A stretch of 64,000 bases of DNA. Source: Komagataeibacter sp. FNDCF1. GTDB lineage: Bacteria; Pseudomonadota; Alphaproteobacteria; Acetobacterales; Acetobacteraceae. The notes under the pieces were generated by a model. That model did not search any database and was not told the DNA's origin. It saw nothing but the letters and a program-made list of their open reading frames with translations. Of the stretch, positions 1 through 64,000 are shown one piece after another. Location of the stretch: the NCBI RefSeq assembly GCF_021295335.1, contig NZ_JAIWOT010000001.1, positions 1,057,001 through 1,121,000 on the forward strand, written 5' to 3'. The position numbers were made by a program, and so were the translations under genes. Positions within the stretch are counted from its first letter, which is position 1. Every line of letters starts with the position of its first letter.

Positions 1-152
1 TCTACTGTATCGGGGTGGTGTTCTACATGCGGGAGAAGATGCCGTTTTCCAATGTGTTATGGCATGTCATGGTGGTGCTGGGGGCCGGGACCCACATGGG
101 GGCGGTTGCCGCGCTGCTGCTGCATTGCGCCGGTGCCGCCCCGCACGGCTGA
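1..152 (+). CDS. Haemolysin III / TrhA-family membrane protein, C-terminal fragment
   Basis: The window opens inside a plus-strand gene, reading from base 3 to the TGA at 150-152. About 49 C-terminal residues are visible. They form a hydrophobic tail with the pattern YxxGVxFY, a short loop with MPFSN, then WHxxVxxGxxxH. The two histidines of this last pattern (WHVMV and GTHMG) match the conserved C-terminal histidines of the haemolysin III/PAQR family, which are integral membrane proteins linked to membrane fluidity or lipid homeostasis. The start and most membrane segments lie outside the window. It ends 15 bases before the end of a minus-strand sugar porter, so the two genes converge. The family call is from the tail only. 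Confidence 0.7.
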   Translation, partial: YCIGVVFYMREKMPFSNVLWHVMVVLGAGTHMGAVAALLLHCAGAAPHG

Positions 153-167
153 AGCCTGATGACGGGG

Positions 168-1637
168 CTAGCGCCCGATCCGGCGCAGCGGGCGCCCGGC
201 TTCCAGATGCGCCTCGATCACGTCCAGCGGCACATCGCGGGTTTCAGGCACCACAAGCAGGGTAAAGAGCATGAACACGACGTTCATCACGCTGAAACCG
301 GCAAAGGTCCATCCTGCCCCCGCCACCGCCACGATGCTGAGAAACGTGTTGCTGACCGCCCAGTCCATGCCCCAGTTGGCAAGGGTGGAGCAGCCCACGC
401 CAAAATCACGTCCCTCGATGGGCTGTATTTCAGAGCATAGCGTCCATACAAGCGGCCCCGCCCCCATGCCAAACCCCGCCACGAAGACCAGAAGCGCCAC
501 CATGAGCGATACCACCGCCCCCATGCCCTGCAGGTGCAGCCCCTCGATCACGGCCGCCGCCGCCAGGGCGCACGCCATGATCACGCAGCTTGTCACCAGC
601 AGCGGCCTGCGCCCCCAGCGTGACACCATGAAGATGGCGCCCACGCCCACCACCGCATTGACCACGCCGACCATCACCGTCGCCCACGCGGCGGCGGATG
701 TGCCGAAATGCGCATTTTCGAGTATCTTGGGCGCATAATACATTACCACATTGATGCCGGTGAGCTGCTGCATGATTTGCAACCCCACCCCCAGCGCCAC
801 GGAGCGGCGGAAATACGGCCTGGTGCGCAGCAGCATGAAGCCACCCACCGGTTTGCTGGTGCCCAGTTCTGCCTGGATGCCGGCCAGTTCGTGGTCCGCC
901 GCCGCCTCATCGCCGCGCAGGGTACGCAGCACGGCGCGCGCTTCCTCGAACCGGCCGCGCGCGGCAAGCCACGATGGGCTGGACGGCAGGAACGCACACC
1001 CCGCGAACAGCAGCACGGCAGGTACGAACGGCAACCCGACCATAAGCCGCCAGTGCCCACCCCCCGACAGGATCCCCCCCGCCAGGTACCCCAGCAGGAT
1101 ACCGGCGGACTGGAGCATGGAAAACGTGGTGACCATGGTACCGCGCATACGCCCCGTGGTCAGTTCGGAAATATACAGCGGTGCGGTAAACGTACAGATG
1201 CCGATGGCTACCCCGATCAGGAATCGCCCAAGCAGGATCTGCCCGATCATGGCGGCGGTGGCGCATAGCAGCGCTCCCACCCCGATCAGCAGGGTGGCGG
1301 CACCCAGCGCCATCCTGCGCCCGAAACGCCGGGAAAACACCCCCGCCCCCAGCGAGCCCAGCAGCGCGCCGACCATAAGTACCGACACGATCCATTCCTG
1401 CATGCGCGCGGTGGCATGGAAGTCACGGCCGATGAACCCGAGCGCCTCGGCAATCAGCCCGGTATCCAGTCCGACCAGCAATCCCGCACAGGCCGTGGTC
1501 AGCGCCGCCCGCCCTGCCCTGCCGCCCTGCCCCGTGGGCGCTGGCGTGCCGGGCGTGGATGGCGTGCCGACAGCGGACAGGTTCGATGAATTTACAGTTT
1601 TCAGCACGTCATTCCATCCCCTGGCCTGCGGCGCCAT
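168..1637 (-). CDS. MFS sugar porter family transporter
   Basis: Predicted inner-membrane proton/sugar symporter of the major facilitator sugar porter family, 489 residues, about 12 membrane segments. Family signatures appear in order: the TM1 motif GLLVGLDTG (about 52-60), RRFGRR (103-108) in the loop between TM2 and TM3, PLYISE (153-158), GRMRG (162-166), the mid-loop PSSPSWL (218-224), QQLTGIN (290-296) and the terminal PETR (about 464). The substrate cannot be read from the sequence. The first 45 residues are Pro/Gly/Thr-rich and lack a clear ribosome binding site, so the true start may be an internal codon. Divergent from the DUF6056-like gene, with a shared upstream region at 1638-1810. 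Confidence 0.88.
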   Translation of the reverse strand: MAPQARGWNDVLKTVNSSNLSAVGTPSTPGTPAPTGQGGRAGRAALTTACAGLLVGLDTGLIAEALGFIGRDFHATARMQEWIVSVLMVGALLGSLGAGVFSRRFGRRMALGAATLLIGVGALLCATAAMIGQILLGRFLIGVAIGICTFTAPLYISELTTGRMRGTMVTTFSMLQSAGILLGYLAGGILSGGGHWRLMVGLPFVPAVLLFAGCAFLPSSPSWLAARGRFEEARAVLRTLRGDEAAADHELAGIQAELGTSKPVGGFMLLRTRPYFRRSVALGVGLQIMQQLTGINVVMYYAPKILENAHFGTSAAAWATVMVGVVNAVVGVGAIFMVSRWGRRPLLVTSCVIMACALAAAAVIEGLHLQGMGAVVSLMVALLVFVAGFGMGAGPLVWTLCSEIQPIEGRDFGVGCSTLANWGMDWAVSNTFLSIVAVAGAGWTFAGFSVMNVVFMLFTLLVVPETRDVPLDVIEAHLEAGRPLRRIGR

Positions 1638-1810
1638 CTGGATCGACAGGGCCGGTCACATGGATTCATAGGCAATGCTGCCACCACCGATCCATGACAC
1701 AACCCCCATTCCGGCGCGATCCGGCGGTTCATGACGGAAATGGACTTCATTTTTCCGCAGGGTGCGGGCGTGATATGGGCAGGGCTGCACCGGACAAGGC
1801 TTCGCATTTC

Positions 1811-3145
1811 ATGAAAGCGCCAGCATGCATCACCTGCTTCCCCCGCCTGTTCCCCGGTGAAGGGGTAGGGCTGGCCATATGTTTCACCTTCCTGCTATGG
1901 GCAAACGCCGTGACACCGCTCTGGGCGGATGATTATTGCCGGACCATGCCTTTCAGCCTGCCCACCATCATGCATATCGTATGGGGCAACTACAATTTCT
2001 GGACCGGGCGGTGGTTCACCACGCTGGTGACCTTTCTGGTGCTTGACCTGCGGCCCTATGGGGGGCTGGCGGTCTTTGCGGTGGTCAATGCCGGTATCTT
2101 TACCTTCCTGGTCCATGTGGTGATGCATCTGTGCCACCACATGGCGGGTGCCACCGCCATGCCACGCGCGGGGCAAGGAGCAGTGCGGTGCCTTGTGGTC
2201 TTTCTCATGCTGTGGTGGCTGCCGCGTACGATTGGCGAAGTTGCCCTGTGGAAGACCGGCGCCATCGGCTATCTGTGGCCGATGGCGGGCGAGATGTGGG
2301 TGCTGGCACGCATCCTGACGGGGCGGACGCATATGGCCACCATGGGGTATGTGGCAACGTTCCTGATCGCCACATTCCTTGAACCGCTTTCCCTGCTGCT
2401 TACGCTGGTGCTGGCGGCCGCCGCAGTACAGGCATGGCGTCAGGCACGTCGCCCGCCGTGGGCACTGCTGTGCAGCCACGCGGCAGGCACGCTGGTACTG
2501 GGGATCGCACCGGGCAATTACGTACGCATGCGTACCATGACCCCCAGCCCCCTGGCCGACCGGCTGGATGGACTGCTGGGCAATCTGGGCAGCCTGTTCG
2601 ACCCGTTCTGGCTGCCCTTCGTGCTGCTGGTCGGGGTGGGCGTGTTCATGGGCAGGGGGCAGCAGCCCTTTCCCGCCTGCCTGCGCGCGGGCCGGGGGTG
2701 GCTGTTCGGGGTGCTGGCACTGGCCTACATGGCCTGCCTGCTCATGTTCCCGCGCGAGGCACTGGCCGCGCGCGTATCCTACCCCGCCAGCGTGCTGCTG
2801 GCATGCTACCTGTCCACCCTGCTGGCCCTGTGCCCCGCAACGCCGGAATTTGGCCGGATCATGACGCTGGGCTGCATGGGGCTGGTTGCCATGCATCTGG
2901 CCATTGTCATCCCGGATTTCATAACGCTGGCCCGGATCAGCCGCGACCGTATTGCCCAGACGCGTGCGCAGGTTGCCCTGAACCGTCCCGTGGTCCTGCC
3001 ACGGGTCACCATGGGGCCACGGCACAAGCTGCTTTATGTGCGCAAGGATGTGATTTTTGTCGGAATCAACCCCGACCCGCACAACATGCTCACGGCATGC
3101 TTTGCACGCGCCATGGGGGCATCTTCCGTCCGGTCAGCCCCGTAA
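1811..3145 (+). CDS. DUF6056-like polytopic membrane protein
   Basis: A 444-residue, very hydrophobic protein. The ATG at 1811 is chosen because it begins directly before the first membrane segment; the frame is open upstream to 1559, but that part overlaps the divergent transporter. Recognisable features are an early ADDYCR segment after TM1, a TGRWF segment (NFWTGRWFTT), and a WLPRTIGEVALWKTGAIGYLWP stretch, here given only in outline (WLPRTIG, WKTGA, YLWP). These resemble DUF6056/glucosyltransferase-like membrane proteins, in which acidic residues after TM1 are typical of GT-C folds. A role in transfer of sugars or lipids to surface polymers is an inference only. It converges with the small exported protein at 3263-3565, and a copy of the double-hairpin repeat lies between them. 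Confidence 0.65.
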   Translation: MKAPACITCFPRLFPGEGVGLAICFTFLLWANAVTPLWADDYCRTMPFSLPTIMHIVWGNYNFWTGRWFTTLVTFLVLDLRPYGGLAVFAVVNAGIFTFLVHVVMHLCHHMAGATAMPRAGQGAVRCLVVFLMLWWLPRTIGEVALWKTGAIGYLWPMAGEMWVLARILTGRTHMATMGYVATFLIATFLEPLSLLLTLVLAAAAVQAWRQARRPPWALLCSHAAGTLVLGIAPGNYVRMRTMTPSPLADRLDGLLGNLGSLFDPFWLPFVLLVGVGVFMGRGQQPFPACLRAGRGWLFGVLALAYMACLLMFPREALAARVSYPASVLLACYLSTLLALCPATPEFGRIMTLGCMGLVAMHLAIVIPDFITLARISRDRIAQTRAQVALNRPVVLPRVTMGPRHKLLYVRKDVIFVGINPDPHNMLTACFARAMGASSVRSAP

Positions 3146-3172
3146 GCCAGTTACCGTATGGACATGTCTGGC

Positions 3173-3236
3173 GGGGCTTTTTCCAGAAAGCTTTAGAAAA
3201 CGTCGCCTTTATGGAAAAGGCGGCGCCCGGAAGGCG
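3173..3236 (+). repeat. Double-hairpin intergenic repeat, copy A (diverged)
   Basis: GGCTTTTTCC..GAAAGC followed by CGCCTTT..GAAAAGGCGGCGCC and CGGAAGGC. Same order and spacing as the copies at 11319-11383 (same orientation) and 25425-25513 (reverse), with more mismatches. It lies between two convergent genes. Confidence 0.6.
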
Positions 3237-3262
3237 TCCGTCCTTTCCCTTTCAACCCGCGC

Positions 3263-3565
3263 TTACTGGGCCGCACCGTTGCCCGGCGCAGGCTGGGAGG
3301 CCTGCGTGCCGCTGGCGGTTGGTTCGTTCTGGGGCTGTGCCTGCTGGCTCTGCTCGGCTTCCTTGCGGGCATGATGGCGGCGGACCATACCGGCGGCGCA
3401 GCCTGCGGCGGCCCCGCCCTTGCCGTGGCCGCTACCGACCATATGCCCGGCAACGCCACCGGCTACGGCGCCCTTTACACATCCGCCCGGCTCGGCACGG
3501 GCCGCCAGCGGAAGGGCAAGCAGCGTGGCGGTGGCAAGGGCGAATGCGGTGTGCCTGAAAAACAT
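3263..3565 (-). CDS. Small exported glycine-zipper-like protein
   Basis: 100 residues, function unknown. Residues 1-24 are a signal peptide (FRH, then a hydrophobic core, ending LAARA before Glu25). The mature N-terminus carries two Gly/Ala-rich segments, about 27-42 and 48-60, with GxxxG-type spacing (GAVAGGVAG, GGAAAGCAAG), like glycine-zipper proteins that insert in or associate with membranes. Cys29 and Cys56 bracket this region and could form a disulfide. The C-terminal third is Gln/Pro/Ala-rich and probably disordered. A short basic segment (RRHHARK, 62-68) separates the two parts. It stands alone on the minus strand. Confidence 0.65.
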   Translation of the reverse strand: MFFRHTAFALATATLLALPLAARAEPGGCVKGAVAGGVAGHMVGSGHGKGGAAAGCAAGMVRRHHARKEAEQSQQAQPQNEPTASGTQASQPAPGNGAAQ

Positions 3566-3743
3566 GTCTTATCCCGTCCGGTTCTGTGTGCCAGATCAAA
3601 CGGCACAGGTGCCGGGGAAGTTCCCCCGTAACGCGCGGCCGGAAATCAAGGGGCGGAACGGAGCGGCAGTCATGCAGGCGGGCCGGTTGCCAGAGGGCCA
3701 CGCATATTTCATCCTTTCCCCATCACGAAACTGGAGAACAGAC

Positions 3744-3932
3744 ATGGCCAAGGAACCGACGGACGCCATCCACGCCGCCCTGATCCACGCCGCCGCCACC
3801 CTTACGGCGGCAAGAAAGGACGTGATGGAAAAGGCTTCCCCCGATGAGGTAAAGAAGCATTTCAAGACCTTCCTGCACACGCTGGAAAGCGCATGGCGCG
3901 AGCATGAAGCCGCCGATCACCATCATTCCTGA
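3744..3932 (+). CDS. Small charged hypothetical protein
   Basis: A 62-residue, soluble, helix-prone protein rich in Ala, Lys, Glu and His, starting MAKEPTDAI and ending in a His-rich tail (EHEAADHHHS). The frame is open further upstream, but the ATG at 3744 has a GGAG motif about 8 bases before it (3733-3736). The spacing and the immediate downstream terminator suggest a genuine, independently transcribed small gene. No signal peptide or membrane segment. No family recognised. It could be a stress or nucleoid-associated small protein, but nothing in the sequence decides this. Confidence 0.6.
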   Translation: MAKEPTDAIHAALIHAAATLTAARKDVMEKASPDEVKKHFKTFLHTLESAWREHEAADHHHS

Positions 3933-3950
3933 TCGGACGCGCACATGAAG

Positions 3951-3988
3951 AAAGGGGGAGGCACCTGTCGGCGCCTCCCCCCTTTTTT
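3951..3988. terminator. Bidirectional intrinsic terminator
   Basis: An A3G5AGGC stem faces a GCCTC6T6 arm around an 8-base loop. A T-run follows on the plus strand (3983-3988) and TTTTCTT on the minus strand, so it can serve both the gene ending at 3932 and the convergent gene ending at 4141. Confidence 0.75.
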
Positions 3989-4045
3989 GACGTCAATGCA
4001 TGTCCCGTACCCGCGACATGACGGGCTGCCTGCCATCAGGACACT

Positions 4046-4086
4046 CGTTCACGAGAGTGAACGGTCATCCTTCTCCTGAAGAAGGA
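4046..4086. other. Two tandem short stem-loops
   Basis: GTTCAC-GAGA-GTGAAC (4047-4062) and TCCTTCT-CCTGA-AGAAGGA (4068-4086) are perfect short stems in the gap between convergent genes. No T-run follows either. They may be structured 3' ends; function unknown. Confidence 0.35.
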
Positions 4087-4140
4087 CAGCGCCCGGAACC
4101 TTCATGATTTCCCGTGAACGGGCTGCCCGGATACGATCCT

Positions 4141-4437
4141 TCAGCGGTGACCGGTAAAGAACTGGCTCATGTCGCCCTTGGTATTGTGGCCCCATTTGTC
4201 CAGCGTCTGGCCGGTACGGTGGCCCCAGTCCTTGGCACCGTCGGTTTTCTCGGCGGCCTTTTCATGGGCCTCATGTGCTTTTTCACGGGTTTCGTGCCCG
4301 GCTTCATGTGATTTCAGACGCACTTCACATTCGGCATGGTCCGTAACCCCTTCACATGAATCCGCGCGCGCCGGGACCAGCGTTACCATGTTCAGCCCGG
4401 TTACGCACAGCCCTGCCAGAATCAGCGTCTTTTTCAT
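4141..4437 (-). CDS. Small exported His/Glu-rich protein
   Basis: 98 residues with a clear signal peptide (MKKTLILAGL core, cleavage likely after VPARA at 25). The mature part has two cysteines (28 and 37, in SCEGVTDHAEC) that could form one disulfide. It is followed by a strongly charged helix with repeating HE/EKA units (SHEAGHETREKAHEAHEKA, 43-61) that would give an amphipathic coil with many possible metal-binding histidines. The tail is Gly/Asp/His-rich. No family recognised. A periplasmic metal-buffering or envelope-stress role would fit the composition but is speculation. Expressed alone; the bidirectional terminator lies downstream. Confidence 0.62.
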   Translation of the reverse strand: MKKTLILAGLCVTGLNMVTLVPARADSCEGVTDHAECEVRLKSHEAGHETREKAHEAHEKAAEKTDGAKDWGHRTGQTLDKWGHNTKGDMSQFFTGHR

Positions 4438-4542
4438 GTGTTCTTACCCATCCTTCAGTTTGCCGGCATGGACAGGCATGCTGCCCATGCACATTCAGTA
4501 AACCAAACGTGGCATCACCGCCGAAGTTGCCTTGCGCCGCAT

Positions 4543-5577
4543 TCAGGCCCCGTTGCGGAAATCCAGCACGATGCGCCCCTGCACCCGGCCATGTTCCAGA
4601 TTGTCAAAGATCGTATTGATGTTTTCCAGCCGGTCCGGGCTGACCACGGTGGTCACCTTGCCTTCGGTGAAGAAGGACATCGCCTCGATCATGTCCAGCC
4701 GCGTGCCGACAATGGAGCCGCGCACGGTGGTACCGTTCATCACCATGTCAAAGATCGAGAGCGGGAAATCCCCCGGTGGCAGGCCATTGAGCACAACCGT
4801 GCCCCCGCGCCGCGCATACCCCACCGCCTGACTGAACGCCTTGTCCGATACGGCGGTGACCAGCACGCCATGGGTGCCGCCCGTCTGCTCGCGGATACAG
4901 GCGACCGGGTCCTGCTTCAGCGCATTGACCGTAACCCGTGCGCCCAGCCTGCGGGCTTCGGCCAGCTTCTCGTCGCTGATATCCACGGCGGCCACGTTCA
5001 GCCCCATGGCCACGGCGTACTGGATGGCCATCTGCCCAAGCCCGCCCGCACCCGAAATGGCGACCCATTCCCCGGCACGGGTATCGGTCATCTTCAGGCC
5101 CTTGTACACCGTCAGTCCCGCGCACAGCACCGGGGCCGTCCTGATCGGGTCGATATCCTTTGGCAGATGGGCCACGTAGTTGGGGTCGGCCACCACATAT
5201 TCGGCAAAGCAGCCATTGACGGAATAGCCGGTATCCTCCTGCTTTTCACACAGGGTTTCCCATCCGCCCAGACAGTGCTCGCAATGCCCGCAGGCGGAAT
5301 ACAGCCACGGCACGCCCACCACGTCGCCCGTCCTGATCCAGTTGACGTTGCTGCCGACCTCAACCACATGGCCAATGCCTTCATGGCCGGGAATGAAAGG
5401 CGGGTTGGGCTTGGCCGGCCAGTCACCGCGGGCCGCATGCAGGTCGGTGTGGCAGACCCCGCAGGCATCGACCTTGACCAGTATCTGGTTGGAGTTGATC
5501 TGCGGAATGTCCAGTTCCTCGATCGTGAGCGGCCTGCCGAATTCCCGCACTACCGCCGCTTTCATCTTTCCAGCCAT
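4543..5577 (-). CDS. adhP: Zinc-dependent alcohol dehydrogenase, AdhP type
   Basis: 344-residue cytoplasmic NAD-dependent alcohol dehydrogenase of the medium-chain family, interconverting primary alcohols and aldehydes. Catalytic zinc ligands are visible as Cys42 (GVCHTD), His65/Glu66 (GHEGIG) and Cys152. The structural zinc lobe has Cys96, 99, 102 and 110 (CGHCEHC, LC). The nucleotide site is GAGGLG (176-181), followed by an acidic residue in VAAVDIS, which suggests NAD rather than NADP. The start at 5577 is chosen because GGAAGG lies about 7 bases upstream; the frame extends further to 5928 but overlaps metC. In acetic acid bacteria such soluble enzymes complement the periplasmic PQQ alcohol dehydrogenase. 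Confidence 0.92.
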   Translation of the reverse strand: MAGKMKAAVVREFGRPLTIEELDIPQINSNQILVKVDACGVCHTDLHAARGDWPAKPNPPFIPGHEGIGHVVEVGSNVNWIRTGDVVGVPWLYSACGHCEHCLGGWETLCEKQEDTGYSVNGCFAEYVVADPNYVAHLPKDIDPIRTAPVLCAGLTVYKGLKMTDTRAGEWVAISGAGGLGQMAIQYAVAMGLNVAAVDISDEKLAEARRLGARVTVNALKQDPVACIREQTGGTHGVLVTAVSDKAFSQAVGYARRGGTVVLNGLPPGDFPLSIFDMVMNGTTVRGSIVGTRLDMIEAMSFFTEGKVTTVVSPDRLENINTIFDNLEHGRVQGRIVLDFRNGA

Positions 5578-5722
5578 CTTGCACCTTCCATCCTGTCGTG
5601 GCCCTGCGCGACGCCGGTTATTGCCTGTCCGGCCATGCGCCCGCGTCCGGCGGGGCCACGGGCCGCATGGCCCGCTGGGCGTGGAGTGTCCCACCCCTGT
5701 GGCCGCGCATCCTTGATCTAGG

Positions 5723-6982
5723 TCAGCCCTTTCCCCGCAGATGACGGGCGGCAGACATGCCATCCAGGCCACGCGCCAGGTCAGCCGCCAGTGCTTCGGG
5801 CGCCTCCAGCCCGATATGGAGGCGGCACGCAACGCCCCCATGCGTAATGGAGGGGCAGGAGCGCGCAATGCCGCCCGTGGTGGGCAGCACAAGGCTTTCA
5901 TACCCGCCCCACGAAGCCCCGATGCCAAACAGGGCCAGCCCGTCGATCATGGCGGTCATGTCGGCCTCGGTATACGCGGGGTCGAACACCACGCCAAACA
6001 GCGATGACGCACCGCTGAAATCACGCTTCCAGTATTCATGCCCCGGACAGGACGGCAGTGCCGGGTGCAGCACGCGCGCCACTTCCGGCCTGTCCTGCAG
6101 CCACAGCGCCACGGCAAGGGCGCTGGCCGCCTGCCGCTCCTGCCGGGCGCCCATGGTGCGCAGGCCACGCAGGGTCAGCCAGCAGTCATCCGGGCCGGCC
6201 AGCTGGCCCGTCTGGATGGCGGCATCACGCAGCGGGTACCAGTCATCAACATGCGCCACGGTCACGCCGCCAATAATCGTGTCCGAATGGCCGGCGGCAT
6301 ATTTGGTCAGCGCCTGCACGGATACATGCGCGCCATGGGCAAACGGGTCGAACAGCCCGATGCCCCATGTGTTGTCCACCACCAGCCGCGCGCCGGCCGT
6401 GCGGGCAAGACGGGCCAGCATGGGCACGTCCTGCACCTCGAACGAATGGCTGCCAGGACTTTCGGCAAAGATGACACGGGTGTTGGGGCGCAGCAGCGCG
6501 CGCAGCGCCGCCTCATCCGCCAGGGGGGGGAAATAGCTGATTTCCACCCCGAAGCGGCGCAGCACCCTCTCGGCAAGGCGGCGGGTGGGACCATAGACGG
6601 AATCCGACAGCAGACAGTGGTCGCCCGCCCCCAGATAGGCCAGGAGCGGCAGCGTGCAGGCGGCAAGGCCCGACGGGACGACCTGGGTATGCGCCCCCCC
6701 CTCGATCGCGGCCACGGCCTGTTCAAGCTGGTGCTGCACCGGACTGCCCATCGCGCCGTAGATCAGTTCATCGCCATAGCGGTTGTGACCCGCCGCCTCC
6801 ATGGCTTCCAAGCTGGAAAACAGTACGGTGGACCCACGGGTCACGGGCGGGTTGACGAATACGCCCCTGCCCCCCTCCGGCGCATCGCGCCCAAGCTGGA
6901 CAAGCCGGGTGGACAGGTCGCGCCAGCCACGCACGACACTCTCAAGCAGGGCTGCGGAGATGGGGGGGATAAGACCGCTCAT
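5723..6982 (-). CDS. metC: Cystathionine beta-lyase (PLP-dependent)
   Basis: 419-residue Cys/Met-metabolism PLP enzyme that cleaves cystathionine to homocysteine, pyruvate and ammonia. Fold-type I signatures: Tyr130 (SVYGP), Asp203 (VVDNTW) and the Schiff-base lysine Lys227 in ALTKYAAGHSD. The TKYxxGHSD form is typical of the cystathionine beta-lyase subgroup. Length is slightly above the usual 390-400 because of about 25 extra N-terminal residues. It lies 12 bases downstream of a mercaptopyruvate sulfurtransferase gene on the same strand, so the two probably share a transcript and connect sulfur amino acid turnover. A methionine gamma-lyase or related lyase activity cannot be excluded. Confidence 0.88.
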   Translation of the reverse strand: MSGLIPPISAALLESVVRGWRDLSTRLVQLGRDAPEGGRGVFVNPPVTRGSTVLFSSLEAMEAAGHNRYGDELIYGAMGSPVQHQLEQAVAAIEGGAHTQVVPSGLAACTLPLLAYLGAGDHCLLSDSVYGPTRRLAERVLRRFGVEISYFPPLADEAALRALLRPNTRVIFAESPGSHSFEVQDVPMLARLARTAGARLVVDNTWGIGLFDPFAHGAHVSVQALTKYAAGHSDTIIGGVTVAHVDDWYPLRDAAIQTGQLAGPDDCWLTLRGLRTMGARQERQAASALAVALWLQDRPEVARVLHPALPSCPGHEYWKRDFSGASSLFGVVFDPAYTEADMTAMIDGLALFGIGASWGGYESLVLPTTGGIARSCPSITHGGVACRLHIGLEAPEALAADLARGLDGMSAARHLRGKG

Positions 6983-6994
6983 GTCGCCCTTCCC

Positions 6995-7846
6995 TTACGC
7001 CGCACCGCTGACAATGGGCGAATCCGGGGTGGACGCCCATTCCGCCCATGACCCGTCATACACGGCCGGTTCCCCACTTCCGGCCTGAACGCTGACCAGC
7101 GCCAGCGCGATCATGCATGCCGTCATGCCGCTGCCACATGAACAGGTGACGGCGGTATCATCCGTCACGCCAAGCTGGACGAACATTTCCTTCAGCCTGT
7201 CAGCAGGCAGGAAGCGGCCGTTGGCGTCAAGCAGTTCCCCATAGGGCAGGCTGCGCGCGCCAGGCATGTGGCCGGATTCGATGCCGGGCCGCGGCTCGGG
7301 GGCCGTCCCCTCGAAGCGGGCGCGGCTGCGGGCATCAAGGATCAGCCCGGGCAACCGCCCGTGCACGATGTCCAGCACGTCACCCATGCCATGCAGCCGT
7401 TCGTAACGCGGGCGGCAGACAAAGGGGGCGGGCGCGGCCAGGTCCGGCCCGCTTTCCAGCGGCAGGCCCGCGCTCTTCCATGCCGCAAGACCGCCCTCGA
7501 GCACCTGCACCCGTTCATGGCCGAACAGCCGCGCAAGCCACCAGGCGCGTGCGGCGCACGCCATGCCGTCCTGATCATAGAACACGATGCGCCGTGCGTT
7601 GCCCATGCCACGCTCGGTCGCCAGCCGCGCGAAGCGGGTCTGGCCGGGAACGGTATGTGGCAGGGGGGAATCCGGATCGGAAAATGTATCGATGTCAAAG
7701 CGCACCGCGCCGCCGATATGCGCGTTGGCAAAACGCTGCTGCGGGTCGAAGGCCTGCCCCGGCAGGGCCATGGAGGCATCCAGCACAAGGATATCGTCAT
7801 GTTGCTGGGCCTGTGACAGGTCAGTGGCTGAGATCAGCGGATGCAT
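6995..7846 (-). CDS. sseA: 3-mercaptopyruvate sulfurtransferase (two-domain rhodanese)
   Basis: 283-residue tandem-rhodanese protein. It transfers sulfur from 3-mercaptopyruvate (or thiosulfate) to a thiol acceptor or cyanide. The N-terminal inactive rhodanese domain contains FYDQDG and the interdomain EGG segment. The C-terminal domain contains the active loop CGSGMTA with catalytic Cys237; the CGSG form is characteristic of mercaptopyruvate sulfurtransferases rather than thiosulfate-specific CRKGV enzymes. Asp and Arg positions of the linker (LDARSRARFEG) are intact. First gene of a likely two-gene unit with metC. Its start lies 119 bases from the divergent permease gene. Confidence 0.92.
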   Translation of the reverse strand: MHPLISATDLSQAQQHDDILVLDASMALPGQAFDPQQRFANAHIGGAVRFDIDTFSDPDSPLPHTVPGQTRFARLATERGMGNARRIVFYDQDGMACAARAWWLARLFGHERVQVLEGGLAAWKSAGLPLESGPDLAAPAPFVCRPRYERLHGMGDVLDIVHGRLPGLILDARSRARFEGTAPEPRPGIESGHMPGARSLPYGELLDANGRFLPADRLKEMFVQLGVTDDTAVTCSCGSGMTACMIALALVSVQAGSGEPAVYDGSWAEWASTPDSPIVSGAA

Positions 7847-7965
7847 ACCGTCTCCCGGTCTTCAAGGAATTGCGTGTTGCCAGACAGGGTGCAGCATATG
7901 ATGCGGGAACGAAAGTCCTGAACATTTGTCTTTCGTTTCATGGCGGGAGGGGGTACGCCTGCTTT

Positions 7966-9042
7966 ATGGTCGAACGTATCATGATGGGGCTGATGCTGGG
8001 GGGGATCGCATTTGGCTGCGTCCTGATCCTGTATCCGTTCATGACCGCCCTGCTCTGGGCCGCGATCCTGACATTTTCCACATGGCCGGTCTTCATGCGG
8101 CTGCGGCGCAACATGTCCCTGCTGCCCGCCGCCATGGTCATGACGTTGCTATGCGCGCTGGTGCTGGTGGTGCCGGTCGTGCTGGTCGTGTCCAACAGCA
8201 TTGCCGATGTCCCGGCCACACTGCAGTACATTGTCGATGCGGTGGGCACGCTGCACCTGCCGCCGCTGCCCCAGCGCATTGCCCATATCCCGCATTTCGG
8301 TCCGGAAATTGCCGATAAATGGCAGAAATGGTCGGAAGACGTGGGCAGCATAGACCAGGTGGTCCGCCCCTATGCCGGGCGGATCGGGCAATCCGTGCTG
8401 TCCGCCATGATGCAGCTTGCCAGCGGGATGGCGCATCTGGCCATGGCGCTGTTCATCTCCTTCTTCTTCTGGCTGGGCGGTGATGCGCTGGGCAATACCT
8501 TCGTGGCCGTGGTGCGGCGCATTGCCGGGGTCTATGCCGACCGGATACTGGGCATCGTGGGCCGCACCATCCGGGGCACGGTATACGGCATACTGGGTAC
8601 CGCCCTGATACAGGGCATCCTGACCGGCATCGGCTTTGCCATAGCGGGCATTTCCAGCCCGGTGCTGCTGGGGGCGATCACCGCCTTCGTGGCGGTGCTG
8701 CCCATCGGCGCGCCGCTGATCTGGATTCCGGCGGCGATTTTCCTGCTGCTGACCCACCATCCCGGCTGGGGCATCTTCCTGCTGCTGTACGGTACGATCA
8801 TCGTATCGGGGGCGGACCATGTCATCCGTCCCATGTTCATCGCCCGGGGCGCGCAGATGCCCTACCTGCTGACCGTACTGGGCGTGCTGGGGGGCGTGCT
8901 GACCTTCGGGGGGCTGGGCATTTTCCTTGGCCCCGTGCTGATTGGCGTCGGCTATACCCTGACCGCCGAATTCGCGGCGGGCGACCCACGCTCCAAGAAC
9001 CCCATACCTGACGACATGCGCGAGCCGTTTATCGAATCATGA
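7966..9042 (+). CDS. AI-2E family transporter (PerM/YdiK-like permease)
   Basis: 358-residue inner-membrane protein with about 7-8 hydrophobic segments. The middle amphipathic region is followed by the conserved C-terminal block of the family: LALFISFFFW, the GTVYGILGTALIQG segment, FVAVLPIGAPLIWIPA and GVLTFGGLGIFLGPV. Members include E. coli YdiK, PerM and TqsA; proposed substrates range from AI-2 to protons or sodium, so the substrate stays open. The frame is open upstream to 7480, but the ATG at 7966 follows a GGGAGGGGG purine run at 7945-7953 and leaves the metA-side sulfurtransferase gene clear. Its stop overlaps the next gene by ATGA, so the two are translationally coupled. Confidence 0.85.
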   Translation: MVERIMMGLMLGGIAFGCVLILYPFMTALLWAAILTFSTWPVFMRLRRNMSLLPAAMVMTLLCALVLVVPVVLVVSNSIADVPATLQYIVDAVGTLHLPPLPQRIAHIPHFGPEIADKWQKWSEDVGSIDQVVRPYAGRIGQSVLSAMMQLASGMAHLAMALFISFFFWLGGDALGNTFVAVVRRIAGVYADRILGIVGRTIRGTVYGILGTALIQGILTGIGFAIAGISSPVLLGAITAFVAVLPIGAPLIWIPAAIFLLLTHHPGWGIFLLLYGTIIVSGADHVIRPMFIARGAQMPYLLTVLGVLGGVLTFGGLGIFLGPVLIGVGYTLTAEFAAGDPRSKNPIPDDMREPFIES

Positions 9043-9782
9043 CCCTAGCCCGTCCCTACCTTCGCCTGCCCTCCATCCAGCCCCGGCCCGGCATGCCACC
9101 ACGGCTTGACCTGTCCCCGCCCGAGCGTGCGGGCAGCGCGGTCAAGATCATAAGCTGGAACCTGCTGCGCCGCATCGGCGCCACGGTGCGCGACGTGATC
9201 GACCTGATCCGTACCGAACAGCCCGACCTTCTGCTCATGCAGGAAGCCACGGTGGAAATCGACACCCTGCCCACCCTGATCGGTGGCCATTACGCACGCT
9301 CCCCCCTGCCCGGCCGCATCCACGGGCTGGCATGCTGGAGCCCATGGCCCTATCGTCGCCAGCCACTGACCTGCACCCTGCCCGCCGGCACCCTGATCCG
9401 GCGGGTGGCACAGGTGGTGGAATGCCGCTCGCTGGTGGTGGCCAATGTCCATCTCTCCCACGGGCAGCTGCTCAACCGCCGCCAGTTGCGCCGGGTGGTG
9501 CAGCTCCTGCCCCATCGGGCCGCCATCCTGGGGGACTTCAACCAGGTCGGCCCCGCGCTGATCCGCCATTTCCAGGATGTGGGGCCGCGCGAACCCACGC
9601 ACCGCATGGCCGACATGCTGCCCATCCGCCTTGACCGCTGCCTGGTGCGCGGGCTGACCTGTGTCGAGCGTCATGTGATCGAGAACTATGCCTCTGACCA
9701 CCGGCCCATTTCGGTGCTGCTGCGCCCGTCAGATGCGCCGGGCCGAACACAGGCCGCCCCGGACAGGCGGGATCACAGATAG
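9039..9782 (+). CDS. Endonuclease/exonuclease/phosphatase (EEP) family protein
   Basis: 247-residue metal-dependent hydrolase of the DNase I/exonuclease III fold. All core motifs are present: SWNLLR (Asn41), LLLMQEA (metal-binding Glu69), ANVHLSHG, ILGDFNQVG with Asp-x-Asn, RLDRCLVRG and the terminal SDHRPIS (Asp220, His221). The substrate may be nucleic acid, a phosphoinositide-like lipid or another phosphodiester; nothing here separates these. No signal peptide is apparent. It starts at the ATGA overlap with the AI-2E permease and its last 10 bases overlap the convergent cls gene. Cardiolipin synthase next door makes phospholipid hydrolysis a plausible but unproven role. Confidence 0.82.
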   Translation: MTLARPYLRLPSIQPRPGMPPRLDLSPPERAGSAVKIISWNLLRRIGATVRDVIDLIRTEQPDLLLMQEATVEIDTLPTLIGGHYARSPLPGRIHGLACWSPWPYRRQPLTCTLPAGTLIRRVAQVVECRSLVVANVHLSHGQLLNRRQLRRVVQLLPHRAAILGDFNQVGPALIRHFQDVGPREPTHRMADMLPIRLDRCLVRGLTCVERHVIENYASDHRPISVLLRPSDAPGRTQAAPDRRDHR

Positions 9783-11191
9783 GGCAGGAACAGCCGTGCC
9801 GCCGCATCACGCATCTTGAGCCACAGCGGCCTGCGGTCCAGGTCATGATGGGTCAGGCGCACATGCCGGTGGGTGGCGATAAACGTGTCGATCCGGCCCG
9901 CCAGTGCATCGTCATAGGCCTCCAGATTGATTTCGAAGTTCAGCCGCAGGCTGCGCACGTCAAGGTTGGAACTGCCCACGAATGACCAGTGCCCATCCAC
10001 CACCATCAGCTTGGAGTGGTTGAATGGCGGCCGTGCCAGCCAGATCCGGCACCCCGAATCCAGAAAGCGTGGCAGGTTGGCCGCCCGTGCCCAGTCCAGA
10101 ATGGTATGGTTGCTGTGCCACGGCACCACGATATCGACCTCGATCCCGCGCAGTGCCGCCAGAGCCAGTTCCGTCAGGAACCGGTCATCGGGCAGGAAAT
10201 AGGGTGTCATGATCCGGATGCTGCGCCGTGCCAGCGTAAAGGCCTGCAGCATGGTGTACTCGATCTTCTCCAGGTCCATGTCCGGCCCGGCGGTAACGAT
10301 GCGGCTCAGGCTCTGCCCGTGGCTGACCTGCGGGGGGAAGAAGATGTCCGCCGTCAGTTCCTCCCCCCGGGTGAAGGCCCAGTCGCGGGCAAAGGCCTCA
10401 CTCAGCTGATGGACAACCGGCCCCGCCAGCTCGAAATGCGTGTCCGATACCGGGTGGGCGGGACGGGAGGCGGCGATGTTTTCCTCGCCAATGTTCAGCC
10501 CGCCCATGAAGCCCGCCAGCCCGTCCACAACCAGGATCTTCTTGTGGTTGCGCATGTTGATGAAGGGCATGCGCCACGGCAGCATGGAATGCATGAATCG
10601 CCCCACCGGCACGCCCGCGCCGTGCAGGATGCGCCCTACCCCGCAGTCGAAGTAGCCCGAGCCCACGCCATCCACCATCACGCGCACCTGCACCCCGCGC
10701 CGGTGTGCCGCGACCAGCGCGTGGCAGAAGCGCCGGCCAATCCCGTCGGGGCGGAATATGTAGGAGCACATGAGCACACTGTGCCGTGCCCCCTCGATCG
10801 CCTCGATCATGCGGGGGTACGCGCTGTCGCCATCATGCAGCGCGGTGATGGCGTTGCCGCCCAGCAGCGGGCGCCCTGTCAGCTTGCTGACCATGGACGC
10901 CAGCGGGGCGAAATTCCCCTCCTCCTCCCTGCGCCATTGCGAGGACATGGTCCGGCTGCGCCACGGGTGCTGCCCCACCATGCGCCGTGCGCGCCGGTGC
11001 ACGCGGTTGATGCCGAACATGGAATACAGGATGCCACCCGTAAGCGGCATGAGCACCGTCACCCCGATCCAGCCGATAGATGCCCCCACGTCACGCTTGG
11101 TCAGCAGCACATGCACCACCACCACCGCAATGATGGACACGCGCATCAGCAGCACGAAAAAATCCCATATGTTCAAAGCGTGAAACACCAT
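9773..11191 (-). CDS. cls: Cardiolipin synthase
   Basis: 472-residue membrane enzyme condensing two phosphatidylglycerol molecules to cardiolipin. Two N-terminal membrane segments (about 8-30 and 40-60, the PLDNF region) precede two phospholipase D HKD motifs. The first is NHKKILVVD (His216, Lys218, Asp223) and the second HSKLMVVD (His392, Lys394, Asp399), each followed by the usual GG or GSSN. The start at 11191 is preferred over 11230 because GCAGGA lies about 10 bases upstream and the next residues lead straight into TM1. Its end overlaps the convergent EEP gene by 10 bases. Confidence 0.92.
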   Translation of the reverse strand: MVFHALNIWDFFVLLMRVSIIAVVVVHVLLTKRDVGASIGWIGVTVLMPLTGGILYSMFGINRVHRRARRMVGQHPWRSRTMSSQWRREEEGNFAPLASMVSKLTGRPLLGGNAITALHDGDSAYPRMIEAIEGARHSVLMCSYIFRPDGIGRRFCHALVAAHRRGVQVRVMVDGVGSGYFDCGVGRILHGAGVPVGRFMHSMLPWRMPFINMRNHKKILVVDGLAGFMGGLNIGEENIAASRPAHPVSDTHFELAGPVVHQLSEAFARDWAFTRGEELTADIFFPPQVSHGQSLSRIVTAGPDMDLEKIEYTMLQAFTLARRSIRIMTPYFLPDDRFLTELALAALRGIEVDIVVPWHSNHTILDWARAANLPRFLDSGCRIWLARPPFNHSKLMVVDGHWSFVGSSNLDVRSLRLNFEINLEAYDDALAGRIDTFIATHRHVRLTHHDLDRRPLWLKMRDAAARLFLPYL

Positions 11192-11318
11192 GACATTTAT
11201 CCTGCCCGTATCACACGCGGGGCCAGCCATGGCCCGGCGGGCCTGCCTGGCTCCGGCCCCTTATATCCTGCTGCTGGTGCTTCACGAAACATGCGGCAGA
11301 GCATAAAGGGTTTTATCG

Positions 11319-11383
11319 GTGAAGCTTTTTTCAAAAAGCTTCAGAAGACACGGCCTTTCTGAAAAAAGACGGCACGCAAAGGC
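11319..11383 (+). repeat. Double-hairpin intergenic repeat, copy B
   Basis: A perfect stem GAAGCTTTTT-TC-AAAAAGCTTC (11321-11342) is followed by a weaker second stem (GGCCTTTCTG / AAAAAAGACGGC, about 11352-11372). The unit matches the reverse complement of the copy at 25425-25513. It sits between the divergent starts of cls and yraN. Confidence 0.75.
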
Positions 11384-11461
11384 TTTTATGGTTTTTTATC
11401 AAATAATTGTTCTGGAACAGCCATTGGCCTGCCAACGCAGCATTTTAAGGGGAGCGCCACG

Positions 11462-11863
11462 ATGACCGACCCGGATGGCCATGCCATACGCCCGTCCCGG
11501 CGCAGCCTGCGTGGCGGACGTGCCCATGCCACCGGCATGGCGGCCGAACAGGCGGCAATGACCCGGCTGCGGGCGCAGGGATGGCAGGTACTGGCCCACC
11601 GGGCACGCACGCGCTGGGGGGAAGTGGATGTGGTGGCGCTGAAGGAAGGCTGCCTGATCTTTGTGGAAGTCAAGGCCCGGCCTTCCCTGCTGGCGGCGGG
11701 CGAGGCCATCCGCCCGTCACAGGTCAGCCGCATCATGAATGCGGCGCAGCATCTATGCGCGGCAAACCCGCACTGGGTGTACGACCGCATGCGGCTGGAT
11801 GTGTGCGTGGTCCTGCCCGGCAACGTGATCCGGTGGATACCGGACGCCTTCAGGCAGGGCTGA
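11462..11863 (+). CDS. yraN: YraN / UPF0102 family endonuclease-like protein
   Basis: 133-residue cytoplasmic protein of the UPF0102 family, which has a restriction-endonuclease-like fold (Holliday junction resolvase-related). The core motif is RWGEVDVVAL followed by LIFVEVKAR, giving the Glu-Asp...Glu-x-Lys (D-ExK) metal site. An upstream GMAAEQAAMTRL segment supplies the helix with the first conserved Glu. The start is supported by AAGGGGAG about 8 bases before the ATG. Physiological role is unclear, although a link to DNA processing is commonly proposed for the family. It stands alone, downstream of repeat copy B and convergent with a His-rich exported protein. Confidence 0.88.
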   Translation: MTDPDGHAIRPSRRSLRGGRAHATGMAAEQAAMTRLRAQGWQVLAHRARTRWGEVDVVALKEGCLIFVEVKARPSLLAAGEAIRPSQVSRIMNAAQHLCAANPHWVYDRMRLDVCVVLPGNVIRWIPDAFRQG

Positions 11864-11886
11864 GGCGGTCAGCCAACCACCCGATA

Positions 11887-12219
11887 TCAGGTACGGTGGC
11901 GGCTGGGGGCCGGATGGATGTGGTGGGCCACGGTGCCATGGGGGTGGTAGACAATGGTATGCACCATCGTGTGGCGGGTATGGGCGGTGGCATGGCTGGA
12001 TGCCAGTACCACCGGCGCACCATGGCTGCCGCCCGCGCGGTGATGATAGGCCACGTGGCGTACCGGCGGTGGTGGGGCGGTCAGCGCGCCCAGCGTCAGC
12101 CGGTCGGCTTCCATGTCGGTCACGGCGTGGGTGCGGGCGTGGGCGGGGGCTGCCATGCTTCCTGCAAGACCTGCGCCAAGCAGCATTATCGTAGCAAAAC
12201 GCAAGTCACTGTAGCGCAT
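11887..12219 (-). CDS. Small exported His-rich protein
   Basis: 110 residues with a signal peptide (hydrophobic core IMLLGAGLAG, cleavage likely after PAHA at about 28). The mature part contains about 15 histidines in clusters (HVAYHH, SSHATAHTRH, VYHPHG, AHHIHPA) and no cysteine. Such composition suggests periplasmic transition-metal binding, which is an inference. No known domain recognised. It is a single gene on the minus strand, with the grxD terminator and a 140-base gap upstream. Similar in style, but not in sequence, to the exported proteins at 3263-3565, 4141-4437 and 23390-23746. Confidence 0.62.
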   Translation of the reverse strand: MRYSDLRFATIMLLGAGLAGSMAAPAHARTHAVTDMEADRLTLGALTAPPPPVRHVAYHHRAGGSHGAPVVLASSHATAHTRHTMVHTIVYHPHGTVAHHIHPAPSRHRT

Positions 12220-12301
12220 CAGGCCCCCTGTTTTTCAAAGCTAAGGGAAGCTAGGCGAAAGCGTGGGCGGAACGCAAGTGATGTTGCATATAAAACGGGA
12301 A

Positions 12302-12329
12302 ACGGGCGGAACATTTCTGTCCCGCCCGT
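12302..12329 (-). terminator. Intrinsic terminator of the purine/grxD transcript
   Basis: Read on the minus strand, a 10-bp stem ACGGGCGGGA / TTCCGCCCGT around an 8-base loop is followed by TTCCCGTTTTATAT, 31 bases after the grxD stop. The T-run is imperfect. Confidence 0.6.
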
Positions 12330-12359
12330 CCTGTTACGGTACCGCAATATGTCTGGCGG

Positions 12360-12695
12360 TCAGGCAGCGGCCGTGGCGATGCCCTTTTCCGTCAGCAGCT
12401 TTTCCAGCTCGCCCGTCTGGTACATCTCGGTCACGATATCGCAGCCGCCGATGAACTCGCCCTTTACATAAAGCTGGGGCACCGTGGGCCAGTTGGAGAA
12501 TTCCTTGATGCCCTGGCGGATCTCGGGATCAGCCAGCACGTTCTCGGTGGTGAAGGGCACGCCAAGGTGCTTGAGCACCTGGACCACGCGCGCGGAGAAG
12601 CCACATTGCGGGAAGGTGGCGTCACCCTTCATGTACAGCATGACGGGATGGGACTCGATCTGCGCCTGAATGCGCTGTGCTGTTGTTTCGGCCAT
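12360..12695 (-). CDS. grxD: Monothiol glutaredoxin, Grx4/GrxD type
   Basis: 111-residue CGFS-type monothiol glutaredoxin. Cys31 sits in [10 protein letters not shown]; the [19 protein letters not shown] block gives the cis-Pro and the glutathione-binding GGCD. Such proteins carry a glutathione-ligated [2Fe-2S] cluster and pass it to targets. They also form heterocomplexes with BolA proteins. Here the bolA gene lies 48 bases upstream on the same strand, so the pair is co-transcribed at the end of the purine cluster, and the terminator at 12302-12329 closes the unit. Confidence 0.95.
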
Positions 12696-12743
12696 GGATT
12701 GTATTTCCTGCTTTGGGGGTATTGGGTCGCGTTCCGCGCGGGG

Positions 12744-12977
12744 TCAGTCCGGGGTCTGGGTCTGCACGGCCAGGGCATGCAGCTTGCCGCCCATGTGCCC
12801 CTGCAGCGCGTTGTAGACCAGCTGGTGCTGCCGCACGCGTGACAGGCCACGAAAGGCCTCGCTCACGACGCGGCAGGCGTAGTGATCCCCGTCGCCCGCC
12901 AGATCATCGATCGTGATCTTCGCATCCGGCAGGGCTTCGCGGATGTAGGTTTCGATTTCCTGTGCCGTCATTGCCAT
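12744..12977 (-). CDS. BolA family protein
   Basis: 77-residue BolA/IbaG-like protein beginning MAMTAQEIETYI. The family core is present: DLAGDGDHYACRVVSEAF, then LSRVRQHQLVYNALQGHMGG with the invariant His of the helix-turn-helix-like loop, ending in LHALAVQT. The start at 12977 is preferred over the longer frame to 13118, which overlaps purL; AGGAG lies about 13 bases upstream. BolA proteins bind [2Fe-2S] clusters together with monothiol glutaredoxins, and the partner gene grxD is directly downstream. It begins 20 bases after the purL stop, so it probably belongs to the same transcript. Confidence 0.9.
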   Translation of the reverse strand: MAMTAQEIETYIREALPDAKITIDDLAGDGDHYACRVVSEAFRGLSRVRQHQLVYNALQGHMGGKLHALAVQTQTPD

Positions 12978-12997
12978 TGTGGTCTGAAGCTCCTGCC

Positions 12998-15208
12998 CTA
13001 TCGGTCCATCAGTCGCGGAAAGAATTCGGAATGCACCGCGAGCAGACGTTCCCTGGATATTGTGGACCCGTTGGGCAATGTCAAACCCTGGTCCGCCGAA
13101 TGTCCCAGCCTGCGGCATGGCACACCGGCTTTTGAAGCCAGACCGGCCAGTGCCGTGCCATCACGCACAGCCACGATGTAGCGGGACTGGTCCTCGCCAA
13201 ACCAGAAGGCTTCTGGCCGCATGCCCGATTGCGGTGCATCCAGCACACAACCGGACTGGCCTGCCATGACCATTTCGGCCACTGCCACCAGCACGCCGCC
13301 ATCGGCCACGTCGTGGCAGGCGATGACGGTGCCATCAAGGATCAGACCACGCACGAAATCGCCATTGCGCCGCTCGGCGGCAAGATCAAGCTCGGGCGGC
13401 TCACCATCCTGCCCGCCAAGGATCTCGCGCAGCCAGATCGACTGGCCAAGCTGGCCCTTCGTCTCGCCCAGCAGCATGACATCGCAGCCTTCGGGCATTT
13501 CCAGCCCGACCGCCCTGCGCACGTCCTCCAGCACGCCCAGCCCGCCAATGGCGGGTGTGGGCAGGATGGACTGCGACGTGCCATCGGGCGCGCGGGTTTC
13601 GTTGTACAGCGAGACATTGCCGCTTACGACCGGGAAGTCGAGCGCGCGGCACGCCTCCCCCATGCCGGCGATGGCATCAACGAACTGGCCCATCACTTCG
13701 GGCTTTTCAGGCGAGCCGAAGTTCAGGTTGTCGGTCACCGCCAGCGGGCGCGCACCGGTTGCGGTAATGTTGCGCCATGCTTCCGCCACGGCCTGCGCGC
13801 CGCCCAGCCGTGCATTGGCGCGACAGTAGCGCGGCGTGCAGTCGGTGGTCAGGGCCAGACCGATTTCCGTGTCCTCGATCTTGACGATCGCGGCGTCGGC
13901 CGCGCCCGGCCTGCGCACCGTCTGCCCGCCCACGGTGCTGTCGTACTGGTTGTACACCCATGCGCGTGAAGCCAGGTCCGGGCAGCCGATCAGCCGCAGC
14001 AGCGCCTGTTCGGTGCCTACGGGGTCGATGATCGGCTCCATGGGCTGCGGCTTTTGCGCCGGTGCCGTGGGGCGGTGATAGACCGGGGCCTGGTCGGCCA
14101 GCGGGGCGAGCGGAATGTCGGCCTCCACCTCGCCCTTGTGGCGGATCACGATGTTGCCGGTATCGGTCAGGTGGCCGATTACGGCAAAATCCAGTTCCCA
14201 CTTGTCAAAGATGGCGCGCGCCTGCTCGGTGCGGTCGGGGCGCAGCACGATCAGCATGCGCTCCTGGCTTTCCGACAGCATCATCTCATACGCCGTCATG
14301 CCGCGTTCGCGCTGGGGCACGTTATCAAGGTCAAGGTCGATGCCAACCCCGCCCTTGCCTGCCATTTCAACGGAAGATGAGGTCAGGCCCGCCGCACCCA
14401 TGTCCTGAATGGCCACGATGGCGTCGGTCGCCATCAGTTCCAGACAGGCCTCGATCAGCAGTTTTTCAACAAACGGGTCGCCTACCTGCACGGTCGGGCG
14501 CTTGGCCAGCGCGTCCTCGTCAAATTCCGAGGATGACATGGTGGCGCCATGAATGCCGTCGCGCCCGGTCTTGGAACCCACATAGATGACCGGATTGCCC
14601 ACACCGGCTGCAGCCGAGAGGAAGATGCGGTCCTGCCTCGCCACACCCACCGTCATGGCGTTGACCAGCGGGTTGCCGTCATATGCGGGGTGGAAGTTGA
14701 TCTCGCCGCCCACGGTGGGCACGCCCACGCAGTTTCCGTAGCCGCCCACGCCACGCACCACGCCATCGACGATGCGGCGCGTCTGCGGGTTGTTCGGGTC
14801 GCCAAAACGCAGGGCATTGAGGTTGGCGACAGGCCTGGCCCCCATGGTGAACACATCACGCAGGATGCCACCCACGCCCGTCGCGGCCCCCTGATAGGGT
14901 TCGATGAAGGAGGGGTGGTTGTGGCTTTCCATCTTGAAGATGGCGGCAAGCCCGTGGCCGATATCGACCACGCCCGCGTTCTCGCCGGGGCCATGGATCA
15001 CCCATGGCGCGGTGGTGGGAAGGGTCCTGAGATGTGCGCGTGACGATTTGTACGAGCAGTGTTCCGACCACATGACCGAAAAGATGCCCAGTTCGGTAAA
15101 CGTTGGCGTGCGGCCCATGATCGACAGGACATTGCCGTATTCTTCCGCCGTCAGGCCGAATTCACGCGCCAGGGTCTCATCAACGGGGTGTTGTGCCTTT
15201 GCACTCAT
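12998..15208 (-). CDS. purL: Phosphoribosylformylglycinamidine synthase subunit PurL
   Basis: 736 residues, the length of the small-type PurL that works with separate PurS and PurQ. It catalyses the ATP- and glutamine-dependent conversion of FGAR to FGAM in de novo purine synthesis. Visible motifs: [14 protein letters not shown] near residues 44-57 with the catalytic-site histidine, the glycine-rich [11 protein letters not shown]-like start of the ATP region, [15 protein letters not shown], and [12 protein letters not shown] in the second half. Its start overlaps the purQ stop by ATGA, consistent with stoichiometric synthesis of the complex. Confidence 0.97.
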
Positions 15209-15909
15209 CCGACCACAGCCTCCACCAGTCCCGTAAACAGGGGTTTGCCATCCTCGCCACCCATCAGCGGATCAACCAGATCCTCCGGATGGGGCATCAT
15301 GCCGCATATGCGCAGGTTCTCGCTGAACACACCGGCAATGGCGTTCATCGATCCGTTGGGGTTGAGCCGCGCATCGCCCGCATCCAGATGTCCCGCTTCC
15401 GACACGTAGCGGAAGGCCACGCGCCCGGTATCTTCCAGCATGCGGATGGTCTCGGCTTCGGCAATGTAGTTGCCATCGCCATGCGCCATGGGGGTGCGGA
15501 ACACGTCGCCCTTCGCCCAGTGCCGGGTAAAGGCCGTGCCGTCACGCTCGACGCGCAGGAAGCAGTCCTGCGACAGGAAGCGCAGCGATGCGTTGCGCAG
15601 GAGTGCTCCGGGCAGAAGCTGCGCTTCGGTCAGGATCTGGAAGCCGTTGCACACGCCCAGCACATACCCGCCCTTCGCTGCAAATTCACGAATGGCGGCC
15701 ATGATCGGCGCATGCGCCGCCATGGCGCCACAGCGCAGGTAATCGCCATAGCTGAAGCCGCCGGGCAGCACCACAAGGTCGGTGCCCGCGGGCAGTGCGT
15801 CCTCCCGGTGCCAGACCATGGCGGGTGCGTGGCCGGTCACGCCGCGCAGGGCGATGGCCATGTCACGCTCCCGGTTGGTGCCGGGAAAAACTACAATCGC
15901 CGCCTTCAT
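15205..15909 (-). CDS. purQ: Phosphoribosylformylglycinamidine synthase subunit PurQ (glutaminase)
   Basis: 234-residue class I glutamine amidotransferase supplying ammonia to PurL. The N-terminal FPGTNRERD and [11 protein letters not shown] motifs are typical. The nucleophile is Cys87 in [10 protein letters not shown]. The His/Glu pair lies in the C-terminal MMPHPEDLV, and HGDGNYIA matches the family. Bounded by ATGA overlaps on both sides: with purL downstream and, unusually, with a Rap1a-like exported protein gene upstream in place of the expected direct purS neighbour. Confidence 0.97.
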
Positions 15910-16289
15910 TTGCTGCCGCCGCAGGGATAGGATTCACGCAATGCGGTGAACACGACCTCACCCGCCGGGCGCGACAGCCCTTCGCGGTGGTCCTTCATCC
16001 AGCCAACAACCTTGATGCGCATGTCCGCCGTGGGGGTTGCCGGGGTTATGCAGAAGGCCGCGACATCCTTGGTGTCCTTTTCGGCATTGCGCTCGAACAG
16101 GTGGCCAAGGGCACCCGTATCGGCCACGCCGGAGATATAGGCATCACAGATACCGGTGCCGGCGGGCTTGGTGCACAGCGTGCCAAGCTGCTCGCCCGTC
16201 ATGCGCGAGACGCGCTGGGCGCAGGCATGGGAGGCGGGCAGGCCCGCTGCGATGACGCAGCCAAGGGCAAGAAGGCGGGCGATCTTCAT
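15906..16289 (-). CDS. Rap1a/Tai-like exported protein within the purine operon
   Basis: 127 residues. The signal peptide ends at about Ala24 (LPASHACA). The mature domain matches the Rap1a/Tai immunity-protein pattern: GEQLGTLC, then C-x-AYISGVAD, an FC-IT segment, a helix VVGWMKDH followed by [18 protein letters not shown]. The four mature cysteines (39, 48, 80, 123) can pair as two disulfides, as expected in the periplasm. Known Rap1a proteins protect against type VI secretion amidase effectors, but many chromosomal relatives have no toxin nearby, and none is visible here. It overlaps purS and purQ by ATGA on either side, so it is translated with cytoplasmic purine enzymes. Family call by pattern; function unknown. 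Confidence 0.72.
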
Positions 16290-16528
16290 CCAACGACCTC
16301 CGTCACGAAGTCCTCGATCACAAGGTTGGCCAGCAGCGCGCGCGCCATGGCGTCGGCCTGCGCGCGGGCGCGTTCGCGGTCGGTTTCGTCCACTTCCAGC
16401 TCGATCACGCGCCCAATGCGGACTTCACCCACATTTTTGAAGTCCAACACATGCAGCGCGTGTTCCACGGCCTTGCCCTGCGGGTCGAGCACGCCTTCCT
16501 TCAGCATGACGGTCACACGCACCTTCAT
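16286..16528 (-). CDS. purS: Phosphoribosylformylglycinamidine synthase subunit PurS
   Basis: 80-residue PurS, the small structural partner that assembles PurQ on PurL. It shows the standard pattern: a first strand ([18 protein letters not shown]), then [23 protein letters not shown], and a C-terminal helix ending [10 protein letters not shown]. The start at 16528 is set by the GGAGG about 8 bases upstream and the ATGA overlap with the purC stop. It overlaps the Rap1a-like gene at the other end by ATGA. Confidence 0.95.
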
Positions 16529-17289
16529 TGCATTACCTCCGGTCCCTTCATGTCGGAATTCGTGGCCTCGGGCAGGATGCCCAGGCGCATCGCCACTTCC
16601 TGATACGCTTCCTCGACCTTGCCCATGTCCTTGCGGAAACGGTCCTTGTCCAGCTTCTCGCTGGTCTTGGCATCCCACAGGCGGCAGTTGTCGGGCGAGA
16701 TTTCATCGGCCAGCACGATGCGCATGTTGTCGCCTTCGAACAGGCGGCCGAATTCCAGCTTGAAATCGACAAGGATGATGCCGATGCCCATGAACAGGCC
16801 GCACAGGAAATCGTTCACGCGCATGCTCAGCGCCACGATGTCTTCCATGTCATGCGGGCAGGCCCAGCCGAATGCGGTGATGTGCTCCTCGCTCACCATC
16901 GGGTCATTCAGGGCGTCGTTCTTGTAATAGAACTCGATGATCGGGCGCGGCAGGCGCGTGCCTTCCTGTATGCCCAGCCGCTTGGACAGGCTGCCCGCAG
17001 CCACGTTGCGCACCACGACCTCAAGCGGGATGATCTCGACCTCACGGATCAGCTGCTCGCGCATGTTGAGCCGGCGGATGAAATGGGTAGGAATCCCGAT
17101 ATCGTGCAACCGCAGCATCAGGTGTTCGCTGATACGGTTGTTCAGCACCCCCTTGCCGGTGATGATGCCCTTTTTCGCGCCGTTTCCGGCACTGGCGTCA
17201 TCCTTGAAATACTGCACGAGGGTACCCGGCTCGGGTCCCTCGAAAAGGATCTTGGCTTTTCCTTCGTAAAGCTGACGGCGGCGGCCCAT
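16525..17289 (-). CDS. purC: SAICAR synthase (PurC)
   Basis: 254-residue phosphoribosylaminoimidazole-succinocarboxamide synthase, joining aspartate to CAIR with ATP. The N-terminal [11 protein letters not shown] loop binds nucleotide. Further motifs are NNRISEHLM, the [11 protein letters not shown] segment, DFKLEFGR, and [14 protein letters not shown] with the substrate-binding SPD. Complete at both ends. First gene of the tightly coupled purC-purS-Rap1a-like-purQ-purL run. The 131-base gap upstream to the NRDE gene may hold a promoter, but no clear one is seen. Confidence 0.97.
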
Positions 17290-17420
17290 ACTCGTCCTTC
17301 ACATAACGCTGCGGGGAACGGGCCGGGAGCGGCCCCTCCCCTGATCTGTAGGATCTGCTGCTGGCATGATCCCGGATGATGCGCATGCCATAGCAGCGTT
17401 CCGGGCGGGAAGATACCATT

Positions 17421-18164
17421 TTACCTTGCCTGCGTGGGGGAAGCGTCCAGATCGACCGGCTGGTAACCCACCCGGTCCGGCGCGCCAGCGGCAAAAAACC
17501 ATGAATGGCGGTTATCGCCTGCCACCCCGATAGCCGATGAACTGCACGTGCCAAAGCCCGAGCGCGGCGGGATGTTCAGCTCGCTCCCCGCAGGCAGCGA
17601 ACGGTCGGCCAGCAGCGTGGTCCAGCTCGCCCACTGCGGCGGCACGGGGCGCACGGCTGCACGGAAGCGCGGCAGGTGGCGGTGGATGCGCGGCATGGCC
17701 ATGTCATCAGGGTCGGTGGTGGCGACCATGTGCACGCCGGGCGCCAGCGCTTCCACCTGCGGCTGGCCATAGCCGGGGCCGCGGATGAAGAAGGCATCGG
17801 CCCGGTCGGCCACGATCATGTTGAACGACCGCCACGCGCCTGCGTCGATGGTGGCGATGTGCTCCACCGCGGCCCGTGCGGTGGCAAACTGCCCCGCCAG
17901 CAGCGGCAGCGCCCCGCGCGAGTTCTTGCCCGGCATGGGGCCAAGGCTGCCCACGCGGTTCATGATGCCCGCCACCACGCCTGCATCATTGAGCGTGAGC
18001 CACGAGCCGCCCGCCACCTGGTCCTGCCCCCCCACAATACCGGGCTGCGCCGCCCAGTGCCGCCCCGGCGGCAGCCAGGGGCGGTCAAGGCGTTCATCAC
18101 GGTTGGCCGCCATCAGCAGCGGCCAGTCCTGTGCCGGATCGTGGGAGATGACGACTGTGCACAC
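17421..18164 (-). CDS. NRDE (TANGO2-like) family protein
   Basis: 247-residue protein with the family's defining N-terminus: MCTVVIS with an invariant Cys2, followed by LMAANRDERLDRP containing the NRDE tetrad (21-24). The region GGSWLTLNDAGVVAGIMNR and a mid-protein RSFNMIVAD also fit. The fold resembles N-terminal nucleophile hydrolases. Eukaryotic TANGO2 is linked to heme trafficking or lipid metabolism; bacterial roles are undetermined. Encoded 41 bases downstream of purB on the same strand and upstream of purC, so co-transcription is likely, though a direct purine role is not implied. Confidence 0.82.
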   Translation of the reverse strand: MCTVVISHDPAQDWPLLMAANRDERLDRPWLPPGRHWAAQPGIVGGQDQVAGGSWLTLNDAGVVAGIMNRVGSLGPMPGKNSRGALPLLAGQFATARAAVEHIATIDAGAWRSFNMIVADRADAFFIRGPGYGQPQVEALAPGVHMVATTDPDDMAMPRIHRHLPRFRAAVRPVPPQWASWTTLLADRSLPAGSELNIPPRSGFGTCSSSAIGVAGDNRHSWFFAAGAPDRVGYQPVDLDASPTQAR

Positions 18165-18205
18165 GCCTTGTTTTCCTGCTGTTATCTGCCCCGGGCGCGG
18201 CCGGG

Positions 18206-19558
18206 TCAGCTGCGTGCGGGGCCTGCCTCACCGAACACGCGGGTGAATGTATGGTCGAGCATCCGCAGGTGGGATGCGCTGTCCATGGCCGCGTCCAGCA
18301 CTTCAGGCGCCACCCGGCCCGCCACTTCGGGGTCGGCTTCCAGATTCTCGCGGAAGGTCTTCCCGTCGGGTTTGCCCAGCCGGGTCCATGTGGCCATGGC
18401 GTTGCGCTGGACGATACGGTACGCATCCTCCCGCAGGATGCCCGCGCGCGCAAGGGCCAGCAGCACCTCGCCCGAATGCACCACGCCGCCCAGGCTTTCG
18501 ATGTTGGCCTGCATCTGCTCGGGGTAGACCACCAGCTTTTCCATCATGCCCGCAAGGCGCATGAGTGCGAAGTCCAGCCCGATGGTGCCATCGGGGCAGA
18601 TGTTGCGCTCGACGGAGGAATGGCTGATGTCGCGCTCGTGCCACAGCGCCACGTTTTCCAGCGCGGGAATGACGTGCGAACGGACAAGGCGGGCCAGACC
18701 CGTCAGGTTTTCCGACAGTACGGGGTTGCGCTTGTGCGGCATGGCCGACGAGCCTTTCTGCCCCTTGTGGAAGAACTCCTCCGCCTCGCGCACTTCGGAA
18801 CGCTGCAGGTGGCGCACTTCGGTGGCCAGCCGCTCGATGCCGCTGGCAATCACCGCCAGCGCGCAGAAATACGCCGCATGCCGGTCACGCGGGATGACCT
18901 GGGTGGAGACATCCTCGGGCTTGAGGCCCAGTTTGGCCGCCACGTATTCCTCAACGCGGGGGTCGATATGGGCATACGTGCCCACGGCGCCGGAAATGGC
19001 GCAGACCGCGATTTCTTCGCGCGCACGGACAAGGCGCGCGCGGTTGCGGGCGAATTCGGCATAATGGCCCGCAATTTTCAGGCCGAATGATGTCGGCTCG
19101 GCATGGATTGCGTGGCTGCGGCCGATGGTCAGCGTGTGCTTGTGCTCGAACGCGCGCTTCTTCAACGCCGCGAGCACGGCATCAAGGTCGGTCAGCAGCA
19201 GGTCGGTTGCCTGCACCATCTGCACAGACAGGCAGGTGTCGAGCACATCCGATGATGTCATGCCCAGATGCACGAAGCGGCTGTCGGGGCCGACCTTCTC
19301 CGCAAGCCATGTCAGGAATGCAATCACGTCATGACGGGTTTCGGCCTCGATCTCGTCAATGCGGTCAAGGTCGGCCTGCGAGAAGGCGGCCATGGCGGCA
19401 TCGCCCTTCTCGCGTATGGTCTTTGCCGCTTCTTTGGGAATCGCGCCATATTCCGCCATGGCCTCACAGGCCAGCGCCTCGATCTCGAACCAGATGCGGT
19501 AGCGGTTCTCTGGCGACCAGATGGCGGCCATGACAGGGCGGGTATAGCGCGGGACCAT
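18206..19558 (-). CDS. purB: Adenylosuccinate lyase (PurB)
   Basis: 450-residue fumarase/aspartase-superfamily lyase acting twice: SAICAR to AICAR, and adenylosuccinate to AMP, each releasing fumarate. The N-terminus (RYTRPVMAAIW) matches the Bacillus-type PurB, which supports this start. Motifs: HLGMTSSDVLDT, GRSHAIHAEPTSFG with a catalytic His, and the signature loop GSSAMPHKRNP carrying the catalytic Ser. First gene of the purine unit; its promoter should lie in 19559-19783, which is shared with the divergent YjbE/TerC gene. Confidence 0.97.
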   Translation of the reverse strand: MVPRYTRPVMAAIWSPENRYRIWFEIEALACEAMAEYGAIPKEAAKTIREKGDAAMAAFSQADLDRIDEIEAETRHDVIAFLTWLAEKVGPDSRFVHLGMTSSDVLDTCLSVQMVQATDLLLTDLDAVLAALKKRAFEHKHTLTIGRSHAIHAEPTSFGLKIAGHYAEFARNRARLVRAREEIAVCAISGAVGTYAHIDPRVEEYVAAKLGLKPEDVSTQVIPRDRHAAYFCALAVIASGIERLATEVRHLQRSEVREAEEFFHKGQKGSSAMPHKRNPVLSENLTGLARLVRSHVIPALENVALWHERDISHSSVERNICPDGTIGLDFALMRLAGMMEKLVVYPEQMQANIESLGGVVHSGEVLLALARAGILREDAYRIVQRNAMATWTRLGKPDGKTFRENLEADPEVAGRVAPEVLDAAMDSASHLRMLDHTFTRVFGEAGPARS

Positions 19559-19783
19559 ATTATGGGGTTTCCTTACGGCAGTGGCATAATCGGGACTTCA
19601 GGCCGCCTTCCTACCCAATTCTGCTGGCGGCGTCTCCCTTATATTCACGTCGTCTCCTTCTGGGGGGTAATACATCATCTGTCATGACAGGGGTGATTGC
19701 ATGATGCACACAGGCAGCGCCATAAAGCCCTTGTGAAGTCATGACCCGCCGGTGCGGATCAACAGTCAGGATCATATCTGCCC
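19559..19783. promoter_or_regulatory. Divergent upstream region of purB and the TerC-type gene
   Basis: 225 bases without a gene. Contains a perfect 12-base palindrome CTGTCATGACAG (19679-19690), flanked by GGGGGGTAA and GGGGTGATT, that could be an operator or a stem in the leader of the plus-strand gene. TerC/YjbE genes are often under manganese (yybP-ykoY) riboswitches, but the conserved core of that RNA was not recognised here. Confidence 0.35.
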
Positions 19784-20389
19784 ATGTCCGCCATTTTTTC
19801 TCCCTCCTCCCTCTATGCGCTGGCACAGGTGGTCCTGATCGACATCACACTGGCGGGGGATAACGCCATCGTGGTGGGCATGGCGGTGCGCAACCTGCCG
19901 CATCAGGCACGGCGAATCGCCATACTGTGCGGGGTTCTGGGGGCCGCTGTCATCCGGATCGGGCTGGCACTGGTGGCCGTGCGGCTGCTGGCCATCATAG
20001 GACTGACGCTGGCGGGCGGGCTGCTGCTGCTGTGGGTCTGCTGGCGCATGTACCGCGAGATGCGCGGCGATACGCAGGATACCGGCAGCACGCCCGCGCC
20101 TGCCTCTCTGCGCAACGCCATCATCCGCATCATCGTGGCCGACCTGTCCATGAGCCTGGATAACGTGCTGGCCGTGGCGGGGGCCGCGGGCGAACATATG
20201 GGCGTGCTGGTGGCGGGGCTGGCGATCTCGGTGCTGCTGATGGCGGTTGCGGCCTCGCTCATCGCGCGGCTGCTTGAGCGGTATCGCTGGATTTCATGGA
20301 TCGGGCTGCTGGTGGTGCTGGCGGTTGCGATCGAACTGATCGTAAAGGGCGGCGGTGAGGTCTGGACCCATGTGGGAGGAGCCGCCTGA
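19784..20389 (+). CDS. YjbE/TerC-family integral membrane protein
   Basis: 201 residues, about seven membrane segments. Two signature acidic motifs line the predicted ion path: DITLAGDNAIVVGMA in TM1 (about 20-34) and IIVADLSMSLDNVLAVAGAA in the second half (about 116-135), each with the paired Asp/Asn of TerC proteins. Members are implicated in manganese export or in metalation of exported enzymes. The substrate cannot be fixed from sequence. It overlaps the following transglycosylase gene by one base (TGATG), giving coupled translation. Confidence 0.85.
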   Translation: MSAIFSPSSLYALAQVVLIDITLAGDNAIVVGMAVRNLPHQARRIAILCGVLGAAVIRIGLALVAVRLLAIIGLTLAGGLLLLWVCWRMYREMRGDTQDTGSTPAPASLRNAIIRIIVADLSMSLDNVLAVAGAAGEHMGVLVAGLAISVLLMAVAASLIARLLERYRWISWIGLLVVLAVAIELIVKGGGEVWTHVGGAA

Positions 20390-22368
20390 TGCCTCTCCCC
20401 CTGCCCCACTGCCGCTTCCGGCGCACCGGCATTGCGGCGGGACTGGCCATGGCGACGATACTGGCGGCCACGGCGGCGCAATCGGCACCGGCCATGCAGC
20501 AGGACTGGCCCACGCCCCGGCAGGCCGCGACGGGCAACGCCGATGACGACCCCATAGCGGCCAGGCTGCTGGTCTATCTGCGCCTGCTTTCCCCCTCAAA
20601 GGGCAGTGCTGATGAATACGCCACCTTCTTGGCGGAAAATCCGTCCTGGCCGCAGCGTGCACTGCTGCTGGCGCGCTTCCAGCAGGCGCTTGCGGCAGAG
20701 CCCGATGATGCCGCCGCCGGCCGCCTGTGCGCTGAACAGCCCCTGACCGATGTGCAGGCCCTGCTGCGCTGTGCCCGCGCCATCCCGCGCCCCGCCAGCC
20801 TGGATGACTGGGCACGCGCATCATGGGTCAACCGCGCCGATACCCCGGCCGAGGCACAGGCCCTGCTGGCGGGCTTTGGCCCGATCCTGACGCCACAGGA
20901 CCACTGGCAGCGGTTTGACCGGCAGGAACGCGCGGGCCGGGTGGATGCCGCGACCCGGCAGGTACCACTGCTGGACCCCGCCCAGCAGGTCGTGGCCCGT
21001 GCCCGCCTTGCGTTCCGTCGCAACGACCCGCAGGCTGAAACGGTCCTGGCCAGCGTGCCGCCAGAACAGCAGGCTGATGGCGCGCTGGTGCTGGACCGCC
21101 TGCGCTGGCTGCATCATGCGCAACGGCTGGATGAAGCGCTGGCCCTGTGGCACGCACGCGGGGTGGAGACGGAAAAGCAGCAGTCTCCCGCCGTTGCAAC
21201 CGTCTTCTGGCGTGAACGCGACGGGCTGGCCCGCGACCTGCTGCTGGCCCACCGCCCCGATGATGCCCTGTTCCTGGCCAATGACACGACCGATATCGGT
21301 TCCGCCAATCACTATGATGCCCTGTTTCTGACCGGCTGGATCCGGCTCGAATACCTGCATGATGCCGAGCACGCGCTGGCCGATTTCACCCCGCTGGCGC
21401 AGGCGGTGCCGGTCATTACCCGCAGCCGGGGGCTGTTCTGGTGCGGGCGCGCGCTGTCGGCGCGGGGACGCACGGCGCCGGCACGGGCGCAGTGGGAACA
21501 GGCCGCAGCCCTTGCCAATACCTTTTACGGCCAGATGGCCATCTCGTGGCTGGATGGCAACAGGATGAACCCGCTGCTGGTGCCCGACCAGGCCGGCCGC
21601 CTGATCCGCGCCTATCTGCGGCGAGAGCATGAACCCACCCCCAGCGTGGCCGATTCCGTACGATTCGACACCACGGACCTTGCCCGCGCGGCCGAGATTC
21701 TGGTGGCGTGGGGCGACAGGCGCCGTGCACGCGACTTCATCCTGGCGCTGGATGCACAGGCCACCAGCAAGATCGACCACGTACTGGCCGCCCGCATGGC
21801 CACCCGCCTGGGCATACCCGATGCCGCCGTGATGGTCGCCCGTCTGGCCGGGCGCGACGGGCTGACGCTGGTACAGGAAGGCTGGCCACGCACCTACACC
21901 CCCCCGACTTCCATCCTGCCCGCCGACGTGGAACTGGCGGTAGCCCGGCAGGAAAGCGGGTTTGACGCCAGCGTGGTCAGCCCCGCCCATGCGGTCGGGC
22001 TCATGCAGCTTCTTGTACCCACCGCGCGTGAAATGGCGCGCAAGGCGGGTCTGGCAACCACGGTCAGCGCCGCTTCCCTGACCGACCCGCAACTGAACAT
22101 GCAGCTTGGCGCGGCCTACCTGGCCGAGATCGCGCAGCGCATGGGCGGGGCCGTGCCCTATGTGGCCGCGGCCTATAACGCCGGGCCGCACCGCACGGAT
22201 ACATGGCTGCTTACACTGGGCAACCCCGCGCGCGACACGCCGGTGCCGGATGCCATGCTGGACTGGATCGAGAGCATCCCCTTTGGCGAGACACGCAACT
22301 ACGTTGAACGGGTGGAGGAGAACATGGCCATCTACCAGGCAACCGACCCCGCGCAGGGGCAGGGCTGA
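20389..22368 (+). CDS. slt: Soluble lytic murein transglycosylase (Slt70-like)
   Basis: 659-residue exported enzyme cleaving peptidoglycan glycan strands to 1,6-anhydro products. Residues 1-35 look like a signal peptide (AAGLAMATILAATAAQSAPA). A long alpha-helical superhelix follows (about 50-480). The C-terminal catalytic domain has Glu522 in ARQESGFD, then SPAHAVGLMQLLVPTA and VAAAYNAGP, the three goose-lysozyme-type motifs. It ends with FGETRNYVERV. The length is close to E. coli Slt70. Overlaps by one base with TerC upstream and with pgpA downstream, so envelope functions are grouped. Confidence 0.92.
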   Translation: MPLPLPHCRFRRTGIAAGLAMATILAATAAQSAPAMQQDWPTPRQAATGNADDDPIAARLLVYLRLLSPSKGSADEYATFLAENPSWPQRALLLARFQQALAAEPDDAAAGRLCAEQPLTDVQALLRCARAIPRPASLDDWARASWVNRADTPAEAQALLAGFGPILTPQDHWQRFDRQERAGRVDAATRQVPLLDPAQQVVARARLAFRRNDPQAETVLASVPPEQQADGALVLDRLRWLHHAQRLDEALALWHARGVETEKQQSPAVATVFWRERDGLARDLLLAHRPDDALFLANDTTDIGSANHYDALFLTGWIRLEYLHDAEHALADFTPLAQAVPVITRSRGLFWCGRALSARGRTAPARAQWEQAAALANTFYGQMAISWLDGNRMNPLLVPDQAGRLIRAYLRREHEPTPSVADSVRFDTTDLARAAEILVAWGDRRRARDFILALDAQATSKIDHVLAARMATRLGIPDAAVMVARLAGRDGLTLVQEGWPRTYTPPTSILPADVELAVARQESGFDASVVSPAHAVGLMQLLVPTAREMARKAGLATTVSAASLTDPQLNMQLGAAYLAEIAQRMGGAVPYVAAAYNAGPHRTDTWLLTLGNPARDTPVPDAMLDWIESIPFGETRNYVERVEENMAIYQATDPAQGQG

Positions 22369-22832
22369 TGACGCGCACGACCGCCCGCCTCATTGCAACA
22401 TTCGGCGGCTGCGGACTGGCCCCACGCGCACCGGGCACCGTGGGTTCGCTTGCGGCCCTGGTGGTGGGTGTGCCGCTGCTGGGCCACTGGATATGGATGG
22501 CGGTGGCGATACTGCTGTGCACCGGCGTTGGCTACCAGGCCACGGCAGCTGCATCAGACGGGGAAGACCACAGTTGGATCGTGATTGACGAGGTTGCCGG
22601 CATGTGGCTGGCCATGCTGCCACTTGCTCCCCTGCCCCTGTCCGGCCTGCGCTGGGCGGACGGGCTGTGGCTGCTGCTGGCCTTCGTGCTGTTCCGCCTG
22701 TTCGACATCACCAAGCCCGGCCCCGTGGGCTGGTTCGACCGCAGGCATGATGCGATCGGCATAATGGGGGATGACATCGTGGCAGGACTGCTGGCCGCCG
22801 CCATCCTGACAGGCATCCACTACCTTGCCTGA
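22368..22832 (+). CDS. pgpA: Phosphatidylglycerophosphatase A
   Basis: 154-residue membrane enzyme that dephosphorylates phosphatidylglycerol phosphate to phosphatidylglycerol, the substrate of the cardiolipin synthase elsewhere in the window. Motifs: GLAPRAPGTVGSLAAL near the N-terminus, DDHSWIVIDEVAG-like segment around 65-75 (here EDHSWIVIDEVAGMW), FRLFDITKPGPVGW and the acidic HDAIGIMGDDIVAG near the C-terminus. About three to four membrane segments. Starts on the TGATG of slt. Confidence 0.93.
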   Translation: MTRTTARLIATFGGCGLAPRAPGTVGSLAALVVGVPLLGHWIWMAVAILLCTGVGYQATAAASDGEDHSWIVIDEVAGMWLAMLPLAPLPLSGLRWADGLWLLLAFVLFRLFDITKPGPVGWFDRRHDAIGIMGDDIVAGLLAAAILTGIHYLA

Positions 22833-22865
22833 TGCGTTACGTTGGCTGAACAGGAGAACCCGCGC

Positions 22866-23369
22866 ATGTTGCCCGATACACTGCTTGCCCGCATTCCCGA
22901 CGCGCTGGCCCGCTTCCGCGCGGCGGGATGCCGGATTGTCACGGCGGAAAGCTGCACCGGCGGCCTGCTGGTCGCAGCCCTGACGGAAGCCGCCGGTTCA
23001 TCGGACGTGGTGGCGGGCGGCTTTGTCACCTACTCCAACGCCATGAAATCCCGTGCGCTGGGCGTGCCGCCCATGCTGCTGGAACGTTACGGCGCGGTCA
23101 GCCGCGAAGTGGCGGCCACCATGGCACAGGGCGCGCTGGCCCACGCGGCCGATGCCAACCTGGCCATTGCCATTACCGGTATCGCGGGCCCTGGCGGCGC
23201 GGTGGAAGGCAAGCCGGTCGGGCTGGTCTGGTTTGGCGTGGCGGGTGGGGGCAGCGTTGATACGGTCTCCCACATTTTTGCGGGGGAACGGTGGGATGTC
23301 CGTGCGCAGGCCGTGCGCATGGCGCTCACGCTACTGCTCGACCACGCGGGGCGGCTGATGGCGGAATGA
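22866..23369 (+). CDS. pncC: CinA C-terminal family nicotinamide-nucleotide amidohydrolase
   Basis: 167 residues, the stand-alone CinA C-terminal domain that deamidates nicotinamide mononucleotide to nicotinate mononucleotide in the pyridine nucleotide salvage cycle. Motifs: VTAESCTGGLL with the catalytic Ser of SCTGG, the FVTYSNAMKSRALGV segment, GAVSREVAATMAQGA, and AITGIAGPGGAVEGKPVGLVW, written here in pieces. The ATG at 22866 is preferred over the TTG at 22842 because CAGGAG lies 9 bases upstream. Last gene of the TerC-slt-pgpA-pncC run. Confidence 0.9.
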   Translation: MLPDTLLARIPDALARFRAAGCRIVTAESCTGGLLVAALTEAAGSSDVVAGGFVTYSNAMKSRALGVPPMLLERYGAVSREVAATMAQGALAHAADANLAIAITGIAGPGGAVEGKPVGLVWFGVAGGGSVDTVSHIFAGERWDVRAQAVRMALTLLLDHAGRLMAE

Positions 23370-23389
23370 AAGAGGGCGCGGGGCGCTGG

Positions 23390-23746
23390 CTAGTAGCCCG
23401 CGCCTCCGCCTTCCGCCTGCGTGCGCGGCACGGGTATGGTGCCTGACGTCTCACCCGTGCCGGCTGCCTGCACGGCGTGACTTGCGGCCCGGCCTGTGCT
23501 CCCCGGCCCTGGGCGCACCGGGGCGCCGCCTGCAGCGGCAGGGGAAGATGCGGGAGCCGTGGCGGCTGTTGTGGCGGGCTGGAGTGCCGCCCGCGCTTTC
23601 TGCAGGCTCTGCGCGTTCAGATCATCTGTCTGGGCATCCGTAGCGGCTGCTGCCGTGCCGTGATGGGTAGCGGGCGCTGCTATTGCGGGCAGTGTGGCAC
23701 ACAGCAGGGCACTGCCCAGCATGGTGGAAAGGAGGCGTTTGGTCAT
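23390..23746 (-). CDS. Exported low-complexity Ala/Pro/Gly-rich protein
   Basis: 118 residues; function unknown. A signal peptide (MTKRLLSTMLGSALLCATLP) ends near AIAA at about 24. The mature chain is Ala, Thr, Pro and Gly-rich, with no cysteine and little predicted structure, ending QAEGGGAGY. AAGGAA about 8 bases upstream supports the start. It converges with pncC (20-base gap) and lies 35 bases downstream of the COQ10-like gene on the same strand, so it may be the last gene of the lipA unit. No homologous family recognised. Confidence 0.5.
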   Translation of the reverse strand: MTKRLLSTMLGSALLCATLPAIAAPATHHGTAAAATDAQTDDLNAQSLQKARAALQPATTAATAPASSPAAAGGAPVRPGPGSTGRAASHAVQAAGTGETSGTIPVPRTQAEGGGAGY

Positions 23747-23781
23747 GACGGGTTCCTTCTGTCCGGTCTAATGGGGCGCGC

Positions 23782-24276
23782 TCAGGCGCTTCCGGCCTTG
23801 GCCGTGCCCACGGGTGGCTGCGCGGGGGCGGCAGGCGCAGGCGGCGGGCCATATATGTCACGCGCACGGCGGATGAAGGCGGACACCATCAGGCGCACGG
23901 CCTCGTTGAACACCACACCGATCGCGGCCTGCAGCAGGCGCGAGCGGAATTCGAAATCCACAAAGAAATCAACCAGGCAGCCACGCGGTTCGGGCGTGAA
24001 GGTCCATACATTGTTCAGGTAGCGGAAAGGACCCTTTTCATAGCTGACCCGGATCGTGTCCGGCGCTTCAAGCAGCACGCGGCTGGTGAATGTCTCACGA
24101 AAGGGGCCAAAGCCGATGGTCAGGTCCGCCACCAGTTCGCTCGCCGTGCGCGTGCGCACGCGCGCGCCCGTGCACCACGGCAGGAACTGGGGGTATTTCC
24201 CGACGTCGGCCACCAGATCGAAAAGCTGGCTGGGCGAATAGGCGATAAGCCGACGTTCGGCATGGGTGGGCATCAC
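23782..24276 (-). CDS. COQ10-like START-domain protein
   Basis: 164-residue polyketide-cyclase/START-fold protein. The pattern [21 protein letters not shown]-x-YPQFLPWC matches mitochondrial COQ10 and bacterial relatives that bind ubiquinone or its precursors and help respiration. An aromatic-rich central part ([19 protein letters not shown]) and FVDFEFRS follow. The last 20 residues are Pro/Ala-rich and probably disordered. Databases often label such proteins RatA-type toxins, but the alphaproteobacterial lipA neighbour and sequence favour the COQ10 role. Its start overlaps the lipA stop by ATGA. Confidence 0.85.
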
Positions 24277-25265
24277 ATCATCTCCATTGCGCCACGTTCG
24301 GTCCGCAGGCGTTGCTCACGTGCGGCGCGCAGTTCCGCAAAATCAGAATCCGCATGATACGAGGAACGGGTCAATGGCGAGGAACTGACCTGCAGGAATC
24401 CCTTGACCCGGGCCATGCCTGCGTAATCGGCAAATTCCTCCGGTGTTACGAACCGTGCCACCGCAGCATGCTTCACTGTGGGCTGGAGATATTGCCCCAG
24501 CGTGATGAAATCAACATCCGCTATCCGCAGGTCATCCATGACCTGCTGTATTTCGGGCCGTTCCTCGCCCAGTCCCAGCATCAATCCCGATTTCGTGAAG
24601 ATGGAGGGATCCATCCTTTTCACGTCATCGAGCAGCCGCATCGACTGGTAATACCGCGCGCCGGGGCGGATGGTGGTGTACAGTCGGGGCACGGTTTCCA
24701 GGTTGTGGTTGAACACGTCGGGCCGCGCACGCACCACCACTTCCAGCGCGCCGGGCTTGCGCAGGAAGTCGGGTGTCAGGATCTCGATGGTGGTGTCGGG
24801 CGCGCTGGCGCGGATTGCCCCGATCACGCGGGCAAAATGATGTGCCCCGCCATCGGGCAGATCGTCACGGTCCACCGAAGTGATGACCACATGCCGCAAC
24901 CCCAGCCGCGCCACCGCATCGGCCACGCGCTCCGGCTCATCCGCATCCAGGGCATGCGGCAGGCCGGTGGTGACATTGCAGAAAGCGCAGGCACGGGTGC
25001 AGATCTCCCCCATGATCATCATGGTGGCGTGGCGCTGGGACCAGCATTCGCCAATATTGGGGCAGGCCGCTTCCTCGCACACGGTGACGAGGTTGTTGTC
25101 GCGCATGAGCCTGCGTGTCTCGTGATAGGTGGGGTGGTTGGGCGCGCGCACGCGGATCCAGTCTGGCTTGCGCGCAATGGGGTTGTCGGGCCGATGCGCC
25201 TTTTCCGGGTGCCGCAGGGCGGCATCCGTCTTCTTGCGGTGGTCGATCGTCAAACGCACGGACAT
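24273..25265 (-). CDS. lipA: Lipoyl synthase (radical SAM)
   Basis: 330-residue radical-SAM enzyme inserting two sulfur atoms into protein-bound octanoyl groups. The auxiliary cluster is ligated by Cys63, Cys68 and Cys74 ([12 protein letters not shown]). The radical SAM cluster is bound by Cys89, Cys93 and Cys96 (CTRACAFC). The C-terminal RSSYHAD supplies the conserved serine ligand to the auxiliary cluster. Complete. It sits next to the pyruvate dehydrogenase genes, whose lipoyl domains are its substrates, with repeat copy C and 250 bases between. Confidence 0.97.
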
Positions 25266-25424
25266 GACATGAACATCCCATCTGGCAGGCTGGTTGACCA
25301 GAAGTGTAACGCCTGCCCCACAACGTCAAGCATTCTTGCAGGCCACGGGGCAGCGGGGGATCACAAGCGCACGATCAGCGCCATGATCCCCTGCCCTGCC
25401 CGCAGAACAGGCCGCAGGGTGGAA

Positions 25425-25513
25425 AAGGTTTCCGGGTGCCGCCTTTTTTCAAAAAGGCGGCATACTCCGAAGCTTTTTGGAAAAAGCTTCACCAGAAACT
25501 TTTCTTCTTTTTT
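25425..25513 (-). repeat. Double-hairpin intergenic repeat, copy C
   Basis: Two perfect stems: GCCGCCTTTT..AAAAGGCGGC (25438-25461) and GAAGCTTTTT-GG-AAAAAGCTTC (25469-25490), followed by AGAAACTTTT. It is the reverse orientation of the copies at 3173-3236 and 11319-11383. It begins 6 bases beyond the lpdA stop and may also act as its 3' end. Confidence 0.8.
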
Positions 25514-25518
25514 ATCAG

Positions 25519-26928
25519 TCAGATATGCAGGGCGCCATCATACGCGGCCAGCACGGCTTCATGCATGGTTTCCGATATGGTGGGGTGCGGGAACACGGTT
25601 TCCTTCAGTTCCGCGTCGGTCAGTTCACCGGTGCGGGCAATGACATAACCCTGGATCATCTCGGTCACTTCGGGGCCGACCATGTGCGCGCCCAGAAGTT
25701 CGCCCGTGGCGTCATCGAATATGGTCTTGACCATGCCCTCCGGCTCACCCATCGCAATGGCCTTGCCGTTGCCGATGAAGGGGAAGCGGCCTACGCGCAG
25801 CCTGTAGCCCGCCGCCTTCGCCTTCTCCTCCGTCATGCCGACAGAGGCCACCTGCGGGCGGCAGTAGGTGCAGCCGGGAATGTTGAGGGGGCTGATCGGA
25901 TGCACGCTGCGGCCGGCAATCAGTTCCGCCACCATCACGCCCTCATGGCTGGCCTTGTGGGCAAGCCATGGCGGGGCTGCAATGTCACCAATGGCGAACA
26001 CCCCCTTCTCCGCCGTGCGGCAGTAGGCATCGACCGTGATATGGGTGCGGTCCACCTTGATGGTCGTACCTTCAAGGCCGATATTCTCGACATTGCCGAC
26101 AATACCCACCGCCGAGATCACGCGCGCCACCGTGACGGACTGCGTCTTGCCGCCCACCGTCACCTCAATGGTCACGCTGTCATCGCCCTTCTTTATCGCG
26201 CCCAGCTTCGCGCCGGTCAGGATCTTCATGCCCTGCTTTTCCAGCGCCTTGCGGGCGAAGGCGCTGATCTCGGCATCTTCCACCGGCAGTATGCGGTCGG
26301 CCACTTCCACAATGGTCACGTCCGCACCCATATTGCGGTAGAAGGAGGCGAACTCCACCCCGATCGCACCCGACCCGATCACCAGCAGGCTGCGCGGCAG
26401 TTCGGTGGGCACCATGGCCTCGCGGTAGGACCAGACCAGCCTGCCATCCGGCTCCAGCCCCGGCAGCACACGGGCGCGGGCACCGGTGGCCACGATCACG
26501 TTGGGCGCGGCCAGGACAGCGGTTTCCTTGCCGTCTTTGCTGACCGAAACCTTGCGCATGTCCCCCTGCGTGCCTGCCAGCCTGCCAAAGCCGTTGATGA
26601 CCGTGACCTTGTGCTTCTTCAGCAGGTGGGCAACACCGGCCGAAAGCTGGGCCGACACATTGCGCGAGCGCTTGACCACCTTGGCAAAGTCAAAACGCAC
26701 GTTATCGGCCGCGAACCCGAATTCCTCCAGGTTGTGCAGCATGTGGTTGATTTCGGACGCGCGCAGCAGCGCCTTGGTGGGGATGCACCCCCAGTTGAGG
26801 CAGATGCCGCCAAGCTGGGCGGCTTCCACCACCGCGACCTTCAGCTTGAGCTGGGCCGCACGGATGGCCGCCACATACCCGCCGGGGCCGCCGCCAATGA
26901 CAATGACATCAAATTGCGTGGTGCTCAT
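25519..26928 (-). CDS. lpdA: Dihydrolipoyl dehydrogenase (E3)
   Basis: 469-residue FAD disulfide oxidoreductase re-oxidising the dihydrolipoyl groups of pyruvate dehydrogenase and passing electrons to NAD. The N-terminal GGGPGGYVAA binds FAD. The redox pair is Cys43 and Cys48 in GGICLNWGCIPTK. The NAD site is GSGAIGVEFA, and the C-terminal dimer-interface HPTISE supplies the catalytic His-Glu dyad. Last gene of the pdhA-pdhB-pdhC-lpdA operon, 14 bases after pdhC. Confidence 0.97.
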   Translation of the reverse strand: MSTTQFDVIVIGGGPGGYVAAIRAAQLKLKVAVVEAAQLGGICLNWGCIPTKALLRASEINHMLHNLEEFGFAADNVRFDFAKVVKRSRNVSAQLSAGVAHLLKKHKVTVINGFGRLAGTQGDMRKVSVSKDGKETAVLAAPNVIVATGARARVLPGLEPDGRLVWSYREAMVPTELPRSLLVIGSGAIGVEFASFYRNMGADVTIVEVADRILPVEDAEISAFARKALEKQGMKILTGAKLGAIKKGDDSVTIEVTVGGKTQSVTVARVISAVGIVGNVENIGLEGTTIKVDRTHITVDAYCRTAEKGVFAIGDIAAPPWLAHKASHEGVMVAELIAGRSVHPISPLNIPGCTYCRPQVASVGMTEEKAKAAGYRLRVGRFPFIGNGKAIAMGEPEGMVKTIFDDATGELLGAHMVGPEVTEMIQGYVIARTGELTDAELKETVFPHPTISETMHEAVLAAYDGALHI

Positions 26929-26942
26929 TTCGGACCGTTTCC

Positions 26943-28220
26943 TCAGACCACAAGGCTCATCGGGTTTTCAACAACCGTGCGGAAGGCCGAGAGCCACTGT
27001 GCCGCCAGCGCGCCATCCACCACCCGGTGATCGACCGAAAGTGTCACGGTCATGACCGTGGCAATGGCAATGTCATTGCCCTTGACCACCGCCCTGCGCT
27101 CACCCGCCGCAATGGCCAGGATGGCGGCCTGTGGCGGGTTGAGAATGGCGGAGAACGCCTTGACCCCGTACATCCCCATGTTGGAGATGGAGAAGGTGCC
27201 GCCCTGGAATTCCTCTGGCTTCAGCTTGCCTGCCCGCGCGCGGGCCACAAGGTCGCGTGTCTCGAGACTGATCTGGCGCAGGCCCTTGGTATCGGCCGCG
27301 CGCACGATGGGCGTAATCAGCCCGTCGGGGATGGAAACGGCGACCGAGATGTCCACATCATGATACGCCAGCAGCGCGTCATCGGTATAGGACACATTGA
27401 CCTGCGGCACCCGGCGCAGGGTGACCGCCGCCGCCTTGACCAGCATGTCATTGACCGAGATCTTGTATGCACCCGGCCCTTCGCTGGGGGCTGCGGCATT
27501 GAGCTGGCTGCGCAGGGCCATCAGCGCGTCGAGCTCCACATCCATTTCCACATAGAAATGCGGGATGGTGGACTTGGCTTCCGTCAGGCGGCGCGCAATC
27601 ACCTTGCGCATGCCCGAATGCGGCACGGTGTCATACGCCGTGCTGGCGGGTGCCGGTGCGGATGCCGGTGCCGCGGCGGACGCAGCCGTGGCTGCGGGGG
27701 CTGCCGCCGGGGCCTGCTGCGCCTGTTCCACATCACGGCGCACGATGCGCCCGTTGGGGCCGCTGCCCTTCAGCGTGGCAAGGTCGATGCCCTTCCGGGC
27801 TGCAATCCTGCGCGCAAGGGGGGAAGCAAAGACGCGTGTGCCCTTTGATGCAGGTGTGGCGGACGCCATGGAGGCCTGCGGGGGCGGGGCGGCCTGCGCG
27901 GTGGCAGGCGCCGGGGTTACCGGGGCCGCCATGGCCGGGGCGGTCGTGGGGGCCGCAGGCGCGTCGGGCACGCTCTCGCCTTCGGCCACCAGTATGGCGA
28001 TGGGGGTGTTGACGGCAATCCCGTCCGTGCCCTCGCCAATCAGGATGCGGCCCAGCACGCCCTCATCCACGGCCTCGACTTCCATCGTGGCCTTGTCGGT
28101 CTCGATTTCCGCAATCACGTCGCCTGCGGCAATGCTGTCACCTTCCGCCTTGAGCCAGCGCGCCAGGGTACCTTCCTTCATTGTGGGGGAAAGGGCTGGC
28201 ATCAGGATGTTGATCGGCAT
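26943..28220 (-). CDS. pdhC: Dihydrolipoamide acetyltransferase (PDH E2)
   Basis: 425-residue E2 core of pyruvate dehydrogenase. In order: one lipoyl domain (1-80) with Lys43 in [10 protein letters not shown]; a long Ala/Pro linker; a peripheral-subunit-binding domain (about 125-165, [26 protein letters not shown]); a second linker; and the catalytic domain ending [11 protein letters not shown] with His398 and Asp402. Start at 28220 (MPINIL) preferred over a GTG at 28235 because GAGGG lies about 8 bases upstream. Its lipoyl-domain coding sequence shares a 65-base perfect repeat with pdhB. Confidence 0.96.
28063..28127 (+). repeat. 65-base direct repeat, copy 1 (lipoyl domain of pdhC)
   Basis: Identical over 65 bases to 29430-29494. 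It encodes the lysine-bearing hairpin of the lipoyl domain ([19 protein letters not shown]) in pdhC. Confidence 0.85.
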
Positions 28221-28231
28221 CGCGTAATCCC

Positions 28232-29587
28232 TCACACAACCTGCCGGACGGCATTGATGATCCAGTCCGCATTGGGCAGGGCAAGCTTTTCCAGGTTGGC
28301 GGCAAACGGCATGGGCACATCCGCCCCCGCCACGCGCACCGGGGGCGCGTCCAGATAATCGAACGCGTGCTCGATCACCTGCATGGCCACTTCCGCGCCA
28401 ATGCCGGCAAAGGGCCAGCCTTCTTCCACCACCACCAGGCGGCTGGTTTTCCTGACACTCTCCACCACCGTCTCGGTATCCAGCGGGCGGATGGTGCGCA
28501 GGTTGATCACTTCCGCATCGATCCCCTGCTCCGCCAGCTTTTCGGCGGCTTCCAGCGCAACGCCGACCATGATGGAGAAGGCGACGATGGTCACGTCCGT
28601 GCCGGCGCGCTCGATCTTCGCCCTGCCTATGGGCAGGATGAAGTCCTCATCCACCGGGCACGGGAAACGCTGGCCATACAGGATCTCGTTTTCGAGGAAG
28701 ATGACCGGGTTGGGGTCACGGATGGCGGCGCGCAGCAGGCCCTTGGCGTCCGCTGCGGACCACGGGGCCACCACCTTCAGTCCCGGCACATGGCCGTACC
28801 AGCTGGCATAGCACTGCGAATGCTGGGCACCCACGCGTGCGGCGGCGCCGTTGGGGCCACGGAACACGATAGGGCACGACATCTGCCCGCCCGACATGTA
28901 GCGCGTCTTGGCGGCGGAATTGATGATCTGGTCAATGGCCTGCATGGCGAAGTTCATGGTCATGAACTCCACAATCGGCTTGAGCCCGGTCAGCGCGGCA
29001 CCGATGGCCATGCCGGTAAAGCCCTGTTCGGTAATGGGGGTGTCGATCACCCGCTTTGCACCAAACTGGTCCAGCAACCCCTGCGAGACCTTGTAGGCCC
29101 CCTGGTACTCGGCCACTTCCTCACCGATCAGGAACACGTCCTCATCACGCGCGAGCTCGGCGGCCATGGCATCGCGCAGGGCCTCGCGCACGGTGATCTC
29201 GCTGGTCTCGCCCCAGTCCTTTTCAGGGGCTGCGGCTGCCCCGGGCCTGCCGGGCGCGGCGGGCACGGGGCCGCAGGATGGCGGGGCGACGGGAGCCTGC
29301 GCCGCAGGGGCCACCGGGGTTGCCGGCGTGGCATCCACGCTCTCGCCCTCGGCCAGCAGCACGGCAATGGGGGTGTTGACCGCCACGTTCTCCGTCCCCT
29401 CGGGGATCAGGACGCGGCCAAGGATACCTTCATCCACGGCCTCGACTTCCATCGTGGCCTTGTCGGTCTCGATTTCCGCAATCACGTCGCCTGCTGCAAT
29501 CGCATCACCCGGCCTGCGCAGCCAGCGCGCCACCTTCCCCTCCTTCATGGTGGGGGACAGGGCGGGCATGAGTATTTCTGTTGCCAT
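28232..29587 (-). CDS. pdhB: Pyruvate dehydrogenase E1 component subunit beta with lipoyl domain
   Basis: 451 residues, about 120 longer than a plain E1 beta. Residues 1-80 are a lipoyl domain (Lys43 in [10 protein letters not shown]). A Pro/Ala linker (about 85-125) joins it to the transketolase-type E1 beta domain, which starts near [13 protein letters not shown] and holds [26 protein letters not shown] and [13 protein letters not shown]. The lipoyl-E1 beta fusion is typical of many alphaproteobacteria. Gaps are 11 bases to pdhC and 7 bases to pdhA. Confidence 0.95.
29430..29494 (+). repeat. 65-base direct repeat, copy 2 (lipoyl domain of pdhB)
   Basis: Same 65 bases as 28063-28127, here encoding the equivalent part of the PdhB lipoyl domain, 1,367 bases away. 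Confidence 0.85.
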
Positions 29588-29594
29588 CTCTAAT

Positions 29595-30605
29595 TCAGCT
29601 TCCTACCAGAATGTCCGTCCACAGCTCCGAAGGGTCGGGCTCGGGACTGGTCTGGGCAAACTCGGCCGCGTCAACCACGACGGCCTTCACCTTGTCATCC
29701 ATCGCCTTCAGGTCGCTTTCCGCCACACCGCGTTCAAGCAGTTCGCGGCGCACGCGGTCGATCGGGTCATGGTTCTTGCGGATTTCGTCCACTTCCGAAC
29801 GCTGGCGGTATTTCGCCGGGTCGGACATGGAATGACCACGGTAGCGGTAGGTGTCCACCTCCATCAGCACCGGCCCCTTGCCCGCGCGGCAGTGGGCCAC
29901 GGCCTCGGCCGCGGCAGCCCGCACGGCCTCGACATCCATGCCATCGACATACAGGCCCGGGATGCCCCACGGCTCGCCATTGCGCCACAGCGCCTTCGAA
30001 GCCGAGGCCCGCTCCACGCTGGTACCCATGCCGTAGCGGTTGTTTTCCAGCACGAACAGGCAGGGCAGCTTGTGTAGCGCGGCGAGATTGAAGCTTTCGT
30101 AAACCTGGCCCTGGTTGGATGCACCCTCGCCATAATACGTGACCGAGACCTCGTCCGTGCCACGGTACTTGTTGGCAAACGCCAGCCCGATGCCCAGCGA
30201 CACCTGCGCGCCGACAATGCCGTGACCACCATAGAAGTGCTTTTCGGAGGAGAACATGTGCATCGACCCCCCCTTGCCGTGGGAATAGCCGCCCTCACGC
30301 CCGGTCAGTTCGGCCATGACCCCGCGCGCGCTCATGCCGGCGGCCAGCATCTGCCCGTGGTCGCGGTAGGAGGTGATGATCTTGTCCCCCTGCTTGAGCT
30401 CCATCTGGATGCCGACCACAACCGCTTCCTGCCCGATATACAGGTGGCAGAACCCGCCGATCAGCCCCATGCCGTAAAGCTGGCCTGCACGTTCCTCAAA
30501 CCGGCGGATCAGGACCATCTGGTAATAGGCTTCCTTCAGGTCGGCTTCGGTCATGGTCCGGCTGTTATGGCCACCCGACAGGCCGGGATCTGTCTCATTA
30601 CTCAT
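29595..30605 (-). CDS. pdhA: Pyruvate dehydrogenase E1 component subunit alpha
   Basis: 336 residues. E1 alpha binds thiamine diphosphate and decarboxylates pyruvate together with PdhB. The core is [32 protein letters not shown], the GDG..N-type TPP motif, given here in parts. The [28 protein letters not shown] start of the domain and a [11 protein letters not shown] motif also fit. The start at 30605 (MSNETD) is preferred over 30623 because AAGGA lies 6 bases upstream and none precedes the longer version. First gene of the operon; the promoter should be in 30606-30701. Confidence 0.95.
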
Positions 30606-30701
30606 CGAACGTCCTTGGTTCATGTTGCCCGTGCTGTTGTCTCCGCCCCTGCGGCAGGCACAGCCGTTATGGTTGCGACAGGTGTGCGTGCCGGTCCGTC
30701 A

Positions 30702-31190
30702 TCACCCGGCCGTACGCTCATAAGTACCGGAAGCACCGCCGGATTTATGGATCACGTGTATCTGACCGATTTCCATGTCCCGCTCCACCGCCTTGCACAT
30801 GTCATACAGCGTCAGCGCAGCAACCGAGGCCGCGGTCAGCGCCTCCATCTCGACACCCGTGGGCCCGGTGGTGCGCACGCGCGCGGTAATGGTGATGCCG
30901 CGCTGGTCGGCATCGGGCTCAAGCTGCACCCGGACTGACGAGAGGGCCAGCGGATGGCACAGCGGGATCAGGTCGGCGGTTTTCTTGGCCGCCATGATGC
31001 CCGCAATCCGGGCGGTGGCCAGCACGTCGCCCTTGGGCATCCCGCCTGCCATGATCAGGGCCAGGGTTTCGGAACGCATGCTGATATGCCCATGCGCCAC
31101 AGCCTCGCGCCGGGTATCAGGCTTGGCCGAGACATCCACCATCACCGCATGTCCGGCACCATCCAGATGCGACAGGCGGGACCCCGTCAT
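30702..31190 (-). CDS. moaC: Cyclic pyranopterin monophosphate synthase (MoaC)
   Basis: 162-residue enzyme of molybdenum cofactor synthesis, turning 3',8-cyclo-7,8-dihydro-GTP into cyclic pyranopterin monophosphate. Conserved segments: [36 protein letters not shown] with the conserved Cys-His, [16 protein letters not shown] and [15 protein letters not shown]. Complete. The start overlaps the trpC stop by ATGA, so Mo-cofactor synthesis is coupled to the tryptophan operon. Confidence 0.96.
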
Positions 31191-32080
31191 GGTGCGGCGG
31201 GCGCCGGGGCCGGCGCATCCGGCGTGGTGCCCAGCAGCGCGTGCACCGCTGCCCCCACGTCCTCGTGCCGCAGCAGGCTTTCCCCCACCAGGAAGCCCGA
31301 CGCCCCAATGGCGTTGAGCTTCATCACATCTTCATGGGTGCGGATGCCGCTTTCGGATACGATGATCCTGTCAGGCGGCACCAGCGGCGCAAGCCTGCAT
31401 GTGGTCCCGATATCGGTCTGGAGTGTCTTGAGGTTGCGGTTGTTGATGCCGATCAGCGATGTATCGAGCGCCAGCGCGCGGTTGAGTTCGCCCTCGTCAT
31501 GCACCTCCACCAGCACGTCCATGTCCAGCCCGCGTGCGATGTCCAGCAGTTCGGCGGCTTCGGCATCGGTCAGGATGGCCATGATCAGCAGGATGCAGTC
31601 CGCGCCGATCAGGCGGCTTTCATGCACCTGCCACGGGTCGATGATGAAGTCCTTGCGCAACAGCGGCAGCTTGCACGCTTCGCGCACGCGGGTCAGATCC
31701 TCGGCGCTGCCATGGAAGCATGACCCCTCGGTCAGGACGGAAATGCACGCCGCCCCCGCCTTTTCATATTCCTGCGCAATCCGGGTGGGTTCATAATCGG
31801 GCCGCAGGATGCCGGCGGAAGGGGATGCCTTCTTGATTTCGGCAATCAGGCCGATCTGGTGGTCCGCCGTCTTCTGCTTCAGCGCCTGGCCAAAGCCACG
31901 CGGCGGCGTGTCAACCTCACGCGCGCGGGCCGTGATTTCCTTCAGTGTCACGACCTTTGCGCGCTGCGCCACGTCCACCCGTGTCCGTGCACAGATACGC
32001 TCCAGAACATCGGGGATGCTGTCCACATCCCCGGGCTGGACACTGCCTGTCTGGGGGGGGGTGCTTGGCGTGTCGTTCAT
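31187..32080 (-). CDS. trpC: Indole-3-glycerol phosphate synthase
   Basis: 297-residue (beta-alpha)8 enzyme closing CdRP to indole-3-glycerol phosphate. About 25 N-terminal residues (Thr/Pro/Gln-rich) precede the normal start at about [10 protein letters not shown]. Motifs: [15 protein letters not shown] with the catalytic lysine, [52 protein letters not shown] and VSESGI. Monofunctional: no fused trpF. Three bases follow the trpD stop, and it overlaps moaC by ATGA. Confidence 0.96.
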
Positions 32081-32083
32081 TTT

Positions 32084-33418
32084 CTACCCTGTTACTCTGT
32101 TTGGCACGTCCGCGCGAAAGTTCCGCACGGCCTCCAGCACGGCCGCAACCGCGCCACGATCGAGCGCATCCGCCGCAAGGCCGATGTTCCCGCGCAGGGC
32201 GGCGTAATCGATCTCGCCCCCCCGCATGATAGTGCTGCCCCTGCCCGCCACATGCAACGCGACACCTGCGTTGAGCAGCACGGTATCCCGGTAGGCCCCG
32301 CGCGCGCCCTGCGCCAGTTCCCGCAGCGCCCGCGCGTTATGGGCGGGCGTGCCACCGGCAATGGCGGCGATGGGGGCTGTCGCCAGTCCCGCCTCCTGCG
32401 CGTGAATGGTCACGCGCCGGATCGATCCGTCCTCCAGCACGCAGGCATGGGTGGGGCCGGCCAGAGTCAGTTCATCAATGAACCGGCCCTGCCCGCATTC
32501 ACCACTGACCGCCCATACCCGTTCCGACCCTACCTCCCGCAGGGTGCGGACCATGACTTCCAGCCAGTCGGGGGAAAAGACGCCCACAAGCTGCCGCCGG
32601 ACCTCCGCCGGATTGCACAGCGGCCCGATAAGGTTGAAAATGGTGCGAAAACCCAGCGCGCGCCGCACCATACCCACATGCCGCATGGCGGGATGGTGAT
32701 TGGGGGCGGCAAGGAACGTCACGCAATGGGCCGCCATCATCCGGCCGATATGCCCGTTATCAACCGGCAGGGGCACGTCGAGTTCCAGCAGCACGTCCGT
32801 CGCCCCCGAGCGCGAGGACAGTGCCCGGTTGCCATGCTTGGCCACCGGCACGCCCATGGCGGCCAGCACGAAGGCCACGGCGGTGGAAACATTGAGCGTG
32901 CCCAGCCCGTCCCCCCCCGTGCCGCATACGTCAAGCGCGCCATCGGGCATGGCGGGGACGGCCAGCATGCGCGCGCGTATCGCCCTTACGGCGGCATGGA
33001 GTTCGGTCACGCTCTCGCCGCGCATGTGCAGCGCTGTCAGGAACGCGGCCAGTACTGCATCGCTCACCGCCCCGTCCATGATCAGGCCGAAAGCCGTCTG
33101 CGCCATGTCCGGCGTCAGGTCACGGCCGTCCAGCACCACGTCCAGAATGTCCGTGAACCCGGATGCAGGGCCTGCGGGACCGGGCGCGCGGTGACGCAGC
33201 ACGGCTTCCAGTTCCACCGGGTCGGCCTGCACCCGGCCCTGCATGCGCAGTGCGGTCAGAAAGGCTATGGCGGGCACCTGCTCCACATCGCCATTTTCGA
33301 TGGATCGCAGGGCGGCCTGCGCCTCCTCCGGCGCCACCACGCCCCCCGCAACCGCCCGCCCCAGTATCGCGCGGAACGTGTCGCTGGTGGACGGGCCGCT
33401 GTCCATCGTGCCGGCCAT
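32084..33418 (-). CDS. trpD: Anthranilate phosphoribosyltransferase with duplicated N-terminal domain
   Basis: 444 residues against about 340-350 for typical TrpD, which transfers phosphoribose to anthranilate. The catalytic part is complete: DVCGTGGDG-LGTLNVST (PRPP loop), VAKHGNRALSS and a normal C-terminal half. The extra length is a second copy of the N-terminal helical domain. Residues about 15-75 (TFRAIL, PEEAQAAL, IAFLTALRMQG) mirror about 88-150 (GFTDIL, PDMAQTAF, AAFLTALHMRG) with about 73-residue spacing. The second copy is contiguous with the catalytic domain, as in normal TrpD. Whether copy 1 alters dimerisation is unknown. A start at Met5 is also possible. Confidence 0.9.
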   Translation of the reverse strand: MAGTMDSGPSTSDTFRAILGRAVAGGVVAPEEAQAALRSIENGDVEQVPAIAFLTALRMQGRVQADPVELEAVLRHRAPGPAGPASGFTDILDVVLDGRDLTPDMAQTAFGLIMDGAVSDAVLAAFLTALHMRGESVTELHAAVRAIRARMLAVPAMPDGALDVCGTGGDGLGTLNVSTAVAFVLAAMGVPVAKHGNRALSSRSGATDVLLELDVPLPVDNGHIGRMMAAHCVTFLAAPNHHPAMRHVGMVRRALGFRTIFNLIGPLCNPAEVRRQLVGVFSPDWLEVMVRTLREVGSERVWAVSGECGQGRFIDELTLAGPTHACVLEDGSIRRVTIHAQEAGLATAPIAAIAGGTPAHNARALRELAQGARGAYRDTVLLNAGVALHVAGRGSTIMRGGEIDYAALRGNIGLAADALDRGAVAAVLEAVRNFRADVPNRVTG

Positions 33419-33424
33419 GACCGC

Positions 33425-34021
33425 TCAGGCAGCCTTGCGTGGCGTATTGCGCCCGCGGGCGATGGACAGGAAATTGGCCATGATGTCATGCCCGTGTTCC
33501 GAAGCGATGCTCTCGGGGTGGAACTGCACGCCGAATATGGGCAGGGTGGCGTGGCGCAGGCCCATGATCACGCCGTCCGCCGTGTGCGCGGTGGCCACCA
33601 GCGTGTCGGGCAGACTGTCGGGATCGACCGTCAGGCTGTGGTAACGGGTGGCATTGAACGGGTCGGGCAGGCCCGCGAACAGGTCCGTCCCGTCATGGTA
33701 TACGGGCGAGACCTTGCCATGCATCGGCACCGGGGCGCGCACGACCCGCCCGCCGAACACCTGCCCGATGGCCTGATGGCCAAGGCATACACCCAGTACC
33801 GGCACCTTTCCTGCTGCTGCGGCAATCAGGTCGCAGCATATACCAGCCTGATCGGGCGCACGGGGCCCGGGTGAGATGACAATGGCCTCTGGCTGGCGCG
33901 CCAGCGCATCCGCCACGCTGATCGCATCGTTGCGATGGACGTCGCACCTTTCCCCCAGGTCCCCAAGATAGTGGACGAGGTTGAAGGTAAAGCTGTCATA
34001 ATTGTCGATCAGGAGGATCAT
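33425..34021 (-). CDS. trpG: Anthranilate synthase component II (glutaminase)
   Basis: 198-residue class I glutamine amidotransferase delivering ammonia to Trp[15 protein letters not shown] at the N-terminus, [12 protein letters not shown], the nucleophile Cys79 in [10 protein letters not shown], and the C-terminal VQFHPES with the catalytic His and Glu are present. A shared role with PabB for 4-amino-4-deoxychorismate is common for such proteins. It begins about 100 bases after trpE, across a hairpin. Confidence 0.95.
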
Positions 34022-34046
34022 GGGCGTATCATGGCTTTTCCGCTGG

Positions 34047-34078
34047 GCCGGGTCAAACCCCCTGCGGCATGACCCGGC
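34047..34078 (-). other. Intercistronic hairpin between trpE and trpG
   Basis: A perfect 8-bp stem GCCGGGTC / GACCCGGC with a 16-base loop lies in the 103-base gap between trpE and trpG, the only wide gap in the trp cluster. No T-run follows on either strand. It may stabilise or process the mRNA. Confidence 0.4.
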
Positions 34079-34124
34079 ATGTCTTCATGTCCCTTATCAT
34101 GTACGCGGATGCTATAAAATTGCC

Positions 34125-35699
34125 TTATGCGTCATTCCCTGTCGCAAATCGCACAGCTTCCTCCGCCGCGCGGAACAGGGCACGGGCTTTCTGGCGGGTT
34201 TCCTCGTATTCCGCCTCGGGCACGCTGTCGGCCACCACGCCACAGCCCGCCTGCACGTACATGCGCCCGTCCTTCACTACCGCCATGCGCAGGCCGATGC
34301 AGGTATCCATGTCCCCATCGGGGCCGAAATAGCCGATGCACCCGGCATAGGTGGCCCTGCGGGTCGGCTCGACCTCGTCAATGATTTCCATGGCGCGGAT
34401 CTTGGGCGCACCCGTCAGTGTCCCGGCGGGAAAGCCCGACATCAGCGCGTCCAGCGCCTCAAGATCGGGGCGCAGCGTTCCTTCCACGTTGGAGGAGATG
34501 TGCATGACGTGGCTGAACCGTTCGATGACGAACTGCTCCGTCACCCGCACCGACCCCGGCTCGCATACCCGGCCCACGTCATTGCGGCCCAGGTCGATCA
34601 GCATCAGGTGCTCGGCGCGTTCCTTGGGGTCGGCCAGCAGTTCGGCCTCCAGGGCCAGATCTTCCTCCGTCGTGCGGCCACGCGGGCGGGTGCCTGCCAG
34701 CGGGCGCACGGTCATGGTGCCTTCGCGCAGGCGTACTAGGATTTCGGGGGACGAGCCGACCAGGCTGAACCCGTCCAGATCAAGGTAGAACAGGAAAGGT
34801 GCCGGGTTGATCCGCCGCAGCGCGCGGTACAGCGCGAATGGCGGCAGGCCGAACGCCGCGCTGAAGCGCTGGCTCGGCACGATCTGGAAGGCATCGCCCG
34901 CCGCTATGTAGTCCTGCAGTTTCCGTACGATATCACAGAATTCCGCCCTGGTCAGCGTGGATTCCGGCACGGGAACCCCGATCTCGCCCACCGGCCCGTC
35001 GGGCAGTTCCACAGGTGTGGACAGTGCCGCGCGGGCCTGCTGCAGGCGCTCATGCGCCAGATCCCATACCGCTTCGGGCGCCACACCCGCACATGGCCGC
35101 ATGGGGGCCGCCAGCAGCAGTTCGTCCCGCACCGTGTCGAATATGGCGAACAGGCCGGGACGGATCAGGATCCCTTCGGGCAGGTCCAGGTCATCGGCCG
35201 GCATGTCCGGCAGATACTCCACCTGCCGGATCATGTCATAGCCAAGGTAGCCGAACACACCGCCGGTCATGGGGGGCAGGCCTTCGGGCAGGTCCATGCG
35301 GCTGGCATGCAGGATACGGCGCAGGGACACCAGCGGCGCATCGGCTTCAGGCACGAAACTGTGGCTGGGGGCCGAGGGGTCGTGGCAGACACTGGCGCGG
35401 CCATCATGGCAGCGCCAGATCAGGTCGGGCAGCAGGCCGATGACCGAATAGCGCCCGCGCGAAGTGCCGCCCTCCACACTTTCCAGCAGGAAGGCGTTGT
35501 GGCCGCCATTGCCGCCCCCATGACTGCGCGCAAGTGATGACAGCCGCAGGAAGGCCGCGACGGGCGTGAGCAGGTCGGCAGGTTCGACACGCCACGCCAC
35601 CGTGCCCCTGCCTTCGCGCAGGGCGGCAAGCGCAGCCTCACGCAGGGCGGCATCGGGCTGCCGGGAGGGGGGGCGCATGCGCGCGGCGTCTGCTGTCAC
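34125..35699 (-). CDS. trpE: Anthranilate synthase component I
   Basis: 524-residue chorismate-utilising enzyme forming anthranilate with TrpG. The feedback-binding LLES motif (FLLESVEGG) and RGRYSVIG lie in the N-terminal domain. The C-terminal catalytic domain carries FQIVPSQRFS, SPEILVRL, RPLAGTRPRG, LIDLGRNDVGRV, and FPAGTLTGAPKIRAMEII, here in fragments. The LLES element suggests sensitivity to tryptophan. The start overlaps the ppiD stop by ATGA, so translation follows ppiD. Confidence 0.95.
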   Translation of the reverse strand: MTADAARMRPPSRQPDAALREAALAALREGRGTVAWRVEPADLLTPVAAFLRLSSLARSHGGGNGGHNAFLLESVEGGTSRGRYSVIGLLPDLIWRCHDGRASVCHDPSAPSHSFVPEADAPLVSLRRILHASRMDLPEGLPPMTGGVFGYLGYDMIRQVEYLPDMPADDLDLPEGILIRPGLFAIFDTVRDELLLAAPMRPCAGVAPEAVWDLAHERLQQARAALSTPVELPDGPVGEIGVPVPESTLTRAEFCDIVRKLQDYIAAGDAFQIVPSQRFSAAFGLPPFALYRALRRINPAPFLFYLDLDGFSLVGSSPEILVRLREGTMTVRPLAGTRPRGRTTEEDLALEAELLADPKERAEHLMLIDLGRNDVGRVCEPGSVRVTEQFVIERFSHVMHISSNVEGTLRPDLEALDALMSGFPAGTLTGAPKIRAMEIIDEVEPTRRATYAGCIGYFGPDGDMDTCIGLRMAVVKDGRMYVQAGCGVVADSVPEAEYEETRQKARALFRAAEEAVRFATGNDA

Positions 35700-37630
35700 T
35701 GTCCTGTTCCCGTATTCTGGCTACCCGTCACTTCCCCCATCACGGTGCGAAGTGCGGACTCGTTCGGCTTTGGCTTGACGATGGCTTCCAGCGCCCCGCC
35801 GTAACCCATTTCGATATCCTCGCCCATCGACTGGGTCAGCCCCGTGCGCACACGGTCATACAGATCCTTCTGCGTGGCCGGATCGGGGTGGTTGATGGCC
35901 GTAAGCGTTGCCACCACGTAGGCATCGCCCGCTTCGGTCATGATGCTCTGCCCGACCTTGCCCAGACGGAAGATCAGTGCCGCGACCTCACGCGGGATTT
36001 CGGGCGCGGGCTGCATGGGGGAAAGCGGCTGGCTGTGCTCAAGACCCGGCACGGCAGGGGCGACATGGGCCAGCCCGCCCTGCCCTTCGGCCTGATTGTA
36101 GAATGTCGTGGCCTGCTGGTCGGCCATGTGGCGGCGGACGGAAGCCAGCCATGCGGCGGTCACGCGCGGCCCGGCCTCGGCCAGGTCCAGGGCATGGCCG
36201 GGGGTCACGCCATCAACGGATACGGCGTACCATGTATTGTCCGGCCCCTGCACCAGTGTGGGGTTCTCCCCTTTCTGCTGGGAAAACACGCGGGCGATGA
36301 CGGCCTGCCGCGCCGCGTCACTGCCCGGTATGGGGGCGGCGGTGCCTTCATGGGTATTGCCCGTCTGGTCCAGTTCCCCCGAGACCGCGACCGCGCCGAG
36401 ATCGGCCGGAATGGAATCCAGTCCGCCCCCTGCTATCGCATCCTGCAGCTTCTGCACCCGGTCGGACAGCAGCGCCTGCGCGCGGGTGTGGGCAAGCTGG
36501 TCATGCAGCGCCTGCTTCACGTCGGCAAAGGACGTGGTGTGGGCCGGCGTCACGCCCGTCACGCGAAAGACGACCCAGCCGCCCTCGCTTTTCACCGGTC
36601 CCTGTGTCGCATCCGCGGGTGCCGCGAAGATCAGCCTGCCCAGATCGGCGGAGGGAATGTCCGTCTGCTTCATGCCCGGCAGTTCCACCGCGGCCGCATC
36701 CCTGCCTGCGTCTTTCTGTACCCTGGCCCAGTCATTCGCATCCGCCCACTGCGCGCGCAGGGCGGTGGCGCGCGCTTCGGTCGGCACGGTCACGATCTGC
36801 ACGTTACGCCGCTCGGGCGCGCTGAAGGTCTGGGCCTGCGCCTGATAGGCCTGCTGCAGGTCGGCATCCGTTATGTCGAGCATGCGGCCGATGGTGTCGG
36901 CCGAGAGCACGACCACGCGGGCATGGCGGTATTCGGGGGCCATGAATTCCCACGGGTGGTTGGCGTGGTAGCGCGCAAGCTGGGCGGCGGTGGGCGTGGC
37001 GGTGACCTGCTGGCTTTCAAACGGCACGCGCACAAGGTCGAGGGTGCGGGTCTGGCCTTCGAAATCAAACAGCCGGCGGACCATCACGTCCGGCACGCCC
37101 ACGCCATCGCGAATCGGTTCAAGCAGCACGCGCGACGCCTGTTCCTGGCGGACCAGTTCGATCAGCCTGCCCTCCGACATGCCGGTGCGGCGCAGGCGGT
37201 CATTGAACAGGGCGCGGTCAAACTGGCCGTTCGTACCCTTGAAAGCAGGGATGGAGAATATCTCGTCCCGCACCACGGAATCGGGCACGATCAGGCCATG
37301 ACGGTCGGCGGCTTCGGCAATCTCGGCCTGCAGCACAAGGCGCTGGAGCACCTGGCGGGCGACCTGCTCACGCGTGGCGGGCGGTATCTGGCCCGGGTCG
37401 GACAGGTGCATGGACTGCGCCACCTGCGGCATTTCGGACTGCAGCGCGTTCTGGTAGGACTGCACCAGGATGGGACGCCCCCCCACGCGGGCCGCCACAT
37501 CGGCGCGTTCGGTGCCGATGTTCATCAGCACGTCACCCACGCCGAACCCGATGAAGGCGAGGAAAAACAGCCCGGCGACGATGCGGCCCACCCATGAATC
37601 GACAAACACGCGATACAGAAAAGATAGCAT
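35696..37630 (-). CDS. ppiD: Peptidyl-prolyl isomerase PpiD-like periplasmic chaperone
   Basis: 644 residues. A short cytoplasmic tail (MLSFLYR) leads into one membrane anchor (about 14-34, IVAGLFFLAFIGFGVGDVL), then a SurA_N-like chaperone region (about 40-190) and a degenerate parvulin domain (about 260-370) ending GWVVFRVTGVTPAHTTSF. PpiD-type foldases help outer-membrane and exported proteins leave the Sec channel. The start at 37630 is where the anchor begins; the open frame to 38209 runs into antisense of tpiA. First gene of the ppiD-trpE-G-D-C-moaC unit, and divergent from tpiA across 273 bases. Confidence 0.9.
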   Translation of the reverse strand: MLSFLYRVFVDSWVGRIVAGLFFLAFIGFGVGDVLMNIGTERADVAARVGGRPILVQSYQNALQSEMPQVAQSMHLSDPGQIPPATREQVARQVLQRLVLQAEIAEAADRHGLIVPDSVVRDEIFSIPAFKGTNGQFDRALFNDRLRRTGMSEGRLIELVRQEQASRVLLEPIRDGVGVPDVMVRRLFDFEGQTRTLDLVRVPFESQQVTATPTAAQLARYHANHPWEFMAPEYRHARVVVLSADTIGRMLDITDADLQQAYQAQAQTFSAPERRNVQIVTVPTEARATALRAQWADANDWARVQKDAGRDAAAVELPGMKQTDIPSADLGRLIFAAPADATQGPVKSEGGWVVFRVTGVTPAHTTSFADVKQALHDQLAHTRAQALLSDRVQKLQDAIAGGGLDSIPADLGAVAVSGELDQTGNTHEGTAAPIPGSDAARQAVIARVFSQQKGENPTLVQGPDNTWYAVSVDGVTPGHALDLAEAGPRVTAAWLASVRRHMADQQATTFYNQAEGQGGLAHVAPAVPGLEHSQPLSPMQPAPEIPREVAALIFRLGKVGQSIMTEAGDAYVVATLTAINHPDPATQKDLYDRVRTGLTQSMGEDIEMGYGGALEAIVKPKPNESALRTVMGEVTGSQNTGTGQ

Positions 37631-37903
37631 GAAAAACCCTGCGCCAGCACCAAGACAAAGCCGGATGGAACAGGGCCCGCGCACGACGCGCGCCCATGGG
37701 GCGCCCTGTTTTCCGGTCGGGCACCATACGGGCACGCCGCCGGTTTGACCAGCACCCGCATGCGCGCGGCCCCGCCACGCAGCACGCGGGTTGCAACACG
37801 GGCCGGGCCATGGTGTAGGCTGGCGGCCATCATAACCATGCCATGCCGCCCTGCCACGCACTGGGCAGGCCGTGCAGCCGGGGCATGGACCAGGAGTGGA
37901 AAC

Positions 37904-38647
37904 ATGAAGCAGATTATTGTCGGCAACTGGAAGATGAACGGCCTGAGCGCCGATGCGGACGCGCTGGTCACGGGACTGGCGGACGGCCTTGCCGCCCTGA
38001 CCACGCGGGCCGATGTGGTGGTCTGCCCCCCCTTCACCCAGCTTGCACGCCTTGCGCCGAAGCTGAAGGCCGCCGGCATCGGGCTTGGCGCGCAGGACTG
38101 CCACAAGGACAGGTCCGGCGCCCATACGGGCGACATCTCGGCGCCGATGCTGGTGGACCTGGGGGTGGACTATGTCATCCTTGGCCATTCCGAACGCCGC
38201 GCCGAGCATGGTGAACTGGACGAGACGGTGCGCGAGAAGACCGTGGCCGCCATGGCGGCGGGCCTGACCCCCATCGTATGCGTGGGCGAGAACGCCGACC
38301 AGCGCGACAGCGGCGATTCACAGGAGACCGTGGGCTGGCAGATCCAGGGATCGCTGCCGCAGGGGTTTACCGGCATCGTGGCGTATGAGCCGGTCTGGGC
38401 CATCGGCTCTGGCACGGCCGCATCGCAGCAGGATATTGCCGACATGTCCGCCTTCATCCGCGCCGAACTGGTGCGCCAGTTCGGTGAAGCTGGCAAAACG
38501 ATCCGAATCCTTTATGGTGGGTCCGTCAATGAACGCAATGTCACCGATATCCTGCCTGTCGAACACGTGGACGGGGCGCTGGTGGGCAATGCCAGCCTGA
38601 AGGCGGAAGCCTTCGTGCCGCTTGTCCGCGCCGCCCGCGCTTCGTGA
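37904..38647 (+). CDS. tpiA: Triosephosphate isomerase
   Basis: 247-residue glycolytic enzyme interconverting dihydroxyacetone phosphate and glyceraldehyde 3-phosphate. Active-site motifs: GNWKMNG (Asn, Lys), VILGHSERR (electrophile His), IVAYEPVWAIGSG (catalytic Glu) and LYGGSVNE. AGGAG 7 bases before the ATG at 37904 fixes the start; the upstream in-frame extension is not used. In the 273-base gap with ppiD there is an AACAGGGC..GCCCTGTT inverted pair near 37660-37710 but no clear promoter. Confidence 0.97.
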   Translation: MKQIIVGNWKMNGLSADADALVTGLADGLAALTTRADVVVCPPFTQLARLAPKLKAAGIGLGAQDCHKDRSGAHTGDISAPMLVDLGVDYVILGHSERRAEHGELDETVREKTVAAMAAGLTPIVCVGENADQRDSGDSQETVGWQIQGSLPQGFTGIVAYEPVWAIGSGTAASQQDIADMSAFIRAELVRQFGEAGKTIRILYGGSVNERNVTDILPVEHVDGALVGNASLKAEAFVPLVRAARAS

Positions 38648-38684
38648 CTGCCGCGCGGCCAGCGGGAATCAACTGGAAAGACGC

Positions 38685-41610
<2,926 letters not shown>

Positions 41611-41613
41611 TCC

Positions 41614-41644
41614 CCTGCCCCGCGGCAACCCGCCGTGGGGCAGG
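41614..41644. other. Strong GC-rich hairpin after kdsA
   Basis: CCTGCCCCGCGG / CCGTGGGGCAGG, 12 bp with one G-T pair and a 7-base loop, just after the kdsA stop. No T-run, so not a canonical intrinsic terminator. The rest of 41611-41852 holds no recognisable feature. Confidence 0.5.
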
Positions 41645-41852
41645 CAAGCCCTTTCCTGCCGCGGCTCCCTGCCGGGCTGGCATGGCAATGTGCCGCCCCA
41701 TGCCTGTCCTCCCGTTTCCTTTGCATGCCTGTAGCGGAAGGCTGAAAGGGCACGCCCTGCACGAACGGACACTCTCGCACCAGACAGGCGGCATGACGGA
41801 AACATGCTGGAAAACAACCCGGCCCGGCCACTGTTTTCCTGTATTGCGCCAG

Positions 41853-42941
41853 CTACGCGCCACTTCCATCCCCGGCCATGCGCCGCAATATGGCACCGCC
41901 CGCCTGCGCGAAGGCTGCCGGGTCATAACGTTGCATGACCAGCACCCGCGCGGCCTGCCCCATCTGCGCCAGCCGCCCCGGCTGGCGCAGGGCCGCCTCC
42001 AGCCGGTCAGCCAGTGCCTGTGGCCGGTCGGGGGAGACTTTCCAGCCTGTTATCCCCTCCCTGATGGAGTGGTTCATTTCCCCGACGCTGCTGCCAATCA
42101 CGGGTAGCGCCATGTTCATCGCTTCATGGGCGGCGATACAGAATCCTTCCCGCCGGGAAGGCTGCACATACAAATGGCACCGGCGCAGGAAAGCGGGCGT
42201 GTCCTCCACGTAACCGGCAAAAATCACGTTATCCAGCCTATGGCGCTGGCAGAAGGCATGCAGCCGTGCATGCTCCGCCCCCTCCCCCCCGATCGTGACA
42301 CGAAAGGGTGGCAGGCCACGCACGCCCCGCAGCAGGACCAGCGCACGGCACAACACATCATACCCCTTTGCGGGATTGAGGCGCCCCAGCGTGCCGATCT
42401 CCACCACCTGCCCCGCCTGCCAGCCGGGAGCGGGTGCCGGATCGGGGCGGGTGCGGAAAATGGGCCAGCACATCAGCCTGTCATCCGGCACAGCCAGCCT
42501 TTTGCGGGTCAGTTCGGTGACATGACGGGAATCCCCCACCCAGAACCGGCTGCGCGCGCGCATGAGCCGGAGCAGCGCCAGGTTCCCGGGCCTGAGAAAC
42601 GCATTATGCTGCCAGCTGACCACCGGAATTCCCTGTCGCATCCCTACCAGCTGGCCCAGCAGGGTCGCACGTGTGAGTGATGTCCAGATATGGGGGGGCG
42701 CCACACGGCGGACCCATGCATCAAGCCGGTGCAGCACAAGGGGAAAAGGCGTATCATCGGGGGCGAGGACATCCGCTTCCACCCCCGCCTGCCGGAGCGC
42801 CGGAATCGCACGGCCATTGCGCCGCTCCAGCGCCACGACATGAACCGAATGCCCGTGGCTGCGGCAGACATCCACAATGGCCGGGATGGGGAGCGCCGCC
42901 CCCCCGCCTTCAAAACTGTTAATGACATAAGCAATACGCAT
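41853..42941 (-). CDS. Family 4 glycosyltransferase
   Basis: 362-residue GT-B glycosyltransferase. The N-terminal MRIAYVINSFEGGGAA is the usual first Rossmann strand and Gly-rich loop. The C-terminal domain holds IGTLGRLNPAKGYDVL, VTIGGEGAE, and the nucleotide-sugar-binding EGFCIAAHEAMNMALPVI with the E-x7-E pair. Acceptor and donor are not inferable; the adjacent CDP-glycerol transferase-like gene and nearby kdsA suggest surface glycan synthesis. The start at 42941 follows GGAG at 6-9 bases; the GTG at 42953 is less likely. Confidence 0.85.
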   Translation of the reverse strand: MRIAYVINSFEGGGAALPIPAIVDVCRSHGHSVHVVALERRNGRAIPALRQAGVEADVLAPDDTPFPLVLHRLDAWVRRVAPPHIWTSLTRATLLGQLVGMRQGIPVVSWQHNAFLRPGNLALLRLMRARSRFWVGDSRHVTELTRKRLAVPDDRLMCWPIFRTRPDPAPAPGWQAGQVVEIGTLGRLNPAKGYDVLCRALVLLRGVRGLPPFRVTIGGEGAEHARLHAFCQRHRLDNVIFAGYVEDTPAFLRRCHLYVQPSRREGFCIAAHEAMNMALPVIGSSVGEMNHSIREGITGWKVSPDRPQALADRLEAALRQPGRLAQMGQAARVLVMQRYDPAAFAQAGGAILRRMAGDGSGA

Positions 42942-42998
42942 GACATTCTCCACCCCCCGGCAGGGTGGCGGGATGATAGCGTCAGGCGGGCGGTCTGT

Positions 42999-44174
42999 TC
43001 AGGCGGCGGCGCGTTTATCCTGTAACAAATAGTAAACAATTTCCCGCGCGGCACGACAGGCGGCAGTCTGGCCCGCAACGGTATGGAACGTTGCGGCAAA
43101 GGCCTCACGCTGGCGCTGGGCAAACACGGCCTGCTGCGCCTGCGCCACGGCAAGGGCATGCGGCAGGGCGCTGACCCGGTCAATGACCTGCCCCATGTTC
43201 CAGTGCGCGTAGCTGGGATTACCCTGCCATGGGGCATTGTGGGAATTGAGGAAGATGCACGGCCGCGGGTTGCATATCCATTCATAGATCTGGCTGCTGC
43301 CGTCACCAAGATAGATGTCGGCAGCCAGCACGTAGGACATGTCGACCGAATTCCCGCTGCCCGTGTCAATCAGGATATGGGAGAGGTTACGCAGTCTTTC
43401 CGGTATGGCGCGGCGGCGGCGGATGCGCCTGTGCTCGACCGATGTATGCAGCCTGCGGCGGAACAGCATGACATGGGGGGCAAAGATCAGGTTGTAGTCA
43501 TCCTGGCCGGCGAACCATTCCAGCACCTCCATCCCCATGTCCCACCAAGAGGACAGGACCGGATCGAAATGCGGGTTGTACAGGACGGTCGGCCGGTCGT
43601 TATCAAAAAAGCGCGGGCGGGCCGTCATGTCGATGGTATCGAATTTCGGGTAGCCGACCACCGCGTGATGGCCGGGCCGGACCAGGCCCTTTTCCAGCAT
43701 GCGGTCGCGGGTCTTGGCGCCGGGCAGGAGCACAAGGTCGAAAAAGCGCGTCACATCCCGAAAGCCGATAGAGCGGTCCCCCGCCCCGTGCGGGAAATAG
43801 ATCAGCCTGACATCAAGGTTGAAATGGCTCCTGAGCATGGCCGAAGTCGTTTCCGGCACCACCAGGGCATCAAAACTGGCGAACAGCCCCACATTCTCGC
43901 GCAGGTTGGCAATGCGGCGGAATGGCAGCACCGCCTTCGCCACCACATCGATGACGCGCGCCAGGCGACCGATATCGATATGGACAAAACGGACACGTTC
44001 CGCACAGGCGGAGATGATCTTCCGGACCTGCATTTCCTGTTCGACAGAGGACGTGATGACGGTCACATCCTGCCCGAGTGCGATCAGTTCGCAGATGATC
44101 GGCGCTGTATGCGATATCTGATGGATACAGTCATGATTGAACAGAAAGCCGATCTTCATGCGGGAGGACGTCAT
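42999..44174 (-). CDS. CDP-glycerol glycerophosphotransferase (TagF)-like protein
   Basis: 391-residue GT-B-like transferase. The N-terminal segment GFLFNHDCIHQISHTAPI is followed by YFPHGAGDRSIGF, LLPGAKTRDRMLEKG, and LYNPHFDPVLSSWWDMG, resembling the polyol-phosphate polymerase family that includes TagB/TagF. The C-terminal LGDGSSQIYEWICNPRPCIFLNSH block fits the active-site half. In Gram-negatives such proteins often modify capsule or O-antigen with phospho-polyols. Starts at 44174 or at Met6 (44159); no strong ribosome binding site precedes either. The 110 bases upstream are strikingly AT-rich. Confidence 0.75.
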   Translation of the reverse strand: MTSSRMKIGFLFNHDCIHQISHTAPIICELIALGQDVTVITSSVEQEMQVRKIISACAERVRFVHIDIGRLARVIDVVAKAVLPFRRIANLRENVGLFASFDALVVPETTSAMLRSHFNLDVRLIYFPHGAGDRSIGFRDVTRFFDLVLLPGAKTRDRMLEKGLVRPGHHAVVGYPKFDTIDMTARPRFFDNDRPTVLYNPHFDPVLSSWWDMGMEVLEWFAGQDDYNLIFAPHVMLFRRRLHTSVEHRRIRRRRAIPERLRNLSHILIDTGSGNSVDMSYVLAADIYLGDGSSQIYEWICNPRPCIFLNSHNAPWQGNPSYAHWNMGQVIDRVSALPHALAVAQAQQAVFAQRQREAFAATFHTVAGQTAACRAAREIVYYLLQDKRAAA

Positions 44175-44284
44175 GTGACGAACTGTGACGGAATTTTGCC
44201 ATAAATAATAGATATCGTATCGTTATTTGAGAAATTTTTATCTTTCTGCCATGCTCGCCATGTCGTGCCCCGATGCCCTGCCCG

Positions 44285-45232
44285 TCAGGTACCGGCCGGG
44301 ACGGACGGCATTACCGGCTGCCCGATCCGCGATAGGTCGAACGGGGCCGTCTGGTATATCTGGTTGATCCAGTTTCCCGCCAGCAGGTGGGCATGGCCAC
44401 GCCAGCGGTTGACGGGCCGCCTGGCGGGATTGTCATCGGGGAAGTAACGATGCGGGACGGGCACCGCGAGACCGGCTTCGCGGTCACGGAAATATTCATC
44501 CGCCAGCGACGTGGTATCATATTCCAGATGATTGAACATGTGCAGCATGCGATGATCGGGATCATCAAGCAGGCAGGGGCCGGTGTGCGCGCTTTCGGCC
44601 AGTATGGTCATGCCGCTGGCAGGTGGAATGTCGGCGCGCCTGACCTCCGTCCAGCGTGAGACGGGAATGGACAGGTCATCGGCAAACCCCAGCATATAGG
44701 GAGACGCGGGCACCAGCACCCTGTGGTCATACACCCCGAAGGCCTTGCGCTCCAGCGCGTGCTTGGGCATGCCATGGAAATGATGGACCGCCGCCTGCGC
44801 CGCCCAGCAGATAGTGAAACAGCGGTGCACATGCGTCTGGGTCCAGTCCAGAACACGGCGCAGTTCATCCCAGTAGGTCACTTCATGGAATGCCAGCCGC
44901 TCGACCGGTGCGCCGGTAATGATGAAGCCATCGAACCGCTCGGCACGCACATCCTCCCACGCACGGTAGAAGGACGCCATGTGCCCGGCCGGGGTATGGC
45001 GCGGCACATGTCCGCCCATGCAGACCAGGGTCAGTTCCACCTGTAGCGGCGTGGCCCCCACCAGGCGGGCGATCTGTGTTTCGGTACGGATCTTGTTGGG
45101 CATGAGGTTGAGCAGGCCGATACGCAGCGGGCGGATATCCTGCCGTATGGCGTCGGTTTCGCCCATTACCATCACGCCTTCCGCCTCAAGCACACCACGG
45201 GCGGGAAGATTATCGGGAATTCTGATCGGCAT
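44285..45232 (-). CDS. metAA: MetA-family homoserine O-acyltransferase, acetyl-CoA-type residue
   Basis: 315-residue enzyme activating homoserine in methionine synthesis. Catalytic residues match the MetA family in number as well as context: nucleophile Cys142 (TICWAAQA), His235 and Glu237 (FNHLEYD). Position 111, which distinguishes acyl donors in this family, is Glu (GAPVERLAF). Glu111 is reported for acetyl-CoA-using members, Gly111 for succinyl-CoA-using E. coli MetA. The product is therefore predicted to be O-acetylhomoserine. The start at 45232 ([10 protein letters not shown]) is the family start. A structured leader lies upstream. Confidence 0.9.
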
Positions 45233-45420
45233 GACCTGCGTCCAACCTCCATACGGGCGGGGCGAACGCGGTGGCCTGTTCCGTTTGGTTGCCGGTTGGG
45301 CCACATCCTCCCTTTCAGGAGCGCCACCTTGCCCGGACTGGCAGGTTGGCGTTGGGCGTTGCCCCAACTCTTGATGCAGCCCCGTTACTACGCGCTTTAT
45401 CTTCCTGTCGCAAGCATTGA
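45233..45420 (-). promoter_or_regulatory. Structured leader upstream of metA, possible SAM-type riboswitch
   Basis: 188 bases, GC-rich, on the minus strand before metA. A closing stem GGTGGC / GCCACC pairs 45323-45328 with 45270-45275 and encloses a short CTCC / GGAG stem and a CCG..CGG hairpin. A GTTGGG / CCCAAC hairpin lies further upstream. The strings AGGGA, TGGCCC and CCGGCAACC occur in the order seen in S-box (SAM-I) cores, but the connecting loops do not match. It is a candidate only; other SAM classes were not recognised. Confidence 0.3.
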
Positions 45421-45470
45421 TGCCATGCGCGCCGGAACGGAATACGCCTGCCTGTTACGCAGGCATGCAT

Positions 45471-47612
45471 TCAGGCATGGGACAGGATGGACTGCCGGAT
45501 CATGTCGGATGGTTGCGGGCGGCCAAGCAGGAAGCCCTGCACCTGATTGCAGCCCAGATCGTTCAGATGCGTCCACTGGTCCTGTGTTTCCACGCCTTCA
45601 GCCGTGATCGGGATGTCCATGCTCTGCGCCAGGCTTATGATGGCGCGGATGATGCCCGTCGCCCCCCGCTCGGGCAGTTCCTGCACAAACGAGCGGTCGA
45701 TCTTGATCTTCTGGAACTGAAACGAGCGCAGGTAGCCCAGCGAGGAATAACCGGTGCCGAAGTCATCCAGCACGATGCTGCATCCGATACGCCCCAGCCT
45801 TTGCAGGATTTCACGGTTGGTGGCGCTGTTCTGGACGAAGATGTTTTCGGTAATCTCTATCTCCAGCCGTTCAGGCGGCAGGCCGGATTCCGCCAGTGCC
45901 TCTTCCACGATCCGGATGAAGCGCGGGTTGCGCAGCTGGATAGGCGAGACATTGACCGCCACCTTGACCTGTGCGGGCCAGTCGGCCGCCTCGTTGCACG
46001 CGGCACGCAGCACCCACTCGCCCAGATCGTGGATCAGGCCGTTTTCCTCCGCCAGCCCCACGAACTGGTCGGGCGGGATCATGCCCTGCGTGGGGTGGTG
46101 CCAGCGCACCAGTGCCTCACACGCGCTCAGGCGGTTACCGGGCATGGAATACAGCGGCTGGAAATGCAGGGTCAGCCCGTTATCGGCAATGGCGCCGCGC
46201 AGTTCGCTGCCCAGCCGTGCGCGGGTCTGGATCTCGTCACGCAGGGCCTCATCAAAGAACTGGAAGCCGTTGCGCCCGAGCGACTTGGCGCGGTACAGCG
46301 CGATATCGGCATATTGCAGCAGGTTTTCGGACGTCCCGGCGTCACGCGGGTACAGAGCGGAGCCTACGCTTGCGCCAATCACGATATGGTGCCCGTCAAT
46401 GACATAGGGCCTGCTTACCGTCTCGACAATTTCGCGCGCGCGGCCGGTCAGTTCGTCCGGCCCGGGCACGTCGGGCCAGATGATGGCGAATTCATCCCCG
46501 CCCAGCCGGGCGACAAGATCCTCCGGCCGGCTGCATGCGCGCAGCCGTTCCGATACCAGCTGCAGCAGGCTGTCCCCCGCCGCGTGGCCATACACGTCAT
46601 TCACGGTCTTGAAGTAATCAAGGTCGATGCACAGGAGCGTTGCGGCACCGCCGGGCGTGCAGGCCATCTCCAGCCGGGAGGTGAACAGGGCGCGGTTGGC
46701 AAGGCCGGTCAGCGGGTCGTAATGGGCCAGCAGTTCGACCTGGTGCTGGGCGTTGCGCTGCTCGGTCACATCATCGGCCACGCACAGTTCCCACCGGGGA
46801 GCGCCGCGTTCATCCGTTATCGTGACCTGGCGGGTGGAAATGGCGCGCTGCATGCCATTGTGGTCGCATAATGTCTTTTCAGTCACACCCTTCCCGCCCG
46901 CCGCAAAACGGCTGACCAGAAGGTGACCGATCTCATCAGTGGCAAAGACGTCATGCACATCCCGCCCGAGCAGCAGGTCACGCCTGCAGCCGGTCATGGC
47001 CTCGGCCGCGCGGTTGACCAGCACAAGGTTCTCATGGCGCAGCGAACGCACGATCAGGGCAGAGGGAATGTTCTCCACGATCGTGTCGATAAACAGCTTG
47101 TCACGTGAAATCTTGCGGTTGGCGCGGCGCAGTTCCTCGGCCGCTTCCTTCAGGCTGGCGGCAGAGGCCAGGGCGTGGGAATGGGATGCGTTGATCAGGT
47201 CCAGCGCCGAGCCGGTGCCAAGGTAACGTCCGTTGCGGGTAACGATATAGCCGCGCAGCAGATCGGAGGGCTGGCTCATCAATGTCAGCGCCGTAAAGTC
47301 GGATGACGAGACCGCCGCGTCAATCACGACCGGGCTGTCATCCATCAGCAGCGCCACCGGCCGCCGGTTGAACAGCGCATGGCCGAACTTGCCCGATACC
47401 CTGAGAAAAAAGGCCTGCCGTTCAACCAGACCGACAGGCACGTTATCATCCTTCACGACCGCGACGAGCATCAGTTCAGGGTCGTTATGGAAAAATTCAA
47501 ACAGGCACTCCCCCAGCGCATCGGGGGGAATGACCGGCCCGGCCCTTGCAATGTCCCCCATGACCTGAACGGTGGCGGACGGGCTTTTCTGTGCAGAAAT
47601 CTCATTCATCAT
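45471..47612 (-). CDS. PAS-GGDEF-EAL protein (cyclic di-GMP turnover)
   Basis: 713-residue cytoplasmic protein without membrane segments. Order: an N-terminal CBS-like sensory region (about 40-140, NDPELMLVAVV, VALLMDD); a PAS domain (about 170-290, IVENIPSALIVRS, VLVNRAAEAMTG); GGDEF (about 295-455) with intact GGDEF at 371-375; EAL (about 470-710) with intact EAL at 499-501 (EALVRW), plus DDFGTGYSSL and KIDRSF. Both catalytic motifs look intact. In acetic acid bacteria cyclic di-GMP activates cellulose synthase, so a role there is plausible but not shown. Confidence 0.92.
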   Translation of the reverse strand: MMNEISAQKSPSATVQVMGDIARAGPVIPPDALGECLFEFFHNDPELMLVAVVKDDNVPVGLVERQAFFLRVSGKFGHALFNRRPVALLMDDSPVVIDAAVSSSDFTALTLMSQPSDLLRGYIVTRNGRYLGTGSALDLINASHSHALASAASLKEAAEELRRANRKISRDKLFIDTIVENIPSALIVRSLRHENLVLVNRAAEAMTGCRRDLLLGRDVHDVFATDEIGHLLVSRFAAGGKGVTEKTLCDHNGMQRAISTRQVTITDERGAPRWELCVADDVTEQRNAQHQVELLAHYDPLTGLANRALFTSRLEMACTPGGAATLLCIDLDYFKTVNDVYGHAAGDSLLQLVSERLRACSRPEDLVARLGGDEFAIIWPDVPGPDELTGRAREIVETVSRPYVIDGHHIVIGASVGSALYPRDAGTSENLLQYADIALYRAKSLGRNGFQFFDEALRDEIQTRARLGSELRGAIADNGLTLHFQPLYSMPGNRLSACEALVRWHHPTQGMIPPDQFVGLAEENGLIHDLGEWVLRAACNEAADWPAQVKVAVNVSPIQLRNPRFIRIVEEALAESGLPPERLEIEITENIFVQNSATNREILQRLGRIGCSIVLDDFGTGYSSLGYLRSFQFQKIKIDRSFVQELPERGATGIIRAIISLAQSMDIPITAEGVETQDQWTHLNDLGCNQVQGFLLGRPQPSDMIRQSILSHA

Positions 47613-47714
47613 TCAATTTTCCACAGCGGGATCGGGCTGTTTTCTGTCGTATTGGTTCACTTGTTATTGCTTCATTTTAGATAATATAAAAAATATAGTT
47701 CAATTTTACTTATT

Positions 47715-47765
47715 GGCGCCCGGACTGAAATGCCCGGGCGCCACGGCATGGCAATATCATGCCGT
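47715..47765. other. Two adjacent perfect hairpins downstream of the porin gene
   Basis: GGCGCCCGG / CCGGGCGCC (47715-47742, 10-base loop) and ACGGCATG / CATGCCGT (47743-47765, 7-base loop). They lie between the porin stop and the start of the GGDEF-EAL gene. No T-run follows on the minus strand; next comes an AT-rich stretch (47640-47710) that likely holds the promoter of the GGDEF-EAL gene. Confidence 0.5.
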
Positions 47766-47786
47766 TACGCTACACGACCCGCCCGG

Positions 47787-49502
47787 TCAGAAGGCGGCCT
47801 GGATACGACCGGCGACCGAGTTGCCTTCGCGGCCCATAACTTTGGCCAGGGCACTGTCAGTATCGCTGATGATGAAGTGGTTGTAGTCAAGCATGAAGCG
47901 GAAGTGGCGGTTGGGATACCAGTTCAGGCCAGCCGACCACACCGTCTGCTGCCCGCCACGTATGGCGCCATGACCGGTGCCAAGACCAAGGTTGGCGTTC
48001 AGGTCGGCCACGCTGTAACGGGCCGAAACTTCCAGCGCACCCCAGTAACCATGCGCCGGGTCGAAGGCGTGGTCCACGCCGGGGGCGGCGAATGCGCCTT
48101 CCTTGATGTTGTAGGAACGCGCCTTGCCGAAGATGGTGTAGTTGGCCGCGCCATAATAACCGGTAAAGTTGACCGTGGCGTTGCTGCCGGGCACGCCCTG
48201 GCCATTATTACCGCGGGTTACGCCAATATTGTAGTATTCACCCTTCAGCACCAGGCGCTTCCAGCGGAAGCCCAGTTCCGGGCCTGCCGACCAGACACTG
48301 CCCACATTGCCCACCGTGGCACTGAGCAGCTTGGTGGTGGTCAGGTCAACTTCAGGCTGTTCGGAAAAGGAGACCTGACGATCGTCCGACCCCTTGCCCT
48401 GCGTGACCTTGAACGCCGAGATGGCGGACAGGCCGAGATGCACGTCAATGTCCTTGGACATGTACGGACGGCCCGCCACGCGGAAGGTCGCGCCGGTCTG
48501 GCTATCGTAGTACGCCCCCGAAAGGTTGGCGCGCTTGCCAAAGCTCTGGCCCGTCACGTAACCCGCAATCCACCAGCGCTTGGCGTAATGCAGGGCGCCA
48601 AAGCTCATGCGGGCGTCGCCTGCGGCGATGTTACGCACGATGTCGGTAATGGCGGGACGTTCCATCATCTCGAATTCGTTCGAGCTTTCGGAATCTTCTT
48701 CCGTCACGCGCGGCTGGAAGTAACCGGCGGTGATGACGGTGTTGTGGAAGCCGGCATAGTTCAGGTTCGCTTCATACAGTTCGGCAGAACCGGTGCCGTT
48801 GCCATCTGCGGTCGAGCCACCGAAATCAGGCGTGATGTTGGCGATCCAGTTCTTGTAACGGAACGAGATGGGAATACGCAGGCGGCGGGCATTCTCGGTC
48901 AGGCCCTGATAGTCGCCCTTCGCCTGGCCCGGGTGCGGGGACATGCCCATGAACCCGCCAATATCCTCATGGAATGCCAGGCCGATGGACATGGCATACA
49001 TCCCGTCCTCGGACGAGATGGTCGGCCGCCCGCCGGGGAAGCCCACGACCATGCCACCCATGTGCAGGGCTTCTTCCTTTTCCGTCGCGGCACGGAACGA
49101 GGCCCATGATGAGGACACGCCACGATCGGACGGCGGCGTGCCCAGGTCGGCCTTCTGCATGGCGCTGGCCATGCTGCCGCCCGTGCCGCTGTCACCACCG
49201 ATATGGATGTCACGCGCATAGCTTTCGGGCAGGGGCTGGCCGTGGCTTGCGGCAACCCGGCGGGCCTGTGCGGCGTTGGTGGCTTCGGGGTTACGGACGG
49301 CCTCGGCCCGGACCAGACGCTGGCGCAGCACGCTGATCTGGCCACTCATGTCACGGCGCATGGCCTGCATTTCCAACTGCAGGGCCTTGATCTGGGCATC
49401 CGATGCGGAATCCGCATGGGCCTGATGAAAGGAAGAGAGCCCCAGAAGGGCAGACGAACCAAGCAACAGGGAAACTATAGGCCGGCGGATCATGTTAAGC
49501 AT
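47787..49502 (-). CDS. Outer-membrane porin, OprO/OprP-like
   Basis: 571 residues. A signal peptide (about 1-30, ending FHQAHA) precedes a short coiled coil (about 36-65, IKALQLEMQAMRRDM) of the kind that trimerises OprO/OprP-like porins. The rest shows alternating beta-strand patterns (GGMVVGFPGGRPT, YEANLNYAGF, RFMLDYNHF) and ends in Phe (AGRIQAAF), the outer-membrane assembly signal. Substrate unknown: OprO/P members take phosphate or other anions, and sugar-selective forms exist in this group. It stands alone, with an AT-rich 400-base region upstream. Confidence 0.85.
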   Translation of the reverse strand: MLNMIRRPIVSLLLGSSALLGLSSFHQAHADSASDAQIKALQLEMQAMRRDMSGQISVLRQRLVRAEAVRNPEATNAAQARRVAASHGQPLPESYARDIHIGGDSGTGGSMASAMQKADLGTPPSDRGVSSSWASFRAATEKEEALHMGGMVVGFPGGRPTISSEDGMYAMSIGLAFHEDIGGFMGMSPHPGQAKGDYQGLTENARRLRIPISFRYKNWIANITPDFGGSTADGNGTGSAELYEANLNYAGFHNTVITAGYFQPRVTEEDSESSNEFEMMERPAITDIVRNIAAGDARMSFGALHYAKRWWIAGYVTGQSFGKRANLSGAYYDSQTGATFRVAGRPYMSKDIDVHLGLSAISAFKVTQGKGSDDRQVSFSEQPEVDLTTTKLLSATVGNVGSVWSAGPELGFRWKRLVLKGEYYNIGVTRGNNGQGVPGSNATVNFTGYYGAANYTIFGKARSYNIKEGAFAAPGVDHAFDPAHGYWGALEVSARYSVADLNANLGLGTGHGAIRGGQQTVWSAGLNWYPNRHFRFMLDYNHFIISDTDSALAKVMGREGNSVAGRIQAAF

Positions 49503-49908
49503 TCCGTAATGAAGGATGAGTTCATTTAGAATGGGCTTCTGACCCTGTGTGTTATGTTTCAGATACAGTTTTATGAATGTTTTATTAAATGATCTATATT
49601 TAAATAATCGCTCTCATGCCAGCGATAGACCACATCATTCGGTCTGCAATAATTCCATGCGTTCCCTGTACAACATAGCTGCGGGCAATCATGACCAAGG
49701 CATTAAAAAAACCATTACCTTGGGGAACTTCCGCTTTTCCAGGAAATCAGCTACCGGCAGCCAATGCTGCATTGCCGGTTTATTGTATGATTTTTATCAC
49801 TACAGGCCATCTGGACACAAAAGCGTGCCCTGCCCACCCGTGCCGCATGCTGTTGCCAGCCATATTGTGGCCACAATACCACACGAAGCAGATGGCCTGA
49901 CTCCAGTT
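49503..49908. other. AT-rich intergenic region upstream of the porin
   Basis: 406 bases between porin start and the interrupted membrane gene's end. The first 130 bases are very AT-rich and probably contain the porin promoter. Further on: a hairpin ACCGGCA / TGCCGGT with inner stem near 49750-49780, an 11-bp inverted repeat CAGGCCATCTG (49803-49813) / CAGATGGCCTG (49889-49899), and a palindrome inside it. The open frame at 49549-49914 has no recognisable domain and is not called. Confidence 0.5.
49863..49878. promoter_or_regulatory. Perfect 16-base palindrome
   Basis: TATTGTGGCCACAATA, perfect over 16 bases, centred between the arms of the 11-bp inverted repeat at 49803/49889. It could be an operator or part of a cruciform; no gene starts directly beside it. 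Confidence 0.4.
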
Positions 49909-50387
49909 TTATGAAGGATTGACGGGCGGGCTGCCCTGCGGGGTCAGATTCTGGCGGGCCTGCTGGCGGATGGCGTTGCACTTCTTGGTAAACACGGCGG
50001 ACTGGGAAGCAGTCATGAAATTGATGATGAACGCCACCACCAGCGAGCAGAAGGACAGCGCGATCACCGCCTGCCCCAGGCCGCCTATGGGCGTATCGTA
50101 ATATTCCGCCGAGTACCACAGCAGTACGAGGCTGAGCACCGCCCCGAAAAAGCCCATGACGCCAGTGTAATGGACCAGCGTATCTTCCTCGTTGGCATAA
50201 TCAGCACTTTCCTGCCACAGCAGGTACAGCTTCTGGTTCATTTCCTCCACCTGGCAGTCATGTTCCAGTTGCTGTGCACTGACCAGCTTGGTGGGAGCGG
50301 TACGGTACATGCCCAGTTCCTGCTGGGCCTTGGCAAAGACGCGCCGCCGCTCCTTGATCGCTGGCAGGCTGATATCCACAAAGCTGA

Positions 50388-51317
50388 GAGCCCGATCCGA
50401 AAGTTTTTCAACCCTGACAATGCCTTGCTGTCCGTCGTGTGAGCATTCGGATTGAGGCGATCAATGTCCATGCGGTTGAGGAAGCAATGGATTGTTCCCA
50501 ATCTTTGGCGAGCCGCCTGCATCGTCCCAGCCATGCGAATGTCCGTTCCACCACCCAGCGACGCGGCAGGATCTGAAAACCCTTCACCGTATCGGACCGC
50601 CTGATGATTTCGAGGGTCCATTTTCCCATGGAGGCGAGCGCGGATCGCAATTTGTCGCCAGCATAGCCGCCATCAGCGAAGATGTGGCGCAGCCAGGGAA
50701 AGCGCCTGCGTATCGCTGCCAGAACATCAACGGCCCCATCACGGTCCTGGATATCAGCGGCATGAACGAGGAGAAAGATCAGGAAGCCGCAGGTATCCGT
50801 CACGATATGGCGCTTGCGGCCCTTGACCTTCTTCCCCGCGTCATAGCCCGAAATCCCGCCGCTTTCCGTGGTTTTCACCGACTGGCTGTCAATCACGCCC
50901 GCGCTCGGAGAGGCGTCACGTCCCTCGATCTCGCGCAGGCTCATGACCAGCACCGTATTCATGACCTCGAACACTCCGGCATCACGCCAGGCGTAAAAAT
51001 AGCGCCTGATGGTCGAGACCGGCGGAAAGCATTTCGGCAGCAGACGCCACGCACACCCGGCCGAGGCTATGTAGAGCATCGCATTGACCACCTCGCGCAT
51101 ATCCGTCGTGCGCGGACGACCGCCCCGTTTCGCCGGGGGCACAAATGGCATGATCAAAGTCCACTCCCCGTCCGTCATGTCCGATGGATATCGCAATCTT
51201 TCCCGGCTATACTCGCGCCGGGCAATACCAGTCCATGTCACCATTCACTCCATCTCTCTGCAAAGACGGATGAATCACAACAGGCTGGTATTGTTCAAAA
51301 ACTTTCGGATCGGGCTC
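50388..51317 (-). mobile_element. IS5-family insertion sequence, IS1031 group (930 bp)
   Basis: Exactly 930 bases. The inverted ends are identical for 21 bases, starting GAGCCCGATCCGAAAG on each strand, and are then imperfect. Direct repeats TGA flank it (50385-50387 and 51318-51320), fitting the TNA target of IS1031-group elements. One transposase gene on the minus strand. Complete and probably able to move. Confidence 0.95.
50408..51244 (-). CDS. IS5-family (IS1031 group) DDE transposase
   Basis: 278-residue transposase that cuts and joins the element ends. DDE residues: Asp119 (GVIDSQSVKT), Asp191 (FADGGYAG) and Glu233 (WVVERTFAWLGRCRRLAKD, with the Y/R-x-E signature). N-terminal DUF4096-like region (LTDGEWTLIMPF-type, here MTDGEWTLIMPF). 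No frameshift is needed. Ends 20 bases inside the IS boundary on one side and starts 73 bases inside on the other. Confidence 0.96.
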   Translation of the reverse strand: MVTWTGIARREYSRERLRYPSDMTDGEWTLIMPFVPPAKRGGRPRTTDMREVVNAMLYIASAGCAWRLLPKCFPPVSTIRRYFYAWRDAGVFEVMNTVLVMSLREIEGRDASPSAGVIDSQSVKTTESGGISGYDAGKKVKGRKRHIVTDTCGFLIFLLVHAADIQDRDGAVDVLAAIRRRFPWLRHIFADGGYAGDKLRSALASMGKWTLEIIRRSDTVKGFQILPRRWVVERTFAWLGRCRRLAKDWEQSIASSTAWTLIASIRMLTRRTARHCQG

Positions 51318-51538
51318 TGAGAATTGCCACATTCAGGCCGGCTGACAACTGCACGACTGCCTGAAAATCACCCCAAGTCTGGCTCACGCTCGCCCTCCGG
51401 TCCCAAAACCGTGAACATGATACCGCATGCCACGACAAAGCAGCAGCGCGTAAAACGGGCAGGCAGGATTGCAATCAGTCCGGGACCGCCAGCCTGCGCC
51501 ACATCCCGCCCATCGTGAAGCCGGTCGGGGGTACGTCC

Positions 51539-53938
51539 CTAGATCGGGCAGGCGCCACTGGCGCATTGCAGGTGCGCCCAGTCCACCACTTCACGCACGT
51601 CCTCATCCTGTATCATGGCCGTAATGGCGGCGAATTTCCCGGCCGGGACTTCCTCCTCGGGCAGGTATTCATAGCCCAGATCACAGTCCGGGCGGCTGGG
51701 CAGCACCGCGCAGCAGCGCACATGCGGCTGGTTGGCCGCCACCATGCCGCGGAAGCCATCAAGATCATGCCGGTCGGTATAGACCTTCAGCGTGTAGGAC
51801 ACCTGGTTGCCCTGCTCCGCCCCGATCCAGTATTTCTCAAGCAGTTCCAGCCAGCGGTACTGTTCCTCCGGCGTGGCTTCGGGGGCGGTCACCACACGCC
51901 CGCCCATGCCAAGGCGCTGGATAAGCGGCACGGTGGGAAAACCCACGATGCTCATGCCCGGAAAGCTGCGCAACGCGCGCACGGGATAGCCCCTGCGCCC
52001 GTAGGCGGGCAGCAGCGGGTCGGTTCCCGCTTCCCATGTACCATCCGCACGCTGCACGCCCTTGAACTGAACCCAGCGCAGGTACTGCCGCCGCGGGGGC
52101 AGATGCGCGCCCTCGGTCAGGCCGAACAGCTTGGACGTGGTGCCCGCAGGCTTGACGGTCGTGACCGTGACCGGCCGTGCGGTGCCGGTTTCGCGTGCAT
52201 AGGTGTTGGCCTCCTCCTTCGCGATGGTCGAGAGCGCGCGCACCGCGTTCCAGAAAGGTGCGGCGCGCGCCTCATCCAGCAGGTCATGAAAGTCCAGGCC
52301 AAAGCGCAGCCATGCCCATTCATGCAGCCCGGTCGGCCCGATGCCGATGCGGTTAGTCCGGCGCACTTCTTCCCCATACAGTGCATCCATGCGGTTGGCG
52401 CGCAGCAGGAAGCGTACGCCCAGCCGCACGGCATCGCGCACGCGGGCGTCCCATGTCCGAGCCATATCCACCGGCACGGCACCGGGGGTTACCTCCGCCA
52501 GCGCCACCGGGCAGGCCAGCAGCGGGGCAAAATCACCAATCACGCAATATCCGCCGGTAACATGCAGCGTGATCTCGCCACACGGATTGGTCGTAACCGG
52601 AAAATGCGCGCCCGCTGCCCGCCGTGCCAGATCGGCCAGCAGGGTTGCCCCGACGGTTGCCTGATAGCGGGCCGAGCGGAAATCGCGCCCGTCGGCATGC
52701 ACTTTTTTCAGCCGCGCACTGCCGGTGCGGCTGTCCTCCAGCCGGTCACCATTGATGAAGCCCGGCTCCCCGTTGATCCACGCGCATCGCGTGGCTTCGG
52801 CAAACACGGCGCGGGCATGCTCGGCCAGCGGGCCGGTCCGTGCCGGGTCATTCACGCAATCCCAGAATTCATGGTCCACCATGACCGAATGGTTGGCCGT
52901 CCACAGCCCGCCTTCTTCCTTGGCGCGGATGAAGCGCAGCACTTCGGCGTCACGCCACGACTTGGTGGCCATGCGCGCGGCACGGCGGGCGCCCCCCACC
53001 TGCACCTCGACCGACAGGTAGTGGTCCACCCGCAGCGCCTGTTCCCACAGGGGCATACCCCCTGCCCTTGCCACCCCGATCACATGCTCACGCACATTGA
53101 GCAGGCCGCGAAGCAGCGAAACGGGACCGGATGCGGGCCGTCCCTGCATGCCCGCGATCGGGCTGCCCGCGCAGCGGATCGCGCTGAAATCCAGCACCAG
53201 CCTGCGCTCACGTTCCCCGCGAAAGGCCATGGCCTCGATCATTTCGACCGCCTTGCCCCAGCCTTCGCGGCTGTCCTCAATGACATGGACGGGGTCACTG
53301 CCTTCGGGCTGCCGGGTCAGCACGGTTCTTTCCAGAAAAGCGCGGACCTGCGCCTCCATCTCCGCATCGAACGCTTCCAGCGCCATGCCCCATGGCAGGA
53401 TCTGCATCTCCAGCCCGAAGCGCAGCAGGCCCGCGCGGTCATGCGGGTAGTCCGGGTGATCGGGCGAGAGGACGAACTTCAGCTCCGGTGCCTGCCCCCA
53501 GTCCACGACGCACAGTTCATCATCATACGCCCGCCCCACGCCGGAACCGTTGAGCAGAAGGTAGAATTTGGCGAATGAGCAGATGGCCGTGGCGCAGTTG
53601 GTGAACATTTCCATGTTCCGCCCTGGCTGGGTGCCATCGCCATGCTGGAGATGGCGGCCGGATGTCAGCAGGGCACCGGTGGCGATTGCATTACGCAACT
53701 GGGCACGCTCATCCGCCTCCACCATGGGAAGCAGGGCAGTATTGCCCGCCGCCACACGGTCGGCCACACGGCCGAAATCTTCCTGGTCGGACGGGCGGAA
53801 CACGGTACGGCGGCCCACGGCCTCGCCCATGCCGGGATCAAGGGCGCGTGGTGGCAGGGGAGCAACCCCGAACGCACCTTCAAACGCGCCGCGTGCCCTC
53901 ATCCATGCACCACCAGACAGCGAAAAACCTCCGTCCAT
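51539..53938 (-). CDS. nrdJ: Class II (adenosylcobalamin-dependent) ribonucleotide reductase
   Basis: 799-residue oxygen-independent enzyme reducing ribonucleotides to deoxyribonucleotides. The active-site half-cystine Cys115 lies in FTNCATAICS. The finger-loop radical cysteine is Cys453 in NPCGEITLH, with Glu455 and Asn451. A redox-relay pair ends the protein (Cys792, Cys797 in CASGACPI). The QGNQVSYTLKV segment is typical of the B12-dependent group. No ATP-cone is obvious at the N-terminus. The gene is monocistronic and preceded by an NrdR-like palindrome 80 bases before its start. Confidence 0.9.
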   Translation of the reverse strand: MDGGFSLSGGAWMRARGAFEGAFGVAPLPPRALDPGMGEAVGRRTVFRPSDQEDFGRVADRVAAGNTALLPMVEADERAQLRNAIATGALLTSGRHLQHGDGTQPGRNMEMFTNCATAICSFAKFYLLLNGSGVGRAYDDELCVVDWGQAPELKFVLSPDHPDYPHDRAGLLRFGLEMQILPWGMALEAFDAEMEAQVRAFLERTVLTRQPEGSDPVHVIEDSREGWGKAVEMIEAMAFRGERERRLVLDFSAIRCAGSPIAGMQGRPASGPVSLLRGLLNVREHVIGVARAGGMPLWEQALRVDHYLSVEVQVGGARRAARMATKSWRDAEVLRFIRAKEEGGLWTANHSVMVDHEFWDCVNDPARTGPLAEHARAVFAEATRCAWINGEPGFINGDRLEDSRTGSARLKKVHADGRDFRSARYQATVGATLLADLARRAAGAHFPVTTNPCGEITLHVTGGYCVIGDFAPLLACPVALAEVTPGAVPVDMARTWDARVRDAVRLGVRFLLRANRMDALYGEEVRRTNRIGIGPTGLHEWAWLRFGLDFHDLLDEARAAPFWNAVRALSTIAKEEANTYARETGTARPVTVTTVKPAGTTSKLFGLTEGAHLPPRRQYLRWVQFKGVQRADGTWEAGTDPLLPAYGRRGYPVRALRSFPGMSIVGFPTVPLIQRLGMGGRVVTAPEATPEEQYRWLELLEKYWIGAEQGNQVSYTLKVYTDRHDLDGFRGMVAANQPHVRCCAVLPSRPDCDLGYEYLPEEEVPAGKFAAITAMIQDEDVREVVDWAHLQCASGACPI

Positions 53939-54319
53939 GCCCCTGCTCCCCCATATCAGGCGCGGCCGATACGCCAGACACCGTTTCGCTCATGTTGTGT
54001 TAGGTGCGCCATGATTGCACCATATATGGTGTCATGCACGCATTAAATGACATGCCCCCATGTGCCCGGGCAGCAAAAGTCAGGACCTGGGCGGGCCGAC
54101 TCCCGCATGTATTTTTTTCCGGGGTAACGGTTTCGGCCCGGCTCGGGCGGGCGGGCCGGAAAGAGGCATGCGCCCCCGCAATCCGGTATCGTGATCGGCT
54201 GCATTCGGGACACGGGGCCCGTCATTGCGCTGAACCGGGCCACCTTTGTGAACCGGGCGGAAAACCATGGCAGGTGGCGCGCGTCTGCTTCATGTCAACA
54301 CGAAGCAGGATGACATTCC
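53939..54319. promoter_or_regulatory. Divergent control region of the ribonucleotide reductase and Zn dehydrogenase
   Basis: 381 bases. Holds the NrdR-like box (54018-54031), a TATTTTTTTCC tract (54110-54120), two GAACCGGGC direct repeats near 54230 and 54251, and a hairpin CTGCTTC / GAAGCAG (54285-54308) just before the Zn dehydrogenase start. No gene recognised. Confidence 0.5.
54018..54031. promoter_or_regulatory. NrdR-like box
   Basis: Perfect 14-base palindrome CACCATATATGGTG, close to the NrdR consensus CACWATATATWGTG. A half-like match (ATGTTGTG, 53992-53999) lies 32 bases away towards the gene, consistent with the usual paired-box spacing of 31-32, but it is degenerate. Confidence 0.7.
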
Positions 54320-55504
54320 ATGAAAGCACTGACCTGGCAGAAAAAGGGCAAGATCACATGCGAAAGCGTGCCTGACCCCGTCATTCTCGATGGCCATGAC
54401 GCCATCATCAAGGTAACCGCTTGCGCGATCTGCGGCTCCGACCTCCATCTGATGGATGGCATGATGCCGACCATGCGGTGTGGTGACATTCTGGGTCACG
54501 AAACGATGGGGGAAGTGGTCGAGGTCGGTCGGGACAATACGCGTCTTTCCATCGGACAGCGTATCGTCGTCCCCTTCACGATTTCCTGCGGTGCGTGCCG
54601 GCAGTGCAGATGGGGCAACTGGAGCTGCTGCGAGCGGACAAATCCCAACGGGCACCAGCAGGCCGAGACATTCGGCTATCCATTGGCCGGCCTGTTTGGC
54701 TATTCCCATATTACGGGTGGCTTTGCTGGCGGTCAGGCGGAATACCTGCGCGTGCCCTATGCCGATGTCGGGCCGATCGTGATTCCCGAAGGGCTGGATG
54801 ACGAACAGGTCCTGTTCCTCTCTGATATTTTCCCCACCGGCTACCAGGCCGCCGAAAACTGTGAAATTACCCCGGAATCCGAAAAAACCATCACCGTATG
54901 GGGCTGCGGGCCGGTTGGGCAGATGGCGATCCGCTCCTGTTTCCTGCTGGGGGCAAAACGCGTCATCGCCATTGATGAAGTGCCCGAAAGACTGGCCATG
55001 GCACGCGCCGGCGGGGCTGAAACCATAGATTTCCGTACCCACAATATTCAGGAAACGCTGGTTGACATGACAGCAGGGCTTGGCCCCGACGCGGTGATCG
55101 AAGCTGTCGGCATGGAAGCGCATGGTGCCGATACCATGATGCAGAAAGTCGGGTCGGCCCTGCTGTCCGCCACGACGCTGGAGCGGCCTTTTGCGCTGAA
55201 CCAGGCCATTCTTGGCTGCAGGCCGGGCGGCATCGTGTCAATGCCGGGTGTCTATGCCGGTGCGCTGGGTCCGGTCATGATTGGCGTACTCATGAACAAG
55301 GGCCTGACCCTGCGCACCGGTCAGACCAATACGCAGAAATATCTCGCCCCCCTGCTGGAGCGTATCCGGAACGGGGATATCGACCCGACCTTCGTCATCA
55401 GTCATCGCTCCACCAGCCTTGAGGATGGTCCGGCACTTTATGAGAAATTCAGGGACAAGAAAGACAACTGCACCAAGGTTGTCTTTCACCCGCACGGGCG
55501 CTGA
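54320..55504 (+). CDS. Zinc-dependent alcohol/formaldehyde dehydrogenase-like protein
   Basis: 394-residue medium-chain dehydrogenase. Catalytic zinc residues: Cys38 (AICGSDLH) and His60/Glu61 (GHETMG). Structural zinc: Cys90, 93, 96 and 104 (CGACRQC, CC). A 20-30-residue insertion relative to ADH and the [10 protein letters not shown]-like segment (here [10 protein letters not shown]) resemble glutathione-independent formaldehyde dehydrogenases and their relatives. Cofactor site GCGPVGQMA, followed by Asp in VIAIDEV (NAD type). Substrate unknown. Single gene downstream of the divergent control region. Confidence 0.85.
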
Positions 55505-55560
55505 ACCCGCTGCCTTTTCCGCCATGATGGACAATGTGGTCCTGCCGCAGGCAGCGTGGT

Positions 55561-57246
55561 TCAGGGTGGGCCGTCCGCCGGGGCATGGCCAAACAGGCCA
55601 GACAGCATGCGCAGCAGATCCCGGGGGGCAACAGGCTTCTCCAGATAACGCGCCTGCGGGAATTCCGCGGCCAGAGGTGCCTGGTCGCCATAACCGGTGG
55701 CAAACACGAAAGGCGTGCCCCGCGCCTGCAGCACGCGCGCCACCGGGGCGGAGGTCTCCCCCGCCACGTTTACGTCCAGCAGTGCCGCATCCACCCCATG
55801 CATTTCCAGCACTGCAAATGCCTCCTCTATCGAGGCTGCCAGACAGACCTGCGCCACCCCGTGCGCGCGGAGCATGTCCTCTATATCAAGGGCCACGAGG
55901 AATTCATCCTCCAGCACCATGACCGTCCGGCCCGCCAGTGCGGGGGCACCCCCGTCATGCTCCGGCCCGGGGGGCAGCGTGACCTGCACCTTTTGCTTCG
56001 GCACCGGGGGCGCATCGACCACGGTGCTGCCCGGCAGCGTGACATCCACCACCACGCCATGGGGCAGGAAGCGGCGCTCCGCCCTGCCCTTCAGGTCATG
56101 CACGATCGCGCGTTCGATCAGCAGCCCGCCAAAACCCGACTTGGCGGGCGGGTTCACCATCGGGCCACCACGTTCGCACCAGCAGATGTGGCAATCCTGT
56201 CCGTTCCATTCCCACGCAACACTGATCCCGCCCGTGGGTACGGACAATGCGCCATACTTGGCGGCATTGGTTGCCAGTTCATGGAACAGCAGCGCCATGA
56301 ATGTGAGCGCGCGGGTGCTGAAGCGCAGGCATGGCCCTTCCAGCATGATCCGGCTGGGCTGGCTGTCATAGGGTGCGAGTTCCCCCATGAGCAGTTCCTG
56401 CAATGTGGCGCCATGGTCCACCCGCAGCGCCTGGTCATGGGCGTTGGACAGCGCACGGATGCGCCCGCGCAGCGCGGCACTGTAGCTGGCCATGCTGTCA
56501 TCTTCCGCCGGTGCGCGCGTCACCAGCGCCTGCATGACGGCAAGGATGTTCTTCACCCGGTGGTTCAGTTCATCATTGAGCATGCGCTGGGTGGCCTCGG
56601 CCTGCTCCTGTTCACGCAGCTTCTGCTGGTGGGCCGCGGCCATGACCTCCAGCAGGGTGGCGCGCATCTGCGTGGCCAGTTCCACGTCATCGGCCGTCCA
56701 GGCAGCACTGCGGCCATGCACGTCCTGCTTCCATATATCAAAACTGGAGCGTGGGGTCAGCCGTGCGCCCAGCCTGCCGCTGGGATAGGTCTTTTCCGGA
56801 TCGCCACCCCACATGACCGTGCGCACCAGTTCGCGGCGGAACAGGATCAGGTAGTCACGCCGCGCGGGCCAGATGGGCATGACCATGGCCCCCGCAATAC
56901 CATGTACATCCGCGCCCAGGCCGGGGCAGTCATGCGCCAGATGGTCCGTATGCCAGATCTGGCCATCCGCGCGCGCATCGGCCACACGCAGCATGCAGGC
57001 CAGATCCGCAGGCGGCAGGCTCTCGCCACGTGCGGTCCAGCTACCGTCTATCCACACGCCACCGCCATCACACTCGATGATGTCCAGCAGTTCGGATGTC
57101 CGGTCACGGAAATAACCGAAAATATCGGACACCCGCGGGGCATCGCGCAGGAAACCGGACAGGAAGCCATGCGCACCATGCAGAAGCCCCAGCCGCCGCG
57201 TACGCACCAGGGCGATGATCTGCAGGGCCAGGAATTCCCCCAGCAT
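55561..57246 (-). CDS. Bacteriophytochrome C-terminal half: PHY, HWE histidine kinase, receiver
   Basis: 561 residues, in frame with the upstream gene but separated from it by a TAG stop and six further codons. Order: the end of GAF and the PHY domain (1-190) with the tongue motif PRSSF (165-169); an HWE-type kinase with phospho-acceptor His229 (ELNHRVKN) and HELATNAAKYGAL N-box; a C-terminal receiver with Asp491 and Lys537 (LEKPV). No strong ribosome binding site precedes the ATG at 57246. Alone it cannot bind chromophore. It is functional only with readthrough, re-initiation or complementation. Confidence 0.85.
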   Translation of the reverse strand: MLGEFLALQIIALVRTRRLGLLHGAHGFLSGFLRDAPRVSDIFGYFRDRTSELLDIIECDGGGVWIDGSWTARGESLPPADLACMLRVADARADGQIWHTDHLAHDCPGLGADVHGIAGAMVMPIWPARRDYLILFRRELVRTVMWGGDPEKTYPSGRLGARLTPRSSFDIWKQDVHGRSAAWTADDVELATQMRATLLEVMAAAHQQKLREQEQAEATQRMLNDELNHRVKNILAVMQALVTRAPAEDDSMASYSAALRGRIRALSNAHDQALRVDHGATLQELLMGELAPYDSQPSRIMLEGPCLRFSTRALTFMALLFHELATNAAKYGALSVPTGGISVAWEWNGQDCHICWCERGGPMVNPPAKSGFGGLLIERAIVHDLKGRAERRFLPHGVVVDVTLPGSTVVDAPPVPKQKVQVTLPPGPEHDGGAPALAGRTVMVLEDEFLVALDIEDMLRAHGVAQVCLAASIEEAFAVLEMHGVDAALLDVNVAGETSAPVARVLQARGTPFVFATGYGDQAPLAAEFPQARYLEKPVAPRDLLRMLSGLFGHAPADGPP

Positions 57247-57267
57247 CTTTGCCGTGGTACGTTCCGG

Positions 57268-58146
57268 CTACGTCAGCTGGCGGGGCATGTAGTGATGGAA
57301 GGCAATCAGCCCCCACAACTGGCCGTCGACAACAAGTGACACCGACATGGAGGCGCGCACGCCCATGTTGCCCAGATATTCGCAGTGCACCGGCGAGACC
57401 GCGCGCAGGTGCATGAAACTCATGTCCAGCGCAGGCAGGCCGGGTTCCTCAAGCACCGCGACGCGCTGGAACGTGGCGTCCCCGATCACGCGGATCAGCG
57501 AGCGGCGATAAAGCTCACGTGCCTGCGCCGGGATGTCCGTACTGGGGAAATGCTGGCCCAGGAAACTTTCAAGCCCCTGCCTGCGATCTTCCGCGATCAC
57601 CTTGCCGGACCAGTCCGGCGCGAAGCGGTAGACCATGGCACGATCATAGCCAAACAGGCGGCGCATCTGCGGTATGGCCTGACGCAGCAGGGACAGCACG
57701 TCGGCCGGGTCACGCAGTTGCTCATGGACCGCGTGCAGGCCCTCCACAAGTGCCGCCGTCTGTTCCGGCCGGGCTGCCGGTTCACATTCCACCACGATAT
57801 CCGCACCCACGCGATGCACCACGCAGTCACACCGCACCCCGCCGCGCAGCGCGGTGTCTGTCATGACGCGGGGCCTGCCCTCTTCCATGCCATGTGCAAG
57901 GCTGCGCAGGCTGTCCGCCACGCCCTGCCCCATGCATTCATCCAGCGTCATGCCGAAATGGGGTGTGACGGCCGGAAGCCACTCCGTCACATTGGCGGAA
58001 TAGCGGTTGAGCCGCCAGTCGGCCATGCGAAAAGCCAGGACAAATCCGGCAGGCTGGATGCTGGCGGGAATATGGATGGGCTCACGGTCACAGGTCGTAA
58101 GATCCGCCTCGCCAAACGCCACGATGGGCCGGGCTGTCTCATTCAT
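57268..58146 (-). CDS. Bacteriophytochrome N-terminal half (PAS-GAF), ended by in-frame TAG
   Basis: 292 residues. The PAS domain holds the biliverdin-attachment Cys19 in TTCDREPIHIPASIQPAG, and the GAF domain holds DRAMVYRFAPDWSG, PSTDIPAQARELY (the PASDIP motif) and the chromophore-pocket His in SPVHCEYLGNMG. It ends GLIAFHHYMPRQLT then TAG at 57268-57270. In intact phytochromes this position aligns with the Tyr in PRYVPYEVR, and the following codons read PERTTAKMLGEFLALQ. A one-base change TAC or TAT to TAG would explain it. It overlaps bphO by ATGA. Confidence 0.9.
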   Translation of the reverse strand: MNETARPIVAFGEADLTTCDREPIHIPASIQPAGFVLAFRMADWRLNRYSANVTEWLPAVTPHFGMTLDECMGQGVADSLRSLAHGMEEGRPRVMTDTALRGGVRCDCVVHRVGADIVVECEPAARPEQTAALVEGLHAVHEQLRDPADVLSLLRQAIPQMRRLFGYDRAMVYRFAPDWSGKVIAEDRRQGLESFLGQHFPSTDIPAQARELYRRSLIRVIGDATFQRVAVLEEPGLPALDMSFMHLRAVSPVHCEYLGNMGVRASMSVSLVVDGQLWGLIAFHHYMPRQLT

Positions 58147-58748
58147 GCCGTGGCGCCTGCCAGTGCTGCGGTGCAGGCCTGCCGCATGGCGGATACGGCT
58201 ACGTCAAATGTGGCGCAGGCGGCGGCCGTCATCACATCACGGTCGCATGCAGGGGCATCGTCCAGACATGTCAGGAAATCCCGCCAGCCCGTGGCGTGGG
58301 CCTGCTCCAGCAGGTGCCCCGCCCCCGTTGCAGGGCCAAAACCCAGCGCCGTTACGCGCGGCAGCAGCACGCGCGCGCCAAGGGACGAGCCTTCGAGAAC
58401 ATAACAGGCTCCCAGCACCTGCGCTGGCGTGACGGGCCTGAACATTACGGCGGGCGTGAAAGACGCAAGCCCCAGGGCCAGCATGTCCTTGCCCAGCGAC
58501 GCGGCCAGCCGCGTGGGCTGCCATTGCCCCGCGGAAGCGGGCGGACGCAGCCGGTCCAGCCCCGCTTCCATATAGATACGGAATGCCCCGATGCCCCTTA
58601 CATAACGACGGTACTGATCCGCATCACGCATGGGGCCGACCATGGCATCCAGTTGCACATGGCGCGCCTGTGTCGCGGCTTTCAGATGATGGCGGACGGA
58701 GCCTGCATTTCTGGTCAGGGCGGAAGCGGAGGGCAGCACGGTATCCAT
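58143..58748 (-). CDS. bphO: Biliverdin-producing heme oxygenase (BphO)
   Basis: 201-residue heme oxygenase that opens heme to biliverdin, the chromophore of bacteriophytochromes. HHLKAATQARHVQLD carries the proximal His30, and YVLEGSSLGARVL is the distal helix motif. BphO and BphP are commonly encoded together; here the bphP start overlaps the stop by ATGA. Because the phytochrome gene carries a stop, the biliverdin made may have no intact partner unless another phytochrome exists elsewhere. Confidence 0.93.
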   Translation of the reverse strand: MDTVLPSASALTRNAGSVRHHLKAATQARHVQLDAMVGPMRDADQYRRYVRGIGAFRIYMEAGLDRLRPPASAGQWQPTRLAASLGKDMLALGLASFTPAVMFRPVTPAQVLGACYVLEGSSLGARVLLPRVTALGFGPATGAGHLLEQAHATGWRDFLTCLDDAPACDRDVMTAAACATFDVAVSAMRQACTAALAGATA

Positions 58749-58915
58749 TCAATCCTGACATGGCCATTCAATCAAATCCGCAACTGAATGACAAAAACAG
58801 ATGGCAGTCTCCCACTATTGCGCATTCCTCATGTCCATACAAGTGACGGGAGGCAGGGCCTGTGGCACACGACGCGCCGCATCGCCCATGCCCGTACCGC
58901 GTTGCCGCCCGTCCC

Positions 58916-60367
58916 TTACCTGCCGCCCGTACCCATGTAGCAGACAGGCTTGCCGCCGGCGTGGGTCGCACGGCTGTCCCCCGGCGAGAAGTGATCTTCC
59001 AGATACTGTTCCAGTTTCTCCAGCGACATGCCTTTCGTTTCAGGCAGGAACCGTGCCACGAAAACGAGGGACATCAGGTTGATCACGGCAAACGCGAAGA
59101 AAGTGAACGCCCCGATCCAGTGCAGGACCACCGGAAAGAGGAAGGAGACGGTGGCATTGAAAACCCACTGGGCCGCAACGGAAAGCCCGGTCAGGATGCC
59201 CCGCGCCCGCATGGGGAACAGTTCCGACATCAGCAGCCAGTAAAGTGGTGATACCATCATCTGGATGAAAAACAGGGCCAGCAAAATGAAGCCCAGCGCA
59301 ACCACGCTCTGTGACGGGGCACCGCCCATCAGCAGCAACGTCGCCCCCAGGCCCAGATGGGCGCATATGACACCGGCAAGACCACCCATAAGCGTAAAAC
59401 GGCGTGCAAACCGCCCGATCATCCATATCCCCAGAAAGGTCGCGCATACGGCAACAACACCCGCGCCGATTGTCGCGATCAGGGCTGCTTCTGTGCCCAG
59501 GCCGGTCTGGCGCAGGATGATCGGCGTGAAATACATGAAGGCGTTCACACCGGTAAACTGGGCTGCAAACCCCAGCCCTATCCCGACCATCAGAAGACGC
59601 TGGATCCAGGTTTCACCCAGCGCCTCCCGCCATCCCATCTGCTCGGAATCATCATTCACCTGTGCCCTGATCTCGACCATTTCCCTGTGGACCTGCGTAT
59701 CCGTCGAGCGGATGAGTTCCAGCACATGCCTGGCTTCATCCGCCCGGCCACGACTGGCCAGCCAGCGCGGAGAGCGTGGCACGAACACCAGGCCAAGCCC
59801 CAGCAGGCAGGCCGGAACAGCCGCAATCAGGAGCATGATGCGCCAGATGCCGGGGGCACCGGAAAACCTTGCCAGCAGAGCGCTGAGGATGTAGGCGATC
59901 AGCTGTCCCGTCACGATCATCATCTCGTTCTGGCTGACCAGTCGCCCGCGTCGGCCCGGGGGTGCCATTTCCGAAATGAACATCGGAACAAGGGCGGAGG
60001 CACCACCAACCGCGAACCCGAGTACGGCGCGCATCAGAACCATGACCGGAACAGTCGGCGCCTGTGATGTACCGAGCGCACCGATGACAAAGATGGCGGA
60101 CAGTCCCATCAGGCTGTCGCGCCGCCCCAGCCGGTCCGCCACGATGCCACATAGCAGCGACCCGACTGCCGCACCCAGCACCAGCGCGGACGTTACAAGC
60201 CCCTCGGTCAACGGGGTCAGCCCCAGGCCGCCCTGTGCAGCCGGAAGCTGCATGAACGGAAGCGCGCCCGCGATGACCCCGGTATCATAACCGAACGCCA
60301 GCGCCCCCATGGTGACGACCATGACAATCTTGGTTACCAGTTTCTGTGCGTCAGTAAGCTTTTTCAT
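58916..60367 (-). CDS. MFS sugar porter family transporter (second copy)
   Basis: 483-residue proton/sugar symporter with 12 membrane segments. Family signatures in order: FGYDTGVIAGAL (25-36), ADRLGRR (77-83), an ISEMAPPGRRGR block, FVPRSPRWLAS in the central loop, QFTGVNAFMYF, GRFARRFTLMGG, and LPETKGMSLEKLE at the C-terminus. These are closer to the standard xylose/galactose porters than the 168-1637 transporter. Start at 60367 (MKKLTDAQK). It is expressed from a long AT-rich upstream region and no catabolic genes are beside it. Confidence 0.93.
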   Translation of the reverse strand: MKKLTDAQKLVTKIVMVVTMGALAFGYDTGVIAGALPFMQLPAAQGGLGLTPLTEGLVTSALVLGAAVGSLLCGIVADRLGRRDSLMGLSAIFVIGALGTSQAPTVPVMVLMRAVLGFAVGGASALVPMFISEMAPPGRRGRLVSQNEMMIVTGQLIAYILSALLARFSGAPGIWRIMLLIAAVPACLLGLGLVFVPRSPRWLASRGRADEARHVLELIRSTDTQVHREMVEIRAQVNDDSEQMGWREALGETWIQRLLMVGIGLGFAAQFTGVNAFMYFTPIILRQTGLGTEAALIATIGAGVVAVCATFLGIWMIGRFARRFTLMGGLAGVICAHLGLGATLLLMGGAPSQSVVALGFILLALFFIQMMVSPLYWLLMSELFPMRARGILTGLSVAAQWVFNATVSFLFPVVLHWIGAFTFFAFAVINLMSLVFVARFLPETKGMSLEKLEQYLEDHFSPGDSRATHAGGKPVCYMGTGGR

Positions 60368-61303
60368 TCATGTATCCACAGCCTTTCAACCGTGTTCCCC
60401 TTACGGACGGGCACTGAAAGCTGTCCATTTCTTTCATGCCAGGAAATCAGGAAACACTTGAAGCCGCTGCCGGGTTGCATAATTCCCGCACTGTCAGAAA
60501 ATTTGTTTATCCTGATTTTTATTTTTCTTTCCCGTTTCTGTCTTAAATTTGAATTCCGTACCAATGATACTGTCCAGACGCCGGGACCACCGGCCATTCC
60601 ATTAAAATCAGGGCGGGATGTTATTTGTCATCACTCCGGCTGGTGCTCATACACCGCCACCAGCCCTGTTGAGGCAGCAGCCATGATCCCGCATTCCGAC
60701 AGACCCGCAGAGCCGTTTTTTCTGTGATCGCCTGACGGTTGTAATAGTCCATCGCCCATGGAATGGGGAAAAGCGGTGCACGGCTTTTTTTACCGACACG
60801 CTCCCCGTTATCTCACCCGATCTCGCACCCATGCAAACCAGTTTCCTGATCCGGGTGGCGATCCGTGGCACGCCATGCCGAATGTCCTTCCACTCAGGCT
60901 GGCCAGTCTGTCTGCAGTCCCGCCCCGTGGCAGTTTCCCGCCATCGGCCATGCTGTCCATTGCTTCACGGAAAAGGAAGCAACGGCCTCAACCGGTCTCT
61001 GCCGGCATGACCCGCAGGCAGACGCCTGGTCATCGAGGGTCATGCGCGTATACCTCGTGGCAAGTTTCTCCTCGCCTTGACGCTTTCTGATGAATGCCCG
61101 GACCCGGCCCGGATTGGCCTGTTCAATCCGAGAATGAAATCTGTCGCCTGTCTGTCTGCATATTTCGGGAACCACCAAAACCCGTTCCATGCCGACAATG
61201 CCTGGAAGGAACCGGGTAAGCCGACCATGACACTCGGGATGTTCGCAAGGGGGCGCCGTCAAAGCCGGGCGGCCGCATGTTGAACGTAGCTGAATGGATC
61301 AGG
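60368..61303. other. 936-base region without a supported gene
   Basis: Between the second sugar porter and the GlxA-type regulator, both on the minus strand. The first 250 bases are AT-rich and should hold the porter promoter. Several short open frames (for example 60758-61090 plus and 60894-61262 minus) were examined; none shows a domain, a convincing start signal or typical codon usage. It may be gene debris. Confidence 0.4.
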
Positions 61304-62251
61304 TCATCTTGCAGCATTACGCCGAACCGCCTGTGGTGGCAGTCCAAAGGCGCGCAGGAAAGCGCGCCGCATACGTTCCGGGTCGTGAAATCCCGTTGTG
61401 ACCGCAATGGTTTCAAGTGGAAGCGTGGAATGCAGGACACGCTCGTGGGCGGTTTCCAGACGCAGGCGTTCAACCGCTTTGGCCGGGCTTGTCCCAACGG
61501 AAGCCCGGAACGCACGGGAGAAATTGCGCGGGCTCATTGCCATCTGCTTCGCCAGGACATCCACCGTAAGGCGCTGTGCCAACCGCGTACGTATCCAGCC
61601 AAGGAGAGCGGTAAAACGATCCTCGCCCCCGCCCATTTCCAGCAGGGCGGAAAACTGTGACTGCCCACCGGGGCGACGATGGAAGACCACCATCTGCCGT
61701 GCCGTCCGGCGCGCCATGTCTTCGCCTAGATCATGGGTTATCAGGGCAAGCGCCAGATCAATCCCGGCACTGATACCGGCGGAAGTCCATACCGGGCCGT
61801 CGTGGATGAAAATGGCATCAGGCTCCAGCTTTACGTCGGGGAACAGGCGGCTGAATTTCTGCGCATGCTGCCAGTGCGTGGTCACACGCCGCCCATGCAG
61901 CAGGCCGGAGGATGCCAGTACGAACGCACCGGTGCACACACTGCACATGCGTCGTGTCCGTTTCATGCGGTGCTGCAGGAACACCCGCAAGGCCGGACAG
62001 TCCATGGCCCTGTCATGCCCTTCACCACCAACGGTGATGAGGGTGTCAAAGTCATCTTCCACCAGATCAGGCGCCATTGTCTGCACGGCGACTTTTGATG
62101 AGGATGTCACCAGCCCGCCATGGCGTGACAGCATCTTCAGGTCATACTCCTGCCCGGCCATACGCCCTGCAATTTCAAAGGCCGCGGCGGGACCGGCCGC
62201 ATCAAGCAGCTGGAAATCCGGATAGAGGACAAAGCCAATGGATCTGGTCAT
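61304..62251 (-). CDS. GlxA-type AraC family transcriptional regulator
   Basis: 315 residues. The N-terminal DJ-1/PfpI-like domain (about 1-185) contains [26 protein letters not shown] and the nucleophile-elbow-like [15 protein letters not shown], with a Cys as in the GlxA family. A C-terminal AraC helix-turn-helix pair (about 215-310) has [17 protein letters not shown] and [18 protein letters not shown]. Such regulators sense small molecules through the PfpI-like fold; the ligand is unknown. Divergent from the DUF1348 gene across 95 bases, so it may control that gene. Confidence 0.92.
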
Positions 62252-62346
62252 GTCCTGAAATGAGGGATCACTGTCATTTCGTCAACGTCGTGAAGGAAAC
62301 ACAATGGTGCGGCAACCATGACTGCTGCACCACAAGGAACTTATCC

Positions 62347-62811
62347 ATGTCACGACCGCCATTCCCGCCTTTTGATCTTGAAAGCGCAACACGCAAGGTC
62401 CGCCTGGCCGAAGATGCCTGGAACTCCCGGAACCCGGAACAGGTGGCACAGGCCTATACAATGGACAGCCAGTGGCGCAATCGGGTGGAATTCATCCATG
62501 GGCGCGATGAGATCGTGGCTTTCCTGACGCGCAAATGGAACGTCGAGCATGAATACCGCCTGATCAAGGAACTGTGGGGTTTCCGCAATAACCGCATGGC
62601 TGTCCGTTTTGCCTATGAATGGCATGATGATACGGGCCGGTGGTTCCGATCCTATGGCAATGAAGTGTGGGAATTCGATACTGCCGGGCTTATGCGCCGC
62701 CGGTTCGCATCAATCAATGATCTGCCTGTCGACGCCGGAGACCGACTGTTTCACTGGCCCCCGGGACGACGCCCGGATGATCATCCGGGGCTTTCCGGTC
62801 TCGGGCTTTAG
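62347..62811 (+). CDS. DUF1348 / NTF2-like family protein
   Basis: 154-residue SnoaL/NTF2-fold protein of the DUF1348 family: [31 protein letters not shown] is the characteristic start (given in parts), with [35 protein letters not shown] and [11 protein letters not shown]. The family is described as ring-hydroxylating-like or isomerase-like, but no reaction is known. AAGGAAC before the ATG at 62347 fixes the start; the frame extends back to 62077 over the regulator's 5' part and is not used. Divergent from the GlxA-type regulator. Confidence 0.85.
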
Positions 62812-62862
62812 GATCGTGAAAGAAATCGCGTTCCAGACCGACATTTTATGAAGCCGATGCCG

Positions 62863-62890
62863 CCAGTCCGTGAGACACAGGCCGGACTGG
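62863..62890. other. Hairpin between convergent genes
   Basis: CCAGTCCG / CGGACTGG, perfect 8 bp with a 12-base loop, between the DUF1348 gene and the convergent FAD monooxygenase. No T-run on the plus strand. Confidence 0.45.
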
Positions 62891-62937
62891 TGACGCTGCC
62901 GGACGGTTAAACGGACTGATGGCATGACCATAATATA

Positions 62938-64000
62938 TCAGCTTGTTGCATTCTTTTTTATATTTTTAAATTCGATATGTTGTGCCTTTATGCGCTTCAG
63001 TTCCATGTCAATTACTGTCCAGTTCCCACTTTTTACGACAGCAGCAACGTAACCATCGGGTCGTACCAGCCAGATACCGTTTTCATCCGGTGGCGGGCAG
63101 ACTTGGGGCAACAGCAAGGATGAATGACGCACGATCATGGCCCGCGTTGCGGCACTGTCCCTGGCAGCAAGTACAAAGCGGGGGATATCGCCCTGCCCGC
63201 AACTCCGTCGTAAAATCAGTCGCTGTCCCGGCTTGGGGCCATACAGCCCCCGGGCTGAACCCATGTTGAGAGGGCTGTCAGGGTAGCCGATCAGGATGCC
63301 GGAAAGCCGATTGGCAATGGCACGACGGATCACCGGAATGCTGGAGCCCTGTCTTACAATAAAGTTGCGCACCCGTTGCGCCAGATGATTTCTGAGCAGG
63401 ACAATCCTGGTCATGCGGCTGGAATCCGACAGTATCTGCAACGCAACACCGCTGCGTTCGATACTGTAGCTGTCCAGCAGGCACGGGCTGGCTTCCTGGC
63501 GTTCGACAAGCGCCAGTTTCCAGGCGAGATTGAAGGCATCCTGCATACCCATGTTCATGCCCTGACCGCCCGCAGGACTATGGATATGCGCTGCATCACC
63601 AGCCACAAACACACGGCCCCTGCGGTAATCCCGGACCTTGCGTTCGTTGACCCCAAAATCCGACAGCCACACCGGATCGGACAGGATAATCCCGCCCGGT
63701 CCCCGCCGGTCGACAATTGTCTGCATCTCCGCAAGGTCCGGTGTATGCAATGGAACCGAACCCAGATCGGCAATGATACGGTACCGACCCCGCGATAGCG
63801 GAAAGAACATCACAGCGCCGTCCGGGTGCCAGAAAATCCCCGGTTCGTCAGGCGGAATCGCAAGACCCGCCACATGTACGTCGGCAAGGACAAAACCCAT
63901 GGGCAGCGTATCCCCCTCGAATTGCAGGCCCAGCCTGCCGCGAACAAAGGAATGCGCACCATCACAACCGATGAGCCACGCAGCTTCCAGGGTTTCGACC
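62938..64000 (-). CDS. FAD-dependent monooxygenase (PheA/TfdB-like), 5' end outside window
   Basis: The frame continues without a stop to the window edge; the apparent ATG at 63900 is internal (it reads on upstream as LIGCDGAHSFVRGRLG). About 354 residues visible. The CDGAHS motif is the NAD(P)H/FAD DG motif of aromatic hydroxylases, and GRVFVAGDAAHIHSPAGGQGMNMGMQDAFNLAWKL holds the second FAD-binding GD motif (given in parts). The C-terminal thioredoxin-like domain ends MELKRIKAQHIEF. Probable substrate: a phenol or polyketide; not determinable. Convergent with the DUF1348 gene. Confidence 0.9.
   Translation of the reverse strand, partial: VETLEAAWLIGCDGAHSFVRGRLGLQFEGDTLPMGFVLADVHVAGLAIPPDEPGIFWHPDGAVMFFPLSRGRYRIIADLGSVPLHTPDLAEMQTIVDRRGPGGIILSDPVWLSDFGVNERKVRDYRRGRVFVAGDAAHIHSPAGGQGMNMGMQDAFNLAWKLALVERQEASPCLLDSYSIERSGVALQILSDSSRMTRIVLLRNHLAQRVRNFIVRQGSSIPVIRRAIANRLSGILIGYPDSPLNMGSARGLYGPKPGQRLILRRSCGQGDIPRFVLAARDSAATRAMIVRHSSLLLPQVCPPPDENGIWLVRPDGYVAAVVKSGNWTVIDMELKRIKAQHIEFKNIKKNATS

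Follow-up and report, generated by a model that had tools for sequence, protein, structure and literature searches.

The closest match among solved structures for the gene discussed here is the Agrobacterium phytochrome of PDB entry 6g1y (residues 14-502, E 9e-112), which we take to be Agp2, an Agrobacterium bathy phytochrome. Traits common in bathy phytochromes include a Gly at PRXSF-8 and an Arg at PRXSF-3 (PMC12362586). A natural broken bacteriophytochrome has also been described, as bphP1 of Rhodopseudomonas palustris CGA009 is frame-shifted and is not expressed (PMC6899989). With regard to phytochromes of Komagataeibacter or Acetobacteraceae, we found nothing specific in the literature. 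The gene that we describe is from Komagataeibacter sp. FNDCF1, in a stretch of 64,000 nucleotides that was analysed as a whole and is referred to as the window. It probably encodes an Agp2-like bacteriophytochrome with an HWE kinase, forms part of a bphO-bphP operon and has recently lost its function through a single nonsense mutation.

On the minus strand, 58146-55561 reads as a single frame of 861 codons, in which the translation has only one internal stop, a TAG at codon 293 (Table 1). Random sequences of equal length and composition were drawn from a first-order Markov model, and each of the 2000 has at least six stops; the presence of one stop in 861 codons is thus not a matter of chance. 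Pfam places PAS_2 and GAF upstream of the TAG, and PHY, HWE_HK (PF07536, E 2e-20) and Response_reg downstream, so that the domain order in the interrupted frame is PAS-GAF-PHY-HWE kinase-receiver. The preliminary description of this DNA, in which one frame of an otherwise complete phytochrome is split by a single TAG, is borne out in this respect, and the residues it gave as intact are all present in the translation: the biliverdin Cys19, the PRSSF motif (465-469), and His529 of the kinase and Asp791 of the receiver, which are His229 and Asp491 in the numbering of the second ORF. The N-terminal fragment, in which the Pfam GAF match stops at profile position 112 of 133, also carries Asp204 of the PSTDIP motif, His254 and His285, and in the kinase the phospho-acceptor His and the N and G boxes are present (NHRVKN, HELATNAAKYGALS, GFGG). 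The six codons that had been counted as separating the TAG from the ATG that follows are in fact seven, all of them sense codons (CCG GAA CGT ACC ACG GCA AAG). The gene has the ordered PAS_2, GAF and PHY domains of a bacteriophytochrome, and also the N-terminal Cys and the Asp and His residues of the chromophore pocket, but the ORF is not continuous through the photosensory and output modules. With a TAG at codon 293 it is thus a broken member of the bacteriophytochromes.

Table 1. Positions in the window of the interrupted phytochrome frame, its parts and the adjoining gene
Feature	Position	Strand	Evidence
In-frame TAG, codon 293 of the bacteriophytochrome frame	57268..57270	-	Translation and homologue alignment
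N-terminal fragment: PAS_2 and most of GAF	57271..58146	-	Pfam, motifs
C-terminal part after the TAG: spine helix, PHY (tongue PRSSF), HWE histidine kinase, receiver	55561..57267	-	Pfam, motifs, predicted structure
First ATG past the TAG, 21 nt downstream	57244..57246	-	Translation, homologue alignment
bphO-like heme oxygenase (biliverdin supply), 201 codons	58143..58748	-	PDB match 1sk7, E 2e-7

The TAG had been placed at the GAF-PHY joint, and this was not upheld by the predicted structure. In an AlphaFold2 model of the full frame, made with Gln put in place of the TAG (mean pLDDT 80, and about 94 near residue 293), a helix of 46 residues is predicted to run from GAF into PHY (293-338), and codon 293 is its first residue. 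As the helix begins exactly at the stop, the cut would not lie between domains, and a stub ending there would be without the final helix of GAF as well as the spine that leads into PHY, which speaks against a useful split. A functional split would involve termination at the TAG, re-initiation at the internal ATG and reassembly of the two polypeptides. That ATG keeps the frame and is near enough to the TAG for re-initiation, but there is no Shine-Dalgarno sequence before it at the usual spacing, and in intact homologues the corresponding Met is part of a conserved motif in the helix (AKMLGEF/ARMFGEF). Nor did we find any relative split into two separate ORFs. Given also the predicted position of the cut, we consider a functional split very improbable.

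The other 18 genomes of the genus each have a paralogue with 40-43% identity but neither this gene nor a close orthologue, and the comparison included no conspecific sequence. A search of plasmids for nearer DNA gave distant HWE kinases only. In the tree the window gene and five homologues from Acetobacteraceae, with which it shares 49-57% identity, make up a clade with full support, and all five (L031, L045, L046, L047 and L064) have ATG, for Met, at the site of codon 293. The other alphaproteobacterial relatives have Met, Leu, Ile, Ala or Phe at this site, and among the homologues aligned Tyr is found only in actinobacterial and Pseudomonas sequences. The earlier statement that the TAG falls on a Tyr is thus wrong for this clade, and the search it proposed for a Tyr codon at the orthologous site gives ATG in the nearest homologues. 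None of the relatives aligned at the site has a stop there, rows L034, L035 and L043 having been left out because they were read in the wrong frame in the site table. Since the relatives carry a sense codon wherever they could be aligned, the unbroken gene is, on this comparison, the ancestral state. The change from ATG to TAG takes two substitutions, and we infer that a Leu codon, TTG, is a plausible intermediate, as a rhizobial relative reads LSLPERT where the window gene reads LT(stop)PERT.

For the columns that are invariant in 12 comparison homologues, the window gene departs from none of 58 before the TAG and from 7 of 96 after it, and by the same measure the intact relative L031 departs from 4 of 62 and 9 of 98. 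Accumulated decay was rejected, as the violations are like those of intact relatives, and there is, to judge from a rate within their range, no older decay. GC3 is 0.77 before the stop versus 0.76 after it, and the 861-codon frame has no second stop or frameshift. With no excess damage elsewhere in the frame the lesion should be either very young or a base error; that is, any inactivation is on this evidence very recent. The absence of a second lesion could also reflect an assembly error or retained function. In the case of a sequencing or assembly error the true codon would be a sense codon and the gene intact, and a change at a single base of an otherwise flawless gene of 861 codons is in line with this. 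However, the assembly is of good quality, with 5 contigs and 99.97% completeness, and none of the 51 matches to ABC_tran, the ABC-transporter domain, in the genome contains a stop, on which ground widespread stops across the assembly were rejected. Furthermore, ATG, the codon in the five nearest homologues, is two changes away from TAG, so that a single miscalled base would account for the TAG only if the true codon were another one, for example TTG. We regard such an error as unlikely.

If the gene has been inactivated by a recent nonsense mutation, translation would end at codon 293 and give a PAS-GAF stub without the final GAF/spine helix, and little or none of the PHY-kinase-receiver part would be produced. 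In that case this light sensor would be lost to the strain, and the heme oxygenase may still be produced.

The preliminary description had offered recent decay or readthrough of the codon, and of these it is decay that is best supported. Ordinary low-level misreading of the TAG might yield enough full-length protein to keep function, and this would suit a frame with no further decay; in E. coli reporters readthrough of premature stops was measurable, with Gln and Tyr among the residues inserted (PMC11126739). However, the search that had been suggested for amber suppressor tRNA genes found no CUA anticodon among the 47 tRNA genes examined, a set from which the Ile and Ala-UGC genes of the rRNA operons are missing, and prfA (RF1) is intact. 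Amber suppression was rejected on these grounds, and a tRNA-Leu with anticodon UAG was rejected as a suppressor because it reads CUA codons. The base right after the TAG is C, and not the G that favoured readthrough in the reporters, in which T disfavoured it (PMC11126739). The fold of the local RNA is only slightly better than those of shuffled sequences (z = -1.2), so that structured RNA at the stop was rejected, and TAG also terminates other genes in the window, for example that at 32084-33424. As the relatives aligned have no stop at the site either, we think it distinctly improbable that leakiness maintains the function. There was neither a suppressor tRNA nor loss of RF1, the stop is not conserved in relatives and no second case was seen, and nothing points to programmed readthrough or a new decoding mechanism. 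Other neighbouring ORF pairs in the same frame in the window are separate genes wherever Pfam allowed a family to be assigned (Glycos_transf_3/GATase and Cys_Met_Meta_PP/rhodanese). We give very little credence to the idea that the TAG is kept because low-level, condition-dependent readthrough gives some full-length phytochrome beside the PAS-GAF stub, though if true the gene would be a natural leak-controlled photoreceptor.

The adjoining bphO-like gene, for which the 1sk7 match is to the Pseudomonas aeruginosa heme oxygenase pa-HO, has no match to Pfam or NCBIfam models. Its 3' end overlaps the bphP start by four bases, ATGA. A heme oxygenase gene and a phytochrome gene are also side by side in relatives L031, L139, L141, L048, L050 and L053, so that the two genes here form a bphO-bphP operon. 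The pair is flanked by an alcohol dehydrogenase gene (54300-55509) and a sugar transporter gene (58983-60510), and as these match two different sets of genomes of the genus the region looks composite. At 50386-51320 there is an IS1031-like insertion sequence of the IS5 family, which also matches Komagataeibacter plasmids. Its 99.8% identity to an element on a plasmid of Kozakia baliensis suggests that it has moved recently between acetic acid bacteria.

The genome also has a phytochrome-like HWE kinase that is found genus-wide (G000:C1:650918-653362, L020 and L142, with orthologues L002-L019). In every genome read it is without the N-terminal CDREPIH segment that includes the biliverdin Cys. 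In the copy in this genome the PASDIP motif has become PAGGMP, with loss of the Asp, and the motif was not found in the nearest relatives of this copy, L007 and L015; nor is there a heme oxygenase gene beside it in this genome. To judge from its sequence, this may be a phytochrome kinase that is blind to light. As the only other phytochrome-like kinase found lacks both the Cys and the PASDIP Asp, the strain may be without a working covalent biliverdin phytochrome.

We suggest that in annotation the window gene be labelled a probable pseudogene, and that the halves not be treated as two separate genes. In comparison with known systems, it resembles the 6g1y protein in its PAS-GAF-PHY layout, HWE kinase and PRXSF motif, and in having the Gly and Arg at the two positions given above, and thus has bathy-type traits at the sequence level. 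It differs in that the 6g1y protein is intact with Met at the aligned site, where the window gene has a TAG. The likeness to CGA009 bphP1 is that a sequence intact in other respects is broken in a single strain by one small mutation (PMC6899989). However, in that case the lesion is a frameshift, the output domain is another one and a strain with the gene intact proves what the ancestral state was, whereas in the window gene the lesion is a nonsense codon. A naturally broken phytochrome is thus already documented, and the window gene would be a further instance, of modest significance as another natural bacteriophytochrome knock-out.
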